64,000 nucleotides of DNA from Marinobacter fonticola (GTDB lineage: Bacteria > Pseudomonadota > Gammaproteobacteria > Pseudomonadales > Oleiphilaceae), in the NCBI RefSeq assembly GCF_008122265.1, contig NZ_CP043042.1, positions 124,001 through 188,000 of the forward strand. Direction: 5' to 3'. This document shows positions 1-64,000 of the stretch, in pieces (position 1 is the first letter of the stretch; every line of letters begins with the position of its first letter). A program made the translations under genes and the position numbers. The notes beneath the pieces were generated by a model. It did not search any database. It saw nothing but the letters and a program-made list of their open reading frames with translations, and had not been told where the DNA came from.

Positions 1-366
1 ACAGCCAAGAACCTGTTCCTCTGGAACGGCCGGCAGATGGTGCGCAAGGGGCTGGAGGCCGGGCTGACGCTGGGGCTGGAAGCGCTCTGGAGCAAGCGCC
101 GTATCATGGAGGTTTACCTTAATATTGCTGAATTTGGCGACGGGGTTTACGGCGTGGAAGCGGCCAGTCGACGCTTCTTCGGCATCGGCGCCAGTCAGCT
201 TAATGCGTCGCAGGCGGCACGGCTGGCGGCGGTCCTGCCCAATCCCAAGGTCTATAATGCCGTTCAGCCATCGAGTTATGTCTGGCAGCGGGTGGACTGG
301 ATCACCCGGCAGATGCGCCAGCTCGGCGGCCCGGCCATGGTTCGGGAAATGACCCAGGCGCCCTGA
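1..366 (+). CDS. mtgA: Monofunctional peptidoglycan transglycosylase MtgA, 3' end only
   Basis: The frame is open from the first base of the window, so the 5' end lies outside it; 121 residues are visible. They match the C-terminal part of a GT51 glycosyltransferase: the segment [15 protein letters not shown], then [11 protein letters not shown] and [11 protein letters not shown], are the conserved end of this fold. MtgA polymerises lipid II into glycan strands at the inner membrane. The frame ends with little after the GT51 domain, so there is no transpeptidase domain. This favours the monofunctional enzyme over a class A PBP. Confidence 0.93.
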
Positions 367-418
367 GCTGCCGTAAAACTCGGACTGCCTGCCTATCCAA
401 CGAATTACGGAGCCGATC

Positions 419-835
419 GTGTTGCAGATTTCGCGTACCCTATCGATCCCCGAAGAGGAGATCGAACTGTCCGCCATTCGCGCCCAGGGCGCCGGTGGCC
501 AGAACGTTAATAAAACGTCAACGGCGATTCACTTGCGCTTTGATATTACCGCTTCATCGTTGCCCGAAATCTACAAGGAGCGGTTGGGCGAGCTCAGTGA
601 CCAGCGCATCAACAAAGAGGGTGTTCTGGTGATTAAGGCTCAGCAGTTCCGCACCCAGGAAAAGAACCGTGAGGACGCTCTGGAACGGCTTCGCAGCTTG
701 ATCCAGAGCGTTGCGGAGACACGCAAAAAGCGCCGGGCAACCCGGCCGTCGCGCTCGTCTCGACGCAAGCGTATGGACCGTAAATCCCAGCGCGGCAAAA
801 CCAAGCAGCTCCGGGGTAAAGTGAGCATGGGATAA
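419..835 (+). CDS. arfB: Alternative ribosome-rescue factor / peptidyl-tRNA hydrolase ArfB
   Basis: The 138-residue protein has the class I release-factor GGQ motif (GAGGQNVNKTSTAIHLRF, about residues 25-42) and a lysine/arginine-rich C-terminal tail (KKRRATRPSRSSRRKRMDRKS) typical of ArfB (YaeJ), which enters the mRNA channel of stalled ribosomes. The GGQ loop then hydrolyses the peptidyl-tRNA. The length is close to E. coli ArfB (140 residues), and the codon-recognition domain of a true release factor is absent. The GTG start is set by a GGAG at 409-412, six bases upstream; a TTG follows directly as the second codon. Confidence 0.93.
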   Translation: MLQISRTLSIPEEEIELSAIRAQGAGGQNVNKTSTAIHLRFDITASSLPEIYKERLGELSDQRINKEGVLVIKAQQFRTQEKNREDALERLRSLIQSVAETRKKRRATRPSRSSRRKRMDRKSQRGKTKQLRGKVSMG

Positions 836-935
836 ACTCGGGGCGGCGTGCTGGCCAGTGGCGCCTTCCGGTGTCACGATCACAGCATAGAACGTCATGA
901 TTGTGGCATAACACAGAGCAGGAAGAGGACTCAGG

Positions 936-1772
936 ATGAAGCCGACGGAAAAGCGATTGTCAAAGCTGCGGTCAGGTCCGACTGCATGGGTCTCAGCGCT
1001 GTTGGCAGCTCTGCTGCTATCGGGCTGCGCCAGCGACGCCCATATCTGGGGCGGGGTGCCCAACGCGCAGCAGATTGAGGGAACGGTCAGCTACCGTGAG
1101 CGCATGGCAGTGCCGCCGGAGGCCATGGTGACGGTGATCCTTGAAGACGTCTCACTGGCGGATGCGCCGTCGGATGTGATCGCCCGGACGAGCTTCCGCG
1201 CCGAAAACGGCCCGCCCTGGTCGTTCGAGCTCGACTACGACCCCAGGGAGATCATGGACAGCCGCCGCTACAACCTGCGGGCCAAGATCACCAATGACGA
1301 CCGCTTGATGTTCATCAGCACCGAAGCCAACCCGGTAACACCCGGTGAAGCCGACACGCCCGTAGCTATCGTGGTGAATCGAGCTGGAGGCCGAATCGCC
1401 CCAGTGGACCAGACCGGCGCTGCGCCGGTGGAGCTGGTCAACACTTTCTGGGAACTCAAAGGCCTGTACGGTGACCCGATCAGAGACGGCGCGGACCAGC
1501 GCAAGCTCAATATCGTCTTGATGGAAGAGAATGATCGGGTGGCTGGTTTCTCCGGCTGCAATCAATTTTCCGGCGGCTATGAGCGCGAGGGCAACCAACT
1601 GGCCATTAGTCAGCTGACAGTCACGCAAATGGCCTGTTTTCAAGGCATGGAGCGGGAAGAGAACTTCCACCAGGCGCTGCAGGACACCGTGCGCTACACC
1701 CTCAAGGGCCCGGTGCTGCAACTCTACGATGCCGATGAGGAGGTCGTTCTGGAGTTCGTCGCCGGCCAATAG
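936..1772 (+). CDS. Lipoprotein with YbaY-like and META (HslJ-like) domains
   Basis: The protein is 278 residues with a lipoprotein signal peptide ending in LLLSGC (Cys31). Residues about 45-145 (GTVSYRERMAVPPEAMVTVILEDVS, then the matching FELDYDP region) resemble the YbaY domain. Residues about 165-275 (NTFWELKGLYG, GFSGCNQFSGGYE, MACFQGMEREE) are a META/HslJ domain, linked in other bacteria to heat-shock and antibiotic tolerance. A GAGGA ribosome site lies seven bases before the ATG. The predicted location is the outer-membrane inner leaflet. The exact role is unknown. Confidence 0.85.
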   Translation: MKPTEKRLSKLRSGPTAWVSALLAALLLSGCASDAHIWGGVPNAQQIEGTVSYRERMAVPPEAMVTVILEDVSLADAPSDVIARTSFRAENGPPWSFELDYDPREIMDSRRYNLRAKITNDDRLMFISTEANPVTPGEADTPVAIVVNRAGGRIAPVDQTGAAPVELVNTFWELKGLYGDPIRDGADQRKLNIVLMEENDRVAGFSGCNQFSGGYEREGNQLAISQLTVTQMACFQGMEREENFHQALQDTVRYTLKGPVLQLYDADEEVVLEFVAGQ

Positions 1773-1844
1773 CCCTGACAACGCAACTGACCCGGACCCT
1801 GTAACCGTGTCGGACACTGCAGCCGTGGAGCGTCAGCCGTCACC

Positions 1845-2813
1845 ATGACCGAACGCATACTCAATATCACCAATGGCGATTGTGCGGTCGCTGCCCTGGC
1901 GGCCGCAGCTATGCCCGGCGATCCGTTGCCCTGGCGGGATATCCTGCATGAAGGGCCGGTGCCCGGGGGTTTGGACCTCGCAGCATTGTCCGAAGTCCGC
2001 GCGCGGTTTATCGCTGAGCGCGGCTGGGCGTCCTTGGGCCCCCTGCAGGCTGAATTTGCGGCGCGGGACGCTCGCTTGGCCGGCTTTCGTGATTATGACC
2101 GGGTCCGGTTTTGGTTCGAGCATGATCTTTACGATCAATTGCAATTGCTGCAACTACTGGACTGGTTCGCCGGCGAAGACCTGGGTGGCACCCGGCTAAC
2201 CCTGCTTTGTACCGACGAGTATCTCGGTCCGTCGTCGGCGGACGCCATTCGGCAGCGGCTTTCCGCGGAAACGGCGGTGGCCGGGGCCCAACTCGAACTG
2301 GCCCGGCGGGCATGGGCCGCGTTCAGGCAGCCCACGCCGGAAGCCTGGGTCGCGCTACTGCGTAGCGATCTCACGCAGTTACCGTTTCTCGAGGGCGCCA
2401 TACGCCGCACGCTGGAAGAATACCCCCACCCCCGCACCGGCCTTTCACGCACTGCCTTCCAGGCGCTTTGCCTGGTGGCCCAGGGAGAAGATCGATTCAA
2501 CGACCTGTTCAAAGAGTACCAGACCACCGAGGAACGGAGCTTCATGGGCGATCTTGGTTTCTACGGGCTGCTGCATACCCTGGCCGAAGGCGAGTGGGCT
2601 CTGCTGACGATTGACCGGCGGACGCCGGCTCACCTGATCGATCCCGAACAGCGTTACGGCGTGACAGACCAGGGCCGCGAAGTGCTGGCCGGCCGGGCGT
2701 CGGCAGGCGAGCAGTTAGCTCGCGATCGCTGGATTGGCGGGGTCCATCTGAGGCCGGATCGTTACTGGACCTGGGATGCAGCAACGGACACATTATCCGG
2801 TATGAATGCGTAA
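1845..2813 (+). CDS. DUF1835 domain-containing protein
   Basis: The N-terminal part (ILNITNGDCAVAAL, then PWRDILHEGPVP) is the signature of the DUF1835 family, followed by an all-purpose helical C-terminal half. The protein is 322 residues, without signal peptide or membrane segment, so it is likely cytosolic. The biochemical role of the family is not established. The 3' end overlaps a minor upstream frame of the next gene but not its likely start at 2860. Confidence 0.8.
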   Translation: MTERILNITNGDCAVAALAAAAMPGDPLPWRDILHEGPVPGGLDLAALSEVRARFIAERGWASLGPLQAEFAARDARLAGFRDYDRVRFWFEHDLYDQLQLLQLLDWFAGEDLGGTRLTLLCTDEYLGPSSADAIRQRLSAETAVAGAQLELARRAWAAFRQPTPEAWVALLRSDLTQLPFLEGAIRRTLEEYPHPRTGLSRTAFQALCLVAQGEDRFNDLFKEYQTTEERSFMGDLGFYGLLHTLAEGEWALLTIDRRTPAHLIDPEQRYGVTDQGREVLAGRASAGEQLARDRWIGGVHLRPDRYWTWDAATDTLSGMNA

Positions 2814-2859
2814 TACCGACAAACGCAGAACCGGGGATGGCAGCGGGAGGAGCGATGGC

Positions 2860-3075
2860 ATGAAGGGATATGATATTCAACGGGTCATGGTGTTTGCCAT
2901 GGCGCTGACACTCGTGGCCGGCTGCTCTTCTCGCGGTGTCTACGACTCGACTCAGCACCGGCGCCAGGCCGAGTGCCAGCAGATCGTCGATACCGAAGAA
3001 TACTACGCCTGCATGGCCCGGGCGTCGCAGACATACGATGAATACAAGCGCAGCGTCGAACCGGTGTTGGACTGA
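2860..3075 (+). CDS. Small lipoprotein, unknown function
   Basis: The product is about 71 residues. It has a short N-terminal hydrophobic segment (VMVFAMALTLVAGC, lipobox VAGC) and a small hydrophilic mature part containing two further cysteines (AECQQIVD, YYACMARA), which could form a disulfide in the periplasm. The start is fixed by GGGAGGAG, seven bases upstream of 2860. A longer frame from 2806 would put charged residues ahead of the signal peptide and is less likely. No family was recognised. Confidence 0.7.
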   Translation: MKGYDIQRVMVFAMALTLVAGCSSRGVYDSTQHRRQAECQQIVDTEEYYACMARASQTYDEYKRSVEPVLD

Positions 3076-3140
3076 TGCCTGCAGGCGACGCACCGCTCCC
3101 CCTGGCGGCGTAGCCGGGCGTTGTGCGATACACTTTCCCC

Positions 3141-3641
3141 ATGCGAACCAATCTGATCCTTATCGGTATGCCGGGTTCTGGAAAAAGCACCGTCGGCGTC
3201 TTGCTGGCCAAACAGGCGGCGATGGATTTTGTGGATACGGACCTGCTGATTCAGTCGGCGGAAGGCCGGACCCTGCAAGACATCGTCGACCATGATGGCT
3301 ATGGCGCCCTGCGCGAAATCGAGGAGCGGGTGCTGTGCCGGGTTAACGAAAGCGGCAGCGTGATCTCCACCGGTGGCAGTGCAGTCTACAGCGAGAAGGC
3401 GATGGCCCATCTCAAACAGGACGGCATTGTCGTGTTCCTCAATGTCTCCCTCGCCACCGTTAAGCGGCGCATCGGCGACTACAGCCTGCGCGGTATCTCC
3501 AAACGGCCGGACCAGACGCTGGAGGAGCTGTTCGAGGAACGCCACGCGCTCTATAGCCGCTATGCCGATATCGTCGCCGATTGCGATGCTCTCACCCAGG
3601 ACCAAGCCTGCCAGTTGGTGATGGAGCGGTTACCGGCATGA
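3141..3641 (+). CDS. Shikimate-kinase-like P-loop kinase
   Basis: A Walker A loop (GMPGSGKST, about residues 9-17) begins a small nucleoside-monophosphate-kinase fold. It is followed by DFVDTDLLIQ (the DxD of shikimate kinase), LREIEE (usually FRxxE), ISTGGSAV (usually GGG) and the lid region SLRGISKRPDQTLEEL. The size (166 residues) fits AroK/AroL. It is not beside aroB, where aroK normally sits, and two substrate-loop positions are changed, so it may be a paralogue acting on another small molecule. The ATG at 3141 matches family N-termini; a GTG at 3123 is possible. The stop overlaps the next start (ATGA). Confidence 0.75.
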   Translation: MRTNLILIGMPGSGKSTVGVLLAKQAAMDFVDTDLLIQSAEGRTLQDIVDHDGYGALREIEERVLCRVNESGSVISTGGSAVYSEKAMAHLKQDGIVVFLNVSLATVKRRIGDYSLRGISKRPDQTLEELFEERHALYSRYADIVADCDALTQDQACQLVMERLPA

Positions 3642-3970
3642 ACCGGTTTGGGGTTACGGCCTTTCTCGTGGTGGTCCTGGTGCTTGGAGGGTGCCAGGCC
3701 AGTGGCGTCAGCGAACAGCAGCGTATCGGCGAAATGGTGCAGGCTGTCTACGCCGCGATAGCATCGCCCCAGGACCCGGCGTCACTGACAACCATCGCCC
3801 GCTACGGCACGGACACGCGCTATTACGTGATGATCCGCGGCTGGCTGGTGCAGGAACTGCGGGGTGTTGAGAGCCAGCTTGAGGCGAGCAAGGATCCCCA
3901 GTTGAAGGCGAAGTTCCGGCAGAAGGCGGATTTCCTGCGCACAGCCATCCGGCGGATCGATCTGGAGTAA
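3638..3970 (+). CDS. Small lipoprotein, unknown function
   Basis: The product is 110 residues with a lipoprotein signal (FLVVVLVLGGC, lipobox LGGC). The mature part is helical, with a charged C-terminal half (VESQLEASKDPQLKAKFRQK). The ATG overlaps the stop of the kinase-like gene by ATGA, so the two are probably translationally coupled. It converges with the sigma-54 activator gene; the gap is 12 bases. No known family was recognised. Confidence 0.75.
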   Translation: MNRFGVTAFLVVVLVLGGCQASGVSEQQRIGEMVQAVYAAIASPQDPASLTTIARYGTDTRYYVMIRGWLVQELRGVESQLEASKDPQLKAKFRQKADFLRTAIRRIDLE

Positions 3971-3982
3971 ATCGTGAGTGCA

Positions 3983-5398
3983 CTAGACCTCGTATTTGGC
4001 CAATTTCTCATACAGCGCCGAACGCGAAATGCCCAGGATATCCGCCGCTCGCGAGCGATTGCCCCGGCTGGCGGCCAGGGCGGCATTGATGGCCTGAGCC
4101 TCGGCGTCCGCCATCACCTGCGCCAGCGGTCTCGGGGGCAGGGGCTCTTCCACATTGACCGGCCGGCGCACGCTACCGGGTAGCACCCGGAAGATGGCTT
4201 CGGCATCCAGCACGCCGGACTCGTCGCCCATGGTCAGCGCCCGCTCCAGGACATTGCGCAACTCGCGGATATTACCCGGCCAGTCGTAACCGCATAGAGC
4301 CGAAACTGCGGTATCGGTAATCTCGCCGCGTAATTTGAGACTGTTGCAGATGCTCTCCAGCAGCGCTTCGCACAACACGCCCATGTCCATAAGTCGATCC
4401 CGCAGCGGCGGGATGGGGATCTCCAGCACGTTCAACCGGTAATACAGATCGGAGCGGAAACTGCCGTCCGCCACCATGGCTTCGAGATTGCGGCTGGTGG
4501 CGGCAATCACCCGCACGTCCACGCTCTGCACCTTGTTTGAGCCTAGTGGCTCCACTTCTTTTTCCTGCAGGGCGCGCAACAATTTCGCCTGCAGCGGCAG
4601 GGGCATATCCCCCACCTCGTCGAGGAAGAGCGTGCCGCCGTCGGCAAGCTGGAACTTGCCGTCCCGGCTGCGGCGGTCGGCGCCGGTATAGGCGCCCGGG
4701 GCGACCCCGAAGAACTCCGCTTCCAACAGGTTTTCCGGCACCGCTGCCACGTTAACGCCGACGAACGGACGCTCTGTCCGTTCCGATATGGCGTGGATCG
4801 CCTGGGCCAGCACCTCCTTGCCAGTGCCGGTTTCGCCCAAAAGTAATACCGGCATGTCCCGGCCGGCAGCCAGCCGGGCACGGCGTTTGGCTTCCAGGGC
4901 CGCCGGACTGGCACCGACAAAATCCGCCAGGCTATAGCGGGTGCCCCGGGTACGTTTGGCGAGAGCCTTGCGCGCGGCGAGCAAATCCTGGTGTAGCCGC
5001 CGGTATTTGCTCACCAGCGGCGTTAACGGCTGCAGGTCGTCGTAGAGCACGAGGGCGATAGCGCCGTTGGCGGCTCCGGCCTCGTCGAACAGGGGCAAGC
5101 GGGTGACCACCAGCTGTTGCTTCCGGTATTCCATGATATCCAGCAGGATCGGCGTGCCCGTCTTCACCACCTCCGGCATGCGGGTCTCCGGAATGACGGC
5201 CTGAATCGGCTTGCCCACCACGCTGTCGGGTGAGCTGATGCCCAACAAGTTAAGGTAGCTGGCGTTGATCCAGGTCACCCGGGACTGGCGGTCCACGGCA
5301 ATAGCGCCGGCGCTGGCCTGCTCGAACATGGGAAACAGCGCGGGGATCAACTCCCGGGTGAATCCGGTCTTGGGCGGATAGTCGAAGGGTTGTTTCAT
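3983..5398 (-). CDS. Sigma-54-dependent activator, PAS-AAA-Fis type
   Basis: The protein is 471 residues. An N-terminal PAS sensor (about 20-125) is followed by the sigma-54 AAA+ domain: Walker A GETGTGKE (188-195), the RpoN-contacting loop GAYTGA (235-240, the tyrosine variant of GAFTGA) and Walker B GGTLFLDE (254-261). The C-terminus is a Fis-type helix-turn-helix (NRSRAADILGISRSALYEKL). There is no receiver domain, so the PAS domain probably senses a ligand. It lies downstream of the PHB depolymerase, oligomer hydrolase and porin genes on the same strand, and a -24/-12 promoter lies before the depolymerase. It is probably the activator of that locus. Confidence 0.92.
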   Translation of the reverse strand: MKQPFDYPPKTGFTRELIPALFPMFEQASAGAIAVDRQSRVTWINASYLNLLGISSPDSVVGKPIQAVIPETRMPEVVKTGTPILLDIMEYRKQQLVVTRLPLFDEAGAANGAIALVLYDDLQPLTPLVSKYRRLHQDLLAARKALAKRTRGTRYSLADFVGASPAALEAKRRARLAAGRDMPVLLLGETGTGKEVLAQAIHAISERTERPFVGVNVAAVPENLLEAEFFGVAPGAYTGADRRSRDGKFQLADGGTLFLDEVGDMPLPLQAKLLRALQEKEVEPLGSNKVQSVDVRVIAATSRNLEAMVADGSFRSDLYYRLNVLEIPIPPLRDRLMDMGVLCEALLESICNSLKLRGEITDTAVSALCGYDWPGNIRELRNVLERALTMGDESGVLDAEAIFRVLPGSVRRPVNVEEPLPPRPLAQVMADAEAQAINAALAASRGNRSRAADILGISRSALYEKLAKYEV

Positions 5399-5523
5399 GG
5401 CGATTCGGCCTAACGACCGACCTTTGTTGTTGTTCTGCGGTTCTGATAGCGCTTACCCGCCGGGCGAACGTTATTGAAGTATAGGGTGTTGCCCCAGGCC
5501 GGCCAACTTCTCTGTTATCGGCC

Positions 5524-5549
5524 AAAAAAGGCCCCGGCATAGCCGGGGC
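5524..5549 (-). terminator. Rho-independent terminator after the porin gene
   Basis: A perfect 8-bp stem (GCCCCGGC/GCCGGGGC, 5531-5538 with 5542-5549) with a three-base loop is followed on the minus strand by CTTTTTT. It lies about 30 bases after the porin stop, between porin and activator, so the activator may depend on its own promoter or on readthrough. Confidence 0.85.
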
Positions 5550-5581
5550 AAAAGAAGAAAGACAGAGGTTTGCTTCTGACG

Positions 5582-6733
5582 TTAGAAGCTGTACTGCGCC
5601 ATGCCTTGAATGCGCACGGCATCGCCGTCGTCACCGGAAACGGTCTCGCGGCTATGCAGGCCGGCCTCGATACCGTAGGTGACGCCGCCAATCGGCGACC
5701 AGATGTAATTGGCGTAGATGCTGGAGAACTGCTCATTCTGGCTGGAGAGGTCCATGCCCGCATCTTCGGCATCGTCCCAATCCGCCTGCGCCAGGCCATA
5801 GCCCAGGTTGAAGCTGCCCGGTCCCATGTCGGCGCTGAGGCCCAGGGTGCCGCCGTAGGCGGTGACGGCTTCCACATCGCCGGAAGCCGAATCGTAGTAG
5901 GCCGGTGCGCCCGGGTTGCCGTACAGATAGCCACCGATACCGTCACCGTAGACCATCGAGCCCTGGATGCTCAGGCCCTCGGACAGGGCGATTTTGGCGG
6001 ACAGGCCCGCGCCGTAGCCGAAGGTACTCTCCTCATCGTCGTTGCCGGCATTGTAGATGCTGAGTTGGCGTGCGACGCCGGAGACTGCAAGGCTGACCGC
6101 GCCCGCTGTCATCTTGTACTGCGCGGTCAGGTCCGGCAGGTTGTTTTCGATGGTGGCATCCGGTGCCGGGTTGCCGGCAATCGGCAGCAGCGCGGCGGAA
6201 CCGCCCAGGGTACCCGGATCTTCCAGCGCGACGGATAGCCCGCCGGTGGTGTAGCGCAGCTGGGTCTGGCGTGCGATAACGGTCTGGCCGACCTGGCCGA
6301 GGAAGTCGATGGTTGGGGTGGTGCCCAGGAAGTTACCGAAGTTACTCCAGGTCTGGCCGGCCAGGAGGCCGTTCCATTCACCGTAGGCATGACGCAGACG
6401 GAAACTGCCGCCGCCGTTGCCGTAGAAGTCCCCTTCGATCACGGTCTTGACCTCACCCATTGCCGTATCGGTGGCGGTTTTTACGCCCAGCCGGCTTTGA
6501 ATGGCCTGTAGGTTGGTGTGGCCATCCGGGCCGTCGGCGCCGTCCAGGCGGATCTTGCTGTGGGTGACCAGCGGGCCCAAATCTGCATCGACGTCGTAGA
6601 TAAAGTCGAGCTTGCCGTAACCGTAGAGTTGAGCTTTGGTGTCGGCGACGTTGAGTTCAAGAGCACTCGCACTGCTAGCGACAGCTAGCGCCAGGGCGGA
6701 AATAGAGCCGCGGAAGAGCTTGTTGTTATACAT
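5582..6733 (-). CDS. DcaP-like outer-membrane porin
   Basis: The 383-residue protein has a signal peptide ending in ASSASA, then alternating beta-strand sequence (AQLYGYGKLDFIYD, SRLGVKTATDT, VKTVIEGDFYG, FRLRHAYGEWNGLLAGQTWSNF) and the terminal aromatic residue (QYSF) of outer-membrane barrels. The first strands match the DcaP-like trimeric porins that take up organic acids. The ATG at 6733 has AAAGGA eight bases upstream; the TTG just before it is not needed. Its place in the PHB locus suggests uptake of hydroxybutyrate or short oligomers, which is inference. Confidence 0.85.
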   Translation of the reverse strand: MYNNKLFRGSISALALAVASSASALELNVADTKAQLYGYGKLDFIYDVDADLGPLVTHSKIRLDGADGPDGHTNLQAIQSRLGVKTATDTAMGEVKTVIEGDFYGNGGGSFRLRHAYGEWNGLLAGQTWSNFGNFLGTTPTIDFLGQVGQTVIARQTQLRYTTGGLSVALEDPGTLGGSAALLPIAGNPAPDATIENNLPDLTAQYKMTAGAVSLAVSGVARQLSIYNAGNDDEESTFGYGAGLSAKIALSEGLSIQGSMVYGDGIGGYLYGNPGAPAYYDSASGDVEAVTAYGGTLGLSADMGPGSFNLGYGLAQADWDDAEDAGMDLSSQNEQFSSIYANYIWSPIGGVTYGIEAGLHSRETVSGDDGDAVRIQGMAQYSF

Positions 6734-6900
6734 CAATGAGTTCCTTTGTGTTAGCAGTCGTTTTTATGGGCCTGATGGACTTTGTTCAGGCAAGCCGGGA
6801 GCGCCCGCCGACGCTCAAGCAGCGGTAAGTAACGTCGCAAAGCGACAGAATGGATGCGGCGGCACCCCGGACCCTGGCGGGACCGGAAATCGGTTATGGC

Positions 6901-9057
6901 CTAGTCGGGAATGCGCACCTGGTTCTCCTCGAACAGGATGCGATCCGCAGCGGCCGGTTCGGCCTGGATCGGCGGCACGTTGGCTTCGGTCAGAGCCGGC
7001 GCGCCGGTCCCTCTTGGCGTGGTGCGCACCACCTGGCTCGCCGGCAGCGGATCGCCGTTCTTGAGGTGGGCATAGACCAGATCCAGCGCCTGGAAGTAGT
7101 AGCGGTGCAGCGGCACGTAGAGCGCATCAAAGCCCGGGAAAGCATTGAACGCGTCCAGGTGGTGAGCGTTGAGCACTTCGTAGTAGCGCAGGCTGCTGTC
7201 GCTGCCCTCCACGGTCTGGTTCAGGCCGAAGTAGGGCCGTGAGGTGTGGTTAATGGGCAGGATGGCGTCAGCCCGGCCGGTGACGAAGACCGTCGGCTTA
7301 CCCTGCAGGTTGCCGTTAGCGCGGATGGTTTCGATGCCGCTGGCGATGGCTTTAGCTTGCTCGGCCTGTTCGCTGGGCAGCACGCCGCCGTTCACCGCGT
7401 CCGTACCCTGGGCGAGGCCGCGCAGGCAAAGCAGCGCATCCAGACCGTGATCCTGCACGCCGCTGCTGGGCGAGGTGCTCAGTTTCAGGCTGGTTGGAAC
7501 GCCGGTGGCGCCGTCGTACACCTGATTGATACCGCCGGTGGGCGGAATGCCGTTGCTGGTGGAGAACAAGACTTCCTCGGCCGCTTCCGCCAAGGGTGTC
7601 ACGGCGCCGGTGGAGCCGTCGGTCGCCGCCAGGCTGAGCTCACAGAGCCGGTCTTCGACGCCGAACCGGCCGTAGGCGTTGGCGTAGGTCATGGAGATGC
7701 TTTGGGCGACGGATGCCCCGAAGTGACTGGGCGCCACCAGGTTCTGTTCGGGCTGAACGCCGAAGTCTTCTTCCAGAATGCGCTGGGCGTCGGCGGCCCG
7801 GGCATCCACATCGGCGCCGGTAATCAGGCCCTTGTTGAACAGCACGGTACAGATATTCTCATCCACCGCGAGGTCGTTAAGCACCGCGTTGAATGGCGCG
7901 GTGTCCTTGACGCCCGGCGCCAGGTTGGCGCAGCCCTGGTAAACCCCGATGGCGGTGGTGTAGTCCAGCAGGCTGCGGCTGTGATCGGTGATCACCGGGC
8001 CACTGCCCTGGCGAATAGTGAAGCGGGTGTCCACGGTCGGATTGACGTTGGGCTCGGACACGGCAACGCCATCGATCAGGCCCTTCTCGTCCTGCTCTGC
8101 GGCACGGACGGAAGCACCACCGCCGTTGGACACCGAGGAAGCGATGACCAGCGTGTTGTCCGGCGTGACCGTGACCAGACGTTCGCCTTCGTCAGTCTCT
8201 TCGCCGAAGCGCTCGTTGAGGATGTAGAAACCGAATTCGATCGACTTGAGTACGTACTGGCCCCAATCGGCCTCCGGGTTGGTCTTGGAGTGCGCGTGCT
8301 TGAAGGCGAAGCGGTCCGGCCAGTGGGTATTGAAGGTGGCCCGTTCGCCGGCCTCCAGATCCGCTTCGAACTGGACATCGGCGCTGTCGTCAGTGGTCAG
8401 GCGCCCGTGGATATCCTGGGCGGCGCCGGTTTCCATATTGAATGACCCGGTGCCGGATCCCTTGTCGGTGTAAACCACGGCGCAGCCTTTGTTCAGACCC
8501 CATTCCCCGGCGGTGCCGATGGCGCCATAGATGCCGCGGGACCCGGACGAAGGCGCAGTCACCATACAGGATGAGGCTGGATCGTAGCTGTCCGGAATCT
8601 GCACCATAACGGTGACCGGGACTTCGGTGTCATCGTCGATGCGGATATAGGCCAGATACTCGTCGCCCGGAATCTTGCCCTCGGCGCCGTCAGCCCCCAC
8701 TTGCGGGCCGAACAGGTTGCCGTAACCGCCGCCGGCGCTGGTATCCACCAGAGCGCGGTAGTTGTTGTAGATGGCCAAGGTGCGCAGTTCTTCCGCCGTG
8801 GGATTGAGCGTATCCGCAGGCGCTGGTGCGGTGCCGCTGGCCAGGCCGCTGGCGCCGAGGCCCGCCGTTAGCAGGTCGTTGCTGGCGCCATCGTAACGGG
8901 CATGCTGCACATCGCCGCTGACGGAAGCGGGACGCTCGTTGGTAACCCCGTCGGGACCGTCAGGGCTGTCATCGTCATCGTCGTTGCAGGCGGTGAGTCC
9001 CAGGGATAGCGAACCGATCAATGTGCAGAGCAGCAGTTTTCGGTAAGTCCGGTGCAT
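6901..9057 (-). CDS. D-(-)-3-hydroxybutyrate oligomer hydrolase, lipoprotein form
   Basis: The product is 718 residues, the usual size of 3-hydroxybutyrate oligomer hydrolases. The signal peptide ends in a lipobox (LTAC, Cys24) followed by five aspartates, so it is predicted to be lipid-anchored. A lipase-box-like SVSNGG (308-313, Ser310 the likely nucleophile) fits the variant box of this family. It hydrolyses soluble oligomers to the monomer. It lies between the depolymerase and the porin, all on one strand. The ATG at 9057 has GAGGA eight bases upstream; a start further up would put a hydrophilic tail before the signal peptide. Confidence 0.87.
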
Positions 9058-9088
9058 GAGGCGTTTCCTCGATATTGTTGTTGTTAAA

Positions 9089-9117
9089 CCCGCATCCGGC
9101 ACAACGCCGGATGCGGG
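9089..9117 (-). other. Strong intercistronic stem-loop
   Basis: A perfect 12-bp inverted repeat (CCCGCATCCGGC, 9089-9100, with 9106-9117) has a five-base loop, in the 81-base gap between depolymerase stop and hydrolase start. On the minus strand it is followed by only TTTAAC, so it is a weak terminator at most. It could lower downstream expression or protect the 3' end of the depolymerase message. Confidence 0.7.
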
Positions 9118-9138
9118 GAAGTCGTTTGTTTTTTGGGG

Positions 9139-10857
9139 TTAGGGGCACTGGCCTGCGTGGAAGACGCCGGGGCTGGATTCACGGACCCAGGCATAGCTGC
9201 CGGAGATCTGGCCCAGGGCATCGTCGCCACCCACGGTGTAGTAACCCATCTGGTAGTAGGCGCGACTGGCGGAGTCATGTTGCAGGTTGGTGCCGTACCA
9301 GTCCTGGCAGGTGTGGCCGTCGCCGCCATCGCCACCATCGCCACCCCCACCACCTGCGCGGCAGGCTTCCGGTTCGGCGGCATACCAGGTGCCGGGCTCG
9401 CCCTGATGCAGGGTAACCGAGGACCAGGTATCGAACGATCCGCCGATGTCCTGGCGGTCCGTCAGCGACAGCGCCCGTAGGTCGGAGTTGCCGCCGGCAA
9501 CGGCGCGGTTGGCCGAAATGTGGGCGTTGGGCGAAGCCGTCGCGGTCTCGCAGGTAACGTCCGGTGCGCTGGGGTCGAAGACCGTGACCGTGCGGGTCCG
9601 GTTAACGCTGTTGCCGTCGGAGTCCGTCGCCTTGTAGGTACAGGTGTAATCGCCCTCGGTGCTGGTATCCACGCTTGAGCAATCGGCGTCGACGCTCAAT
9701 GAGCCGTCTTCCGGATCGGTGGCTGTGGCGCCGGGATCGGTAAAGCTGTTGCCCAGTTCAACTTCCAGCGGGTTGTCGCCCTGTAGGGTCAGAGAAGGAG
9801 AGCCATCGCTACCGCCGGAACCGTTACGGGTATGACGATTGAAAAAGTCCCAGATAATGTCCGGATAGCTGGGGCCGGCACGAACGGCCCAGGCGCCCTC
9901 GCTACCATCCTCGCCGCCGACCCAGTAGTGGCCGTGGTTGGTGTCGGTGCTGTTGGCGGTGTTGAGTGGGCCGTCGTAGAACACGGTCTCGACGATGGAC
10001 CGGCCGTTGCCGGTGCCATAGCGGGTATGCATGCAGCTGTAGTTATTCTGGTAGTACGGGCTGCACGCGGCCTGGCTTTGCTGGGCTTCCGCCGGTGAGT
10101 CGTGAGCGGCGTCGCCGAAGACCCGCAGATGGGCATCGCGGATGTTACGGCCGGCGGGCTGCACGACGGTACAGTCGTTATTGTTCTGCAACACCATCAT
10201 CGGAATGGGGTAGGTGTCGTCCAGTTCCGCTTCCATATCGTTGGCCACCTGACTCACGCTGTGGAAGGTGGCGTTGCCCGGGCATTGCCCGGACAGCGAT
10301 ACCGAAGCGGCGTCTTCACCGTAGGGCAAGCCCGAGGCGGAGGCAGCAGCGGCCCAGTACTCGTTATGAGCAACGGCGGCGACGACGGTCATAGCGCCAC
10401 CGGAGGACAGGCCGGTGATGTAGCGGCGGTTCGGGTCCACGCTGTACTCGGACTCGACGGTCTGGGCAACGCGCACCAGATCTTCCGGCTCACCGGAGCC
10501 TTCATGCTGATGCTGGTCGAACCAGAAACCCCAGCAATTCTGGTTGCGTAGTCCGTCGTAGCTGGTAATGAAGGGCGTCACCAGGATGAAGCCATACTGA
10601 TCGGCAGCGGCTTGCAGGCCCCATTCGTTTAGCGTGTTGGCCTGGGTCTGACTACAGCCGTGCAGGGCCATCACCATGGGGGCTGGCGTGGTGAGGTTGT
10701 CTGGAATATAGACCTGATATTGGCGGTCCCGGGATGCGGCATGAGTGCCTGCCGGAAGCGTGTCGGACGTCACGGTGCCCGCCTGAACGGGCGTTACGGC
10801 GGTGACAAGGGAAATGGCGGCCGTCGCGGCGACCGCGAGTAAACCTCGGATCGTCAT
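9139..10857 (-). CDS. phaZ: Secreted poly(3-hydroxybutyrate) depolymerase
   Basis: The 572-residue protein has a signal peptide ending VTPVQA. The esterase domain (about 30-345) carries the oxyanion segment LHGCSQ (65-70), the lipase box GLSSGG (149-154, Ser151), a likely acid in NNNDCT (Asp228) and the histidine segment TNHGHYW. An Ig-like DUF5011 domain follows (about 354-427), then a cysteine-containing domain, a glycine/aspartate linker (502-514) and a last segment rich in W and Y, probably for polymer binding. It degrades extracellular PHB. The ATG at 10857 has AAGGAGA just upstream. It is the first gene of the PHB locus. Confidence 0.92.
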   Translation of the reverse strand: MTIRGLLAVAATAAISLVTAVTPVQAGTVTSDTLPAGTHAASRDRQYQVYIPDNLTTPAPMVMALHGCSQTQANTLNEWGLQAAADQYGFILVTPFITSYDGLRNQNCWGFWFDQHQHEGSGEPEDLVRVAQTVESEYSVDPNRRYITGLSSGGAMTVVAAVAHNEYWAAAASASGLPYGEDAASVSLSGQCPGNATFHSVSQVANDMEAELDDTYPIPMMVLQNNNDCTVVQPAGRNIRDAHLRVFGDAAHDSPAEAQQSQAACSPYYQNNYSCMHTRYGTGNGRSIVETVFYDGPLNTANSTDTNHGHYWVGGEDGSEGAWAVRAGPSYPDIIWDFFNRHTRNGSGGSDGSPSLTLQGDNPLEVELGNSFTDPGATATDPEDGSLSVDADCSSVDTSTEGDYTCTYKATDSDGNSVNRTRTVTVFDPSAPDVTCETATASPNAHISANRAVAGGNSDLRALSLTDRQDIGGSFDTWSSVTLHQGEPGTWYAAEPEACRAGGGGGDGGDGGDGHTCQDWYGTNLQHDSASRAYYQMGYYTVGGDDALGQISGSYAWVRESSPGVFHAGQCP

Positions 10858-10927
10858 AGCATTCTCCTTCCTGTCTTGTTTTTGTAGGAATGGGGCCCGG
10901 GGCAAAACCCGCGGCAGGAAGGCTTAT

Positions 10928-10942
10928 GCTTATGTTGTGCCA
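10928..10942 (-). promoter_or_regulatory. Probable sigma-54 (-24/-12) promoter of the PHB depolymerase
   Basis: The minus strand reads TGGCAC, five bases, then AAGC, followed by A. The -24 element is a perfect match to TGGCAC, and the invariant GG and GC are ten bases apart as RpoN requires; the -12 element departs from TTGC in its first two bases. It ends 71 bases before the start codon. A sigma-54 activator gene sits at the end of the same locus. Confidence 0.65.
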
Positions 10943-11003
10943 AGTATAAAAAGGTAATTAATACAGCTATTTAGAAATTTCACTGGGAGGCGGGTCAAAA
11001 AGT

Positions 11004-11122
11004 ATCCGGAAATCCGGACAGCGCTGCCGCGCCGGTTTGCGGCTCAAGGGCTGGTTTGGCGTGAGATTTGGCGGGGATTGAGAGTGTCCGGTGTTTTAGA
11101 CAGTGTATTGTATTCCGGACAC
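11004..11122 (-). promoter_or_regulatory. Cluster of TCCGG motifs, candidate activator binding sites
   Basis: ATCCGGA occurs twice in tandem (11004-11010 and 11012-11018). Further upstream a perfect 8-bp inverted repeat, GTGTCCGG (11084-11091) with CCGGACAC (11115-11122), is spaced about three helical turns centre to centre. All lie 60-180 bases upstream of the -24/-12 promoter, where enhancer sites for sigma-54 activators usually are. Confidence 0.5.
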
Positions 11123-11256
11123 ATGAGCGTCAGGCGGTGAACGTGTGTAGACGAAAACTAAAGAGCCTTTGCTCAAAGCTATCGGCGATTCCTGCGCCCA
11201 GGGCCGAGTCCCCAAGGCTTGCAGAATCGCCAATAGACTTATTTTTAATAATAGAC

Positions 11257-12636
11257 TTAACGAGACGGTCCGTAACGACTTGGTCGTACAAGGCCGACCG
11301 CGATGCTCACCGCAGCCGACGCCACGAGTGCCCCCACAAACGGCGCCAGTGTCGGCACCCCACCGGGGAAGCTGGCCACCTGTAGTCCCATTACGAAGCT
11401 ACCCGTTTCGACCCAGCCCGGCAGCACCGCGCCCATCAGGCCGGCAGCAGCGCCGCAGATCGCGGCTTCGCGGGACATTCGCGTCCAAAGGCCCATCAAT
11501 ACGGGAATCACCGCCGTTGCACAAAGCAGGTCGGCGACCAGGAACAGCCGGAGTACCGAATAACCCTGTAATGCGATAACCACGACCGGCACCATCAGGC
11601 CCACGGTAATCCAGCGCGCCGCACTCAGGGAAAGCCCGGCCTTTTCCGTCACCGCTAACGACGCGAGGCCGTTCTGCAGCGTGTCGACGGACGAAGCCAC
11701 CAACGTCAGCGCGAGGACGAGAGCGACCAGTGCCAGCCAATCCGGCGCTTGGCTGAGCAGTGCGAAGAAGGGGATCGGCGGCGAGCCAAGATCGGTACCG
11801 CTCATGGCGGCGGTAATGCCCAGGCCGCCGACAAGGGCTACCACCGCAATGGTGATTACGCCGCCGAGTACGGCGCCCTGGCCCAGGGCGGTGCCATCCC
11901 GGGCAGCCCAGACCCGTTGCCAGTAACCCTGGTGAAACAAGTTGGCGGCGGTGACGGCGAGAACCAGCGTCAGCGCGACGGCCAGCGCGCTGCCCACCGG
12001 AATCGAGGGCATTGGCGAACGTTCCACCTGACTGGGCAGTCCCGGTAAGGCGACGGCGCCGACGACGAGAATGAGCGCAACCAATAGCAAGGCTTGCCAG
12101 CGGTCAGTTACCAGGCTGGCCCGTAGCCCGCCCCAGGCGGTATAGACCAGCGTGGCAACAGCGACGCCAAGAACCGCCACGTTGCCGTCGAGATCGGTTA
12201 GCAGACCGGTGATGGCACCCACCGCCGTAAGTTCCGCGGTCAGAAAGCAGAGCATATAAAGCACGGAAATCAGCGATACCCAGCGCCGCATCCCGGTGCC
12301 ATAGCAGGTTTGGGCAAACTCCCCGATGCTGCGGCCCTCGGGGAGATGACGGCGTATCGCCGGGCCGCAGAAGGCAAACACGATGAATGGCAGGGCGGCA
12401 CCGAGCGCGTAACCCGCCAAGCCGATGGGCCCGACCATGGCGCCGACTTCAGGCGGTGCGAACAGGATCCAGCCGCCCATGCCGGATGCAAGAAAGGAGA
12501 GTCCCAGGGCCCGGGCACCCTGGGAGTTACGGGCGGTGACATAGTCGTCGAGGCCGCCGTCGGCCACGCGGGCGCGCACGCCCAGCCAGGTAAATACAAG
12601 CAATGCAGCCGCCACGGCCGCTACGGTATAGAACAT
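11257..12636 (-). CDS. Sodium:solute symporter, predicted thiamine or precursor transporter
   Basis: The protein is 459 residues with about twelve hydrophobic segments and SSS-family features (LASGMGGWILFAPPEVGAM near the start; YTAWGGLRASLVTDRWQ; VASSVDTLQNGLASL). The family couples solute import to sodium. The leader carries a TPP riboswitch directly before the start codon, so the substrate is probably thiamine or a pyrimidine or thiazole precursor, as proposed for ThiV-type symporters in THI-element surveys; that assignment is inference from regulation. The ATG at 12636 has GGAGGAAG (12643-12650) at good spacing. It is monocistronic here. Confidence 0.85.
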   Translation of the reverse strand: MFYTVAAVAAALLVFTWLGVRARVADGGLDDYVTARNSQGARALGLSFLASGMGGWILFAPPEVGAMVGPIGLAGYALGAALPFIVFAFCGPAIRRHLPEGRSIGEFAQTCYGTGMRRWVSLISVLYMLCFLTAELTAVGAITGLLTDLDGNVAVLGVAVATLVYTAWGGLRASLVTDRWQALLLVALILVVGAVALPGLPSQVERSPMPSIPVGSALAVALTLVLAVTAANLFHQGYWQRVWAARDGTALGQGAVLGGVITIAVVALVGGLGITAAMSGTDLGSPPIPFFALLSQAPDWLALVALVLALTLVASSVDTLQNGLASLAVTEKAGLSLSAARWITVGLMVPVVVIALQGYSVLRLFLVADLLCATAVIPVLMGLWTRMSREAAICGAAAGLMGAVLPGWVETGSFVMGLQVASFPGGVPTLAPFVGALVASAAVSIAVGLVRPSRYGPSR

Positions 12637-12650
12637 GTCGCGCTTCCTCC

Positions 12651-12748
12651 GCCGGTGCTAACCGGATCAGGTTCCAGGGTTTCATCGAGTGACTGTAAAA
12701 ACAGCGGCGCTCGATACCTTCTCAGTCCGATTTACGGACTCCCCTGGC
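12651..12748 (-). promoter_or_regulatory. TPP riboswitch (THI element)
   Basis: The minus strand holds the conserved blocks of the TPP aptamer in order: GCCAGGGGAGTCC with a hairpin, CTGAGA (12725-12720), a variable arm, AACCCTGGAACCTGATCC (around 12681-12664) and GGTTAGCACCGGCG. The last stem strand abuts the ribosome site GGAGGAAG, so ligand binding would hide the site and stop translation. No terminator is seen between aptamer and start codon, which favours translational control. Confidence 0.95.
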
Positions 12749-12942
12749 GACGAATTGATGGAATTGGTGATTAGATCAGGACGGTCCATACTGACACAGA
12801 TCCGGCTTTGTCGCGACTGATGTCCATTCGCGTATGATCGGTCTGATTGACGATGGCGTATCCGAAGCGGATGAACGACGGACTTTGCGGACAACGAATG
12901 ACGTAGCGGATAAAAGGACATTCAGGCAGGGAGACTCAAACC

Positions 12943-13911
12943 ATGATTTCATTCAGACAACGCGTGACCGCCGCCGCGCTGCTTATGCTCGGAAGCACAC
13001 TCGCGATGGCCGCGGAAAACGTGCGTGTGACGCCACTGGGAAGCCAGGATGGCGAGTTCTGCGCGATGGACCGGGCCTTGGTCTTCGAGGACCCGAACGG
13101 CACCCGCATCCTCTACGATGCCGGTCGAACCGTGGCCGGGCCGGACGATCCGCGGTTGGGAGACATCGACATCGTTCTGGTCAGCCATGTTCACGGTGAC
13201 CATATCGGCGATCGCCATATTGCCAAACCCAATGCCGGGACTTGCGCCAAACCGGAGGCTTCGGTAACGGCAACGCCATTGTCGAGCAGCGTGAAAATTG
13301 CCATGGCCAAGGATGCCAAAATCGTCACGGGCAGCGAGATGCCCAGCTTCTTCGCGGGCAAGCTCAGAGCCGCCGACGGCAACCCGGAGAATTCCGTACT
13401 GGCCCGGTTTGGGGCGATGGTGAATGTCGGCGGGGTGGGGATCACGACAGTCCCGGCGGTGCATAGCAATGGCCTGGCGCCGGACTATATCGGCGGCGAG
13501 CTGGGCGACAATATGAAAACCGCCGGGATCACCGCGTATGTCGGGCCACCGACCGGCTACGTCCTCAAGTTCAGCAACGGGCTGGTGGTCTATCTCTCGG
13601 GCGATACCGGTATTACCGCCGAGCAGGACGTGGTGGTGCGGCGCCACTATGGCGCCAAACTGGCGGTGATGAATATCGGCGATACATACACCACAGGGCC
13701 CACAGAGGCGGCCTACGTCATCAACGACCTGGTCCAGCCCACCAGTGTGATTGCTTCCCATGCCAACGAGCCGGCCACCGAGGGCGGCAAGGTGCGCGAA
13801 GGAACCCGTACGGCGTCGTTTATCGAAGCCACCGAGGTGCCGGTGCATGTGCCGCTGAGCGGACGAACGCTATCGTTCAACGCCTCGGGGAAGTGCGTTG
13901 AAGGATGCTGA
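12943..13911 (+). CDS. Exported metallo-beta-lactamase-fold hydrolase
   Basis: The 322-residue protein has a signal peptide ending LAMAAE. The MBL metal-binding motif HVHGDH is at residues 82-87, with later ligands in VPAVHSNG and YLSGDTG and a final histidine in IASHANEP. It is therefore probably a periplasmic, metal-dependent hydrolase; the substrate cannot be read from sequence. A GGGAGA ribosome site precedes the ATG. The gene is divergent from the riboswitch-controlled symporter. Beta-lactamase activity is not implied. Confidence 0.85.
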   Translation: MISFRQRVTAAALLMLGSTLAMAAENVRVTPLGSQDGEFCAMDRALVFEDPNGTRILYDAGRTVAGPDDPRLGDIDIVLVSHVHGDHIGDRHIAKPNAGTCAKPEASVTATPLSSSVKIAMAKDAKIVTGSEMPSFFAGKLRAADGNPENSVLARFGAMVNVGGVGITTVPAVHSNGLAPDYIGGELGDNMKTAGITAYVGPPTGYVLKFSNGLVVYLSGDTGITAEQDVVVRRHYGAKLAVMNIGDTYTTGPTEAAYVINDLVQPTSVIASHANEPATEGGKVREGTRTASFIEATEVPVHVPLSGRTLSFNASGKCVEGC

Positions 13912-13953
13912 CACCGCTGGCATTGTCTCGGACCAAAGCGTGGGCCCCGGATA

Positions 13954-13987
13954 ATAAAAAAGCCGGGACAGCCCTGATCCCGGCTTT
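13954..13987 (-). terminator. Rho-independent terminator after the flavoprotein gene
   Basis: A perfect 10-bp stem (AAAGCCGGGA, 13959-13968, with 13978-13987) lies between two converging genes. On the minus strand it is followed by a run of T (13954-13960 region), so it serves the flavin monooxygenase; the plus side has only three T, so termination of the metallo-hydrolase would be weaker. Confidence 0.85.
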
Positions 13988-14015
13988 AGAGCCATTTGTG
14001 GAAAGACGGGCCGAT

Positions 14016-15512
14016 TTAGCGCCGCTGTTCGGCCAGCGCAATCGTGTCCGGCACCGGCGTTCTCCTGGAAAACGCTAGCGCCGAATCGTCGACGCTGCCG
14101 TAGCGCAGATTCATCAGGTCCAGCAGGTAGTTTTGGTAGAGCTTCCAGGGCTTGCGGTCGCCCTGCTTGGGCAGGCGGTCCAGGGCCCGCAGCACGTATC
14201 CGGAGTTGAGGTCGATAAACGGCTCCACCTCGACGTCGTCGCCTACGTGTGGCGTGCAGGCATCGTAACCCTGGCGGTCCATGTGGTTGAGAATGCGGCA
14301 CACGTACTCGCTGGTAAGATCCGCCTTTAGCGTCCAGGAGGCGTTGGTGTAGCCCACCACCAGCGCCAGGTTGGGCACGTTGCTGAGCATCATGCCCTTG
14401 TAGCTCATGGTGTCGCCGAGTGCGACTTCCTGGTTGTCCACCGTGACTTCGGCGCCGCCCAATGCAACCAGGTTGAGGCCGGTGGCGGAAACGACGATGT
14501 CTGCCTCCAGCTCCTCGCCGGATTTCAGTCGGAGGCCTTTTTCGGTGAAAGTGTCGATGTGGTCGGTGACCACCTTGGCCGCGCCCTTGCGCAACGCACG
14601 GAACAGGTCGCCGTTGGGGACCAGGCAGAGGCGCTGATCCCACGGATCGTAGCTGGGATTGAAGTGGGTATCGATGTCGAAATGTCGCCCCAACTGGCTG
14701 CGCAGGTGCTGCCGGAGCAGTCGCCGCATCAGCTTGGGATAGCGCTTGCAGGCCTGGAAGAAGAGTGTCTGCAAGCCCACATTCTTCCAGCGGGTGAGCG
14801 GGTATGCAGCCTTGGCCGGCAGCAGGCGGTTGAGGGTCCGGGCGATAACATCCACATCCGGCAAGGAGACGATCCAGGTGGGCGAACGCTGCAGCATGGT
14901 GACCTGGGCCGCTGACTCGGCCATGGCCGGTACCAGAGTGACCGCCGTGGCGCCGCTGCCGATGACCAGGACCCGTTTGCCGGCATAATCCAGGCCTTCG
15001 GGCCAGTGTTGGGGATGGATCAGACGGCCCTTATAGGTTTCGACGCCCGGAAAGTCCGGCATGTAGCCCTCGTCATAACGGTAGTAGCCGGAACAGTTGA
15101 TGATGAAGTGACAGGTATAGCGAACGTTTCTGCCAGTCTTCTGATTCTTGGCGGTAACGGTCCAGGTGGCATCGGCGCTGGACCAGTCATAGTGGGTGAC
15201 CCAATGGTTGTAGCGAATCTGCTGGTCGATGCCGTAGTCTGCAGCGGTGCTCTTCACATAGCGGAGGATGGACGGGCCGTCCGCCAAAGACTTGTCTTCT
15301 CGCCAGGGACGGAAGCTGTAGCCTAGGGTGTACATATCCGAGTCGGAACGGATGCCCGGGTAACGGAAGATATCCCAGGTGCCGCCGATGGCATCGCGGC
15401 CCTCGAGGATGGCATAGGTCTTGTCCGGGCAGTAAGTCTGGATGTGGTAAGCCGAGCCAATACCGGATAGCCCGGCCCCCACGATCAGGACGTCGAAATG
15501 CTGGTTTGCCAT
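14016..15512 (-). CDS. FAD-dependent monooxygenase, Baeyer-Villiger type
   Basis: The 498-residue protein has an FAD Rossmann motif GAGLSG (12-17), GGTW (43-46), the sequence YKGRLIHPQHWP (160-171), which fits the BVMO fingerprint FxGxxxHxxxWP with Y for F, and a second NADPH Rossmann motif GSGATA (185-190). Enzymes of this class insert one oxygen from O2 into ketones or oxidise soft nucleophiles with NADPH. The substrate is unknown; long-chain or cyclic ketones are common for relatives. It stands alone with its own terminator. Confidence 0.88.
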   Translation of the reverse strand: MANQHFDVLIVGAGLSGIGSAYHIQTYCPDKTYAILEGRDAIGGTWDIFRYPGIRSDSDMYTLGYSFRPWREDKSLADGPSILRYVKSTAADYGIDQQIRYNHWVTHYDWSSADATWTVTAKNQKTGRNVRYTCHFIINCSGYYRYDEGYMPDFPGVETYKGRLIHPQHWPEGLDYAGKRVLVIGSGATAVTLVPAMAESAAQVTMLQRSPTWIVSLPDVDVIARTLNRLLPAKAAYPLTRWKNVGLQTLFFQACKRYPKLMRRLLRQHLRSQLGRHFDIDTHFNPSYDPWDQRLCLVPNGDLFRALRKGAAKVVTDHIDTFTEKGLRLKSGEELEADIVVSATGLNLVALGGAEVTVDNQEVALGDTMSYKGMMLSNVPNLALVVGYTNASWTLKADLTSEYVCRILNHMDRQGYDACTPHVGDDVEVEPFIDLNSGYVLRALDRLPKQGDRKPWKLYQNYLLDLMNLRYGSVDDSALAFSRRTPVPDTIALAEQRR

Positions 15513-15708
15513 AGCGCTACCTCGCTGGGCGGTGTCTGTTGTTATATCGCCAATGGGTTTCGTAATTTGTTGCTGCGTATAAAGCAGTCGCTTTAGTTTT
15601 TTATTTCAACCCGAGGCCAACGCGCAGTGCAAGTTTTATCGGGCCAGGATCACGTAAATAGCTCGGGTTCACCGACCGGGGACGCCAGGATGCGCTAGGC
15701 TGTTGCGA

Positions 15709-16296
15709 ATGCTCTATGCGGAGTCGGAACTCTTGAGTCTGTCAAAACGCTATCTCGGACTGGCGGTCAGCCTGCTCCTGTTATATCTGCTGCCGGCGGA
15801 ATGGCTGGAGCTACAGCGGTGGGCGGTCATTGATGGCGGTGAAGTCTGGCGCCTGGTCTCGGCGCATTGGAGCCATGTCGGACTGGTCCATCTCGCTCTC
15901 AATGGGCTGGGCGTACTGGTGTTGGCCGCTCTCTTTCCGCCGCGGGAATCCTGGCGCGTCTGGCTGGCCTGCGTGATTGTCCTGGCGCTGGCAGTCTCGC
16001 TCGCCTTGCTGGCAACGTTGCCGGCGCTGGCCTGGTATCGGGGGTTTTCCGGCTGCCTCTACGGCCTGTTCATCTATGAGGCCATTCGCCAGCTCAGAAG
16101 CCAGCCCTGGACAGCGGCGGCCGTGCTGGTTCTAGTGGTGGGTAAACTGGTGATCGACGGGCTGGGCCTTGGCAGCACCAGAACGTCGGCGCTGATTGGC
16201 GCGCCGGTGATCGATACCGCTCATGTTGCCGGCGCCCTCACCGGCGCCGCCCTGGCCCTGACCCGAGCCCTCACCGGCCGATTGGAGAGCAACTGA
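15709..16296 (+). CDS. rrtA: Rhombosortase (rhomboid-family intramembrane protease)
   Basis: The 195-residue protein has about six membrane segments. The rhomboid catalytic serine motif GFSG is at 112-115 (Ser114), the base is His172 in AHVAG, and HLALN (61-65) fits the conserved His/Asn pair. The compact size and RGFSGCLYGL context fit rhombosortases, which cleave GlyGly-CTERM sorting tails of secreted proteins in the inner membrane. No protein in this window ends in such a tail, so its clients are elsewhere. The ATG at 15709 is preferred to a TTG two codons upstream; no strong ribosome site is visible. Confidence 0.83.
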   Translation: MLYAESELLSLSKRYLGLAVSLLLLYLLPAEWLELQRWAVIDGGEVWRLVSAHWSHVGLVHLALNGLGVLVLAALFPPRESWRVWLACVIVLALAVSLALLATLPALAWYRGFSGCLYGLFIYEAIRQLRSQPWTAAAVLVLVVGKLVIDGLGLGSTRTSALIGAPVIDTAHVAGALTGAALALTRALTGRLESN

Positions 16297-16555
16297 ACAT
16301 CGGGCGGGCTACAACTAATCTTAAACAACATGACCTGTCGCTTCAGTGAGCGGTTTCTCAAAGCCGGTGGTTATCGGTCGGGTTTCGGTGATTGATATCG
16401 CCGCGCCGGGTACCCATTGCAAGCCTATGTTATTGCCGAGCGTTGGCTGACGGGCCTCAAATGGCGGATATAAAGAACGTGGTTTTATTGCGATAATTGG
16501 GCGTTTGGCTGGGGAACTCAGTGGTTAATGATATTTCAGCGGGGGATTTTGGGGT

Positions 16556-17149
16556 ATGGATTTAGCCGGGGACCTGCGCAATCTGGAACAGCTTATTGAT
16601 CGCATCGACCTTGCCGCATCCCAGCATAGCAAGGTCAGGCTGGAGGACATTCTGTACGAGATCGGCTATCGCTCGTTTGGCCCTATTGTTCTGCTGGCTG
16701 GGCTGATCACGCTGGCGCCGCTGATCGGCGACATTCCCGGCGTGCCGACGCTAATGGCCGTGCTGGTGTTGCTCACCGCCGGGCAGATGCTGTTCCGGCG
16801 CGAACACATCTGGATGCCTCGCTGGATCGTCGGTCGCACCTTGCCCAGCGGCAAACTGCGTAAGGGATTGGCGTGGTGCCGTAAACCGGCACAAAAGATT
16901 GACCGGGTGATCAAGCCGCGCCTGACGCAACTGGTCAATGGACCCGGTTTGAGCGTATTGGCGGTTGGCTCGGTGGTGGTGGCGCTGGCCATGCCGGCGA
17001 TGGAAATCGTGCCCTTCAGCGCCAACGGCGGCGGTCTGGCGCTGGTGATGTTCGGGCTGGCAATGATCTCCCGCGACGGGGTACTGGCCCTGTTTGCCGT
17101 TGTCGTTACCGGCGGCACGCTGGCCTTTATCCTCAACAGCCTGCTGTAG
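16556..17149 (+). CDS. ExoD-family membrane protein
   Basis: The 197-residue protein has a soluble N-terminal helix region (LEDILYEIG), then several membrane segments (GPIVLLAGLITLAPLIGDIPGVP, LALVMFGLAMISRDGVLALF). The pair GDIPGVP and ISRDG is typical of ExoD, named for exopolysaccharide defects in Rhizobium. The molecular function is unknown. A GGGG stretch lies before the ATG. The gene converges with the acyltransferase with only four bases between stops. Confidence 0.85.
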   Translation: MDLAGDLRNLEQLIDRIDLAASQHSKVRLEDILYEIGYRSFGPIVLLAGLITLAPLIGDIPGVPTLMAVLVLLTAGQMLFRREHIWMPRWIVGRTLPSGKLRKGLAWCRKPAQKIDRVIKPRLTQLVNGPGLSVLAVGSVVVALAMPAMEIVPFSANGGGLALVMFGLAMISRDGVLALFAVVVTGGTLAFILNSLL

Positions 17150-17153
17150 GCGC

Positions 17154-18212
17154 TCAGGAGCGGGAAACCACCTGTTCCGGCTCGGCTTCGTTGGGGCGCC
17201 GCTCCAGTACCTCGCGGCGGCGGTCGCGGAACCAGCGTAGTGCCGGTTTTTCCACCCAGCGGTGAATGCCATAGGCCAGGATAAACGCGGTTAAAACGGC
17301 CAGCGCCACGCCGGCCTGGCCGGGTAAACCCGCTTCGTAGCTCAAATTGATGATGCCGTAGCCGATGTTCTGGTGAACCAGGTAAAGCGCATAGGACAGG
17401 CTGCCCAGCCACAGCAAGACCCGGTTGGCCAGAAAGTTGAGGTAGCCGCACACCGCCAGGATGAACACGCCGTAGCAACCCGCCACAAACAAATTGAACG
17501 GTGCTTTGTAAGCAATCAGGCAATGCAGCATCGAGAGCGTTAGTAGGCAGCGGTCGGCCACCGGCGGACGGCCGTAACGGTGCCACTGGAAGAGCAGCAT
17601 GCCGCTGATAAACAGGGGCGCATATTTGACGAACAAAAGCTCCTTAACCAGAAATTCGTAGGTTTCGGGAATCTGCTTCCAGTAAATAACGCCGATGTAG
17701 CTGCCCACCACCCAGAGCCAGAATACACCGTGCAATCGACGACCGGCACCGAGGCTGTAAAACAGAATGGCCATCCAAACGTAGAAGGTGGCTTCGACAA
17801 CCAAGCTCCAGTAGGCGCCGTCCACCGGGCTAAAACCCAGATACTCGTGTAGAAGGGTGAAATTCCACAAGGTGCCGGTCAGCCCCACTGCACGGTCTGC
17901 AGGACCGAGCAAATAAACCGACAGGCTGGTCAATAGAATACCCACCCAGAGGGCAGGCAGCAGCCGAAACGCCCGTGCTAGTCCGAACCAGCCCGCGCCC
18001 GGCGTGCGCTCCAGGGTCATGAAGATGACGAAGCCACTCAGGATATAGAACAGGTGCACGCCGTAGCGGCCGAAGTCGAAGAAACTCCAAGGCGTAAAAC
18101 CGTGGCCATAGAGTTCGTGGTAATACGGGATGTAGTGAAACAGCACGACGCTCACCGCCGCGATTCCGCGTAGGGCATCCAATGCCTGAAGACGCTGGGT
18201 GTTCTCGGCCAT
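17154..18212 (-). CDS. Acyltransferase family 3 membrane protein
   Basis: The 352-residue protein has about ten membrane segments. The N-terminus (LDALRGIAAVSVVLFHY) with its conserved arginine and histidine, and GVHLFYILSGFVI, identify the acyltransferase-3 family, which O-acylates sugars of LPS, exopolysaccharide or other envelope glycans. The ATG at 18212 places the first conserved segment near the start; an upstream TTG at 18239 is unlikely. The neighbour ExoD may also concern polysaccharide, but they are convergent and not an operon. Confidence 0.87.
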   Translation of the reverse strand: MAENTQRLQALDALRGIAAVSVVLFHYIPYYHELYGHGFTPWSFFDFGRYGVHLFYILSGFVIFMTLERTPGAGWFGLARAFRLLPALWVGILLTSLSVYLLGPADRAVGLTGTLWNFTLLHEYLGFSPVDGAYWSLVVEATFYVWMAILFYSLGAGRRLHGVFWLWVVGSYIGVIYWKQIPETYEFLVKELLFVKYAPLFISGMLLFQWHRYGRPPVADRCLLTLSMLHCLIAYKAPFNLFVAGCYGVFILAVCGYLNFLANRVLLWLGSLSYALYLVHQNIGYGIINLSYEAGLPGQAGVALAVLTAFILAYGIHRWVEKPALRWFRDRRREVLERRPNEAEPEQVVSRS

Positions 18213-18434
18213 GTAAGGGGTCCGTCCGATGAAAGCCAATAGCGGTTCAAAACGGGCAGAGGTTCAAAACCGCGGTTCTTTACAACCGGGCGTGTTTTGG
18301 AACCAAGCGTGCTTTAAAACCAGCAGTAGTTAAAAACAAACAGTTTATGCCGGATTAGCAGTCTCGCGGAGGCCTTTTCACTACCATCTGATTGCGCCTG
18401 CCTTACCATTTAGACAGGCGCAGGGCCTGAAACA

Positions 18435-19316
18435 TCAGCCCGCCTCCCCGACCAGCGCGGCCCGCTTGCGGCTCACGCGGTGCTGGCGCAGGCCGATCAG
18501 GATCAATGGCACGACGATCATGCTACTGCCCAGCAAAAACCACAAGTCAGGGGTTTCCCCGAACCAGAACCAACCCAGCACCACCGCCCAGATCAGCCCA
18601 GTGTACTCTGCGGAGGTCACTTGGCTGGCCTCTACCTGGCGGTAGGCCAACAGCACCGTCACGTTGTAGCCGAGGATGAACACGGATGAGCCAATGGCAT
18701 TGAACAGGATCGATGCGTCCCAGGCCGCTCCCTCCCACAGCATGAGCGCGGTGGCGGCTGGCAGCACCAGCAGGTAGCTGAGGAACAGCTTATGCACCAT
18801 CGACTGCCCGCTGGGAAGTTTGCGCACCATCAACGCATTGACCGCCAGCGATGCCGCCACCACCAAAGCGCTCAGGGCCATCCAATTCACCTCCACCGGG
18901 CGCAGGATTACCACAATGCCAATAAAGCCGCTGATCACCGCAAATAGGCTGCGGCCATCCAACCGTTCGCGCAGAAAGACCACCGACAACACCATGACCA
19001 GCACGGGTGCAGCGTAGAAAATGGCGTTGGCGGTGGCCAGCGGCAACGCGCCCAGGGCCATAACCATAGCGACGATGCCGATCAGGTGAATGTGCGCGCG
19101 CACGGTATGAATGCCGAGCCCTTCGAACACATGGCTGCCGTTGATCTGACGCCACAAAGGCACAAGTAGCAGCAAGGTGATGACACAGCGCAGGAACACG
19201 AACTGGAACACCGGCGTATCCGGGCCCAGCAGCTTGATGAAGACATCGGAAACCAAGGCCATTGCATTGCCGATAATCAGCAACAGAATGGCGCTGTTAA
19301 CGGTGCGTCCGGACAT
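18435..19316 (-). CDS. EamA/DMT-family transporter
   Basis: The 293-residue protein has ten predicted membrane helices in two EamA repeats (IIGNAMALVSDVFIKLLG in the first; LAYRQVEASQVTSAEYTGLIWAVVLGWFWFGE in the second). DMT transporters export or import metabolites such as amino acids. The ATG has GGAG at good spacing. It is divergent from a LysR regulator across a 243-base gap, the usual layout of a LysR protein controlling a transporter. Confidence 0.85.
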   Translation of the reverse strand: MSGRTVNSAILLLIIGNAMALVSDVFIKLLGPDTPVFQFVFLRCVITLLLLVPLWRQINGSHVFEGLGIHTVRAHIHLIGIVAMVMALGALPLATANAIFYAAPVLVMVLSVVFLRERLDGRSLFAVISGFIGIVVILRPVEVNWMALSALVVAASLAVNALMVRKLPSGQSMVHKLFLSYLLVLPAATALMLWEGAAWDASILFNAIGSSVFILGYNVTVLLAYRQVEASQVTSAEYTGLIWAVVLGWFWFGETPDLWFLLGSSMIVVPLILIGLRQHRVSRKRAALVGEAG

Positions 19317-19396
19317 GACTTTCTCCTGCGTGGGAATGGAACCCGGTTAACGAAGAGTCCAGTCTAGTGCGCTGCTTTTATCCTGTTTAATGATAT

Positions 19397-19425
19397 TTGA
19401 AAACGCTACATTAGTTATTTAGATA
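19397..19425 (+). promoter_or_regulatory. Possible sigma-70 promoter for the LysR gene
   Basis: TTGAAA (19397-19402), a 17-base spacer and TAGATA (19420-19425) fit sigma-70 elements in the only AT-rich part of the divergent gap. Downstream, up to the start codon, lies a run of short repeats (GCTAGATAG twice, AGGnGTACCGG twice at about 19505 and 19547) that may bind a regulator. Confidence 0.4.
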
Positions 19426-19559
19426 ATAGGCGGACAGAGTAGGAAAGCGGCTAGCGAGATAGATGCTAGAGGGTCGATGGATAAGCGCTAGATAGTCGAT
19501 AGATAGGCGTACCGGTTTAGAGGCTAGATAGAAGCACCCTAAATAGGAGTACCGGAACG

Positions 19560-20525
19560 ATGAAATTGCCACCCCTGCGGGCCTTACCGGTTTTCGAGGC
19601 CGTTGCCCGGCTCAACAGTTTTTCCCGGGCGGCGGAGGAGTTGAACATCAGTCAGAGTGCGGTCAGCCACCAGGTCAAGGCACTGGAAGCGTATCTGGGC
19701 GAAGCGCTGTTCCAGCGCAATGGCCGCTATCTGGTATTGACCGAGGAAGGCCGGACCTACCACGACAACATCAGCTCTGCGCTACTGCAGATCGAGCGGG
19801 CCACGGAAGCGGTATTGGGTGAAGCCACCTCGCGCCTGCGGCTGGCGGTGTTCAGCTCCTTCGCCGTGCGCTGGCTGATTCCGCGGCTCCCCAGTTTGCA
19901 GCGGGCCCATTCCCAGCTGGACCTGGTGCTGGAGATGACCGGTGAATCGCCTCAGCTGTCCGATCGAGTGGCGGACTGCTTCATTACCATCCACAGGAAC
20001 AGCCAGGCCTTTACCTACGACCTGCTCTACCGGGAGCGTCTGTTTCCCATCTGCAGCCGGCAATACTGGCGCACGATATGTGAACAACTGGGTCTGCCCG
20101 AGGACAGCGTCGAAGATGAACGCCTGTCGCTGACGCCCGAGCAGGTGGCCTGCTTTCCGTTGCTGTCGACGTACAGCATTTACGACCGCGAGTCCGGCGA
20201 CTGGGACGCCTGGTTTGGCGTAGCGGAGCAACCGTTGCCCGCCAAGACCCGTATCCAGCATTTCAGCCACATGCTGATGGCGCTGGAAGCGGCGCGCTTT
20301 CATCAGGGGATCGCCCTGACCAACGACTACATGCTCAGCGACGAGGCCGACGCCCAGGCCTTCGTGCGGCTGCCCTGTCATTCCCTGATCACTGGCGACC
20401 GCTTTTACTTCGCCCACAAGACCAGTCGCCGTAACGAACAGGGCATTCGCATGGTCCGGCGCTGGCTGATCGAACAGGCGATTGCCAGCGGTTTGCGTAT
20501 CCGAAGTGAGGCGGATCCGGCCTGA
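19560..20525 (+). CDS. LysR-family transcriptional regulator (GcvA-like)
   Basis: The 321-residue protein begins with PPLRALPVFEAVARLNSFSRAAEELNISQSAVSHQVKALE, the GcvA/AmpR subgroup form of the LysR winged helix. The rest is the periplasmic-binding-like effector domain (RLRLAVFSSFAVRWLIPRLP). It probably controls the divergent EamA transporter gene and itself; the inducer is unknown. The long leader contains short repeats that may be its operators. Confidence 0.9.
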   Translation: MKLPPLRALPVFEAVARLNSFSRAAEELNISQSAVSHQVKALEAYLGEALFQRNGRYLVLTEEGRTYHDNISSALLQIERATEAVLGEATSRLRLAVFSSFAVRWLIPRLPSLQRAHSQLDLVLEMTGESPQLSDRVADCFITIHRNSQAFTYDLLYRERLFPICSRQYWRTICEQLGLPEDSVEDERLSLTPEQVACFPLLSTYSIYDRESGDWDAWFGVAEQPLPAKTRIQHFSHMLMALEAARFHQGIALTNDYMLSDEADAQAFVRLPCHSLITGDRFYFAHKTSRRNEQGIRMVRRWLIEQAIASGLRIRSEADPA

Positions 20526-20650
20526 ACCGGGTCATCTTGCAGCGGACTATTTTTCTTCCCGGGTCAATATGTCGCCTTTCCCTTCCAATTTGTGGGAGCG
20601 ACGTGTAGTTTTTGAGTCAAATGTTAAACGCCGTCAAAGGAGGTTTTTGC

Positions 20651-20854
20651 TTGACCACAACAAGAATAATCGGATTGGTCGTCCTCGTGATCGGTGTGCT
20701 TCTGTTGTACTTCGGCTGGCAGTCGACGCAGAGCGTGGGTGAGCAACTTTCGGAGACCCTGACCGGACGTTTCTCCGATGAAACCATGTGGTATCTGATT
20801 GGTGGCGCTGCGGCAGCGATCGGGGGCGCTTTTATGGTGTTCTGCAGGAATTGA
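20651..20854 (+). CDS. DUF3185 small membrane protein
   Basis: The product is 67 residues with two membrane helices (IIGLVVLVIGVLLLYFGW and MWYLIGGAAAAIGGAFMVF) joined by SVGEQLSETLTGRFSDETMW, the DUF3185 signature. The start is a TTG: AAAGGAGG ends seven bases before it, and family members begin at this point. A longer frame from 20612 would put the ribosome site inside the gene. Function unknown. Confidence 0.8.
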   Translation: MTTTRIIGLVVLVIGVLLLYFGWQSTQSVGEQLSETLTGRFSDETMWYLIGGAAAAIGGAFMVFCRN

Positions 20855-20944
20855 TCGTGCTCAGTCCGTCGCTCTGCATCTCCTTGGTGCGAGCGCCCTT
20901 TGCTGGCAGAGATAGAGCGGTGTCCTTGCCGTTTTCGGATCCGG

Positions 20945-21436
20945 TCAGGACGCTATAACCGACACTGTATCGCCCTCCCGAATCGTTCCACCGGCGACCA
21001 CCTTCGCCGTAATGCCGCCGTGACCGCGGATAGCGTTATACCCACCCGGGCCAAAAATGGCTTCCATCTTGGAACAGGGATGGCAGAGCCCGGTCATCTC
21101 CAATACCACGTTGCCGATCCTGAATTGCCGGTTTTTCAGCGCCAGCAGGTTAAGACCGCTGACCATCAGGTTGCGGCGTAGCAGTTCCGGCGGAACATCC
21201 GGCAGGTGCAGCAGAGACGCCATCGCGGGCAGATGTTCGGCCTGGATCAGAGTGACCTGGCGTTTGCTCTCCGGCCGGCCTTTGAAGCGATCGCCCTCCA
21301 GGCCAAGGCCAATTTCCGCTATCGCCGAGTCTACTCGAACCATGGGTTCGCCCCGTGCTGGCCGAAGGCCGATCCAGACCAAACGGCCCAGTTGGGGTAA
21401 CGTCTGTATCAAATCTTTCAGGGTGGGTGAAGTCAT
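20945..21436 (-). CDS. MOSC domain protein
   Basis: The 163-residue protein is a single MOSC domain: GLEGDRFKGR near residue 50, RRNLMVSGLNLLALKNRQFRIGNVVLE, and the conserved cysteine segment TGLCHPCSKME. MOSC domains bind molybdenum cofactor or its sulfur and occur in amidoxime-reducing and sulfurtransferase proteins; stand-alone bacterial copies such as YiiM reduce N-hydroxylated bases. The ATG at 21436 is preferred to a TTG two codons upstream. It is divergent from the decarboxylase gene. Confidence 0.88.
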   Translation of the reverse strand: MTSPTLKDLIQTLPQLGRLVWIGLRPARGEPMVRVDSAIAEIGLGLEGDRFKGRPESKRQVTLIQAEHLPAMASLLHLPDVPPELLRRNLMVSGLNLLALKNRQFRIGNVVLEMTGLCHPCSKMEAIFGPGGYNAIRGHGGITAKVVAGGTIREGDTVSVIAS

Positions 21437-21637
21437 TGTCAAAAAAACGGCTCCAAGCCGAGGCGCTGGGTGGGGGGTTGCTGGAAAAGTTCATGCCAGG
21501 CGCAGTGTGTGTGCTTATGGGTGAATATGCTCATTTCCCGCTTTTCCAATTGCCTCTACATTCGCGCGCACATCGGTACAGGATTGTTTCTGTGCCCCTT
21601 TAAGGCGTCTCTCTCAGTGGAGGACATTCAGACGTCC

Positions 21638-22813
21638 ATGAACGAACACCAGTCCATTCAAGTTACCGACTACTATGACGCGGCGACATTCAGTCGCATT
21701 AAGGCGCTTGCTGATACCAAGGAAACCCCGTTCCTGGTCGTGGATACAGCGACCATTGGCCGTCACTACAACGAGCTGGTGGATAACTTCCCTTACGCCA
21801 AGGTCTACTACGCCGTGAAGGCCAATCCGGCCCCGGAAGTGCTGACGTTGCTGCGGGACAAGGGCTCCAACTTCGATATCGCGTCGATCTACGAGCTGGA
21901 CAAGGTCATGGCGCTGGATGTGTCTGCCGATCGCATCAGCTACGGTAACACCATCAAGAAAGCCAAGGACATCCGCTACTTCTACGAGCGCGGTGTGCGC
22001 CTGTTCGCTACCGACTCCGAAGCCGACCTGCGCAATATCGCCAAGGCAGCCCCGGGCTCGAAGATCTACGTGCGCATCCTGACCGAAGGCACTCAGACCG
22101 CTGACTGGCCGCTATCCCGCAAGTTCGGTTGCCATACCGACATGGCGATGGATCTGCTGATCCTGGCCCGTGACCTTGGGCTGGTGCCCTACGGCGTGTC
22201 GTTCCACGTCGGTTCACAGCAGCGCGAAATCGGCGCCTGGGACGCGGCGCTGGGCAACGTCAAGGTGATCTTCGACCGCCTGCGCGAAGAAGACGGCATC
22301 GAACTGAAGATGATCAACATGGGCGGCGGCTTCCCGGCCAACTACATGACCCGCACCAACGAGCTGGGCACCTACGCGGAAGAAATCGAGCGCTTTATTC
22401 GCGAAGACTTCGGCGACGAATTCCCGGAGATCATTATCGAGCCGGGCCGTTCGCTGATCGCCAACGCCGGCATCTTGGTCAGTGAGGTGGTACTGATTTC
22501 CCGCAAGTCACGCACTGGCCTGCACCGCTGGGTGTTCACCGACGTGGGCAAGTTCTCGGGCCTGATCGAGACCCTGGACGAGTCCATCAAGTTCCCGATC
22601 TACACCGAAAAAACCGGTGAGTGCGAGGACGTGGTGATCGCCGGCCCGACCTGCGACAGCGCCGATATCATGTACGAGCACTACAAGTACGGCCTGCCGT
22701 TGAACCTGGCCATGGGCGACCGCCTCTACTGGCTGACCACCGGTGCTTACACGACCACCTACAGCGCGGTGTGCTTTAACGGCTTCCCTCCGCTGCAGGA
22801 CTACTACATCTAA
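21638..22813 (+). CDS. Ornithine/lysine decarboxylase, alanine-racemase fold
   Basis: The 391-residue protein is a group IV PLP decarboxylase: PLP lysine in YYAVKANP (Lys61), FDIASIYELDKVMAL, the phosphate-binding GGGFP, EPGRSLIA, and the dimer-interface cysteine segment GPTCDSAD. It makes putrescine or cadaverine in the cytosol; relatives often accept both substrates, so specificity is left open. The frame is open 56 codons further upstream, but that part is unlike family proteins; a GGAGG at 21619-21623 lies 14 bases before the ATG. Confidence 0.9.
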   Translation: MNEHQSIQVTDYYDAATFSRIKALADTKETPFLVVDTATIGRHYNELVDNFPYAKVYYAVKANPAPEVLTLLRDKGSNFDIASIYELDKVMALDVSADRISYGNTIKKAKDIRYFYERGVRLFATDSEADLRNIAKAAPGSKIYVRILTEGTQTADWPLSRKFGCHTDMAMDLLILARDLGLVPYGVSFHVGSQQREIGAWDAALGNVKVIFDRLREEDGIELKMINMGGGFPANYMTRTNELGTYAEEIERFIREDFGDEFPEIIIEPGRSLIANAGILVSEVVLISRKSRTGLHRWVFTDVGKFSGLIETLDESIKFPIYTEKTGECEDVVIAGPTCDSADIMYEHYKYGLPLNLAMGDRLYWLTTGAYTTTYSAVCFNGFPPLQDYYI

Positions 22814-22826
22814 GCGCCGCAAAAAT

Positions 22827-22856
22827 GGCCAGCAGGATCGTCCGGTCCTGCTGGCC
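22827..22856 (+). other. Strong stem-loop after the decarboxylase gene
   Basis: A perfect 11-bp inverted repeat (GGCCAGCAGGA, 22827-22837, with 22846-22856) lies just after the stop. There is no T run on the plus side, but a run of A precedes it, so it would terminate better on the minus strand. It may be a 3' stabiliser or a factor-dependent terminator. Confidence 0.6.
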
Positions 22857-22946
22857 GCCTGCCCGCACACCGATTAAACTCTTTGCCTTCTGGCTGGCGC
22901 ATCATTCTGCCTCCCCAGTGTTTTTGCAGGGATAGACCGCAAGTCC

Positions 22947-23873
22947 ATGGCGAGATGTTCGTTTTTCGTGCTTTTGCTGCTGCCGTTCATGCTGCATGCA
23001 GAGATTTACCGCTACACCGACGAGAACGGTGTGGTGCACTTCGGTGATCGCAAGGTCCAGGGCCGGCAGCAGGAAGAGGTCCGTATCCGTAGCGGCGGTT
23101 CCGACTGGCAGCGCTACCAGATTGATATCGTGACCGCTGACGGCGTGGTGCTGACCGAGGCCGAGCGCGAGCGCATCGAGGCGGACGTGAATCATGTCTA
23201 TCGGTTCTTCGACGATATCCTCTATTTCGACCTGTTCCGTACGGTGCCGGTCAACATCCTGATCCTGCCGGACGCGGCCAGCTACCGCAGCTACCTGCGT
23301 CAATATATTGAAGGGGCGGTGCCGCCCTCCTACGGGATTTTTCTCGGCGCCACTCACCAGATCGTGGTCTACATCCGCGACGAGGATCGGGACGCCACGT
23401 TCCGCACCATTAGCCACGAGACCGGCCATGCGGTTCTTGCCTCGCTGACGCGCTATATGCCCGCCTGGCTCAACGAGGGGTTGGCGGAGCAGATGGAGAT
23501 GCTGGAGCGCCAGGGCGATCATCTGACGATCCGGGTGCACCCGGATAACACCGAGGTGGTTGAATACCTGCGGGAGAGACAGTTGCTGCCGAAGGTGGCG
23601 GATTTTCTCTCGATGCAGAGCCGGGACTGGCGTAACCATTACATCGACCGGGGCTATTCCTTGCAGGCCCAGACCGGCGAGTTTGTCTACTTCCTGCTGT
23701 CGACACCGACCGGGCGCAGCTTCCTCACCCGGCTGGTTCACCAGTACAAGCGCGGCGACCGCACGCTGGCCGCTTACCTGGTGGATCAACATTATGTTGG
23801 CGGCATGCGCGTCATGCAGGACAATTGGGCGCTCTGGCTGCAGGGACGACGGACGGATTCGGTAAGCTTTTGA
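22947..23873 (+). CDS. Exported zinc peptidase with DUF4124 domain
   Basis: The 308-residue protein has a signal peptide (CSFFVLLLLPFMLHA), a short DUF4124 domain (IYRYTDENGVVHFGDR, 20-35) and a gluzincin-type peptidase domain with HETGH (157-161) and the downstream glutamate of NEGLAEQ (Glu177), expected zinc ligands. It probably acts in the periplasm. DUF4124 is common at the N-terminus of envelope proteins of this group. The substrate is unknown. Confidence 0.82.
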   Translation: MARCSFFVLLLLPFMLHAEIYRYTDENGVVHFGDRKVQGRQQEEVRIRSGGSDWQRYQIDIVTADGVVLTEAERERIEADVNHVYRFFDDILYFDLFRTVPVNILILPDAASYRSYLRQYIEGAVPPSYGIFLGATHQIVVYIRDEDRDATFRTISHETGHAVLASLTRYMPAWLNEGLAEQMEMLERQGDHLTIRVHPDNTEVVEYLRERQLLPKVADFLSMQSRDWRNHYIDRGYSLQAQTGEFVYFLLSTPTGRSFLTRLVHQYKRGDRTLAAYLVDQHYVGGMRVMQDNWALWLQGRRTDSVSF

Positions 23874-23910
23874 TCACACAAACGGAATATCCCCAACGAG
23901 GATGGACACC

Positions 23911-24684
23911 ATGATTGAATGGTTTACCTGGATTCACGACCCCCAGGCCTGGATTGCACTGGCGACGCTGGCGCTGCTGGAAATCGTGCTGGGCATCGAC
24001 AACATCATTTTCATCTCCATCCTGGTCGGGCGCCTGCCCGAGCACCAGCGCAACCGGGCCCGGGTGATTGGCCTGGGCCTGGCGATGGTATCCCGTATCC
24101 TGTTGCTGCTTTCCCTGGCCTGGGTGATGACCCTGACCAGTCCGCTGTTCACCGTGCTGGCGCAGGAAATTTCCGGCCGTGACCTGATCCTGATCGTCGG
24201 TGGCCTGTTCCTGTTGGGCAAGAGCGTGCATGAGATCCACAACAGCCTAGAGGGCGAGGAAGAACACGTAGGCGCCAAGGCGATGGCGAGCTTCGGCGCA
24301 ATTCTGGCCCAGATCGCGGTTATCGATATCGTGTTCAGTCTCGACTCGGTGATCACAGCGGTGGGTATGGCGGATCATGTGGCTGTGATGGTCATCGCCG
24401 TGGTCATTGCGGTTGCTGTGATGATGCTGGCAGCCAAGCCCATTGGCGAGTTCGTGGACGACCATCCCACCATCAAGATGCTGGCATTGAGTTTCCTGAT
24501 CCTGGTGGGCGTGGCCTTGCTGGGCGAAGGCTTCGACCAGCACATTCCGAAAGGCTACATCTACTTCGCCATGGCCTTCTCCTTCGCTGTGGAGATCCTC
24601 AACCTGCGCATGCGCAAGAAGGCCCAGGACAAGGTGCGCTTGCATCGCCCGATTGTAGAAGACGGCAAGCACACCGAGCATTGA
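23911..24684 (+). CDS. TerC-family integral membrane protein
   Basis: The protein has about seven membrane segments and TerC hallmarks: ALLEIVLGIDNIIFISIL near the start and IAVIDIVFSLDSVITAVGMADH in the middle, with conserved acidic residues inside the helices. Family members export manganese or load metal into exported proteins, and some were first linked to tellurite resistance. GAGG directly abuts an ATG at 23902, while the ATG at 23911 has proper spacing, so the shorter form is chosen. No yybP-ykoY riboswitch was seen. Confidence 0.85.
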   Translation: MIEWFTWIHDPQAWIALATLALLEIVLGIDNIIFISILVGRLPEHQRNRARVIGLGLAMVSRILLLLSLAWVMTLTSPLFTVLAQEISGRDLILIVGGLFLLGKSVHEIHNSLEGEEEHVGAKAMASFGAILAQIAVIDIVFSLDSVITAVGMADHVAVMVIAVVIAVAVMMLAAKPIGEFVDDHPTIKMLALSFLILVGVALLGEGFDQHIPKGYIYFAMAFSFAVEILNLRMRKKAQDKVRLHRPIVEDGKHTEH

Positions 24685-24725
24685 TCCGCAGGCACGTTCA
24701 GCGGGTCGCTTTTGCCTGGGTAAGG

Positions 24726-25907
24726 CTAGGAGGACCGCGTTCGAAGATCCAACGTAAAAGCCAGCGGCAATACCAGCACAGCGTAGACGATCAGGGTGAT
24801 CAGCGCGTGATTGGGATTACCCGTGCTATCGGCAATCAGCCCGCCGAGCATGGGCACGGCGAACGCCAGGGTGTAGCCGATGGTGAAGTTCCCGGCCGCC
24901 AGCCGTCCGGTGTCTTCGCTACGGCTGACCAGTGGCGGCAAGGCGACCAGCAGTATCAACAGCCAGGCCGCCGTCAGACTCATCAGGAAGGCGAAAACAA
25001 TACTCAGCAACCCGGTGGTGGCCAGAAATAGACCAAGCGTGACGGCGGCGAGTGCCAGCATGATCACGATCAACGAGCGCCGCCCCACCCAGTAGCGGGA
25101 CGTCTTGAGCATGATCAGCGAGGCGGCGACCTGGGCCAGGTTGAACCAGAACAGGGCCCGGTCCAGGGTTTCGAGCGCACCGCGCTGCTCCAGGACATTG
25201 GCCATATAGGCGTTGGTGCCGAAGAACAGGGCGCTGGAGGCACCCAGCAGCAAACCCAGTTTCCAGGTCAATGGATTGCGCCAGTCCGGCACCCAGGCTG
25301 GGCGTTCAGACGTGATCTTACGCCGGCTTTTAGGCAAGAAAAGCAGGCCTGCCACCAGCAATCCGGGCAGCGACCAGGCCAGCAGGGTCAGGCGCCAGCT
25401 GTCATCGGTCAGCGGCATCAACACCGGCAGGGTCACCCCGGCCCCGATAAACTCGCCCATCAGCATCCCGTTCATGTACACCGAGGAGCCCAGAGCCAGA
25501 TGGGCCGGTTTGAGCCAGACCGTTAACAGGGCCGGTAATGCAGGCTGCATGATGGCGATGCCAAGACCCATAACGGCGCTGGCGGCCAGCAGCGTAAAGG
25601 CGTCAGGCGCCAGGCCGCGCAGACTCGAGCCAACGGCAACGACGATCAGAGCCAAGGCCAGCGCGGTACGGGCGCCCAGCCGGGAAATTGCCAGCGAACC
25701 AGGCATAGCGCCGATAGCCAGCATCAGCACTGGAACGGTGGTCAGGGCGCCGGTTAAAGCCTGTGATAGGGCCAGCTCATCGGCAATAAACGGCGCCAGC
25801 GGCGGCGCCACCAGCACGGGAATCCGTAGATAGAGCCCGGCCAGCCAGAGCAGGACGAGTACCGGAAGGGCTTCGCGGAGGGTAAATTGGGAGGTGTTCT
25901 GGGCCAT
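24726..25907 (-). CDS. MFS transporter, CynX/NimT-like
   Basis: The 393-residue protein has twelve predicted membrane helices. The LYLRIPVLVAPPLAPFIADEL start and the LTTVPVLMLAIGAMPGSLAISRLGAR segment match the CynX/NimT branch of the major facilitator superfamily, known for cyanate or 2-nitroimidazole transport. The real substrate cannot be told. The ATG at 25907 is preferred to a TTG six codons upstream; no good ribosome site is seen. Confidence 0.83.
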   Translation of the reverse strand: MAQNTSQFTLREALPVLVLLWLAGLYLRIPVLVAPPLAPFIADELALSQALTGALTTVPVLMLAIGAMPGSLAISRLGARTALALALIVVAVGSSLRGLAPDAFTLLAASAVMGLGIAIMQPALPALLTVWLKPAHLALGSSVYMNGMLMGEFIGAGVTLPVLMPLTDDSWRLTLLAWSLPGLLVAGLLFLPKSRRKITSERPAWVPDWRNPLTWKLGLLLGASSALFFGTNAYMANVLEQRGALETLDRALFWFNLAQVAASLIMLKTSRYWVGRRSLIVIMLALAAVTLGLFLATTGLLSIVFAFLMSLTAAWLLILLVALPPLVSRSEDTGRLAAGNFTIGYTLAFAVPMLGGLIADSTGNPNHALITLIVYAVLVLPLAFTLDLRTRSS

Positions 25908-25930
25908 GAAAAACGGGGTTACCAAGGGTT

Positions 25931-25957
25931 AGACTGGATAAAAAGGGTATCCAGTCT
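25931..25957. repeat. Inverted repeat between receptor and MFS genes
   Basis: A perfect 10-bp inverted repeat (AGACTGGATA / TATCCAGTCT) with a seven-base loop sits between two minus-strand genes, 24 bases before the MFS start codon. No T run follows on the minus strand. It could be a terminator for the receptor gene or an operator for the MFS gene. Confidence 0.6.
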
Positions 25958-26011
25958 GCCTTAACAACCCCATTGGGGGAACCTCCTGTGTTGGAAGGTT
26001 CAGGCCAGATT

Positions 26012-28087
26012 TTACCAGCGGTAGCTGACGCTGCCCACGACGCTACGAGCTTCGCCGTAGTAGCACCAGTAGTCGCAACTGGCTACGTACTCGCGATCAG
26101 CTAGATTGTGGACGTTGATTTGAGCTCGCCAACGACTGGCGAAATCATATCGGGCCATCAGGTCGAGGACGGTATAGGACGGCACTTCCACGTTATAGGC
26201 TTCGTCTTTGGTTTCCCCGACATATCGGGCGCCGCCACCTATCAGTAGGCCCGGTACTGTATCGTTAAACGCATAGTCGACCCAGGCAGAGGCCATATGG
26301 CGGGGAATTAACGGAGCCTGCACCTCGCCTGCGTCTGTGGCCGTATTTTCGGTTACCGAGTCGCTGTACGTGTACGCTCCGGTTAATTGCAGGTTATCGG
26401 TCACGTAGGCAACGCCCTCAACTTCGAACCCGTCCGTATCGCGCTTTCCTGCTTGGGATTGGATACCGCCGGTGGTCACCAGCGTATTGTCTTCCTCGAT
26501 GCGATATACCGCAGCGGTCACGTAACCGTCGAGGTAATCCGGGGCAAACTTTACGCCAGCCTCCAACTGCTTTCCTTCGCGGGGATCGTAGAGGCTTCCG
26601 TCGCTTTCAGTGCCAGCGAGAGGCTGGAAGGATTCGGCGTAACTCAGATAGGGTGAAAGTCCGTTTGGAGCCAGATACATCACGCCGCCAGATAGGGAAA
26701 TTTCATCATCATCAGCGCGTTCGGTTGTGCCAGCGGTGCGATTGACGTTGTCCGTCTCTGCTTTATCGTAGCGGACACCGCCTAGAAGCACCCAGCGATC
26801 ATTGATTCGAAGCTGATCCTGAATATACAGGCCAGTCTGTTGCTTGGTTATCTCGCGATTGATGATGTCGCTTTCCGTGACCGGTGTGAAGTTGCCGTAT
26901 TGCGGATCAAACAGGTCGATGGTGCCGAAGCTGTATAAGTTGGCTTCGTCGCCCTTGTTTTCCAGGTCTTGATAGTCGATCCCGAGCAACAACGTATTCT
27001 CGAGGTTCTCGGTGAACCACTTACCGATCAGTCGATTATCGATGGTCCATGACTCGATTTCACCCTCGCGATAGGTTAAGCCCTGAGTGCCGGTCCTGAC
27101 CGCAGGGTCTGCGTCTTTGAAAAGGATGTAGCTGCTCCGCAAGAGTAGATCTAGATGGCTGTATCGCAGGTTTTGCTCGAATGTCCAGGTATCGCTGAAG
27201 CGATGCGACAGTTCATAGCCGATAGACGCCTGCTCACGCTCGTTGGTGTCGTAGTCGGGCTGGCTGTAGTTGGTTGATGGATCCACCTTGCCGTAAGGTG
27301 TGTTGTTAGCCGTTCCATAAGGCAGTTTAAAGCCATTGTAAGGAACGGCATCATCCTTTTGGAAGCTGGTCAGAAGTGTGAGTTGCGTGTCTTCGGAAAT
27401 ATCCCATTCAACGCTGGGCGCGATGAAATAGCGTTCGTTCTCGGTTTTTTCGATATCGCCTTCGCCATAACTATGCAGGCCAACAATACGATAACGAACA
27501 TCGTCACGACCTTCTACAGGGCCTGATGTATCGAAGGCAAGTTGCCGATGTTCATCGGTACCCGCTTGAATGTTCAACTCACCCTGTGCGGTTTCTGTCG
27601 GGCGTTTGCTGATAGCGTTGATCACGCCGCCGGGAGGCGCCTCACCGTAGAGAATCGATGCCGGTCCCTTCAGCAACTCGACTCTTTCAATGCCGTACAT
27701 TTCAGGCAACCATTGGTAGAAACCTTCCCGGTAGATCCGTAATCCATCCTGGTAAGTCGACTGGTCGTAACCTCGAACCTTGAACCAATCCGTATCGTTG
27801 TCGCCGCCGTAGTGACCGGAAAGCACGCCCGCCCGATACCTGAAGGTTTCATCCAGCGACTGAACGTTCCGCTCTTCCAACTCCTCACGTTCAACGACGG
27901 AGGCCGGGCGTGGCGTTTCCACCAGCGGCGCTTCGACTTTCAGCGCGGTGTCGGTTACCACGAGTGCGTTCAGGGTGGTGGTGTCGTCTTGGGCCAGTGT
28001 CAAGGGGGCAATGCCAAACAGGGCCAATGGCAACGTATTCCGTACGGCGCGTGTCAGCCGACGGACAGGGAGGGAGTGCAAGGGCAT
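26012..28087 (-). CDS. TonB-dependent siderophore receptor
   Basis: The 691-residue protein has a signal peptide ending PLTLAQ, a plug domain (FKVRGYDQSTYQDG, YGIERVELLKGPASILYGEAPPGG, then INAISKRP) and a 22-strand barrel ending in an aromatic residue (SYRW). The plug matches ferric-hydroxamate/coprogen-type receptors; the exact siderophore is unknown. GAGG precedes the ATG at 28087. Two Fur-like sequences lie upstream. No TonB, ABC transporter or siderophore synthesis gene is adjacent. Confidence 0.93.
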   Translation of the reverse strand: MPLHSLPVRRLTRAVRNTLPLALFGIAPLTLAQDDTTTLNALVVTDTALKVEAPLVETPRPASVVEREELEERNVQSLDETFRYRAGVLSGHYGGDNDTDWFKVRGYDQSTYQDGLRIYREGFYQWLPEMYGIERVELLKGPASILYGEAPPGGVINAISKRPTETAQGELNIQAGTDEHRQLAFDTSGPVEGRDDVRYRIVGLHSYGEGDIEKTENERYFIAPSVEWDISEDTQLTLLTSFQKDDAVPYNGFKLPYGTANNTPYGKVDPSTNYSQPDYDTNEREQASIGYELSHRFSDTWTFEQNLRYSHLDLLLRSSYILFKDADPAVRTGTQGLTYREGEIESWTIDNRLIGKWFTENLENTLLLGIDYQDLENKGDEANLYSFGTIDLFDPQYGNFTPVTESDIINREITKQQTGLYIQDQLRINDRWVLLGGVRYDKAETDNVNRTAGTTERADDDEISLSGGVMYLAPNGLSPYLSYAESFQPLAGTESDGSLYDPREGKQLEAGVKFAPDYLDGYVTAAVYRIEEDNTLVTTGGIQSQAGKRDTDGFEVEGVAYVTDNLQLTGAYTYSDSVTENTATDAGEVQAPLIPRHMASAWVDYAFNDTVPGLLIGGGARYVGETKDEAYNVEVPSYTVLDLMARYDFASRWRAQINVHNLADREYVASCDYWCYYGEARSVVGSVSYRW

Positions 28088-28165
28088 TGAATATAACCTC
28101 AATCGTGCGGACGGGACATTTGAACTGCGGCCATCGAGAGTCAGGGCGACCGGTGGCGCTTAGCG

Positions 28166-28210
28166 GTAAATGATATTGAGTGCCGTTAACTAACGCAAAT
28201 AATTCTCAAC
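28166..28210 (-). promoter_or_regulatory. Fur-box-like sequences upstream of the receptor gene
   Basis: The stretch 28166-28184 begins GTAAATGATATTGAG and shares about 13 of 19 bases with the classic Fur box. The stretch 28192-28210 reads AACGCAAATAATTCTCAAC, a form common before TonB receptor genes. Both are 80-125 bases upstream of the start codon, in an AT-rich patch. Confidence 0.6.
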
Positions 28211-28305
28211 TACACGCAATGGATTGCGCTTTGGCCTTTCTGACCGGTGGCTGTTCAGAGATTAAGCGTCCAGATTGAGAGCGGGCGTGCGGGGAAAAAC
28301 CGCGA

Positions 28306-28324
28306 GCCTCCGGCATTCGGAGGC
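28306..28324 (-). terminator. Likely terminator after ectC
   Basis: A perfect 7-bp stem (GCCTCCG/CGGAGGC) with a five-base loop lies 20 bases after the ectC stop. On the minus strand it is followed by TCGCGG and then TTTTT, so the U tract is displaced; moderate strength is expected. Confidence 0.6.
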
Positions 28325-28344
28325 CCGGGATTGGCAGGGCGGGA

Positions 28345-28737
28345 TCAGTCCTCGTCAGACAGGTTGTAGGACCCGTCCTCGTCGTGGGTTTCGCGCCCGG
28401 ATACCGGCGGGTTGAAGCAGCAGATCAATCGCATGTCCTCGGTACCGCCGCGGAGGATATGGCGATCATGGTTGTCGAGGGCATAGAGGACGCCGTCGTA
28501 GATCTCGTGAACCTCACCGGTGGCCAGGTCCTCAATGCTGCCGTTACCGGCGACGCAGTAAACCCCTTCGAGGTGGTTCTTGTACCACAAATGAAGTTCG
28601 GCGCCGGCCGGAATGATGGTCTCGTGCATGGAAAAGCCCATGCCGTCTCTCTTCAGCAACATCCGGCGGCTGTTCCAGCCGGGACCGTGAACGTCTTGGT
28701 CAGTACCAATGATTTTGTTGACATCAACTATTTTCAT
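28345..28737 (-). CDS. ectC: L-ectoine synthase EctC, away from ectAB
   Basis: The 130-residue cupin closes N-gamma-acetyl-diaminobutyrate to ectoine. Numbering from the ATG at 28737 puts key residues at the positions known from characterised EctC enzymes: Trp21, Arg25, Thr40, Tyr52, His55, metal ligands Glu57, Tyr85 and His93, Leu87, Asp91. All are kept, though Asn38 is His here. GGGGA seven bases upstream supports this start over an ATG four codons earlier. The gene has its own flanking sequence, while ectA, ectB and ask lie about 32 kb away. Confidence 0.93.
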
Positions 28738-28813
28738 CGTCGTCCCCATTTTTCGTTCAGTGAATTAATAAGTATAAACACGCCCGTTTCCGGCAATTCA
28801 ACTGCAATCATGA

Positions 28814-30253
28814 TTAATATGCAGCTTCAGGCATGCTTTCGGACTGCCGCCACTGCTCGAAAGCATCCATCGCGGCGCTGATCATCTGTACCCAGTGGAC
28901 GTGTCGCCGGCCATCGGTAATACCTTTGCTCAAGCGCTGCAGCAGGCTCTGCAGCTCTCTCCGCTTGTCTTTGGAGAGTTGTTCCAGCCAGTGGCTTTCC
29001 GCCTGCTCCAGGCGCATGGGATCGCGTCCGGCATGGTTGCGGTGGCTGATGTGATACCAGTGATTCAGGGCCCGCCCTAAGATGACATAGGCAAACTGCA
29101 GGTCGGCTACGGGCCCGTAACGCATGGATTGTAGGCCGCCGAGTAACGGACCGAACGACCATTTGCCCAGCCGGTCGGCATAGAAATAGCTGCCGGCTGC
29201 CCCCAGAACCCCACCCACAAGTGCGCCGGCGCCAAGAGATGTGCCGAAGGTCAGCGCATCGATACCCACGCCTCCCAGCGCACCGGCACCAAAGCCGGCC
29301 GTCGCCAGATAGGTGCGGCTGACGCCCCAGGCGGCGCGGCTGCGTTGGCTGAACAGGTCGCCGTCCTGCCATTCCAAATCTTGTTCATGACGCTGGATGC
29401 GATGATGCTGGTAGAGCGCCTCGATGGCTTGGCGCAACTGGCTTTCGCGTTTGCGCTGGGCATCGAGCCAGCGCTGTTGCAAGCGTTGACGGGCCGCGTT
29501 GCGGTTATCGTCGTCACTCATGGTGCCGCTAACCTGGAGCTGCATCATCTCGTTCATGGCGTGCATGATCAGTTCCGCCGCAGCCTGATGCTGCTGTTGG
29601 CGTTGGCGCTCAAGATGGGTGGTGGCGGTGTTGAGCAAACCTTCCCAGCGCGGTTCAAGTTGGCCAAAGCCCCGCAGCAGACCCAGATGCTGGGAAAACG
29701 GGGCCGTCACGGCATTGAAACGGCGGACGATGCGGAAGTATTGCCCCAGGGCCTTCTCCCAGGCGGTGCCGTGGTCGTCGCTGCCGATGGCGTTGATCAG
29801 TGCCAGGCTGGGCCGGCCGGTCCACTGGAGAATAGTCATTTCCGCCTCGTTGCCGGGACTGTAGGGCACCGAGCCGTCCACCACGTAAATAATCCCCGCC
29901 TGCCCCTCGATAATCGGCCGCAGCAGTTCGCACTCGTCGTGAAACTGGGGATCGTCGCGGTGCTGCAGATAGAACGCCCGCACCGTATCCGGCCGGTCCG
30001 ACGCTGAGGCGCTGTGGGCCTCAAGCCAGGCAAGCACTTTGCGCGGCCGCTGGAAACCCGGCGTATCCACCAAATTATAGAGGACTTCGCCGTCCACCTT
30101 GAGCGGATAGGTATCGCTGGTACGCGTGGTGCCCGGCTCCATGGCAATCGCAATGCTGTCGTTCTGGGACAGGGTGGCGACAACGCTGGATTTGCCTCGG
30201 TTGGGGTGTCCGACGATCGCGAACGTCGGTACGGCCGGGGAGGAACTAACCAT
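28814..30253 (-). CDS. DUF3482 GTPase with glycine-rich hydrophobic segment
   Basis: The 479-residue protein has a G domain with P-loop GHPNRGKS (15-22) and DTPG in VDTPGFQRP; then a long helical charged region (about 225-320); then a glycine-rich hydrophobic stretch (GAGALGGVGIDALTFGTSLGAG, about 340-380) like glycine-zipper membrane segments. The C-terminal DUF3482 part is of unknown role. The start codon overlaps the end of the DUF2868 gene by eight bases, so the two are translationally coupled and probably work together at the membrane. Confidence 0.85.
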   Translation of the reverse strand: MVSSSPAVPTFAIVGHPNRGKSSVVATLSQNDSIAIAMEPGTTRTSDTYPLKVDGEVLYNLVDTPGFQRPRKVLAWLEAHSASASDRPDTVRAFYLQHRDDPQFHDECELLRPIIEGQAGIIYVVDGSVPYSPGNEAEMTILQWTGRPSLALINAIGSDDHGTAWEKALGQYFRIVRRFNAVTAPFSQHLGLLRGFGQLEPRWEGLLNTATTHLERQRQQQHQAAAELIMHAMNEMMQLQVSGTMSDDDNRNAARQRLQQRWLDAQRKRESQLRQAIEALYQHHRIQRHEQDLEWQDGDLFSQRSRAAWGVSRTYLATAGFGAGALGGVGIDALTFGTSLGAGALVGGVLGAAGSYFYADRLGKWSFGPLLGGLQSMRYGPVADLQFAYVILGRALNHWYHISHRNHAGRDPMRLEQAESHWLEQLSKDKRRELQSLLQRLSKGITDGRRHVHWVQMISAAMDAFEQWRQSESMPEAAY

Positions 30254-31628
30254 GCTGGCGGGCCTCCCGGTCAGGTGTTGGTAGTTGGCAGATCCACAGG
30301 TTGGCATCTTTCTGGCGCTCGACAAACCGCTGCCATTGGGCCAGCTGGCGCGGCGAGGCGGGTGTCAGGGGCTGCTCGCCGCCAATCGGCACCAGCGCCA
30401 GCAGCCTGTCCCGTGATCTGCTTCGGCGGGCTTCCTGAATAAAGTCCGCCAGTTCCCCGGTGGGCGGTTCCCAGGCGCGGGCCAGCAGGATCACCGGCCC
30501 TTCCCGTTCTGCCAGTTCGTTCAGTACGGCTTGGTCATGGGCCAGCGAAGCGGTGCCTCCGGCATCGAATAGGCGGCTATTGTCCCTCTCCATGAGCGTG
30601 AGTGGCTCGTCGGTATCGTGGGCGACGCCGCCCCAGCGGATCAGGTCGCGGCTGGCAGGCAGGCTGTGGAACTGGTTCTCCGGCTGATGCGGCATGGCCG
30701 GATCGGTACTTGGGCTGCTGGCGGTTTCCACCGTGGGCGCATCGAAACGATACAGCAGCGATTGGCGCCCAGGGTGCCGGAGCAACTGCCGCCGGGCCTG
30801 CGTGCGCAGGTGCAAACGCGCAAACAGTGTCAGCAATAGCCGCGGCAGGACCGCATAAGTCAGCCACAGCATGCAGACGAACGGCCACCAGTCGCCGTAG
30901 CGGGCCGGCTCGGCAATTCTCGGATCGCCGAGACGGAAAAACTGGGTCTGTTCGATCAACGCCATCGACGGTACGGCCGCCGGCCAGAGGGCCTGCCACG
31001 GCGTCGCCAGTCCGTGGATAAGCGCGCCATAGCTTTCCGCGGAGGTGCGTAAAGTCGTGCTCCAGCCGAAAGCCAGGTCTTGCACGACGATCATGGCCAG
31101 TAACGTCAGCAGCCCCGCCAGGGTGAACACAAGCGCGGTCTGGTGAGCGGTGCAGGCGGCAAGCTGCGGCTGCAAGCCGTCCAGTGCGGTAGTGGGACGG
31201 TCCGTCCCGCGGCCGGGCGTGAGCAACCGGCCCCAGGGCCGCCAGCCGAATAAGGCTTGCAAGGTGGTCAGCAACGCCAGCAGACCCTGCAGGGCGACAA
31301 AACCGATAATGACGGTGACGTTGATTTGCTGGCTGCCGTCGTAAAAGAGGAGCCCCAACATTGTCACCACGCCCAGTAGCGCGCCGACTGGCAGCAGCAG
31401 GCGCGACAGCCGCTGCCAGCGCTTGATGCGCGCATCCGGCTGCAAAGTTTCGGGGCGATGAGGGGTAATGTGATTCAACCAGCCCGCCAAGGATGGTTTT
31501 TGCTGCTGAGCGTGGCAGTCGAGGGCGTAGCGGCGGTCGCGCCGGTGCAAAAAAAGGGCGGATTGGTTCTGGTCGCGCCGGACCTGGTCATCGAAGGCCA
31601 GTAGCAGCGTGACGGGGCTTTTGCTCAT
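30246..31628 (-). CDS. DUF2868 membrane protein
   Basis: The 460-residue protein has several membrane segments (LLLPVGALLGVVTMLGLLFY, VIIGFVALQGLLALLTTLQ, LVFTLAGLLTLLAMIVVQDLAFGWS) and a large cytoplasmic C-terminal part. DUF2868 proteins are conserved beside DUF3482 GTPases in gammaproteobacteria, and the pair overlaps here. Function is not known. A possible GAGGA lies 11 bases before the ATG. Confidence 0.82.
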   Translation of the reverse strand: MSKSPVTLLLAFDDQVRRDQNQSALFLHRRDRRYALDCHAQQQKPSLAGWLNHITPHRPETLQPDARIKRWQRLSRLLLPVGALLGVVTMLGLLFYDGSQQINVTVIIGFVALQGLLALLTTLQALFGWRPWGRLLTPGRGTDRPTTALDGLQPQLAACTAHQTALVFTLAGLLTLLAMIVVQDLAFGWSTTLRTSAESYGALIHGLATPWQALWPAAVPSMALIEQTQFFRLGDPRIAEPARYGDWWPFVCMLWLTYAVLPRLLLTLFARLHLRTQARRQLLRHPGRQSLLYRFDAPTVETASSPSTDPAMPHQPENQFHSLPASRDLIRWGGVAHDTDEPLTLMERDNSRLFDAGGTASLAHDQAVLNELAEREGPVILLARAWEPPTGELADFIQEARRSRSRDRLLALVPIGGEQPLTPASPRQLAQWQRFVERQKDANLWICQLPTPDREARQHG

Positions 31629-31748
31629 CCGGTCGACATCCTCGGACTGAAGGGCTTCTGGCGCACGCGTGTGGTCGAAAAGGGCCCGCGTAGCGTCAAA
31701 TGCGTGGACAACGGTAAAAATGTAACCCGGGAAAGTGTAACGCGGGGT

Positions 31749-32297
31749 TTAGCGGCGCGGCCATAGTCTGTCCCAACCGCTATGGCCCAGCGCCCGGAGG
31801 CGTTCGATGTTGGCCTGATAGATTTCGTCCGGGTCTTGCATCGCATCCACGGCCCGGCTCACGCTGTCTTCCCGCAATAGATGCAGTATGGGGTAGGGGG
31901 AACGATTGGTATAGTTTTCGATGGCGTCCGGCGCAGTGTCAGCGAATTGATAGTCGGGGTGGAAGCTGGCTATTTGCAGCACGCCTTCCAGGCCGAGTGC
32001 GTCAAGCAGGGCGTCCGCCGCCGCGACGAAGGCGTTGAAGGAGGCGAAGTCGGCCAGGCCGTCGGTCAGGATCAGCAAGGTGGTATCCCGTTGTTCCGGG
32101 GATTTATCGAGCAAGGCCTCGATTTCCACAACCAGATCGGTGAGCAGGTCCTCTTCGCTCACGGCGGCGGATGCGGCAAAGTGCACTTGCGAGCGCAGAT
32201 AAGGGGCCCGTGCGAAGGGGCACAGGTTAAGCCCGATCACGGCGCGTTCGAGCCAGGTGCGGGTCGCGGCGATGGCGGTTTGTTCTAGCTGGGGCAT
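31749..32297 (-). CDS. DUF1415 family protein
   Basis: The 182-residue soluble protein begins with the family signature TRTWLERAVIGLNLCPFAR and has IASFHPDYQFAD and NRSPYPILHLLREDSV further on. The family is widespread in proteobacteria and has no assigned function; the conserved Cys and His could bind metal. GGAGG directly precedes the ATG at good spacing. Confidence 0.85.
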   Translation of the reverse strand: MPQLEQTAIAATRTWLERAVIGLNLCPFARAPYLRSQVHFAASAAVSEEDLLTDLVVEIEALLDKSPEQRDTTLLILTDGLADFASFNAFVAAADALLDALGLEGVLQIASFHPDYQFADTAPDAIENYTNRSPYPILHLLREDSVSRAVDAMQDPDEIYQANIERLRALGHSGWDRLWPRR

Positions 32298-32406
32298 GGG
32301 CCCTCCAAAAAACGTGCAGCATCATAACCCGTGCATGGGGTACGGTCCCAGTTGGCGTTGCAGCACGTTACAATGCCTGATCCATTCTCTCAATCGAGTC
32401 GCCCCT

Positions 32407-32766
32407 ATGCCGCACTTCCTGATGAACCTGCGCCATGTCCCCGACGACGAGGCGGACGAGGTTCGGGCGCTGCTCGAAACCCATCGCATCAACTATTACG
32501 AAACCCCGCCCAGCCGGTGGGGCATCAGCATGGGTGGTTTCTGGGTCCATGAAGCCGACGAGGCCGAGCGCGCGCGCGGTCTCTTGGCGTCATACCAGAG
32601 GGAGCGCGCTCATGCCCAGCGGGCAGACTACGAGCGTCGCCGGGCTGCAGGCGACGTGCTGTCTTTCCGCCAGCGGCTGGCGCGGCGACCGGTCACCGTC
32701 CTCGCGGTACTGCTGGCGGTCGCGCTGATCCTGGGTTTGGCATTGGGTCCTTTTTTGTCCTGGTAG
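32407..32766 (+). CDS. DUF6164 family protein, C-terminal membrane helix
   Basis: The product is 119 residues: a small ferredoxin-like N-terminal part (FLMNLRHVPDDEADEVRALLE, YYETPPSRWGISMGGFWV), a charged helix (YQRERAHAQRADYERRRAAG) and one membrane helix at the C-terminus (VTVLAVLLAVALILGLALGPFL). This is the DUF6164 layout. The ATG at 32407 fits family N-termini; an open frame continues upstream to 32257 but has no family similarity. Confidence 0.78.
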   Translation: MPHFLMNLRHVPDDEADEVRALLETHRINYYETPPSRWGISMGGFWVHEADEAERARGLLASYQRERAHAQRADYERRRAAGDVLSFRQRLARRPVTVLAVLLAVALILGLALGPFLSW

Positions 32767-32823
32767 GTCTGTTCTGGTTTGTCCTGGTAAGTCCGTTCTG
32801 GCAAGTCTGTTCAGATAAGCGGA

Positions 32824-33726
32824 TTAAGTCGCCCTGGGCACCGGCTCTTCGTCCGTCATGTCCAGTTGCCGGTAAAGAAATTGGATGGCGTCGTCGACCA
32901 CTTGATGGCTGGTGAGAAAGGTTAGGATATGGCCGCGCCAGCTTAGAACCATCATCTCGGTAGGAACACCGTCGGCCGCCAGCGCAGATTGGAAATCCGT
33001 GGTATGGTCGAGCGGCACCAGATCGTCCCAACTTCCATGGAAGAGGAAGAACGGCGGCGCTTGCGGAGTGATGTGGGTGACCGGTGACGCCGCCGCATAA
33101 CGTTCCGGCATGGCCTGTTTGGTTCCGCCAAGGAGTTGTATCACCAGTTTGCCGGAGTCGAACTTGCGCAGGTCGCTGGGTGTGCCGCCAGCAACCACCG
33201 CATCCAGCGTGGTTTCGGGGCCGCCGTGGGGCGTGTCGAGCTCCCCACCCTGGTTGGCCACTAGTCCCAACAGGCTAACTAGGTGGGCGCCGGAAGAATA
33301 GCCAAAGCCGGCCATGCGATTGGTGTCGATATCCAGCCGCTGGGCGTTGTCGTTGAGCCAGTGCATTGCCTGCTGCAGATCGTGCAGTTGGGCCGGGAAG
33401 CGGTATTCCGGGGCGAAGCGGTAGCCGATGTTCATGACGGCTAAACCGTGACTGGCCAGTGTCTCGGAGATCCCCGCCATGTCGTCCCGGGAGCGGCGCT
33501 CCCAGCCACCGCCATGGACGGACAGTACCGCTGGATGGGGCCCCGGCCCTTCTGGTAGATAGATGTCGGCATGTAAGGTCTGCGGCCAGTCTGGGGGCGT
33601 GTAGACGATGTTTTTTTCAACGCGCCACTCTGTGGTCCGGGCAGGCACCGTCGTGTCAGGGGCATTGAGGTGACGAACGCAGCCGGACAGAAGCACGCTG
33701 GCTAATAATATGAGGCAGGTTTTCAT
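32824..33726 (-). CDS. Lipoprotein alpha/beta hydrolase (esterase)
   Basis: The 300-residue protein has a lipobox (VLLSGC, Cys16), the oxyanion motif HGGGW (71-75), the nucleophile box GYSSGA (Ser144), an acid in GSWDDLVPLDH and the histidine in WRGHILTFL. This matches BD-FAE/HSL-type esterases that act on short acyl esters or kynurenine-like amides. It is probably anchored at the outer membrane facing the periplasm. AGGAG precedes the ATG at good spacing. Confidence 0.87.
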   Translation of the reverse strand: MKTCLILLASVLLSGCVRHLNAPDTTVPARTTEWRVEKNIVYTPPDWPQTLHADIYLPEGPGPHPAVLSVHGGGWERRSRDDMAGISETLASHGLAVMNIGYRFAPEYRFPAQLHDLQQAMHWLNDNAQRLDIDTNRMAGFGYSSGAHLVSLLGLVANQGGELDTPHGGPETTLDAVVAGGTPSDLRKFDSGKLVIQLLGGTKQAMPERYAAASPVTHITPQAPPFFLFHGSWDDLVPLDHTTDFQSALAADGVPTEMMVLSWRGHILTFLTSHQVVDDAIQFLYRQLDMTDEEPVPRAT

Positions 33727-34003
33727 CGTCGTGACTCCTGTCGGAATTCGAGGACGTTCCCGGGCTAAGAACTGCTGGTCTGATACGGTTCGCTTGACGT
33801 ATTGGATGATGTGCGTGCAGCCGGAAATGGGCCGCTTTCCTCGACGCTGGGTGTTTCAGCAGTTAACTTGAAGATAAGGTTATACCAACATCGATGGGCG
33901 AACACTTGGGCATTGTTTGGGGATCTGATAACACGACTGATCGGCGGTTTTCCTCCGATGCTGTCTTATGCTTCCGTTTCGAGAGGCCGGGACGGATAAC
34001 GTT

Positions 34004-35596
34004 ATGACCGGGTTCAGCGATGTTGCATCGCCGGTTCGCCGGGCACTTAGTATTAGTTTGGTCTACGCTGTTGTCGGCGCATTGTGGATTGCCGGTAGCG
34101 ACTATGCCCTGTCACTTCTGTTTCCCGACCCGCAGACGCTGACCCTGGCCCAAACCTATAAGGGGTGGGCCTTTGTCGGCGTGACGTCCTTCCTCTTGTT
34201 CTGGGTGATCTTGCGCCAGTTTCGCCGCTACCGCGATGTAATAAACGCTAATTCAGACCAGGCTGCCGCCATCCGCGAACTCAGCCAATTCCGCGAAAGT
34301 GTAATCGATAATGCCAACATTTGGATCCAGGTTTTCGATCCCGACGGTAATATCGTGGTTTGGAATAAAGCCGCAGAGTTGATCAGCGGCTACACCAAGG
34401 ACCAGGTGCTTTACAGCGATTTGGTCTGGACGTGGCTTTGTCCGGATGCAGAGGATCGCAGGCACATCTTCACCCATGTCCAGGCCACTATGGCGGACGG
34501 GTCAGATCTGTCGGACTTCGAGACCTTCATTACCACCCGTGACGGTGCGAGGAGACAAATGCTGTGGAATGCCCGCCACTTTTCAGGCCCGGATGGCTCG
34601 ATAGAGGGGGCGATCGCCATCGCGGTTGATGTCACCGAGCAGCGGGAAATGGAGACGCGGGCACGCGCCAGTACGCGTCAGTTAAAGACACTGATGGATA
34701 ACCTGCCGGGTATGGCCTACCGCTGCCTGTTCGATGACGCCTGGACGATGAAGTTTGTCTCCGACGGCTGCCGCGAAGTCACTGGCTATGCCCCTGACGA
34801 GTTAACCGACAATCGGGATGTCTCCTTCGTCGACATGATCGATGATTCGGCCAATGAGGAAAATGTCCACATTGTTGAGCAGGCCGTTGCCGAGGCCGAG
34901 CCCTACTCGATCGAATACCCCCTGACCCGCCGCGATGGCAGTCGCATTTGGGTGTGGGAGCGTGGCCGCAGCGTGCAGGTGGACGGCGAGCTCATGCTTG
35001 AAGGCATCCTGATGGACATCAGTGACCGCAAGGCGCTGGAGCAGGAGTTGGAGCGGCTCGCCACCCTCGATGCGCTGACCGGGCTCTACAACCGGCGCGA
35101 GGCGGAACGCCGCCTGCATGAGGAAATAAGTCGATCCGAGCGCTACGGGCGCTCCGTCGCGCTGCTGTGGATCGATTTGGACCGCTTCAAGAAGGTCAAT
35201 GACCGTCACGGTCACGCCAAGGGCGACGAGGTTCTCCGGCGGGTCAGCCAACTGATTGCCGACTCCGTCCGCACCGTCGATATTGCGGCGCGCTACGGAG
35301 GCGAGGAATTCATCGTGCTGCTGCCCGAGCGGGACCTGGAGGAGGCCAGCGCGACTGCGGAACGGCTGCGCCAGCTTGTGGAGCGTCAGGTGCTCACTGT
35401 CGACGGCGAAGCGGTGGAGCGCTTGTCCGTCAGCATCGGTATTGCGTTATTTCCCCAGCATGCCGACACCGCCGATGCCCTGTGTAATGCAGCGGATCAG
35501 GCCATGTACACGGCCAAGCGGTCCGGCCGCAATCAGGTGTGCATTGCCGGCCAGTCGGCTGGCGAGAGACGGAAGAATCCCTCCAAGCATTTGTAA
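34004..35596 (+). CDS. Membrane-bound PAS-PAS-GGDEF diguanylate cyclase
   Basis: The protein is 530 residues from 34004 (12 more if a start at 33968 is used). Two N-terminal membrane helices (ISLVYAVVGALWIAGSDYAL and GWAFVGVTSFLLFWVIL) are followed by two PAS domains (about 95-210 and 220-335) and a GGDEF domain. The active loop is GGEEF (432-436), an accepted active form, and the inhibitory RxxD site (RTVD, 423-426) is kept. It should make cyclic-di-GMP in response to an unknown signal. Its 3' end overlaps the converging mtfA gene by 64 bases. Confidence 0.92.
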   Translation: MTGFSDVASPVRRALSISLVYAVVGALWIAGSDYALSLLFPDPQTLTLAQTYKGWAFVGVTSFLLFWVILRQFRRYRDVINANSDQAAAIRELSQFRESVIDNANIWIQVFDPDGNIVVWNKAAELISGYTKDQVLYSDLVWTWLCPDAEDRRHIFTHVQATMADGSDLSDFETFITTRDGARRQMLWNARHFSGPDGSIEGAIAIAVDVTEQREMETRARASTRQLKTLMDNLPGMAYRCLFDDAWTMKFVSDGCREVTGYAPDELTDNRDVSFVDMIDDSANEENVHIVEQAVAEAEPYSIEYPLTRRDGSRIWVWERGRSVQVDGELMLEGILMDISDRKALEQELERLATLDALTGLYNRREAERRLHEEISRSERYGRSVALLWIDLDRFKKVNDRHGHAKGDEVLRRVSQLIADSVRTVDIAARYGGEEFIVLLPERDLEEASATAERLRQLVERQVLTVDGEAVERLSVSIGIALFPQHADTADALCNAADQAMYTAKRSGRNQVCIAGQSAGERRKNPSKHL

Positions 35597-36354
35597 AGAT
35601 GAGGCTCCTCGGCGCGCAGATCGGAGGGGCGGCAGAAGAAGGTTTCGGTGGCGACGGCGAAGAACTCCGCCGGGTCCGTAGCGCCATAGGGATCGAGCAC
35701 CGTAGTACCCGAGTAAGCCTGTTGTTTCAGACGTTCCCAGGCGTCGTTGAAAACCGCCTCCCAGGTTCTGGCTTCGGAATCCGAATGCAGCGGCGGCGCG
35801 CCGTCCGAGGCGCCGTCGAGCTGATCGAGTTGATGGGCGAATTCATGCAGCGCGACGTTGCTGGCCGCATTGGGCTGGGCCGCCTCCTGCTGCAACGTGG
35901 ACCAGGTGAGGATGACCCGCCCTTCCCCCCAGGACTCGCCCAGCCGGTGGTCTTCCGCTTCGGTATAGACGAATCCGTCGTGGTGGTCCGCCGGGGCGCG
36001 ATAAGCGTCCGGATAGAGCAGTACGGCCCGCAGGCTGTCGTAATAGTCGAGGTTTAGGCCGCAGATCAACAATGCGCCGTGGGCGGCGATCAGCAAGCGC
36101 ATTTCTTCGGTCACGGTCAGGCCATCGCAACCGTAGAATTCAAGTTCATCCAGCAAAATGAGGATGCCGGATTCCACCTGTTCACGCACCTCCGGCGGCA
36201 TCTGGCGGTAGAGCGCCATATCCTCATTGAGCCGTTCGCGCCAGGAATCGGGAAAGGTGCGGGAAGCCACCTGTTTGCGGCGCTGACGCCGATAGAAGAA
36301 CAAGCGGTAGCCGGCCACGGCCACGACGGCGAGAATGCAGAGAAAATACACCAT
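35533..36354 (-). CDS. mtfA: MtfA-family zinc peptidase (M90)
   Basis: The 273-residue protein starts with a membrane helix (FLCILAVVAVAGYRLFF), unlike E. coli MtfA, which is soluble. The zinc motif HEFAHQLD is at 170-177, followed by the downstream glutamate segment DPAEFFAVATETFF. MtfA proteins are aminopeptidases; in E. coli MtfA binds Mlc and affects glucose transport. GGAG lies about 11 bases before the ATG. The open frame continues 102 codons upstream but without recognisable protein sequence. Confidence 0.85.
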   Translation of the reverse strand: MVYFLCILAVVAVAGYRLFFYRRQRRKQVASRTFPDSWRERLNEDMALYRQMPPEVREQVESGILILLDELEFYGCDGLTVTEEMRLLIAAHGALLICGLNLDYYDSLRAVLLYPDAYRAPADHHDGFVYTEAEDHRLGESWGEGRVILTWSTLQQEAAQPNAASNVALHEFAHQLDQLDGASDGAPPLHSDSEARTWEAVFNDAWERLKQQAYSGTTVLDPYGATDPAEFFAVATETFFCRPSDLRAEEPHLYKCLEGFFRLSPADWPAMHT

Positions 36355-36718
36355 AGGTAATACCGGTCTCCTTGAGCGGGGTTTGGCCCGGATTGCACGA
36401 ACAGATCGCTTGTTGCCCTGTATCATCGCTGCTCTATGCCGGTATTTCCATAACTCCGAAGGCTCTCTCGTTGCTCTGCATGGTTCTCGTGATTGGGGTC
36501 GTGATCGCGACTGGGTTAGGTCCCGTGATTCGATAGTTCTCCTACCTAGCGTAACCCTTGGCATAATCCCCACGCTTATTTCCCAGGATAATGCGAGAGG
36601 TGTCTTATTGCTGCACACTCGGTTTGCGGCACCCTGGTCTACACCATAAGGTGATGACAATGACCGCCAATGCCCTTAACGATGCGGATGCCGCTGTTGC
36701 CGTAAGAGGATATCTGCC
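36355..36718. other. Divergent gap before the serine hydrolase gene
   Basis: This 364-base gap separates mtfA and a plus-strand hydrolase. It contains a small candidate reading frame at its right end (36660-36731) and short AT-rich patches near 36540-36620. No RNA gene or clear promoter was recognised. Confidence 0.5.
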
Positions 36719-36731
36719 ATGCACTCCCTGA
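36660..36731 (+). CDS. Possible 23-codon upstream reading frame
   Basis: An ATG preceded by AAGGTG at about eight bases opens a 23-residue frame (MTANALNDADAAVAVRGYLP, then CTP) whose stop lies 13 bases inside the serine hydrolase gene in another frame. Such overlap can couple translation of the downstream gene. It may be chance. Confidence 0.25.
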   Translation: MTANALNDADAAVAVRGYLPCTP

Positions 36732-38008
36732 CCCGCCGCGCTTTGAACGCGTCCCCGGTCCCCCGGAATCTGAACGCTGTCACCGCCGTCGACGCCGCCT
36801 CCGAAGTGTCGCCTGAGCAGGCCGGCATCGGTGCTGACGCCCTGGACAATGTGTGGCGCAGCGTCGAGCGGCTCTATCGCACCGGTATACATCCCGGCAT
36901 GCAATTGTGTCTGCGCCACAAGGGACAGGTGGTGCTGCACCGGGCCATCGGCCATGCCAGCGGCAACGGACCCCGGGACGGTAAAGGCGCCCGCCGCCTG
37001 CCGATGACGCCCGGGACGCCGGTTTGCTACTTCTCGGCATCCAAGGCGGTGACGGCGCTGCTCATCCATATCCTGGCGGAACAAGGGCGCATTAACCTGC
37101 TGGATCCGGTGAGCTACTACTGCCCGGAATTCGCTCAGAACGGCAAACGCACTATTACCATTCATCAGATTTTATCCCACCGCGGCGGTATCCCGGCGAT
37201 TCCCAGGGACACGCCGCTGGACACCTTGTGGGACCCTGACGCGATCTGGCGCTTACTGTGCGAGGCGCGTCCGGTCGAGGTGGATGGCGCGAAGGTGGCG
37301 TATCACGCGATTACCGGCGGGTTCGTGCTGCAACGGGTGCTGGAGACGGTGACCGGCGAGTCCATCGAAACGTTTCTCGACCGGCATATCCGTCAGCCGC
37401 TGGGAATGACATGGTTCACCTACGGTATCGGCAAGGAGCGCCTGCAAGACTTGGCCTCCAATTACGCCACGGGACCTAACCCGGTTTTTCCCATCTCCTG
37501 GATCCTGCAGCGTGCGCTGGGCGGCGATATGCAGACCATCGAGGCGGTGGTGAACGACGTTCGCTTTCAGGAAGCCGTGGTGCCGGCCGCCAACCTGTGC
37601 GGTACTGCGGAGGAGATGTCGCGCTTTTACCAGATGATGCTCAATGGCGGTATCTGGAAGGGGAACAAGGTTTGCGAGCCGCTTACCATTCGCCGGGCCA
37701 TCCAGCAGTTCGGTTCGCTGCAGATCGACCGCACGTTGATGATTCCCATGCGCTTCAGTGCCGGCATGATGTTGGGGGGCGAACCGCTGGGTATCTGGGG
37801 GCCCCATAGCCGTGAAGCTTTCGGGCATGTGGGGCTGATTAACAAGCTGTGCTGGGCGGACGCCTCGCGGGACATTTCGGTTAGCCTGCTCAACACCGGT
37901 CTACCGCTCGTTGCCCACCATCTACCGGCGCTGGGACGATTCATCTGGACGGTGTGCCGGGCGTTTCCGAAAGTGCCGGAGGCCGAAAGACCGCCAGCCA
38001 TAGCTTAG
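36719..38008 (+). CDS. Serine hydrolase of the class C beta-lactamase/esterase family
   Basis: The 429-residue protein has the SxxK motif SASK (106-109) in YFSASKAVTALL, a likely tyrosine motif (AYHAITGG) and the usual LSHRGGIP and FGHVGLINK regions. No signal peptide is evident, so it is probably cytosolic, like EstB-type esterases, rather than a periplasmic beta-lactamase. AGAGGA lies eight bases before the ATG. The substrate is unknown. Confidence 0.85.
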   Translation: MHSLTRRALNASPVPRNLNAVTAVDAASEVSPEQAGIGADALDNVWRSVERLYRTGIHPGMQLCLRHKGQVVLHRAIGHASGNGPRDGKGARRLPMTPGTPVCYFSASKAVTALLIHILAEQGRINLLDPVSYYCPEFAQNGKRTITIHQILSHRGGIPAIPRDTPLDTLWDPDAIWRLLCEARPVEVDGAKVAYHAITGGFVLQRVLETVTGESIETFLDRHIRQPLGMTWFTYGIGKERLQDLASNYATGPNPVFPISWILQRALGGDMQTIEAVVNDVRFQEAVVPAANLCGTAEEMSRFYQMMLNGGIWKGNKVCEPLTIRRAIQQFGSLQIDRTLMIPMRFSAGMMLGGEPLGIWGPHSREAFGHVGLINKLCWADASRDISVSLLNTGLPLVAHHLPALGRFIWTVCRAFPKVPEAERPPAIA

Positions 38009-38067
38009 GGCGTCGTCACTCAGGGGCTCAGGGGCTGAGTAGGTCAGCGAATTGGCCAGACGGAACA

Positions 38068-38412
38068 CTAAACGTCGTCAAGCTGCGCCTCGAGAATGGC
38101 CAGCACCGAAGACTGGATTTCCTTGAAATCCGTCACCGTCTGGGTGCGCTGAATCACATCGCTCTGCTGATCTTCAAGCTTTTGCAGTTTGGGGATGACC
38201 CGCCGGATACCTTCGGTGATCACCTCGTAGGGATAGTGATGGTCGAGGATGCTGAGCTTGTTCAGCTCGGCCACCTCCTGGTGAAAGATGCTGATAACGT
38301 CGTAGAGCATGTCCTTGTGCTGAATGGTGCCCGCTTCCCAATAGGCGTCATCCAGTATCTCCATCAGCGACATGTATTCCCGGAGGGTATCGGCAACGGA
38401 CGGGGCAGTCAT
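38068..38412 (-). CDS. Conserved-looking small helical protein, unknown
   Basis: The product is 114 residues, soluble and mostly helical (ADTLREYMSLMEILDDAYWEAG, then HKDMLYDVISIFHQEVAELNKL). No signal or membrane segment. GGAG lies before the ATG at good spacing and the codon use matches the neighbours, so the gene is probably real. No family was recognised. It is divergent from the next small gene across a gap containing repeats. Confidence 0.68.
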   Translation of the reverse strand: MTAPSVADTLREYMSLMEILDDAYWEAGTIQHKDMLYDVISIFHQEVAELNKLSILDHHYPYEVITEGIRRVIPKLQKLEDQQSDVIQRTQTVTDFKEIQSSVLAILEAQLDDV

Positions 38413-38793
38413 CTTGAACTCCGTTCAGGGGAACCTTGGCCTTTATCACCAAACAGCGGGCACGCAGGCAGGTTCGCGTCAGCTTCTTTTTCCCAGAATA
38501 GCAGCCGACCGCCGCGGCGGACAGTCGGCCGAGAGCGGCGACCTCTGGTTTGTGAACCGTCGTTCACTCTTTGTTGCTGTTTGTCTAACAGTTGTGCACA
38601 ATAAGCGAAATCCGTACTAGACTCTAATGTACTAGGGAATCGACGGATGTTATCGAGGTGCATACGTCGGGAACCTGAACACAGGGTGCTGATCTAACAT
38701 CAGCGATACTCTCGATAAATCTCAAGAACGCACGTGATAACAGCTTAAGCAATAACAACCACGCGATAACAACTCAAGGATGAGGGACAAACC
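38413..38793. other. Divergent gap with direct repeats
   Basis: This 381-base gap separates two unknown genes. Its right half is AT-rich and holds GTACTAG twice (near 38616-38637) and three copies of an imperfect repeat described separately. No RNA gene was recognised. Confidence 0.5.
38711..38778 (+). repeat. Three imperfect direct repeats before a small gene
   Basis: ACGTGATAACAGCTTAAG (38732-38749) and ACGCGATAACAACTCAAG (38761-38778) match at 15 of 18 bases; a more degenerate copy, CTCGATAAATCTCAAG, lies near 38711-38727. They are in the same orientation and end 15 bases before the start codon at 38794, so they may be operator sites. Confidence 0.6.
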
Positions 38794-39069
38794 ATGTTAG
38801 TCGAACCGACCGAGCTTGCCGACCAGAGCTTTCCAGACGATGGCCAGCAGCCCAACCTGAACCGGCACGAGAGCGTGCGCGAGCATCTGCAGGAACGCCT
38901 CAATCGCGAAGTGGCGGACCTGGAAGAGCGTATCGAAATGCTCCGCCGCAATCAGGCTCCGCACACGGCCATCATCATCGCGACGTATGAACGCATGATC
39001 GATCGCAAGAAGGGTTTTATGACCACCTGGGGCATGGGCGAACGAACCCGGTTCCAGCGTCCAGGCTAA
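38794..39069 (+). CDS. Small coiled-coil-like protein, unknown
   Basis: The product is 91 residues, charged and helical (HESVREHLQERLNREVADLE, then RIEMLRRNQAPHTAIIIATY), ending with KKGFMTTWGMGERTRFQRPG. GAGGGA precedes the ATG. No signal peptide. It converges with an unknown lipoprotein gene with a 32-base gap. No family was recognised. Confidence 0.7.
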   Translation: MLVEPTELADQSFPDDGQQPNLNRHESVREHLQERLNREVADLEERIEMLRRNQAPHTAIIIATYERMIDRKKGFMTTWGMGERTRFQRPG

Positions 39070-39101
39070 CCCGGCCTACCGATCCGATGTAGAAACACCT
39101 T

Positions 39102-40160
39102 TCACTGCTGGCGCGCAGATACTGGCTGTGTACTGTATGTGTGGCCTTCGCCAGCGGAAGCGTTACCGCAGTATGCGTTGCTGCCCACGTATTCTTCGCG
39201 ACTTTTGACGTCCCTTCCTTGCGAATCTTTATAGGCATTCTGGGCCGAGCAGTCCATGGCGTCGGGATGAGGCCTGTCCTCGCAAACCGACGTGAAGACT
39301 TCAGCCTGCGCCATGTCGTAATCCACGACCACCCGGGCGCAATCGATGCCGGTCTGACCGGCAAAGTCGAAAACGTTATTGCTGCTACGGATCCAGTCGT
39401 CGGTATGTGCGTCGACGAAGTCCTGTTGCAGGCCCAGGCGCTCTTGGTTATTGCTAGCGGTGAACGATGCCTGAACGAGTTCGGGGGCGTTGAAGCCGAC
39501 GGATGAGAACGCTTGGCTGTTAAATTGAACGCCGACGACGGCGCCTTGCAGGTCTTCGCCCGCAAGCCCCTGGAATCGAGTAACACGGATCACTTTGTCC
39601 GAGGCCTCCGGCGCATAGACCCAGCGCACCGTAGGGTAGTTGTACCTATCGGTGGCGGAACCGTTATCGACTTCCTCGAAGGTGACCAGTACACCGTTGG
39701 CACTGGTGCTGTATTCGGCGGCATTGCCGGCGTCGATACAGTCGCTGATGGTGCGCCGTCCTTCGGAGAAATTCTCAATGCGGTCCTCGCCGATCATCAG
39801 GCTTACGAGATCGATGGGGTTGCGTACGCTGGTGTAGCTGCCTGCGCCAGTATCGGGCTTGCCGCCATTGAAGCGCGCAGTGAGGGATTTCACAGCGTCC
39901 GCGACGGCCTGAGAGTCCGTATCTTCGGTGTCTGCGGGCTGGACACCCAGAAGCACATCGCGGAATAGCGTGCGCTCCAGGCGAGCGGGTTCCGTGAGGG
40001 TGAAATCGCTGAACGTCTCGAACACCGTTGTCGCGGGATTGAAGGCCGAGCCGCAATTGTTGGCACTTTTCCCTTTGGCACTGGTATCGCCGTCGCTGCC
40101 GCAACCGGCAAGCAGTAGCGCGGGGGTTAAAAAGGCCAGAATGTAGCGAAAACCAGTCAT
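39102..40160 (-). CDS. Unknown lipoprotein, 352 residues
   Basis: A lipoprotein signal (FLTPALLLAGC) is followed by a mature part of over 330 residues with six further cysteines (NNCGSAF, SDCIDAG, IDCARVV, SVCEDRP, MDCSAQN, NAYCGNA), suggesting disulfides and a periplasmic or surface site. AAGGA precedes the ATG. No family was recognised. Codon use resembles the neighbours. Confidence 0.75.
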   Translation of the reverse strand: MTGFRYILAFLTPALLLAGCGSDGDTSAKGKSANNCGSAFNPATTVFETFSDFTLTEPARLERTLFRDVLLGVQPADTEDTDSQAVADAVKSLTARFNGGKPDTGAGSYTSVRNPIDLVSLMIGEDRIENFSEGRRTISDCIDAGNAAEYSTSANGVLVTFEEVDNGSATDRYNYPTVRWVYAPEASDKVIRVTRFQGLAGEDLQGAVVGVQFNSQAFSSVGFNAPELVQASFTASNNQERLGLQQDFVDAHTDDWIRSSNNVFDFAGQTGIDCARVVVDYDMAQAEVFTSVCEDRPHPDAMDCSAQNAYKDSQGRDVKSREEYVGSNAYCGNASAGEGHTYSTQPVSARQQ

Positions 40161-40329
40161 TGTAAGCGTCCTTGTGGTCCTGCGCTTGATTGGGCGGCGT
40201 AAAGGTGCGAATTTCGTGTTAACGGACTAAAGTGATGGCAGAGGCCACAAAAACTAAAAAAGCCCGACCCGACAGCACACCGGCACGTTAACGGAATTCC
40301 CAGGCACCTGCCCGCTCGGAGATCACATT

Positions 40330-43300
40330 TTGCGGCATTCGGAACAGCGAGCAGTGTACTCACTGACCGCTGCCTTGTTGACAGCGTTTATCCTGCTTTG
40401 CCTGCTGATTCCTGGCATCGCCTCTGCCGCCGGTAAAGCCTGCCACGACGTCCCTATCGAAGTAGCTCCCGGGGAAGAGCGCGTCGGTCTGGCCTCCTGT
40501 CTTTGGTACCTGGAAGATCCTACCGGGGATTTGTCGTTGGAGAACGTTCGGGCCAAGGATCTGGAGGAGGCTTTTCGCAAGCATGACGGCGGCGTCCTCA
40601 ACTTTGGCTACACCGAATCGGCCTACTGGGCGCGCTTCGATCTGGAATACGCCGGCACTGCCCCGGTCGAGCGCTTTTTGGAACTCAGTCTGCCGTTGGT
40701 GGATCAGGTGTCGGTTCATGTTTATCGCGACGGGGTTCTCTCGGATGAGCGCGAGCTAGGCTATACTCCAAACTGGGACGAGCGCGAGCTGCTGGTGCCC
40801 AATCCCGTCTTCAAACTGACGCTGCACCCTGCCGAGGCGGTGCGGGTTTACCTCCGGGTGGAAACCGCCAATACCTTCCGCCTGCCCCTGATGCTTTGGT
40901 CGCCGGACGCCTACATCGAAAAGGTGGCGGTGGATGAGACCATTCAAGGCATTTTTCTCGGCAGTATCCTGGCAATACTGGCCTACAACCTGTTCGTCGC
41001 CATTGCCGTGCGTGAGCGCAGCCACATCCATTACGTGCTCTACCTGGTGTTCGCCGCCCTGTTTATCGCCACAGAACAAGTGCATGGCCTGCAACTGTTC
41101 GACGAGCGGCCCTGGTTCCTCAGCAAGGACCTCCTGCACTACCAGATACTGCTCGCCTGGTTTTTCGGCATCCTCATGGCCCGCGCGTTGTTGGAACTGC
41201 CCAGGCATTCGCGGGATCTGGATAAGGTGTTGCAGGTTTGCGTGGGCGGCGTGGTGGTGACAATCGTCCTTAGTTTGTTCCTGCCCTATCACGTGGCGAT
41301 GGAGTGGACCGTCATGAGCTCCATCATTCTGGCCATCGTGCTCATCGTGGTCAGTTACTGGGCCTGGAAGCATTTCAATGCGGCGGCGCGGACCTACTTC
41401 TTTGCATGGACCTGCACCCTGGCGGGTGTCGGGGTGTACGCGCTGACGGTAATGGGATTCGTACCGCTTAACTTGTTTACCGCCCACGCGCCGCAAATAG
41501 GTCTGACGGCCCAGATTATCCTGTTTTCGTTCGCGCTGGCGGACCGGATCAAGCTAATCCAGGCCGAAGCGCTGGACTGGAGTCAGCGGGCATTATCCAA
41601 CCTGACCCGCTACCAATCGCTGTTCAACAATGCGGTGGAAGGCATCTTCCAAATGTCGCTGGAACGTCGCTTTGTGGCTGCCAACCCCGCCATGGCAACT
41701 CTGCTGGGCTACGACGATGCCGAGCGCATGACTCGTCAGGTGCCCGATGTATTATCGGCCTGTTTTGCCGACCCGGACCTGCGCCAGCAGGTGATCCGGC
41801 AGTTGGAAAACCACGGGACCGCCAAGGGCGTCGAGACGCGCTGCTTCACGATTCGCGGGGAAGAGCGCTGGCTCAACGTCTCGCTCAACACGGTATATGA
41901 CGTGGACGGCGAACCCGGGCACCTGGAAGGCACCTGTATCGATATTACCGAGCGCAAGCAGCGCGAGGCGATGGAAAAAGAGCGCGAAAACGAGCGCATG
42001 GAGAAAGAGCTGGCACGCAACTCGGCGGAAGCGAAAAGCCAGTTTCTGGCCAACATGAGCCATGAGATTCGCACGCCGCTGGCGGCGATCATCGGTTACG
42101 GCGAAACGCTGCTCGATCCCGGGCTCAAAGAGGATGAAAAGCGCAGCAGCGCTGAAACGGTCGTGCGCAGCGGCCGTCATCTGCTTGACTTGGTCAACGA
42201 TATTCTCGACCACTCCAAAATCGATGCCAACAAACTCAACGTGGACATCCTCGAGGTTAACCTGCCTGAATTACTGGATGAGGTGCGGGCTTTTTTCGCG
42301 CCGCGGTCGAAGGAGAAAGGTGTCGATTTCAGTATTGCCTGCGAGTTCCCCCTGCCGGAGACGATCCAAACCGATCCGACGCGACTACGGCAGATCATCA
42401 TCAACCTGTGCGGCAACGCCCTGAAGTTCACCGAGAGTGGCACGATTTCGCTGAACGTGCGCTGCCAGCGGGAGACCGAGACGTTAGTGGCCCGGGTGGT
42501 GGACAGCGGTATCGGCATGAAGCCGGAGCAGCTCTCACGCCTGTTCGACCCTTTCGCCCAGGGGAGCGCGGCCATTGCCCGGCAATACGGCGGCACCGGA
42601 TTGGGTTTGAGTATTTCCAAACGCCTGGCGGAGATGCTCGGCGGTTCGATTGCGGTCAGCAGCGTTTACGGAGAAGGCAGTGAGTTTGAGGTCTCCATCG
42701 CGACCGGACCGCTTGAGGGGGTGCATCTACTGCGCGATGCTTCGGAACTCGTGCAGCGCCGTCGCATGTTGCCAATGGTCGCCGCGCCGCGTCTGCAGGG
42801 GCGTATCCTCTGCGCCGAGGACAATGAGGTCAACCGCAAGCTGGTCAAGCTGATGGTCGAGCGCACCGGCGCCGAAATCGCGTACGCGAACAACGGCGCG
42901 GAAGCCCTCGACCTGGCGACGCACGAAGCCTTCGATCTGATCCTCATGGATATCCAGATGCCGGTCATGAACGGGCGGGATGCGACGGTCGCTTTGCGCG
43001 AGGCGGGTGTGAATACGCCTATTATCGCGCTTACCGCCAACGTCATGGCCGAGGATATCGACGATTACCGGCGCGCCGGCTGCACCGACCACGTGGCGAA
43101 ACCGATCGACAAGCATCGCTTCTATGAAGTCCTCGCCCGTTACCTGACGCTGGATGACAGGTTGCACAAGAACGAGGAACAGCAATACAGCGGCACCGTG
43201 CTGGTTGCCGAGGACAACGACGACAACCGCCTCCTGGTGGAACGTCTGCTGCGCCGATTCGGGCTGGAGGCCATCGCCGTCACCAATGGACGGGAGGCCG

Positions 43301-43869
43301 TGCAGATCGCGTTGGCGAAGACCGTGCACCTGATTCTGATGGATCGCCACATGCCGGCTATGGATGGCGCCGAGGCGACCCGGATGCTGCGCCAGACCGG
43401 TTTCCGGCGACCTATCGTGGCGTTTACCGCCGGCGATCAGCGGGAAATCGACGAATTATTGGACGCCGGGTGTGATGGCGTGCTCAATAAACCCATCGAC
43501 AGCGACCACTTGGCGGCTATGCTGGCGCGTCACTTGGATGCGGTGAACGCCCCTCGGTCGAGTGCGAGTGAAGAAAGCGAAGGCATTCATGCCCTGGTCA
43601 GCCAGTTCCTGGACGGCTTGCCCAGGCGGATTGAAATCATGGAGAAGGCGTTCCGGGATGATGATTGGGCAGCGCTCCAAAGCCAGTCGCACCAGATCAA
43701 GGGTACAGCCGGGGCCATGGGTTACCCGTTAATGACCGAGCAGGCCGGCGAGCTGGAAGCGGCCGTCAAACGTGGCGATGCGAATCGGGCACTGGCCCTC
43801 TTCGATACACTTAAAGCCCTGATGCGGCAGGCTCTGGCCACGTTGGAACTACCAAGCGAGGATCGATAA
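40330..43869 (+). CDS. Hybrid sensor kinase: 7TMR-DISM, PAS, HisKA, HATPase, two receivers, HPt
   Basis: The 1179-residue protein begins with a signal-like segment and a periplasmic DISMED2 sensor (about 40-200), then seven membrane helices (about 205-415), PAS (430-545), HisKA with NMSHEIRTPL (His578), HATPase (NALKF, DSGIGM, GTGLGLSI), receiver 1 (Asp874 in LILMDIQMP), receiver 2 (Asp1005 in LILMDRHMP) and an HPt domain (His1121 in HQIKGTAGAMG). It thus holds a full phosphorelay. The start is a TTG with GGAG eight bases upstream. A membrane protein and a CheY-like regulator follow. Confidence 0.92.
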   Translation: MRHSEQRAVYSLTAALLTAFILLCLLIPGIASAAGKACHDVPIEVAPGEERVGLASCLWYLEDPTGDLSLENVRAKDLEEAFRKHDGGVLNFGYTESAYWARFDLEYAGTAPVERFLELSLPLVDQVSVHVYRDGVLSDERELGYTPNWDERELLVPNPVFKLTLHPAEAVRVYLRVETANTFRLPLMLWSPDAYIEKVAVDETIQGIFLGSILAILAYNLFVAIAVRERSHIHYVLYLVFAALFIATEQVHGLQLFDERPWFLSKDLLHYQILLAWFFGILMARALLELPRHSRDLDKVLQVCVGGVVVTIVLSLFLPYHVAMEWTVMSSIILAIVLIVVSYWAWKHFNAAARTYFFAWTCTLAGVGVYALTVMGFVPLNLFTAHAPQIGLTAQIILFSFALADRIKLIQAEALDWSQRALSNLTRYQSLFNNAVEGIFQMSLERRFVAANPAMATLLGYDDAERMTRQVPDVLSACFADPDLRQQVIRQLENHGTAKGVETRCFTIRGEERWLNVSLNTVYDVDGEPGHLEGTCIDITERKQREAMEKERENERMEKELARNSAEAKSQFLANMSHEIRTPLAAIIGYGETLLDPGLKEDEKRSSAETVVRSGRHLLDLVNDILDHSKIDANKLNVDILEVNLPELLDEVRAFFAPRSKEKGVDFSIACEFPLPETIQTDPTRLRQIIINLCGNALKFTESGTISLNVRCQRETETLVARVVDSGIGMKPEQLSRLFDPFAQGSAAIARQYGGTGLGLSISKRLAEMLGGSIAVSSVYGEGSEFEVSIATGPLEGVHLLRDASELVQRRRMLPMVAAPRLQGRILCAEDNEVNRKLVKLMVERTGAEIAYANNGAEALDLATHEAFDLILMDIQMPVMNGRDATVALREAGVNTPIIALTANVMAEDIDDYRRAGCTDHVAKPIDKHRFYEVLARYLTLDDRLHKNEEQQYSGTVLVAEDNDDNRLLVERLLRRFGLEAIAVTNGREAVQIALAKTVHLILMDRHMPAMDGAEATRMLRQTGFRRPIVAFTAGDQREIDELLDAGCDGVLNKPIDSDHLAAMLARHLDAVNAPRSSASEESEGIHALVSQFLDGLPRRIEIMEKAFRDDDWAALQSQSHQIKGTAGAMGYPLMTEQAGELEAAVKRGDANRALALFDTLKALMRQALATLELPSEDR

Positions 43870-43873
43870 TTGT

Positions 43874-44407
43874 ATGGATGATAGGCGCCACAGCGAAGCA
43901 CCATCGCTGAACACTATGTTTGGAACCTACGCGGACGTGCTCTTTGTGCTGTTTCCGTTCCTGGTTATCGTAATGCAACGGATGTGGGATGGAGAGCTGG
44001 CGCAGGTCCTTCTGCGGCCGGATCTCAGTATCGCTTCGGCGATCCTCGCGGGTTTGGCCATCGGTAAGTTCGTGTTGGGGCTAGTCACCACCCCAGGCCT
44101 GGGGCGCCACAAGGAGCGTATCGTATTCTTTATCGCGCTGACCTTGTTCTTGGTCATGGGGCCGTCGATCATTCTGATCATCAGCATTGTCGGCGGCCAG
44201 CAAGTACCCGGCTTTGTGGCCTTTCTGCAGCCGGTTCTACTGATTATTGCCATTTCTCTGTACACCACGGCGATCTCGATCAGTAATATGCTGCTTCGGA
44301 GTGGTGAGCCGGACGCGCGTTATTCCAGCCGGCAAGACGAACCGTCGCCCGATACGGCGGCCTCGCCCACGCCACTGGTTATTCCCCGCCGTTCGTCCGG
44401 CGAGTGA
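43874..44407 (+). CDS. Unknown membrane protein following the hybrid kinase
   Basis: The 177-residue protein has four to five membrane segments (YADVLFVLFPFLVIVMQ, ASAILAGLAIGKFVLGLVT, IVFFIALTLFLVMGPSIILIISIVGG, FLQPVLLIIAISLYTTAIS) and a polar C-terminal tail. It starts four bases after the kinase stop, with GAGGA about ten bases upstream, so it is probably co-transcribed. No family was recognised. Confidence 0.75.
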   Translation: MDDRRHSEAPSLNTMFGTYADVLFVLFPFLVIVMQRMWDGELAQVLLRPDLSIASAILAGLAIGKFVLGLVTTPGLGRHKERIVFFIALTLFLVMGPSIILIISIVGGQQVPGFVAFLQPVLLIIAISLYTTAISISNMLLRSGEPDARYSSRQDEPSPDTAASPTPLVIPRRSSGE

Positions 44408-44464
44408 TCCCAGGCGTGTGGCGTTTTGATCGTCAAGAGCTTCGATCGTTAAGAGGAAATGAAC

Positions 44465-44875
44465 ATGGAAAACCTGCGTATCCTCGTTGTTGAGGACGAA
44501 CCGACCATGCGCGAGTTGCTCAAGGACATGCTGCACCAGACCGGTGCGACCCTGGTGGTGGAATGTGAGGACGCCGCCAGCGCCCGGACACAGTTCCAGA
44601 ACGAGGCTTTTCACATCGTGATGCTGGACCTGGGGCTGCCGGATATGGATGGCCACGAGCTGATGCAGGAGTTCAAGCAGATCAACGAGCAGCAGCACAT
44701 CGTGCTGGTGACGGCCGACGATTCTATCGACAGCATCCAGCGCGCCATCAGCGCCGGTGCCAACGGCTATGTGGTCAAGCCCTATTCAAAGGAAAAGATT
44801 CTGGACGTCGTCAATAATTACGTGATGATGCATGGGGGGCAAGAAGATGCCCTCCGGGGATTCAGCCGGCGCTAA
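44465..44875 (+). CDS. CheY-like single-domain response regulator
   Basis: The 136-residue protein is one receiver domain: acidic pair ED (10-11), phosphoacceptor Asp55 in IVMLDLGLPDMDG, Thr in LVTADD and the conserved Lys in YVVKPYS. There is no output domain. GAGGA is seven bases before this ATG but only one base before the ATG at 44459, so 44465 is chosen. Being the last gene of the group, it is a likely phosphorelay partner of the hybrid kinase. Confidence 0.88.
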   Translation: MENLRILVVEDEPTMRELLKDMLHQTGATLVVECEDAASARTQFQNEAFHIVMLDLGLPDMDGHELMQEFKQINEQQHIVLVTADDSIDSIQRAISAGANGYVVKPYSKEKILDVVNNYVMMHGGQEDALRGFSRR

Positions 44876-44965
44876 CGGCTGAATCGCGTTGCTTGTGCAA
44901 TCCGGAGGGCGTTGGTGCAGCCAGAGACGGTTGGACGGAGCCTCGCTGTCGGCCACCGTGGGCGA

Positions 44966-45235
44966 TCAGGCGACCTGGCGTGCAATCCAGGAGTTGTATT
45001 TGGTTGCCAGGGCGCGCACGTAGCGGGCTTCCTGATCATCGGTATTGGCAATGACCCCTTTGAAGATCCATCCGCGTTCGTAAAGACCCAGTACGCTTTG
45101 TTCACTGTCCAGGTTGACGCGCTGATTAAGCCTCTTGCAGATCGCGTCCAGCAGTGGCAGCTTCGCCGGGCGGCGGATCGGGCCCTGGGAGGGGGCCTTG
45201 TTCTGGATAGCGGGGCGATTATGGTGTTTTCTCAT
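44966..45235 (-). CDS. Small unknown protein
   Basis: The product is 89 residues: a basic N-terminal half (KHHNRPAIQNKAPSQGPIRRP) and a C-terminal half with RVNLDSEQSVLGLYERGWIF and YVRALATKYNSWIARQVA. AAAGGAGAGAG directly before the ATG is a strong ribosome site, supporting a real gene. No signal or membrane segment. No family was recognised. Confidence 0.62.
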   Translation of the reverse strand: MRKHHNRPAIQNKAPSQGPIRRPAKLPLLDAICKRLNQRVNLDSEQSVLGLYERGWIFKGVIANTDDQEARYVRALATKYNSWIARQVA

Positions 45236-45272
45236 CTCTCTCTCCTTTTGCTCTATCGCGCGTGCAAAATAA

Positions 45273-45302
45273 AAAACCCCGATATGGAGCGACCGGGGTT
45301 TT
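45273..45302 (-). terminator. Hairpin terminator upstream of the 44966-45235 gene
   Basis: AAAACCCCG (45273-45281) pairs with CGGGGTTTT (45294-45302). On the minus strand the stem runs into TTTTTTATTTT, a good U tract; on the plus strand only four T follow. It would end transcripts coming from the right. Confidence 0.75.
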
Positions 45303-45499
45303 CGAGAGATTCTCGGCCCGGTCGCTCAACGGCTTCCGGGTTTGAAGGAAGCCGTTAAGGCGTTGGCATGACAATGGAAAGAAAACGCGCCTGCGCAGGG
45401 CCGTTAAGGCCATTCGCCGGCATATCGACAAGCGGTTTTTGCAGTTTGTGCATACAGCTAAGCCCTCGCTTTGTTCAGCGTCTGTTTCCAATCACATGT

Positions 45500-45544
45500 T
45501 TTCCAAGGACAACGTTTCCAAGGACGACGTTTCCAAGGACAACA
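45500..45544 (+). repeat. Three tandem 15-base repeats
   Basis: TTTCCAAGGACAACG is repeated three times without gaps (45500-45514, 45515-45529, 45530-45544) with one internal A-to-G change and one end change. The unit is a multiple of three, so any reading frame across it would give a five-residue repeat. Confidence 0.85.
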
Positions 45545-45568
45545 AGCATCAATAAAAATGCATAAAAA

Positions 45569-45597
45569 AAGCCCGGAATCTAAAGACTTCCGGGCTT
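45569..45597 (-). terminator. Strong minus-strand terminator without a known gene
   Basis: AAGCCCGGAA (45569-45578) pairs perfectly with TTCCGGGCTT (45588-45597) around a nine-base loop. On the minus strand it is followed by seven T. The nearest minus-strand gene upstream ends at 46164, about 570 bases away, so it may end a separate small transcript. Confidence 0.85.
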
Positions 45598-45817
45598 CTT
45601 CGGCCACCGGAAGATTCGCGTCGCGAATCGCCCGATGACGGGGATTCGTCGCTTAAACGTATTTTGCGTGAACGACTGGAATCACTGTTAGGTATCTCGT
45701 AACTCAATGGCCGACAACGGTGAAAAACAAGCGCGGGCGCCTGTTACCGTCGTCATTTCCCTCTCAGTCTATCCGTTGCCTTTAAGTTTGCAAGCCTTAT
45801 AAGCGGCGAAGTTGGTG

Positions 45818-45988
45818 ATGCAATCGGTAAGTCCTTATATCGTCCCGATGGCTCACTTTTGCGGCAATCCCGTACAGATTGGAAGGCTAAAGAGAAGGCA
45901 TACTCTTTGGCGTCACGTGTTTACGTTGTGCATTTCATCAGCCTCGTCCACTTGCGACGGTTGGCGTGATGAAACTCTCCTTTATTGA
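45818..45988 (+). CDS. Possible 56-residue protein or small RNA body
   Basis: An ATG opens 56 codons ending at 45988, directly against the terminator that follows. The product (begins MQSVSPYIVPMAHFCGNPV) has no family match that I recognise, and no clear ribosome site precedes it. TTGGTG (45812) and TTATAT (45834), 16 bases apart, are a possible promoter, which would instead favour a small RNA. Low confidence as a protein gene. Confidence 0.25.
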   Translation: MQSVSPYIVPMAHFCGNPVQIGRLKRRHTLWRHVFTLCISSASSTCDGWRDETLLY

Positions 45989-45989
45989 A

Positions 45990-46019
45990 AGCGCGGCCTC
46001 CCGGTCGCGCTCTTTTTTT
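45990..46019 (+). terminator. Plus-strand rho-independent terminator
   Basis: AGCGCGGCC (45990-45998) pairs with GGTCGCGCT (46003-46011), one G-T pair, with a four-base loop, followed by C and seven T. No recognised plus-strand gene ends here; the last is at 44875. It suggests a small plus-strand transcript starting in the gap. Confidence 0.85.
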
Positions 46020-46163
46020 GCCTGTTTTTCTGCTTTTAGCGTCTCGACTGGTTCGTATCGGCTCTTTCGTACCGTCCGCTATTGTGCAGACCATTAAGGG
46101 ATCGCTGAGAAACGCGGAATACCGCGGTGACGTGATCGAAGGGGTTGCTGGTCGCCGCCCTAC

Positions 46164-46697
46164 TCAAGGGCGTGCGATATGATAGTGCAGGTTTTGCGTT
46201 GGGGTATTGCCCACCACACGATGCCAGGTTTCCTGCAGTATGAGTGCGTCATTTGCAGCCCGATGCACCGGCAACCCTAACGATTCGATGACCTGCTGAC
46301 GCGTTTCCGACCATTGCTGGATCTGGTGAGCACCCAAAATGGACGAAACCGACTCCAGGAGAAAATTGGGACGGAGGCGGGCCGCCCGAAACAAACGATG
46401 CAGCCAGAAACTGTCGAAGGTCCAGGCATCGCAGTAGACTTCGTCACTAAGGATCTGGTTTAGCTCATAAGCAACGTCTCTGACTTCACGGCCCTCGGCG
46501 AGCAGCGTGTCGCGGCTGATACCGTGAATGGCTTCGGCGCTTTCCGACCAGTCCTGCCAGAGCACATGCGGCGCGATTAGCCAACTATGTAGCGTTCCAT
46601 CGGGCAGGCTGACGCCAACCTCGATCGGGTAGCTTGCGATCAGGTCCAGGCTCGAGGCCTCGAAATCGATAAATGCCGGTCTATCAGAAACGTTCAT
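46164..46697 (-). CDS. DEDD-family 3'-5' exonuclease
   Basis: The 177-residue protein has exonuclease motifs I (FIDFEASSLD), II (YCDAWTFDSFWL) and III (HRAANDALI), giving the acidic residues and histidine of a DEDDh-type enzyme. It is related to the RNase T / DNA polymerase III epsilon fold and is short, with no extra domain. It may trim RNA or single-stranded DNA. The ATG at 46697 fits the domain start; a start 14 codons upstream adds unrelated residues. Confidence 0.8.
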   Translation of the reverse strand: MNVSDRPAFIDFEASSLDLIASYPIEVGVSLPDGTLHSWLIAPHVLWQDWSESAEAIHGISRDTLLAEGREVRDVAYELNQILSDEVYCDAWTFDSFWLHRLFRAARLRPNFLLESVSSILGAHQIQQWSETRQQVIESLGLPVHRAANDALILQETWHRVVGNTPTQNLHYHIARP

Positions 46698-46866
46698 ACT
46701 GCGTATTTTAGTTATCGCTGTCGCGGAGCGCCCATTCAACGAAAGGGAACGTCCTATGAGTTTAACCGTCCCGTAAGTTGGACGCGAACCTATCCTGACC
46801 GGTCCCTGTTACACTTCATCCTTTGCTCGATGCATTCCAAGATTACCGTTTCCGAGGTTCCCCACT

Positions 46867-47532
46867 ATGTCCGAGAAAGTCGTGGTCATCTATTCCGGTG
46901 GCATGGATTCCTTCACTCTGCTGCACCGGGCCCGTGCATCAGGGCACGAGGTACATGCGCTGTCGTTCAATTACGGTCAACGCCATGTGCGGGAACTGGA
47001 ATGCGCCGAAGCGGTCTGCAAAACCTTGGCCGTTCCTCATAAGGTAGTCGATATGTCACCAATGGCTAGCCTGATGACCGGCTCGGCGCTGACCGACGCA
47101 ATCGGCGTGCCGGAGGGGCATTATGAAGAAGACAACATGAAGTCCACAGTCGTGCCTAACCGAAACATGATTCTGCTTTCGCTGGCTACCGGTTACGCGG
47201 TGTCTGTCGGTGCCCAAGCGGTTTGGTACGGTGCCCACGGCGGCGATCACGCCATCTATCCCGATTGCCGGCCCGAATTTGTGTCGAAGATGGACGCCGT
47301 GTGCCGGGTCGCCAACTACGAGCCGGTCGGTATCGAGGCGCCCTACATGCAGATGGATAAGGGGCAGATCTTGTCTGAAGGGCTGGCGATGGATCTGGAT
47401 TACAGCCAAACCTGGACGTGCTACAACGGCCGCGAGAAAGCCTGCGGCCGCTGTGGCTCATGCGTAGAGCGCCTGGAAGCGTTTGCCCATCATGGATTGA
47501 CGGACCCGCTCCCCTACGAAGTGGAGGTTTGA
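46867..47532 (+). CDS. queC: 7-cyano-7-deazaguanine synthase QueC
   Basis: The 221-residue protein has the ATP-pyrophosphatase loop YSGGMDS (about 9-15), [13 protein letters not shown], and the zinc cysteines of [15 protein letters not shown]. It converts 7-carboxy-7-deazaguanine to preQ0 with ATP and ammonia. GAGG lies nine bases before the ATG. The stop overlaps the queE start. No preQ1 riboswitch was seen upstream. Confidence 0.96.
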
Positions 47533-48203
47533 TGTACCGGGTTAAGGAAGCCTTCTACACCCTACAGGGGGAAGGCGCGCAGGCCGGACGTGCAGCCGTA
47601 TTCTGCCGTTTCAGCAAGTGCAACTTATGGAACGGACGGGAAGCGGACCGGGCCCGGGCGGTGTGCAATTTCTGCGATACGGATTTTGTCGGCACCGACG
47701 GTCAGAATGGCGGCACGTTCGCCGATGCCGAGGCGCTGGCGGATCATATCGCCGGCCTCTGGCCACATGCGCCGGTCGCGTCCGGGCCACTCAAGCCCTA
47801 CGTGGTCTGCACCGGCGGCGAGCCGTTGCTGCAGCTTGACGAGCCACTGATCGAGGCGCTCCATACCCGGGGGTTCGAGGTGGGGGTTGAAACCAATGGC
47901 ACCTTGCCGGCACCCTCAGGGCTCGACTGGCTCTGTGTCAGCCCCAAGGCGGACGCGAAAGTGGTGATCGAGCGCTGCAACGAGCTGAAGCTGGTTTATC
48001 CCCAGCCGCTGGCCATGCCGGAGCGTTTCACCGCTATCCGGGCAGATCACTATTTCCTCTCGCCGATGGCTTCCCCATCGGTGCCGGATGAGGGCGACGA
48101 CGCACTCAAACGGAGCAACACCCGCCGCGCCACGGATTATTGCCTGGCCCATCCGCAATGGCGGCTGACGTTGCAGATGCACAAAATTGTGGGGATCGAT
48201 TAG
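47532..48203 (+). CDS. queE: 7-carboxy-7-deazaguanine synthase QueE
   Basis: The 223-residue radical SAM enzyme makes 7-carboxy-7-deazaguanine from 6-carboxytetrahydropterin. The cluster cysteines are Cys30, Cys45 and Cys48, a C-x14-C-x2-C arrangement as in the Burkholderia-type QueE, instead of the usual C-x3-C-x2-C. CTGGEPLLQ and VETNGTLPAP are the SAM-binding regions. The ATG shares its first base with the queC stop, so translation is coupled. Confidence 0.95.
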   Translation: MYRVKEAFYTLQGEGAQAGRAAVFCRFSKCNLWNGREADRARAVCNFCDTDFVGTDGQNGGTFADAEALADHIAGLWPHAPVASGPLKPYVVCTGGEPLLQLDEPLIEALHTRGFEVGVETNGTLPAPSGLDWLCVSPKADAKVVIERCNELKLVYPQPLAMPERFTAIRADHYFLSPMASPSVPDEGDDALKRSNTRRATDYCLAHPQWRLTLQMHKIVGID

Positions 48204-48282
48204 ATTGCCGCTTTGCCGACGAGCCGAAGCTTCTGCTGTTAGCAGGCATGGGGCGTGTTAAAAGCTTTCCGCCCCCTACGGC

Positions 48283-48879
48283 TCAATCCCCCAACAAATG
48301 ATCCAGCGGCTGGCTGTAGCTCGGCGCGAACACCTCCAGAAAGTAGCGCACCTCCGGCAAGTCCTCGGCATCGAGACGTTGGCGGATCTGGATGGCCGCG
48401 GGTTCAAACTCTTTGTTGCCGGCGCTGATTTCCGCCTGGCACTTAAGCCACGCCGAGAGGCGGTCGGCGGCCTTCACCAACGATTTGACCTCTGCCGTCC
48501 ATTGGGACTCCTTCACGTAGAGGGCAAAATCGTCCTTCAGGCTGGGGGGTAGAAGCTCCAGTAATTCGTCTTCGGCCCTATGCTCGATCTCCCCAAAGGC
48601 TTCACGCATGACGCTGGAGTGGTATTTGACCGGCGTCGGCAGGTCCCCGGTGATCACCTCCGTCGCGTCGTGGTACAACGCGGCGGCGGCAACGCGGTCG
48701 GCGTTGACCTGCCCGTGGAAATGACGATTGCGGATGAGCGCCAAGGCGTGGGCGATGGTGGCGACTTCCCAAGAGTGGGTCGCCACGTTTTCCTCGATGG
48801 CATTGCGCATCAGGCCCCACCGGCGGATCCAGCGAAGGCGGGCGATGTAGGCAAAAAAGTGACTGAGGGATGCGGACAT
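48283..48879 (-). CDS. yfbR: HD-domain 5'-deoxynucleotidase YfbR
   Basis: The 198-residue protein has the YfbR layout: SHFFAYIARLRWIRRWGLMRN at the start, His35 in THSWEVA, the HD pair in LYHDATEV (70-71), and the downstream aspartate in KAADRLSAWLKC. It removes phosphate from 5'-deoxynucleoside monophosphates and so helps control dNTP pools. AGGT precedes the ATG. It converges with queE. Confidence 0.93.
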   Translation of the reverse strand: MSASLSHFFAYIARLRWIRRWGLMRNAIEENVATHSWEVATIAHALALIRNRHFHGQVNADRVAAAALYHDATEVITGDLPTPVKYHSSVMREAFGEIEHRAEDELLELLPPSLKDDFALYVKESQWTAEVKSLVKAADRLSAWLKCQAEISAGNKEFEPAAIQIRQRLDAEDLPEVRYFLEVFAPSYSQPLDHLLGD

Positions 48880-48972
48880 GAACTTGACCTGGTTTAACGA
48901 GATTTCAAAGATGTGTCGTATGTAGGGGCGAAGGGCCGTGCTAATGTTCTATGAACTGTAGGAGAAACGCCC

Positions 48973-49788
48973 ATGCGTCTGCGCTTGACGCACACCCTTT
49001 TAATGATTGTTCTCTGGATGTCGTCGTATGTCCAGGCCGCAACGACGGTGAAAGTCGGCGCTTACGCTCCCAGTTCCGTCGTTACCTTCGACGCCGACGG
49101 CCCGCCTCGGGGCCTTGTAGTCGATGTGGTCGGCGAACTCAATCGGCGTCAGCAGGCATTTAACTTCGAGATTTTCCGCACGGCGTCCAAGCGCCGGTTC
49201 GAAGACTATCGGCTCGGTCGTTACGACGTGATCCTGTTCGAGAGCCTGAACTGGGGTTGGGATGCCATGGACGTGGAGGCCACGGAGATTCTGCTGACAG
49301 ACGAGGAGGTATACGTGGCCCTCGACAAGCCCGGCCGCGACCAGTCTTTTTTCGATAACGTCGCTGAGCGGCGATTGCTGACCATGCTCGGCTACCACTA
49401 TGGTTTTGCCGACTTCGATGCCGACGAGGAGCGTCTGGCCAAACGCTTTAATATCGAAATGTCGAGCAGTCAGCAACGCAATTTGGCGCTTATCCTGGCG
49501 GATCGGCCGTCGGTGGCGGAAGTGGCTGTTTTTCCCCGCTCCTTTCTCAGGCTTTTTCAGGAAGCTCGGCCCGAGGTAGCCGAAAAGTTGCTGATCTCCG
49601 ACAAGCCGGACCAAATCTACCCGCTGCGCGGCATGCTTCGCCCGGGCCATGACTTCACCGTCGAACAGCTTGAAGCCCTGGTCCGGGAAATGATTGACGA
49701 CGGTACCTACGGGGCTATCGTCAAGCGCTACGGTAAGAGCGTCCCAGAAACACTGATCAACGAGATCCCATCGAAAACGGCACGATGA
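48973..49788 (+). CDS. Periplasmic solute-binding protein, SBP3-like
   Basis: The 271-residue protein has a signal peptide (LLMIVLWMSSYVQA) and the domain of family 3 solute-binding proteins (VKVGAYAPSSVVTFDADGPP, RGLVVDVVGELNRR). No permease or ATPase gene is adjacent, so it may be an orphan binding protein or a sensor. AGGAG is well placed before the ATG. Its 3' end overlaps the converging DUF748 gene by 32 bases. Confidence 0.78.
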   Translation: MRLRLTHTLLMIVLWMSSYVQAATTVKVGAYAPSSVVTFDADGPPRGLVVDVVGELNRRQQAFNFEIFRTASKRRFEDYRLGRYDVILFESLNWGWDAMDVEATEILLTDEEVYVALDKPGRDQSFFDNVAERRLLTMLGYHYGFADFDADEERLAKRFNIEMSSSQQRNLALILADRPSVAEVAVFPRSFLRLFQEARPEVAEKLLISDKPDQIYPLRGMLRPGHDFTVEQLEALVREMIDDGTYGAIVKRYGKSVPETLINEIPSKTAR

Positions 49789-52700
49789 CCTGAATGGTTT
49801 CCGCGCTCAGTTTAGTGTCCGCTTCCTGGGATGGGGCTTGCTGAAACAGTTGTTCGTTGGCAATGTCGTAATCCTCCGATAAACGCTGGAACAGTAACGA
49901 TCCCCGTTGCTTGGCCAGACGGTCCAGTTCTTCCGGTGGTATCTCAACGTCCTTGGTAAGCTCGCGTGTCAGCGCTTCGAGCCATTGTGCGTTATTCAGT
50001 CGCGCTTCCGTCGTCTGGCTGTTGGCCTGTTTCAGGGCGTTCAACGCTTCATTGCCTTGGGTGCTGGCCAGGTGATTTTCCAGCGTACGAATGCGCTCTG
50101 CCCGCGGTGTGTCGGTTGTGAGGTCCAGACTGGTATTCATTTTCTGGCTCTTTAGGGCGAGCCCGTCCAGATCCGGCGCGACCGCACCACGGACATTGAG
50201 CCGCAACTGTTGGCGATCGGCCAACGCGTCGGCCAGCAGCTCCAGCTTTTTCTCCTCACCCTCTGCCAGAGTCGCCTCGCCGGGAACAAACCCGACCTTA
50301 CCAAGCTCTTCGCCGGAGAAACCGGCCATATCGGCGATGGAGCCCAGCATGGTGAACGGTGACGTGGCGGCTTTGGCGAGTAGGTTGACGAAGGCGCCCA
50401 TAACCACTTGGCTAAAGCGGAACTTCGGGTCGCCCAGGTTGCCCGAAACCGGCAGGTTGATGTCGATGATGCCGTTGCTGTTACGCAGTAGTGTCAGACC
50501 AAGTTTGATGGGGACGTCAACCGCCTGCTCGCTCTCCACGGGCTGCCCGAGGGTGAACTGATCCATGACGATATGATTGGCAGCGTCCAACTGGGTGCCC
50601 GTAATGGTGTAGTCGAGATCCAGGCCCAGCTTGCCGTTGTCGACGGCATAGCCCAGGTAGCGGCCGACATAGGGAGACAGCTCAGCCATAGCCAGGTTGT
50701 CCAGCTCAAGCTTGAGTTTGGTGGTATCTTCCTTGCCGAGGGTGCCAATTGAGCCGCTGATTTGCACGTTGCCTTGGTCGCCAATCTGACCGTTCAGCCG
50801 AACGTTGCCCTGCTGTGGGGAGACGTTGCTGAGACTGCCGACCGTGCCCTCAAGCTCCCGCATACTCAGGTTGAAAGCCGGCTCGACCGAGCGGTCGGCG
50901 AAATCGAGCTGTCCCTGTTTGATCTGGATGGTGTTGGCGCGAAAGACGAACCCCGGCTTCTGCTCTTCGTTGCCGTTTTCCGCGTCGTTTCCTTCACTCC
51001 CGGATTGCTCGGAGTTGCCTCCAGAGGACCGGTCTTCGTTGGGCGATGTGCCTTGCTCCCCCGAAGCCACCATCAGATTGCTCAAGTTGGTGCTGCCGTC
51101 CTCACGCCGGATGACCCGGCCGTCCGGATCGTTGATCGTAATGGTGCCGACTTCCAAGCGGCCCGGATCGAGATTGAGCTCGATGGGGTTGAGCACCAAG
51201 GAGCTCCAGCTCAGCAATTCGTCGGACTGGCCCTTTTGGGTGAGCTTCATGTCGGCCACTTCGCCGTTGCCGCTGAAGGTACCGGTGAGTGTCGGGTCCT
51301 GCGTATCCAGGTCGAGATTGCCCTCGATGTTGAGCTGGCCGCTGGCGAGGCCGATGTTGGCGTGCTCTTGGAGGTATGGCTGGAATGGCGGCAAGGCGAT
51401 GCTCTTGACCGAGAGGACGGATTCCAGAGTGAAAGGCGCCACGGTTATCTGGCCCCGGGCGGACGCGGTGCCATCGTCGCCCGTGTTGAAGCTCAACTTG
51501 TAGGGAATCGGTTCGTCCATGGCTTGGGACAGCGGTCCCATTTCGACAGCGAGTCCGGTCACGGTGAGGTTAGCCGGTGTAGCCGGCGCGTCGTCATGCC
51601 AGTTCACCTGGCTGTTACCCAGGCGAACGCTGCCAATATGCCAGCGGAACGCGCCGTCCGAGTCTGAGGATTGCTGGCCTTGCGCGCCCGCGGCTTGGCT
51701 TTCTTTGCCTTCTTTGCCTTCTTTGCTTTCCTCACTCTCCGCGCTATCGCCCGCGAAGGGCTTAGCCACGTTGATCACGCCTTGTTCACTGCGGCTGATA
51801 TCGGCATTCAGCGTATCGAGGTCCACCGAACCGATATCCAGGCTGAGTTCATTCAGGTCGAAGCTGATATCGTTGGCGGCGGCGGTGGTCAGCGTGGCGT
51901 AGGGCTCGTCCTGGTCGGCCAGCCGGGCGCTGAAGTCCTGGATGCGGATTTGGCCGTTGCGGGTGATCAGGGCGAACTTTCCGTCGCTGGACATGGCGTA
52001 GTCGGTCGACAGGCTGACGTTGCCGTTGGTCACCACGTACGGGGCGTAAGGCGCGGCGAAATGCCAGATGGTGGAATACCCGATATCGCTCAGTTCGATA
52101 CGGCCATTGGAGTGGAACGGCATGATGCCGAGATTGCCCTGCCATTCGATTTGCTGGTCGCCGATGGCGGCGGACAAGGTGTAATCGCTGGGGCTGCCGT
52201 CATCGCTGACGGTGGCGAGATCGTTGAGCGCGAGACTTAGGGGCTCGATGTCGAAGGTTTGGGTGTTCTCCTTGGTGAAATCCCTGAGCTGGATGTGACC
52301 CTGGTCGATGCGGATTTCAGCAAAGTAAAGCCGGGGTGGATCGCCCTCTTCGGATTCGTTGGCCTCCGCCTCGTCCGCCTCTTCGGCGTCTTTGGAGTGA
52401 TGTTGCGCCCAATCCCGTGCCAGGTTGATGCCGTAGCCTTCAAGCAGGTCGACACGTACGAAAGGGTTTTGCAGGTGAATGATTTCCAGAGCAACGGTGC
52501 CGGTAAAAAGACGCCAAAATGCGAGGTCGGCGTGTAGCGCTTGCAGCGTGACAACCGGGTTGCCCTCGCTGTCCTTGGCTTCCAGCTGTTCCACATCGAG
52601 TGTCATAAAGAAGGGATTGACGTCGATGTCACTGACGCTCCCTTGCCAGCCCATCTGACTCTGTAACTGCTCGGGCACTTGGCGCTCCAGCCACCAGGGC

Positions 52701-52798
52701 AAAAATAGGAAGCCGGCCAGGGCATAGAGGGCCAGCAGCAGGGCCAGCCAGAATGTCACCATCTTGTAGACCGGTTTACGGGTCTTGGAGTCGGCCAC
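49757..52798 (-). CDS. Large AsmA-like / DUF748 envelope protein
   Basis: The 1013-residue protein has an N-terminal membrane helix (VTFWLALLLALYALAGFLFLPWWLE) and a long beta-rich part typical of DUF748, a relative of the AsmA group that bridges the envelope and is linked to phospholipid transport. Two acidic low-complexity linkers (near residues 135-150, and 345-375 with SEESKEGKEGKES) separate domains. The start is GTG with AGGAG six bases upstream; no other good start exists. Confidence 0.85.
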   Translation of the reverse strand: MADSKTRKPVYKMVTFWLALLLALYALAGFLFLPWWLERQVPEQLQSQMGWQGSVSDIDVNPFFMTLDVEQLEAKDSEGNPVVTLQALHADLAFWRLFTGTVALEIIHLQNPFVRVDLLEGYGINLARDWAQHHSKDAEEADEAEANESEEGDPPRLYFAEIRIDQGHIQLRDFTKENTQTFDIEPLSLALNDLATVSDDGSPSDYTLSAAIGDQQIEWQGNLGIMPFHSNGRIELSDIGYSTIWHFAAPYAPYVVTNGNVSLSTDYAMSSDGKFALITRNGQIRIQDFSARLADQDEPYATLTTAAANDISFDLNELSLDIGSVDLDTLNADISRSEQGVINVAKPFAGDSAESEESKEGKEGKESQAAGAQGQQSSDSDGAFRWHIGSVRLGNSQVNWHDDAPATPANLTVTGLAVEMGPLSQAMDEPIPYKLSFNTGDDGTASARGQITVAPFTLESVLSVKSIALPPFQPYLQEHANIGLASGQLNIEGNLDLDTQDPTLTGTFSGNGEVADMKLTQKGQSDELLSWSSLVLNPIELNLDPGRLEVGTITINDPDGRVIRREDGSTNLSNLMVASGEQGTSPNEDRSSGGNSEQSGSEGNDAENGNEEQKPGFVFRANTIQIKQGQLDFADRSVEPAFNLSMRELEGTVGSLSNVSPQQGNVRLNGQIGDQGNVQISGSIGTLGKEDTTKLKLELDNLAMAELSPYVGRYLGYAVDNGKLGLDLDYTITGTQLDAANHIVMDQFTLGQPVESEQAVDVPIKLGLTLLRNSNGIIDINLPVSGNLGDPKFRFSQVVMGAFVNLLAKAATSPFTMLGSIADMAGFSGEELGKVGFVPGEATLAEGEEKKLELLADALADRQQLRLNVRGAVAPDLDGLALKSQKMNTSLDLTTDTPRAERIRTLENHLASTQGNEALNALKQANSQTTEARLNNAQWLEALTRELTKDVEIPPEELDRLAKQRGSLLFQRLSEDYDIANEQLFQQAPSQEADTKLSAETIQVIVPFSMGSR

Positions 52799-52921
52799 GA
52801 AACGCTCCTTGTCGGCGCATGAACGGAAATAAAACCAAAGGATAGTCCGAGACCGGGCCGCCTGTCATGGCTCCAATGGTGGCAGCATGGCCCGGGCGTC
52901 TGATTCTGTGTGGGCGGAAAG

Positions 52922-52951
52922 TAAAAAGGAAGGCCCCGGCCGGAACCTTCC
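52922..52951 (-). terminator. Terminator after proX
   Basis: GGAAGG (52928-52933) pairs with CCTTCC (52946-52951) around a GC-rich inner part, and the minus strand continues as TTTTTACTTT. It lies 15-45 bases after the proX stop and would end the proVWX transcript. Confidence 0.75.
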
Positions 52952-52965
52952 CGGGTGCGACTGAC

Positions 52966-53955
52966 CTATTTGGCCGCGTCGCGGGCGGCGTCCAGCCAGC
53001 CGTTGTAAGTGTCCTGGTGATTTTTGATCCAGGCCTTGGTATGCGCCATGATTTCTTCCTGTGAGTCTTCGCCGTCGCGAATTTTCATGTTCTGGGCGCT
53101 GACGTCGTTGACCGATACGGCCATAACCTCGAATAGCTTGGCGGCAGCGGGGTTTTCGTCGGCCCATGCCTTATTGGCAACGATCCGTTCGCTATTGATT
53201 TCAAAGCCGTAGTTCTTGCCGTTAGGCAGCTCGGTGTCCGCGCCGTTGGGATTGGCGGAATACGGGACTTCCAGCCACACCACGTCCTGGCCCGGTACGA
53301 GGATGCCGGAGACCCAGTACGGCGTCCAGGTGTAGTAGAAGACCGACTCGCCGTTCTCGTAGCGGGTAATGGTGTCGGAAATAATGGCCGCGTACTGGCC
53401 CTGCTTGTGGGTAATGCTGTCACGCAGTTCGAAGGCATCGAGCTGGTGTTCGATGACACCTTCGCAGCCCCAGCCTGCCTGACAGCCGGTCAAGTCAGCC
53501 TTGCCGTCGCCATCGGTATCGAAGAGCTTGGCAACTTCAGGTTTCTTGAAGTCTTCGAGGTTGTCGATGCCATGTTTCTCTGCGGTCTTCTTGTCAATCA
53601 GATAGCCTTGTGCCGCACCTTTGATGTAATGCCCCTGGCGGTAGAAAGCGTCGTCCCCGCCGGCATTCTTATACATGGTGTTGTGCAGCGGGTACCAGTT
53701 CACTGCCATGAACGTGGCGTCGCCATTGGCCACGGACGTGTAGCCGGCACTGTAGTCTACTTCCTGAATGTCCTGGACGTCATAGCCCAGGTCGCGAAGG
53801 GCCTGGTTGACCAGCATGGTCTGGAAGGTTTCTTCGGCGATCGGGCTCTGGATACCTTGTACGGTCACGCCCTCGCCGGGCATGTCGGCGGCCTGAACGG
53901 CCATTGTTACGCCGCCGGCCAGGATGGCGGCGGTCAACGTGTGTTTGAGCGTCAT
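52966..53955 (-). CDS. proX: Glycine betaine/proline-betaine binding protein ProX
   Basis: The 329-residue protein has a signal peptide ending AVQAAD and the betaine-binding fold of the ProX/OpuAC family ([52 protein letters not shown]). The tryptophans fit the aromatic cage that holds the trimethylammonium group. GGAGG precedes the ATG at 53955. It is the last gene of the V-W-X operon. Confidence 0.93.
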
Positions 53956-53981
53956 GCGTTTTCCTCCTGCATTATGATTCT

Positions 53982-55106
53982 TTAGCCTTGCTTCTTCTTG
54001 TTCACCAGCGTGCAAACCAGTCCGGCAGGGCCGGACTCATACCAGTGTCGGGTTCCCCTCTCCCGGGAATCCCGGCCCAGAGCCTGGGTCATGCGATCCA
54101 GGATGATGGCCAGAATGACGATGCCGATGCCGCCCACGGTGGCCAGGCCAATATCCAGCCGGCCAATGCCGCGCAGGACCATCAGGCCTAGGCCGGGCAC
54201 CGCAATCATCGAGGCGATAACCACCATCGACAGGGCCAGCATGAGCGTTTGATTGACGCCGGCCATGATGGTGGGCATCGCCAATGGCAGTTGAACCTTG
54301 AACAGCAGTTGGCGAGGACTGGCGCCGAATGAGCGAGAGGCTTCCACCAGATCGTCCGGCACCTGGCGGATGCCCAGGTTGGTGAGCCGGATGACCGGCG
54401 CCACCGCGAAAATGATAGTGACGATCACGCCTGGCACATTGCCGATGCCGAACAGCATGACGATGGGCACCAGGTAGACGAATGCAGGCGTCGTCTGCAT
54501 GGCATCCAGAATCGGGCGTACAGCGCTGGCTACACCGTTGCTTTTGGCCATCCAGATGCCCGTGGGAATACCGATGAGCATGCAAAAGAGCACGGAGGTA
54601 AGCACCAGCGACAGGGTCGTCATGGCCTGCTCCCAGGCGCCGATGGCGCCCATGGCGATCATGCCGATGATGGCGGCAATGCCCAGGCGCAGGCCCGCGA
54701 GTTGCCAGGCGATCAGTCCAAATAGGGCGACCATGATCAGTGGCGGCACATTAAGCAGGGCGGCATCGAAAGTGCCGAGAGCGAGATCCACCGGCTCCTT
54801 GATGAGCTGGAAGAACAGGCGGAAGTTCTCGACGATCCAATCGATGCCGTTTTCGACACCGCCCTGAATATCGAACCATTCCGTCTTGAACGGCTCCGCC
54901 AATGTGTTCTGTGCGCGCTCGACGCTTTCGGCGGTGTCGAGCCAGCTACTGCTCGAGGTACTTTGTTCCGCGCCGGTGCTCCCCCAGGGGTTACTGCTGG
55001 TACCGCCCGAGCCTTGCTGCTCCGAGGCATCGGCCCAAGGGTTCGCCCCGCTGGCGCTGTCCTCGGGAACGGACTCGGGGTTCTGGGTGTCTTGCTGTTC
55101 AGCCAT
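53982..55106 (-). CDS. proW: Glycine betaine ABC transporter permease ProW
   Basis: The 374-residue protein has a long hydrophilic N-terminus (about 95 residues, low complexity, with [13 protein letters not shown]) and then six to seven membrane helices with the EAA-type loop [25 protein letters not shown] for contact with the ATPase. The long N-terminal arm is typical of E. coli ProW. It starts two bases after the proV stop. Confidence 0.93.
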
Positions 55107-55108
55107 CT

Positions 55109-56299
55109 TTATTCGCCCTCCCGATCCAGCGCTTGTAGCAGCACCGCCCGGGAGATGACGCCCAGATAGTGCCCCTCGTCGTCGATGACCGGCAGTCCGC
55201 AGGGCGCCTGAGCTACCGGCCCCATAATCTCGGTAAGCGGTGTGTTGCCGGGAATGGGATCGACGCCGGAGAGGAAGGCGTCGCTCACCCGGCCACCGCT
55301 TTTCTCCACCTCCAATAGCGAATTGACCGAGACCACGCCGTGGAAAACCTGGTCCGGACTGACCACATAGCCATAGTCGCGCTCGTTCTGCCGCAGGCGT
55401 TCCAACGCGGCCGGCACCCCGGCGCCTTCACGCTCGATCACGGTGACTTGCTTGCGCCGGGCAATATCGGCGGCCGACAGCACGGTGGAAACATCGACGC
55501 CGCGGAAAAAGGAGCGTACGTAGTCGTCCGCCGGATTCTTCAGGATCTCGTCCGGTGTACCCACCTGTACGACGCGTCCGCCTTCCATGATGGCGATGCG
55601 GTCGCCGATGCGCATGGCCTCGTCCAGGTCGTGGGAAATAAAGATAACCGTGCGTTTGGAATCCTTTTGCAGCTTGACCAGCTCATCCTGCATTTCGGTA
55701 CGGATTAGAGGGTCGAGTGCGGAAAAAGCTTCGTCCATCAACATGATTTCCGGATCGTTAGCCAGCGCCCGGGCCAGGCCCACACGCTGCTGCATGCCGC
55801 CGGACAATTCATCCGGGTAGCTGTTGGCGTTGGCTTTCAACCCGACTTGAGCCAGTGCTGCCCGGGCACGTTGGTGGCGTTCTTCTCGTGGTACGCCTGA
55901 GAGTTCCAGGCCAAAGGCCGCATTGTCGATCACGTTCATGTGGGGCATCAGGGCGAACGACTGGAAGACCATGCTCATCTTGGTTCGCCGCAGCTGGTTG
56001 AGTTCGGATTCGGATAGGGACGATATGTTCTGGTTGCCCACCCAGACTTCGCCGGATGTGGGTTCGATCAGACGGTTCAGCAGCCGAACCAGGGTGGACT
56101 TGCCGGAGCCGGACAGCCCCATCACAACGAAAATTTCGCCCTCGAATATCTCGAAGGAGGCGTCCATGACGCCGATAGTCTTACCGGTGCGTTCGAAGAT
56201 GTCGGCCTTGCCGATGCCCTGTCTGACCAGGTTCATCGCTTCTTCCGGGGAGTCCCCAAAGACCTTGAAAAGGTGCTTTACTACCACTTTTGGCTTCAT
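55109..56299 (-). CDS. proV: Glycine betaine ABC transporter ATPase ProV
   Basis: The 396-residue protein has Walker [10 protein letters not shown], signature LSGGMQQR, Walker [13 protein letters not shown] and the switch histidine in FISHDLDEA, then a CBS-type C-terminal region (about 280-395) that in OpuA/ProV senses ionic strength. It drives import of glycine betaine and related osmoprotectants. It is first in the operon; the promoter region lies in the 409-base gap to pdxH. Confidence 0.94.
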
Positions 56300-56708
56300 T
56301 CAGCGTCGGTCCTGCGAGGGTCGCTCGCTTACAGCATCGTATTTATTAGTCTAGTAAAAGTTTGCAATAACACGGTTCTAATTTTATTCGTTGGTCGTCT
56401 ATCTGTAATGCACGCTATCAGAGGCATTTTGTAAGTTCGATCCGCATGCGCCCATCTGGGATACATAACAGTTATGTTTCAACATAGCAGCTGTGGCTCA
56501 TAAAATAACTTTGTTTTCTAAATAATATGACGACGATCTCCTCCTCTAAACTGTTCCGTGGACTGGCAAGAATCGGCGTCGAACGTACAGTTCTTCGGGC
56601 GCAGCCCGTATGATGAATGCTCAGCAACGATTATGCCGGGCATGGCGATTGAAGAGGTGCGCGTTGCGGCGTATGTTCAATGGTTATGACGGTTACTGAC
56701 AGGGAAAG
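56300..56708. other. Divergent gap between proV and pdxH
   Basis: This 409-base gap is AT-rich in its left 220 bases, fitting osmotically controlled promoters. It includes a perfect 6+6 palindrome, CATAACAGTTATG (56464-56476), a candidate operator. No reading frame of note, and no RNA gene seen. Confidence 0.55.
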
Positions 56709-57347
56709 ATGATGGATATCAGTGATATGCGTCGTGATTTCGAGAGCGAGGGTCTCGATCTCGATGCGCTGGACGCAAACCCGGCCACTCAGTTCGCCAA
56801 CTGGTTTGGCCACGCACGGGATGCGGGCATCCTCGAACCCAACGCACTGTCGTTGGGCACCGCGGGGCAGGATGGCCAGCCCAACCTACGTACGGTGCTG
56901 CTCAAGTACTTCGACGAGACCGGCTTTGTCTTTTACACCAATTACGGCAGCCGCAAGGCAAAAGAGCTGGAGGCGAATCCCCGGGCTGCGATGCTGTTTC
57001 CCTGGATTGCCCTGAACCGTCAGGTCATCGTTCAAGGCCGTGTGGAGAAGGTCGGCAAAGCGGAATCCCTGCGCTATTTTGCGTCACGCCCTCGGGGCAG
57101 CCAGATTGGAGCCTGGGTTTCCGAGCAGAGTCAGGTGATTACTTCACGGGGTCTGCTGGAGCAGAAAGTAGCGGAGATCAAGCAGCGTTTCCACGATGGC
57201 GAGGTGCCTCTGCCCTCGTTTTGGGGAGGTTACCGGGTGGTGCCGGAGCGCTTTGAATTTTGGCAGGGACGTCCCAGTCGGCTGCATGACCGATTTGAGT
57301 ACCTGAAGAACGAAGCTGGATGGACTATCCAGCGTCTGCAGCCCTGA
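56709..57347 (+). CDS. pdxH: Pyridoxamine 5'-phosphate oxidase PdxH
   Basis: The 212-residue FMN enzyme oxidises pyridoxine or pyridoxamine phosphate to PLP, the cofactor of EctB and the decarboxylase in this window. Typical parts are LRTVLLKYFDETGFVFYTN, SRKAKELEANPRAAMLFPW, the RPRGSQIGAWVSEQS substrate loop and the end RLHDRFEY. AGGGA lies before two adjacent ATGs (56709 and 56712); either could be used. Confidence 0.96.
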   Translation: MMDISDMRRDFESEGLDLDALDANPATQFANWFGHARDAGILEPNALSLGTAGQDGQPNLRTVLLKYFDETGFVFYTNYGSRKAKELEANPRAAMLFPWIALNRQVIVQGRVEKVGKAESLRYFASRPRGSQIGAWVSEQSQVITSRGLLEQKVAEIKQRFHDGEVPLPSFWGGYRVVPERFEFWQGRPSRLHDRFEYLKNEAGWTIQRLQP

Positions 57348-57416
57348 GTCTATTTGGACAGCCCTGAGCCCTATGTAGAGCCGCGATGCCGGCTATGCCA
57401 CAACAGGATAACGATC

Positions 57417-58028
57417 ATGGACAACAATCAACGGTGTGGCTGGTGCGGTACGGACCCCCTATACGTGGACTACCACGACCATGTTTGGGGCCGGCCGGTG
57501 TCCAGCGATCAGGAGCTATTTGCCAAACTTTGTCTCGATGGCCAGCAGGCGGGGCTGAGCTGGATCACCATCCTGCGTAAGCAAAAAAACTACGAAGAGG
57601 CATTTGACGATTTTGACCCCGAGAAAATAGCCCGTTACGACCAGGCCCGTATCGATTCCCTGCTGCAGAACGCAGGGATTGTCCGCAACCGGCTCAAGGT
57701 GGAGTCGATCATTCGCAACGCCCGCAGTTTTCTCGCTTTTGGAGACGAGGAGCGGAGCTTCTCTGAATTTCTCTGGTCCTTCGTCGACTACCGGCCGATC
57801 CAGGGCGCTTGGGAGACGTTGCAGGATGTGCCGGTGACCACGCCCGAAGCCGAAGCCCTGTCCCGCGCGCTCAAAAAACGCGGTTTCAATTTTGTTGGCC
57901 CGACCATTGTCTACGCCTTTATGCAGGCGGTCGGTATGGTCAACGACCATCTGCTGAACTGTCCTGCCCGAGAAAGCTGCCTGGAGCTGGCAGTCGAACG
58001 GGACTTTCCCCGCTCTCAGGAACCATAG
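57417..58028 (+). CDS. tag: DNA-3-methyladenine glycosylase I
   Basis: The 203-residue protein begins MDNNQRCGWCGTDPLYVDYHDHVWG and has QQAGLSWITILRKQKNYEEAF, a helix-hairpin-helix region and the end CPARESCLEL; the N-terminal Cys and His with the C-terminal His and Cys form the Tag zinc site. It removes 3-methyladenine from DNA. AGGA lies eight bases before the ATG at 57417. The frame is open further upstream without family similarity. Confidence 0.95.
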   Translation: MDNNQRCGWCGTDPLYVDYHDHVWGRPVSSDQELFAKLCLDGQQAGLSWITILRKQKNYEEAFDDFDPEKIARYDQARIDSLLQNAGIVRNRLKVESIIRNARSFLAFGDEERSFSEFLWSFVDYRPIQGAWETLQDVPVTTPEAEALSRALKKRGFNFVGPTIVYAFMQAVGMVNDHLLNCPARESCLELAVERDFPRSQEP

Positions 58029-58274
58029 CGGGTTTTCCAAACCCGGCCTGTAGGCCTCACGCCTGTAGCATGGCGTCCAAATGCGCCGCTGCTAAGAACT
58101 TATCGCATTGCACGGATGTTGAGCGACCGATTCGTTTTCAACGATCACCTTGATCGTCTGATCCTTTCGTAGTCCAAGCGCGTAAAACACAGTGGTTCCG
58201 TGGAAAGTTGAGGCGTCTCTGAACATGTCCGCGGTCCCACTGAAGAAGCTTTACCCTATTCTGGAGGGCTGGAC

Positions 58275-58580
58275 TTGCGAATGACCCTGGAAGAATTGCG
58301 CGGGCTCGAACATCCCCGTATTGATTGCCTGGAAATCCTGTCCCTGGAGGGGCAATTTTATATGGCCCGCCTGCACATGGGCGAACAGCTGAACGTGCTG
58401 TCGGATGAAAAGGGCAAGACCTGCCTGATGAAAAGCGCCTGGCAGATTCAGGACGCTCTGGGATCCTTCGATGTCCTACGGACAGAAGTCGTACACGCGT
58501 CCGCTTATGGCGAGATGGTTGGATTGTCTGCGGATGCCGTCGAGCCGTTGCGTATTCCAGTACAGGAAGCGCGTAAATGA
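58275..58580 (+). CDS. DUF6482 family small protein
   Basis: The product is about 101 residues (ELRGLEHPRIDCLEILSLEGQFYMA, KGKTCLMKSAWQIQDALG), soluble, in the DUF6482 family of unknown function. GGAGGG lies six bases before a TTG at 58275 and twelve before an ATG at 58281, so the TTG start is preferred by spacing. It overlaps the next gene by ATGA. Confidence 0.75.
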   Translation: MRMTLEELRGLEHPRIDCLEILSLEGQFYMARLHMGEQLNVLSDEKGKTCLMKSAWQIQDALGSFDVLRTEVVHASAYGEMVGLSADAVEPLRIPVQEARK

Positions 58581-59047
58581 TCGCAGTAGCTCGACTGGCG
58601 ACGGCGATTGGTTTAGCCGGCTTGGTGCCGTTTATCTTCGGGACCCTGGCTATTCTTCTCTGGCCGGATGCACAAGCGACCTGCGTCAAGCTGTTCTACA
58701 TCTATAGCGCGGGTGTTCTGGCATTCATGGCTGGCGTTTACTGGCCCATCGCCCTACAGCTTGAAGACCGTTGCTTTCCCCTCTCGCCGATCACCACGCT
58801 GGTGATCAGCCAAGTCTTCTTCCTCTCCGCCGGGCTGGCGCTGCTGCTGCCCATCCAGGCTCAGGCGGTGGTTTACCCGATTGCCTATATCGCGCTTTAC
58901 GTGGTGGATGTGCGGTGGATGCGGCTGTATTGGCCGGGTTGGTACCGTCGCCTACGCATGGTGCTGACGCTGGTCGCCTGTGCCTGCCAGGCCATCGCCG
59001 GTTTCTGGTTGCTTATGCATCCGCTTGTGGCATCGGCGGCAAGCTGA
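58577..59047 (+). CDS. DUF3429 membrane protein
   Basis: The 156-residue protein has four to five membrane helices and the DUF3429 features (GLAGLVPFIFGTLAILLWP, YSAGVLAFMAGVYWPIAL, IALYVVDVRWMRLYWPGWYRRLR). Function unknown. The ATGA overlap with the DUF6482 gene shows the two are translated together. Confidence 0.8.
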   Translation: MIAVARLATAIGLAGLVPFIFGTLAILLWPDAQATCVKLFYIYSAGVLAFMAGVYWPIALQLEDRCFPLSPITTLVISQVFFLSAGLALLLPIQAQAVVYPIAYIALYVVDVRWMRLYWPGWYRRLRMVLTLVACACQAIAGFWLLMHPLVASAAS

Positions 59048-59118
59048 AGGGTTCTATGGTGTCTTCGGTTTGTTGCGGGCAAGACGGTGCGAGCGATAAA
59101 CCGGATGCTGCTCGTTCT

Positions 59119-59156
59119 CAGGCGTGAGGTGAACACTCCCAGGCATGAGGTGAATA
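59119..59156 (+). repeat. Two direct 17-base repeats near the ask 3' end
   Basis: CAGGCGTGAGGTGAACA (59119-59135) and CAGGCATGAGGTGAATA (59140-59156) match at 15 of 17 bases with a 21-base period, about two helical turns. They lie in the 291-base convergent gap between the DUF3429 gene and ask, which also holds a hairpin (CATCCCG/CGGGATG, near 59308-59328) and no gene. Confidence 0.6.
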
Positions 59157-59338
59157 GGGCCGGGTAAGAGAAAGGGTGGTGTCAGGCAAGCAAATAAAGG
59201 TGACCGGGTGCCGCCCAAAATTCGCAGTTCAGGCGGCCCCGGTCGGGAGGCAAGACGTCCTCCATTACCGCGGCCAGGGCGACCGTTCCCAGCCACGGTA
59301 ATTCGTATCATCCCGGTTTGCACGGGATGCGCCCGTCG

Positions 59339-60781
59339 TCAGGCGGCGACGATGGCGTATTCGTGGTTATGCGGTTCAATCAGTGTGGCGTGCAGCTTAA
59401 CAATCGCCTTCTCGTAATGGTCTTCGTCGATCACGAACTGCATGTCCACTTGGCGCATACACTGATGCAGGGCGAGAATGCTGATTTCTTCCTCGGCCAG
59501 CGCGGCAACGGTCTTGGCGAGAATGCCCGGCACCTGCATATCGCTGCCGATGGCCGATACCAGCGCCACCTTGCGGGTGGAAATTTCCGCGTTGGGGAAA
59601 TCTTCTTCCAGCGCGCGCACGATACGCTTGACGTGCTTGAGCGTACTGTCCACATAGTGGGTGATGGTATTGGCGTTGGTGTCCTTGGTAATACAGTGCA
59701 CCTTAAAGCGCGCCAGAATATCCAGGATACGACGGTCGCTGGCAGGGTCGCCCTGCATGTCCTGGTCGAACACCTCGATGGCGAACACGCCCTTGTCGCC
59801 GGCTATGATCTCGACCTGCGGCTTCTCGCTGATGTAATCACGGGTAATCAGCGTACCGGTATGTTCCGGCTCGAAGGTGTTTTTCACCCGCAGCGGAATG
59901 TCGTTCTGGCGCAGGCCTTTGGCGGCCCGGGGGTGAATGGCTTCCATACCCAGATTGGCCAGTTGGTCGGCGACGTCGTAGTTGGTGCGGCCAATGGGTA
60001 CGACCTTATCTTCGCCGACGATCCGCGGATCCGCGGAACTCAGGTGATACTCCTTGTGGATCACGGCTTCGCGCGCATCGGTAATCACGGCGATACGGCT
60101 AAAGGTCATTTCGCTGTAACCACGGTCGAAAGTGCGCATCAGCCCTTCCTTGCACTGGGCGTAGCCGGTGCAGATGGGCAACTCACGGCTCAGGTCGATG
60201 CTGCCCAGCGCATGCTTGAGCTTCTCGTCTAACGGCAGCAACTCGTTGTCGCGCCAGCCGGTGAGATCGACGAAGCGGGCGTTGATGCCTTCGGCCTGGA
60301 GTTTCAGCGAAGTATTGAAAGCACTGTGGGCTTCACCGATGCCCGCCAGCATCTCACGCACAGTGAGCAGATGCTCTTCCAGCTGGAACTGTCCGTAGGA
60401 GCACAACCGCTGCAGGTCGATCAGGCAGCCGCGAACGCCTTCTACACGGTCCATGATGAACTGGTCGGCCTGTTGCTTGAGCATCGAGTCGTCGAATAAC
60501 TGGCCGTTGATGTCCGTGAGGAAATGGACCAGCTTGGTGAGGTCGTCGCCCCAGGCCCAATCCGATTCGGCATCCGCAAACAGTGCGTAGACTCCGGGCT
60601 CGCCGGTTTTTTTGTGCTCCAGCAACTCGTCGGTGACGCCGCTATAGGCGGAAACAACGAAGATGCGTTGATAGAGTTCGTCAGCGCTGCGATCGCCGAC
60701 AACGATATTGTCACGTACGGCATGGTAGTCGCTCATGGACGTACCGCCGATTTTCTCTACAGTGTGCTGTTGGCTAGTCAT
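59339..60781 (-). CDS. ask: Ectoine-type aspartate kinase
   Basis: The 480-residue protein has the aspartokinase start VEKIGGTSMSD, FVVSAYSGVTD, then two ACT domains at the C-terminus (GVFAIEVFDQDMQGD; VALVSAIGSDMQVPGILAKTVAAL). It is the branch linked to ectoine clusters (Ask_Ect), often less sensitive to feedback, and feeds aspartyl phosphate into diaminobutyrate synthesis. It follows ectB on the same strand with a 135-base spacer. Confidence 0.9.
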   Translation of the reverse strand: MTSQQHTVEKIGGTSMSDYHAVRDNIVVGDRSADELYQRIFVVSAYSGVTDELLEHKKTGEPGVYALFADAESDWAWGDDLTKLVHFLTDINGQLFDDSMLKQQADQFIMDRVEGVRGCLIDLQRLCSYGQFQLEEHLLTVREMLAGIGEAHSAFNTSLKLQAEGINARFVDLTGWRDNELLPLDEKLKHALGSIDLSRELPICTGYAQCKEGLMRTFDRGYSEMTFSRIAVITDAREAVIHKEYHLSSADPRIVGEDKVVPIGRTNYDVADQLANLGMEAIHPRAAKGLRQNDIPLRVKNTFEPEHTGTLITRDYISEKPQVEIIAGDKGVFAIEVFDQDMQGDPASDRRILDILARFKVHCITKDTNANTITHYVDSTLKHVKRIVRALEEDFPNAEISTRKVALVSAIGSDMQVPGILAKTVAALAEEEISILALHQCMRQVDMQFVIDEDHYEKAIVKLHATLIEPHNHEYAIVAA

Positions 60782-60916
60782 GGTCCTGGTCTTCGGTCGC
60801 TTGAATTTGCGCCGGGAGTGGTTTGAGCGGGAGAGCCGAGCGCACCTCGTGGCGTCCCGGCCGTCGGTCGGCTCTCCGGAGCCCGACTGGACAGTCGGGC
60901 TTCAGGCAATACGGCT
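60782..60916 (-). other. Spacer between ectB and ask with two hairpins, no ectC
   Basis: In most ect operons ectC lies here. Instead there are 135 bases with two inverted repeats: GGAGAGCCGA (60830-60839) with TCGGCTCTCC (60868-60877), and AGCCCGACT (60880-60888) with AGTCGGGCT (60893-60901). Neither has a T run. No remnant of ectC coding sequence is recognisable. Confidence 0.7.
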
Positions 60917-62185
60917 TTAAGAAGCCTGGCTCATATCCTCTTTCATAACGTCTTCGACGCTTTCCTTCAATAGGTCCAGACCTTTTTGCAGATCTTCTTC
61001 GCTGATGGTCAGCGGCATCAGGCACTTGACGACTTCGTCGTCCGGACCGGCGGTCTCGATAATCAGACCCTTCTCGAAGGCCCGAGCCGTGATTTTGCCC
61101 GCCAGGTCGCCGTCGCGACAGGCGATGCCCTGCATCATGCCACGACCTTTAACCTTGAATTCGCCGCCAAACTGGTCGCCGATGGCCTTCAGGCCGTTGT
61201 GCAGGATGCCGGTCTTTTTCTTCACTTCATCGGCGAAGCTGTTGTCTTTCCAGTAAGTCTCCAGCGCGGCCTTAGCGGTGGCGAAAGCCATGTTGTTGCC
61301 GCGGAACGTACCGTTGTGCTCGCCGGAAGACCACACGTCCAGTTCGCGCTTGAGCAGCACCAGGGCCATCGGCAGGCCGTATGCGCTGAGCGACTTCGAT
61401 ACGGTGACGATATCCGGTTTGATGCCGGCAAATTCGAAACTGAAGAACTCGCCGGTACGGCCGTTACCAGCCTGGATGTCGTCGACGATCAGCAGGATGT
61501 CGTGCTTGCGGCACAGCTTCTCGAGCTTCTGCAGCCACTCGGCGCGGGCAGCGTTCAGACCGCCTTCGCCCTGGACTGCTTCGACGATCACCGCCGCGGG
61601 GGTGTCGATGCCGGAGGAGCCGTCGCTCAGCATCTTGTCGATCATGGCGATGGTGTCGACGTCGTCGCCCAGATAACCGTCGTACGGCATGAAGTTGACA
61701 CTGCCCAGCGGCACGCCGGCGCCGCCCCGGTGATGCTTGTTACCGGTCGCGGCTACGGCACCCAGGGAGACACCGTGGAAACCGTTAGTAAACGAGATAA
61801 TGGTATCGCGGCCCTTGACCTTGCGAGCCAGCTTCAGCGCCGCTTCCACACAGTTGGTGCCGGTCGGGCCGGTGAACTGCATTTTGTAGTCCAGGCCGCG
61901 CGGGTCGAGGATGTACTTCTTGTAGGCTTCGATGAAGTCATGCTTGGCCGTGGTGAACATATCCAGGCCTTGGCTCACGCCATCGTTCTCGATGTACTCG
62001 AGTAGGGCCTTTTTGATGATGTCGTTATTGTGGCCGTAGTTCAGTGAGCCCGCGCCCGCCAGAAAATCCAGATATGGCTTGCCGTCCTCGGTGTAGAGGT
62101 GTGCGTTCTTAGCACGATTAAAAATCACCGGGAATGCACGTGAATAAACGCGGACTTCAGATTCGGTCGTCTTGAAAATTTCCAT
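60917..62185 (-). CDS. ectB: Diaminobutyrate-2-oxoglutarate aminotransferase EctB
   Basis: The 422-residue class III aminotransferase makes 2,4-diaminobutyrate from aspartate semialdehyde. Seen: [28 protein letters not shown], the PLP-binding aspartate in [14 protein letters not shown] and the Schiff-base lysine in [10 protein letters not shown] (Lys264). GAGG lies eight bases before the ATG at 62185. The 140-base gap after ectA holds a perfect 11-bp inverted repeat (GCCGGAGCAGC, 62275-62285, with 62301-62311). Confidence 0.95.
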
Positions 62186-62325
62186 TGTCTTGCCTCTTAG
62201 CATGTCAGGTTCGAGGTGAATGCAGTGCCGGTGACACGGCTTCGGTCGCATTCGCCGGCAACTGCGGGTTGATAGCCGGAGCAGCACCTCGTTGTTCGTC
62301 GCTGCTCCGGCGTGCAGGGCCGGCC

Positions 62326-62847
62326 TTAACCGTTTATAGGCTTGGTGAAGGGGCCAATCCGGAGCAGAAATTCTGAGTCGTGGTTCCCACCGAAGTGGGT
62401 GTCTTTCTCAAAATGCTCGGTATAGGTCAGTTCCGCACCGAGATCTCGGGCAAACGAGCGAAACAGCGCCCAGGATGCCTCATTATCTTCGGTGATTGTG
62501 GTCTCCATGTGTGTGACATTTTGGCAAGTATCACGACCCACAATCGCCTTGAGCATACGCTTCGCGAGGCCCTGGCCACGTCCTTTCTCATGGACGGCGA
62601 CCTGCCAGACGAAAACGGTTTCGGGTTGCTGAGGCGGAATATATCCGGAGATGAAGCCAACCAGATCGCCGTCCTTTTCGGCAGCGACGCCGGTTTCGGC
62701 AAAGTGGCTGCATTGCAGCAGATTGCAGTAAATCGAGTTGGGGTCCAGCGGTGGGCATTCCGCCACGAGCTGGTGGAGCCGGTAGCCATCATCCTTGTGC
62801 GGTACGCGGAGGGTGATGGCGGTCGTATTCGATCCTTCTGTGGTCAT
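62326..62847 (-). CDS. ectA: Diaminobutyrate acetyltransferase EctA
   Basis: The 173-residue GNAT enzyme acetylates diaminobutyrate at the gamma nitrogen. Seen: [22 protein letters not shown], the acetyl-CoA site [22 protein letters not shown] and [17 protein letters not shown]. This is a full-length EctA. It is the first gene of the group; the AT-rich 234-base gap upstream presumably holds the salt-induced promoter. No EctR (MarR) regulator lies beside it. Confidence 0.95.
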
Positions 62848-63081
62848 AGTCGCTTCGGATGCTCAGTCGTTAGAGTTAAATTCAATTGTGGAGACAACAA
62901 AGCGAATATGATGCTTATCGTGCTCCACATGCTGCGTTCAAGCTACTGTTATTCAAGCCTTGAGCGTGCAGCTGAAGTAATCTTTAGAGTTGTAATTATA
63001 TAGACCACGAAAGAAAAATCAAATTGAGCTAGGTTGCTGTTGTGTAAGTATGCAACCTTTTACCGGCGGTCAACCTTGAAT

Positions 63082-64000
63082 TCATAGGGTTCCGAGAGCC
63101 ATTCGGTGAGGCTCCAGCCCAGTGCCTTGCAGGATGCGCTGACGGTATGACAGCGCGGCGTCGCTGCCCTCGGGCCACCAGCGGTCGAAGAGTTCCAGCC
63201 AGCGCTCCAGATTGAACATGACCGGCACTAACGATACGGATAGATCCCCCTGGAGGACGGCCATAAGCGGTTCCACCGGCGATTCGCGAAACATCGGCAG
63301 GCTGATCCGGCTTACCAGGCCGCGCGCATCGCCGGTCAGGTTGCCCATGCCCGCAGAACCGTTATTGATGACCGTGTGTGCGCCGTCTTGCCAAATGGCA
63401 GGCAAGCAGGTGTGGGTACACGCCATCAGGTCGGCTCCAGTGCGTTCGAACCACTGTGCAACCGTTTTCTGGTGTGTCGATTGGCTTAGGTGCTCATGCG
63501 CCAGGCCCCAGCCGGCGAGGGATTCCGGGTCGCCGTGGAGAATAAGCAGCCGTTGCCCGGCCAGTGACAGGCAGCGCCAGCGTGGGGCATTCCGCAACCG
63601 GGACTGGATCGCCGGAAAGCTCCCGGCGACGGCCTGCAATTGCTGCATGATCCGGTTGGAACGCGCCACCACGCGACTGTCGACGAAGTCGGGATAAGCG
63701 CAGCCGCATCCCGCGTCCGGGCTGGGGTTGGATAGCTCGTACTCGACGTTGCCGAGGACGATATCGTGGGCTAAAACGCGGTGGTTGAAGTCTTCGAAGC
63801 CATCTACGGCGCGGTTGAACCAGTTGAAGTCGCCATTGAAGACGACCCGGACTCGCCGGCCGAGCGCCTGCTCCTTCTCCACAAGAGACTCGATGGCCTC
63901 CAGTGCCAGCGGATTGCCGTAGAGGCCACCGACGACGTAGAGCACGTCGGCGTCGAGACTTTCGGGTGCCTGGCACAGCTGTTCGGGCCGGTAGCGGTAG
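63082..64000 (-). CDS. Metallophosphoesterase family protein, 5' end missing
   Basis: The frame runs off the right edge of the window, leaving 305 visible residues. The calcineurin-like pattern is seen as VVGGLYGN (usually VVGDIHGN), VFNGDFNWF, LGNVEYEL (in place of GNHE), LILHGDPE and ACTHTCLP (usually GHTH). Two metal-ligand positions are thus changed (D to G and H to Y at the first motif; H lost in GNVE), so activity could be altered. The 3' part after the domain is helical. Substrate unknown. Confidence 0.75.
   Translation of the reverse strand, partial: YRYRPEQLCQAPESLDADVLYVVGGLYGNPLALEAIESLVEKEQALGRRVRVVFNGDFNWFNRAVDGFEDFNHRVLAHDIVLGNVEYELSNPSPDAGCGCAYPDFVDSRVVARSNRIMQQLQAVAGSFPAIQSRLRNAPRWRCLSLAGQRLLILHGDPESLAGWGLAHEHLSQSTHQKTVAQWFERTGADLMACTHTCLPAIWQDGAHTVINNGSAGMGNLTGDARGLVSRISLPMFRESPVEPLMAVLQGDLSVSLVPVMFNLERWLELFDRWWPEGSDAALSYRQRILQGTGLEPHRMALGTL

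Follow-up and report, generated by a model that had tools for sequence, protein, structure and literature searches.

A sigma-54-type promoter with conserved palindromes at a polyhydroxybutyrate locus of Marinobacter fonticola, and a possible change of activator

How are the genes for using extracellular polyhydroxybutyrate (PHB) controlled in Marinobacter fonticola, and which regulator acts on them? The window, a stretch of 64,000 nucleotides (contig NZ_CP043042.1, positions 124,001 to 188,000), carries such a locus, which an earlier note had described as a complete, sigma-54-linked set of genes for PHB use. Our preferred reading, to which we give a probability of about 0.7, is that an HbcR-type regulon has been extended to extracellular PHB, possibly with replacement of its activator.

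Genes of the locus

Profile searches place all four genes on the minus strand, in the families that the earlier note had named. The features are as follows, in coordinates of the window.

3971–6900, minus: block of porin and activator, apparently inserted, missing here in five of five sister genomes
3983–5398, minus: HbcR-like sigma-54 activator (PAS, AAA+ with GAYTGA, Fis-type helix-turn-helix; profile and homolog comparison)
5531–5549, minus: terminator-like hairpin with T run between the porin and activator genes (sequence scan)
5582–6733, minus: DcaP-family porin (PF19577)
6901–9057, minus: 3-hydroxybutyrate (3HB)-oligomer hydrolase, probable lipoprotein (PF10605)
9089–9117, minus: 12-bp hairpin between depolymerase and hydrolase (z -5.05)
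9139–10857, minus: PHB depolymerase, type 1 catalytic and Ig-like domains (signal peptide by eye)
10876–10883, minus: AANAANAA motif beside the depolymerase ribosome-binding site (leader comparison)
10926–10943, minus: sigma-54 type -24/-12 promoter TTGGCACAACATAAGCAT, predicted from sequence and conservation
11003–11020, minus: UAS3, promoter-proximal palindrome TGTCCGGATTTCCGGATA (genome-wide UAS3 plus -24 pattern)
11085–11102, minus: UAS2, second palindrome of the tandem pair, TGTCTAAAACACCGGACA, 19-bp pitch (conserved pair)
11104–11121, minus: UAS1, first palindrome of the tandem pair, TGTCCGGAATACAATACA (conserved pair)

The depolymerase passes the NF050058 model of type 1 extracellular short-chain PHA depolymerases with 209.3 bits (cut-off 150), and the oligomer hydrolase matches PF10605 with an E-value of 9.3e-259 (860.8 bits; cut-off 27). 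Compared with plasmids, the hydrolase returned four records at 39–42% identity. The porin matches PF19577 (2.1e-20, 73.6 bits; cut-off 27), and its substrate is a prediction only. The activator matches PAS models, Sigma54_activat (PF00158, 1.7e-66) and HTH_8 (PF02954, 1.5e-14); of the 55 homologs listed, most share its GAYTGA loop, and GAFTGA was seen in others. Judged by its AAA+ domain with a GAFTGA-type loop and its Fis-type helix-turn-helix, the protein is a sigma-54 enhancer-binding protein by sequence, and an rpoN gene was found in the genome.

By eye, from leader and signal sequences, the preferred translation starts are ATG 10857 over TTG 10905 for the depolymerase, ATG 9057 over GTG 9102 for the hydrolase (lipobox-like LTAC) and ATG 6733 over TTG 6736 for the porin. 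Hairpins of different sequence occur in all three of the sister depolymerase–hydrolase gaps that were folded. Terminator-like sites number 24 in 16 kb, against 11.4 expected.

The promoter and its palindromes

The element TGGCAC-N5-AAGC, which the earlier note had proposed as the promoter, is found exactly, at 10942–10928; its -12 half is AAGC, not TTGC. From the usual sigma-54 spacing, we take the transcript start of the depolymerase to lie near 10916. When the promoter region of the window was shuffled by dinucleotides, 277 of 3000 shuffles reached the generic -24/-12 score. The element is thus unremarkable alone, and the case for it rests on conservation.

The TCCGG elements upstream are present as first described, but were wrongly grouped; one palindrome occurs here three times, and the elements are its half-sites. 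The consensus is TGTCCGG-N4-CCGGACA (dyad form TGTCC-N8-GGACA), and the copies sit about 60–180 bp upstream of the conserved -24/-12. The reading of GTGTCCGG/CCGGACAC as one inverted repeat was rejected, since the two belong to neighbouring dyads, of which they are the outer halves. None of 3000 dinucleotide-shuffled versions of the same promoter region contained a tandem dyad with three or fewer mismatches. The sodium/solute symporter gene further upstream (11257–12636) was rejected as a regulon member because of the TPP riboswitch at its start (12626–12755; 54.9 bits against 54.3).

Conservation was scored on 32 promoters: six of this genus, 24 of g13 genomes, L064 and L065. The tandem pair was found upstream of the PHB operon at 30 of these loci (4 of 1920 shuffles) and the family-type -24/-12 at 31 (10 of 1920 shuffles), counts that are not independent, since the -24/-12 pattern derives from the very sequences scored and the loci are kin by descent. 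The pair is missing in L058; in L062, a broken gene, neither element scored, the stretch examined having been misplaced. Outside the 32 were L059 and L060 (more distant), L063 (genome of L034), L066, L067 (Skermanella) and L068, and the full promoter design was not seen in L059, L060, L066 and L067, whose hydrolases are more distant. The observation of a sigma-54-type promoter with enhancer-like sites at the PHB locus is confirmed on this evidence.

The combination of UAS3 and -24 has three matches in this genome, two of which are the PHB and TRAP promoters; across six genomes, 7 of 11 matches fall at a PHB or TRAP promoter, and the reversed control gave one match. Searching 73 genomes for the tandem pair gave 34 matches, compared with 7 in the reversed control. 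Of these 34 matches, 14 have coordinates at a PHB promoter or just after an activator homolog, and the other 20 are taken for chance. The single-palindrome search (214 matches per strand against 100 for the reversed control) was set aside, because its listing omits exact sites found by the tandem-pair search. The UAS2–UAS3 distances of 30 promoters cluster at 71–74, 82–86 and 93, with outliers at 69, 78 and 80; the mean phasing vector is 0.71–0.72 at periods of 10.5–11, 0.69 at 11.5 and 0.67 at 10, a weak indication of helical phasing, judged on related sequences.

The AANAANAA motif lies next to the translation start in 30 of 30 leaders (the 32 scored promoters minus L061 and L062, whose genes are broken) and at 93 of 494 background starts. 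It is present in L040, L044 and L055, but there the ATG caught by the pattern lies within the motif and is not the start codon.

The locus cannot be called complete, nor the regulon a single locus, because the genes for TRAP uptake, acetoacetate-CoA ligase and CoA-transferase lie at 2.33 Mb, behind sites of the same kind. What stands of the single RpoN regulon first proposed is an RpoN-type promoter with activator sites and, by comparison, an activator of a 3HB-linked kind. The matching promoter design lies upstream of a TRAP-uptake operon that adjoins activator homologs. Of 35 g13-type TRAP promoters, 34 have the three palindromes and all 35 a -24/-12-like element, counts made without shuffle control; the -12 of the TRAP promoters of this genus is GT. 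Completeness is also contradicted by the 3HB-dehydrogenase model TIGR01963, which had no match at E 1e-60 in six of six genomes of the genus.

TRAP, 3HB-dehydrogenase-like, acetoacetate-CoA ligase or CoA-transferase genes accompany the activator homolog at 37 of 38 loci, the exception being L218, where none of the 3HB, acetoacetate or TRAP markers was found. NCBIfam confirms 3HB dehydrogenase in L050 and L209 and acetoacetate-CoA ligase in L050, L167 and L209; the remaining SDR matches are 32–34% identical and unconfirmed. The f20 homologs are 51–54% identical to the activator. Judged by its linkage to 3HB and acetoacetate genes the activator is HbcR-like, and 3HB would be its signal.

The porin–activator block and the acting activator

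A general carboxylate porin that arrived with the activator and is unrelated to PHB use is a real possibility, if short of an even chance. The porin belongs to the DcaP family, and the stretch scanned shows neither a palindrome nor a -24/-12 nor a AANAANAA motif belonging to it. The DcaP-like structure 6eus is of the same family and matches nearly its whole length (query residues 30–384), but at E 2e-16 it is so distant that its substrate cannot be transferred. Two relatives of the porin, in G004 (53%) and G041 (51%), belong to gene clusters that include TRAP transporters and, as judged by eye, dehydratase- and CoA-transferase-like genes. Only from the carboxylate-uptake neighbours of these relatives do we infer a possible hydroxybutyrate role. 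Against a function apart from PHB, the porin gene is the next one after the hydrolase, both are read from one strand, and that strand carries no terminator-like site in between; the porin is therefore probably part of the hydrolase transcript.

The earlier note had asked whether TCCGG pairs precede the same gene order in related genomes. The promoter is kept in the sisters; the gene order is not. Porin and activator were not found at this place in five of five sister genomes, nor the depolymerase in two of five. An ancestral block, cleanly lost in the sisters with no replacement of an activator, is a minority possibility that we doubt. It would agree with the g13-type loci, where an activator homolog directly follows the hydrolase in 26 of 26, and with the position of the window's activator, which is not nested within the main g13 clade. 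It is opposed by the five sister gaps, none of which holds a remnant of activator or porin, and by the nearest relatives: those of the activator are a 93% identical metagenomic protein and Allohahella (88/96), and the nearest named relative of the porin (64%) is assigned to Hahellaceae. Among 390 genomes of the order searched with the porin at E 1e-90, four matched, this genome among them, and no donor was seen. The activator gene seems to be a recent insertion, which may have taken the place of a damaged native one.

The native activator, 51% identical and adjoining the TRAP operon, has a premature stop, known from one assembly, that removes its DNA-binding end. The recognition-helix regions of the inserted and native proteins are nearly alike (GISRSALYEK and GISRASLYEK). 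In five of five sisters the promoter design is kept and only a 50–51% identical activator is present, so the sites do not prove binding by the window's activator. It is unlikely, though compatible with these sisters and with the well-kept remainder of the broken frame, that the native protein drives the promoter, the stop being a sequencing error or bypassed and the inserted activator redundant or serving the porin; the stop deletes the DNA-binding end, and the inserted gene has the best local linkage, like its g13 homologs beside the hydrolase. We tentatively suggest, at somewhat below even odds, a takeover: an incoming HbcR-type activator, accompanied by the porin, would read the resident's palindrome, the resident would have decayed, and the regulon would have passed to a half-identical homolog with its enhancers unchanged.

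A rival reading, in which an ordinary repressor or a non-HbcR activator occupies the palindromes and a sigma-70 promoter serves the operon, is very improbable. Palindromes are typical of repressor sites too, and activator binding is conjectural, but these dyads stand upstream of a -24/-12 that is conserved, and they accompany the activator gene; sigma-70-like sites are at chance level (4 found, 4.0 expected) with none at the depolymerase promoter. At that frequency, the sigma-70-like site at 5478–5506 before the activator gene is no evidence of a promoter.

Proposed mechanism and comparison with known systems

In the preferred reading, the depolymerase and oligomer hydrolase genes, with the porin by read-through, would form an operon transcribed from the sigma-54 promoter at 10926–10943. 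An HbcR-type PAS-AAA-Fis activator would bind the three palindromes at 11003–11121, sense 3HB or a related signal, probably via its PAS domain, and touch the sigma-54 polymerase with its GAYTGA loop, leading to promoter opening. The TRAP/CoA-transferase operon at 2.33 Mb would respond to the same activator, which would couple the induction of polymer attack to that of oligomer cleavage, uptake and activation. Since the stop cuts the native protein, the activator at work is probably that of the locus itself, which a single insertion would have brought in along with the porin.

If this is true, digestion of a biodegradable plastic would be linked to a defined sigma-54 switch whose enhancer code can be read, which would allow sequence searches to locate PHB-degrading regulons in marine Marinobacter and short mutations to test them. 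Regulator replacement could be tested directly in the sisters, which share the sites and have other activators. In the literature searched, as far as its text was available, no sigma-54 activator with enhancer sites was reported for a secreted PHB depolymerase, which is weak evidence of novelty, since most subscription journals lie outside that coverage.

The AANAANAA motif near the start codon resembles the catabolite-activity (CA) motif of Hfq/Crc as defined in PMC5429807, and is a candidate judged from the leader sequence. According to PMC12533007, many CA-motif genes of P. putida are unresponsive to CrcY/CrcZ overexpression.

The closest likeness of the regulator is to HbcR (PA2005) of Pseudomonas, which together with RpoN controls the catabolism of (R)-3HB. 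HbcR is an RpoN activator activated by (R)-3HB (PMC10482368), with a PAS domain at 17–123 (PMC8694187). Both are PAS-AAA-Fis activators without a receiver domain, and homologs of the window's activator sit with 3HB and acetoacetate genes. The difference is that the promoter here serves genes for a secreted depolymerase and an oligomer hydrolase. NifA/NtrC-type enhancers consist of palindromes in tandem, with TGT...ACA ends, that lie upstream of a -24/-12 promoter. The sites in the window share the tandem arrangement, the position and the ends, but their dyads are 18 bp long with inner GG/CC, and three sites stand in fixed order with the pair at a 19- or 20-bp pitch.

Promoter architecture of the depolymerase operon

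The host genome is a single contig of 4.54 Mb, of which the window covers bases 124001-188000. Gene calls and family models bear out the genes, strands and families that an earlier note had assigned to this minus-strand locus, which comprises a PHB depolymerase, a 3HB-oligomer hydrolase, a DcaP porin and a PAS-AAA-Fis sigma-54 activator (3983-5398). The start codons are better placed at 10857 (depolymerase), 9057 (hydrolase) and 6733 (porin). The -24/-12 element before the depolymerase lies exactly where that note had put it. The four TCCGG elements are likewise present, but their grouping had to be revised, as they are parts of three copies of one palindrome, recognised by comparing six genomes of the genus and 26 loci (from a second group of genomes with hydrolase-activator loci, g13, and two named Marinobacter).

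Features of the locus and its flank
12626-12755, minus strand: TPP riboswitch (RF00059), 54.9 bits (cut-off 54.3)
11104-11121 and 11085-11102: palindromes UAS1 and UAS2, the tandem pair
11003-11020: palindrome UAS3
10926-10943: -24/-12 element of the sigma-54 type
10876-10883, 9075-9085 and 5424-5434: copies of the AANAANAA motif near ribosome-binding sites
9089-9117, minus strand: strong intergenic hairpin between depolymerase and hydrolase, folding z -5.05

The palindrome was scored as TGTCC-N8-GGACA, and a tandem pair as two copies at a 19-bp pitch that together carry no more than five mismatches. Such a pair is found in 30 of the 32 promoters preceding PHB depolymerase/hydrolase operons (PHB-class) versus 4 of 1920 dinucleotide shuffles, and a family-type -24/-12 element (score >=12) in 31 of 32 versus 10 of 1920, counts that are not independent because the family pattern was drawn from the same sequences and these share descent. 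The consensus over 88 sites is TGTCCGGAWWTCCGGACA; its inner GG and CC, which played no part in site selection, are 60-83% conserved. The generic score of the window's -24/-12 element is equalled in 277 of 3000 shuffles, and the element would not convince by itself. The promoter design is kept in all six genomes of the genus, that of the window (G000) included. From this conservation and the protein family we infer DNA binding, induction and sigma-54 dependence. At two sister loci (L033 in G002 and L036 in G005) no depolymerase was found at this place and the promoter stands directly before the hydrolase, which in G005 shows as two adjoining matches. A strong hairpin, different in sequence, also occurs in each of the three sister depolymerase-hydrolase gaps folded.

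The sodium/solute symporter gene (11257-12636) has the TPP riboswitch at its start. A link to thiamine is therefore probable for this gene, and it was set aside as a member of the PHB regulon.

A proposed regulon over two places

A genome-wide search of G000 with a strict pattern combining UAS3 and the -24 element returned three matches.

Matches to the UAS3 and -24 pattern in G000
Window: the PHB promoter
2.33 Mb: before a TRAP transporter/CoA-transferase operon
Near 3.373 Mb (G000:C1; L237 5924-6165): before an ABC-type binding protein gene (PF04392)

Over the six genomes the pattern has 11 matches (five at PHB promoters, two at TRAP promoters and four elsewhere), and its reversed control one. 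The TRAP promoter of G000 carries a palindrome pair of which one member is exact and the other weaker, a third palindrome that is again exact, and TTGGCACAGGGTTTGT, with GT standing where the GC of the -12 is expected; G004, a sister genome, shares this design. The 3.37-Mb site, with two palindromes and a -24-like element, is a third candidate target; a search at E 1e-30 against the five sister genomes gave no relative of its PF04392 protein.

Two fully read g13 loci run from hydrolase to activator, TRAP genes, 3HB dehydrogenase and acetoacetate-CoA ligase, and nine more share the order from the activator onward without a hydrolase match. Downstream of the activator, g13-type loci hold three palindromes in 34 of 35 cases and a -24/-12-like element in all 35 (raw counts, without shuffle control). 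The sites shared by PHB and TRAP promoters thus join polymer attack, oligomer cleavage, uptake and activation, and the regulon in G000 would so be spread over two places. The 3HB-dehydrogenase model TIGR01963 has no match at E 1e-60 in any of the six genomes, so that 3HB oxidation in the genus may proceed through a different enzyme or a CoA-first route. Among the SDR matches in G000, the best fits FabG.

Porin-activator block

The porin belongs to the DcaP family, according to a family model and a structure-relative match. Its relatives in G004 (53%) and in a further genome, G041 (51%), adjoin TRAP transporters in other clusters, and hydroxybutyrate is a plausible substrate for uptake. The stretch scanned shows neither a palindrome nor a promoter element belonging to the porin itself, which is probably expressed by read-through; between porin and activator gene stands a hairpin resembling a terminator.

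The earlier note had suggested checking whether TCCGG pairs precede the same gene order in relatives. The sisters keep the promoter and lack this block (3971-6900), which is absent without remnant at this place in all five; there the hydrolase is followed by a short gap and the small ORF whose end in the window is 3970. In the tree, a metagenomic protein (93%) and Allohahella join the window activator (support 88/96), which falls outside the main g13 clade (89/84), as do two g13-type rows. The porin's nearest relatives are two unnamed proteins (88-89%), a third at 67% and a fourth, placed in Hahellaceae, at 64%. The native activator of G000 beside the TRAP operon (L167 8682-10079; G000:C1 near 2.332 Mb) has, in a single assembly, one in-frame stop that would truncate the AAA+ domain and delete the DNA-binding end, and native-type copies are intact in the five sisters, with no stop seen. 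A clean loss of the block in the sisters, instead of import here, is a possible but less favoured history; we prefer the reading that both genes were imported and the regulon was taken over.

Leader motif and likeness to HbcR

All 30 of the 30 PHB-class leaders scored carry the AANAANAA motif close to the ribosome-binding site, versus 93 of 494 background starts. It also precedes the hydrolase and the activator gene and occurs in the 10 TRAP leaders listed; among the leaders scanned it was not found before the porin. Excerpts of PMC5429807 give it as the Hfq/Crc catabolite-activity motif of Pseudomonas. The motif may mark a site of repression or may enhance translation, and Hfq/Crc catabolite repression of the PHB and TRAP leaders is possible; many motif-bearing genes of P. 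putida are unresponsive to CrcY/CrcZ overexpression, as excerpted from PMC12533007.

Homologs of the activator at 74-79% identity occur in g13 and, by record names, homologs also occur in Alloalcanivorax/Alcanivorax and Allohahella. At E 1e-100 the five sister genomes yield only a 50-51% relative, whose gene is flanked by acetoacetate-CoA ligase on one side and the TRAP operon on the other. Genes of the TRAP, 3HB-dehydrogenase-like, acetoacetate-CoA ligase or CoA-transferase kinds, one or more per locus, accompany the homolog in 37 of 38 loci, and L218 has none of these. SDR matches at 32-34% may be other enzymes; one of them, in L209, passes 3HB-dehydrogenase models. HbcR of Pseudomonas is described, in excerpts of PMC10482368 and PMC8694187, as activating (R)-3-hydroxybutyrate catabolism with RpoN and responding to (R)-3HB. 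The gene neighbourhoods of the activator agree with a role like that of HbcR (PA2005), and by this analogy, drawn from gene context and the excerpted description, the window activator would fit the HbcR kind.
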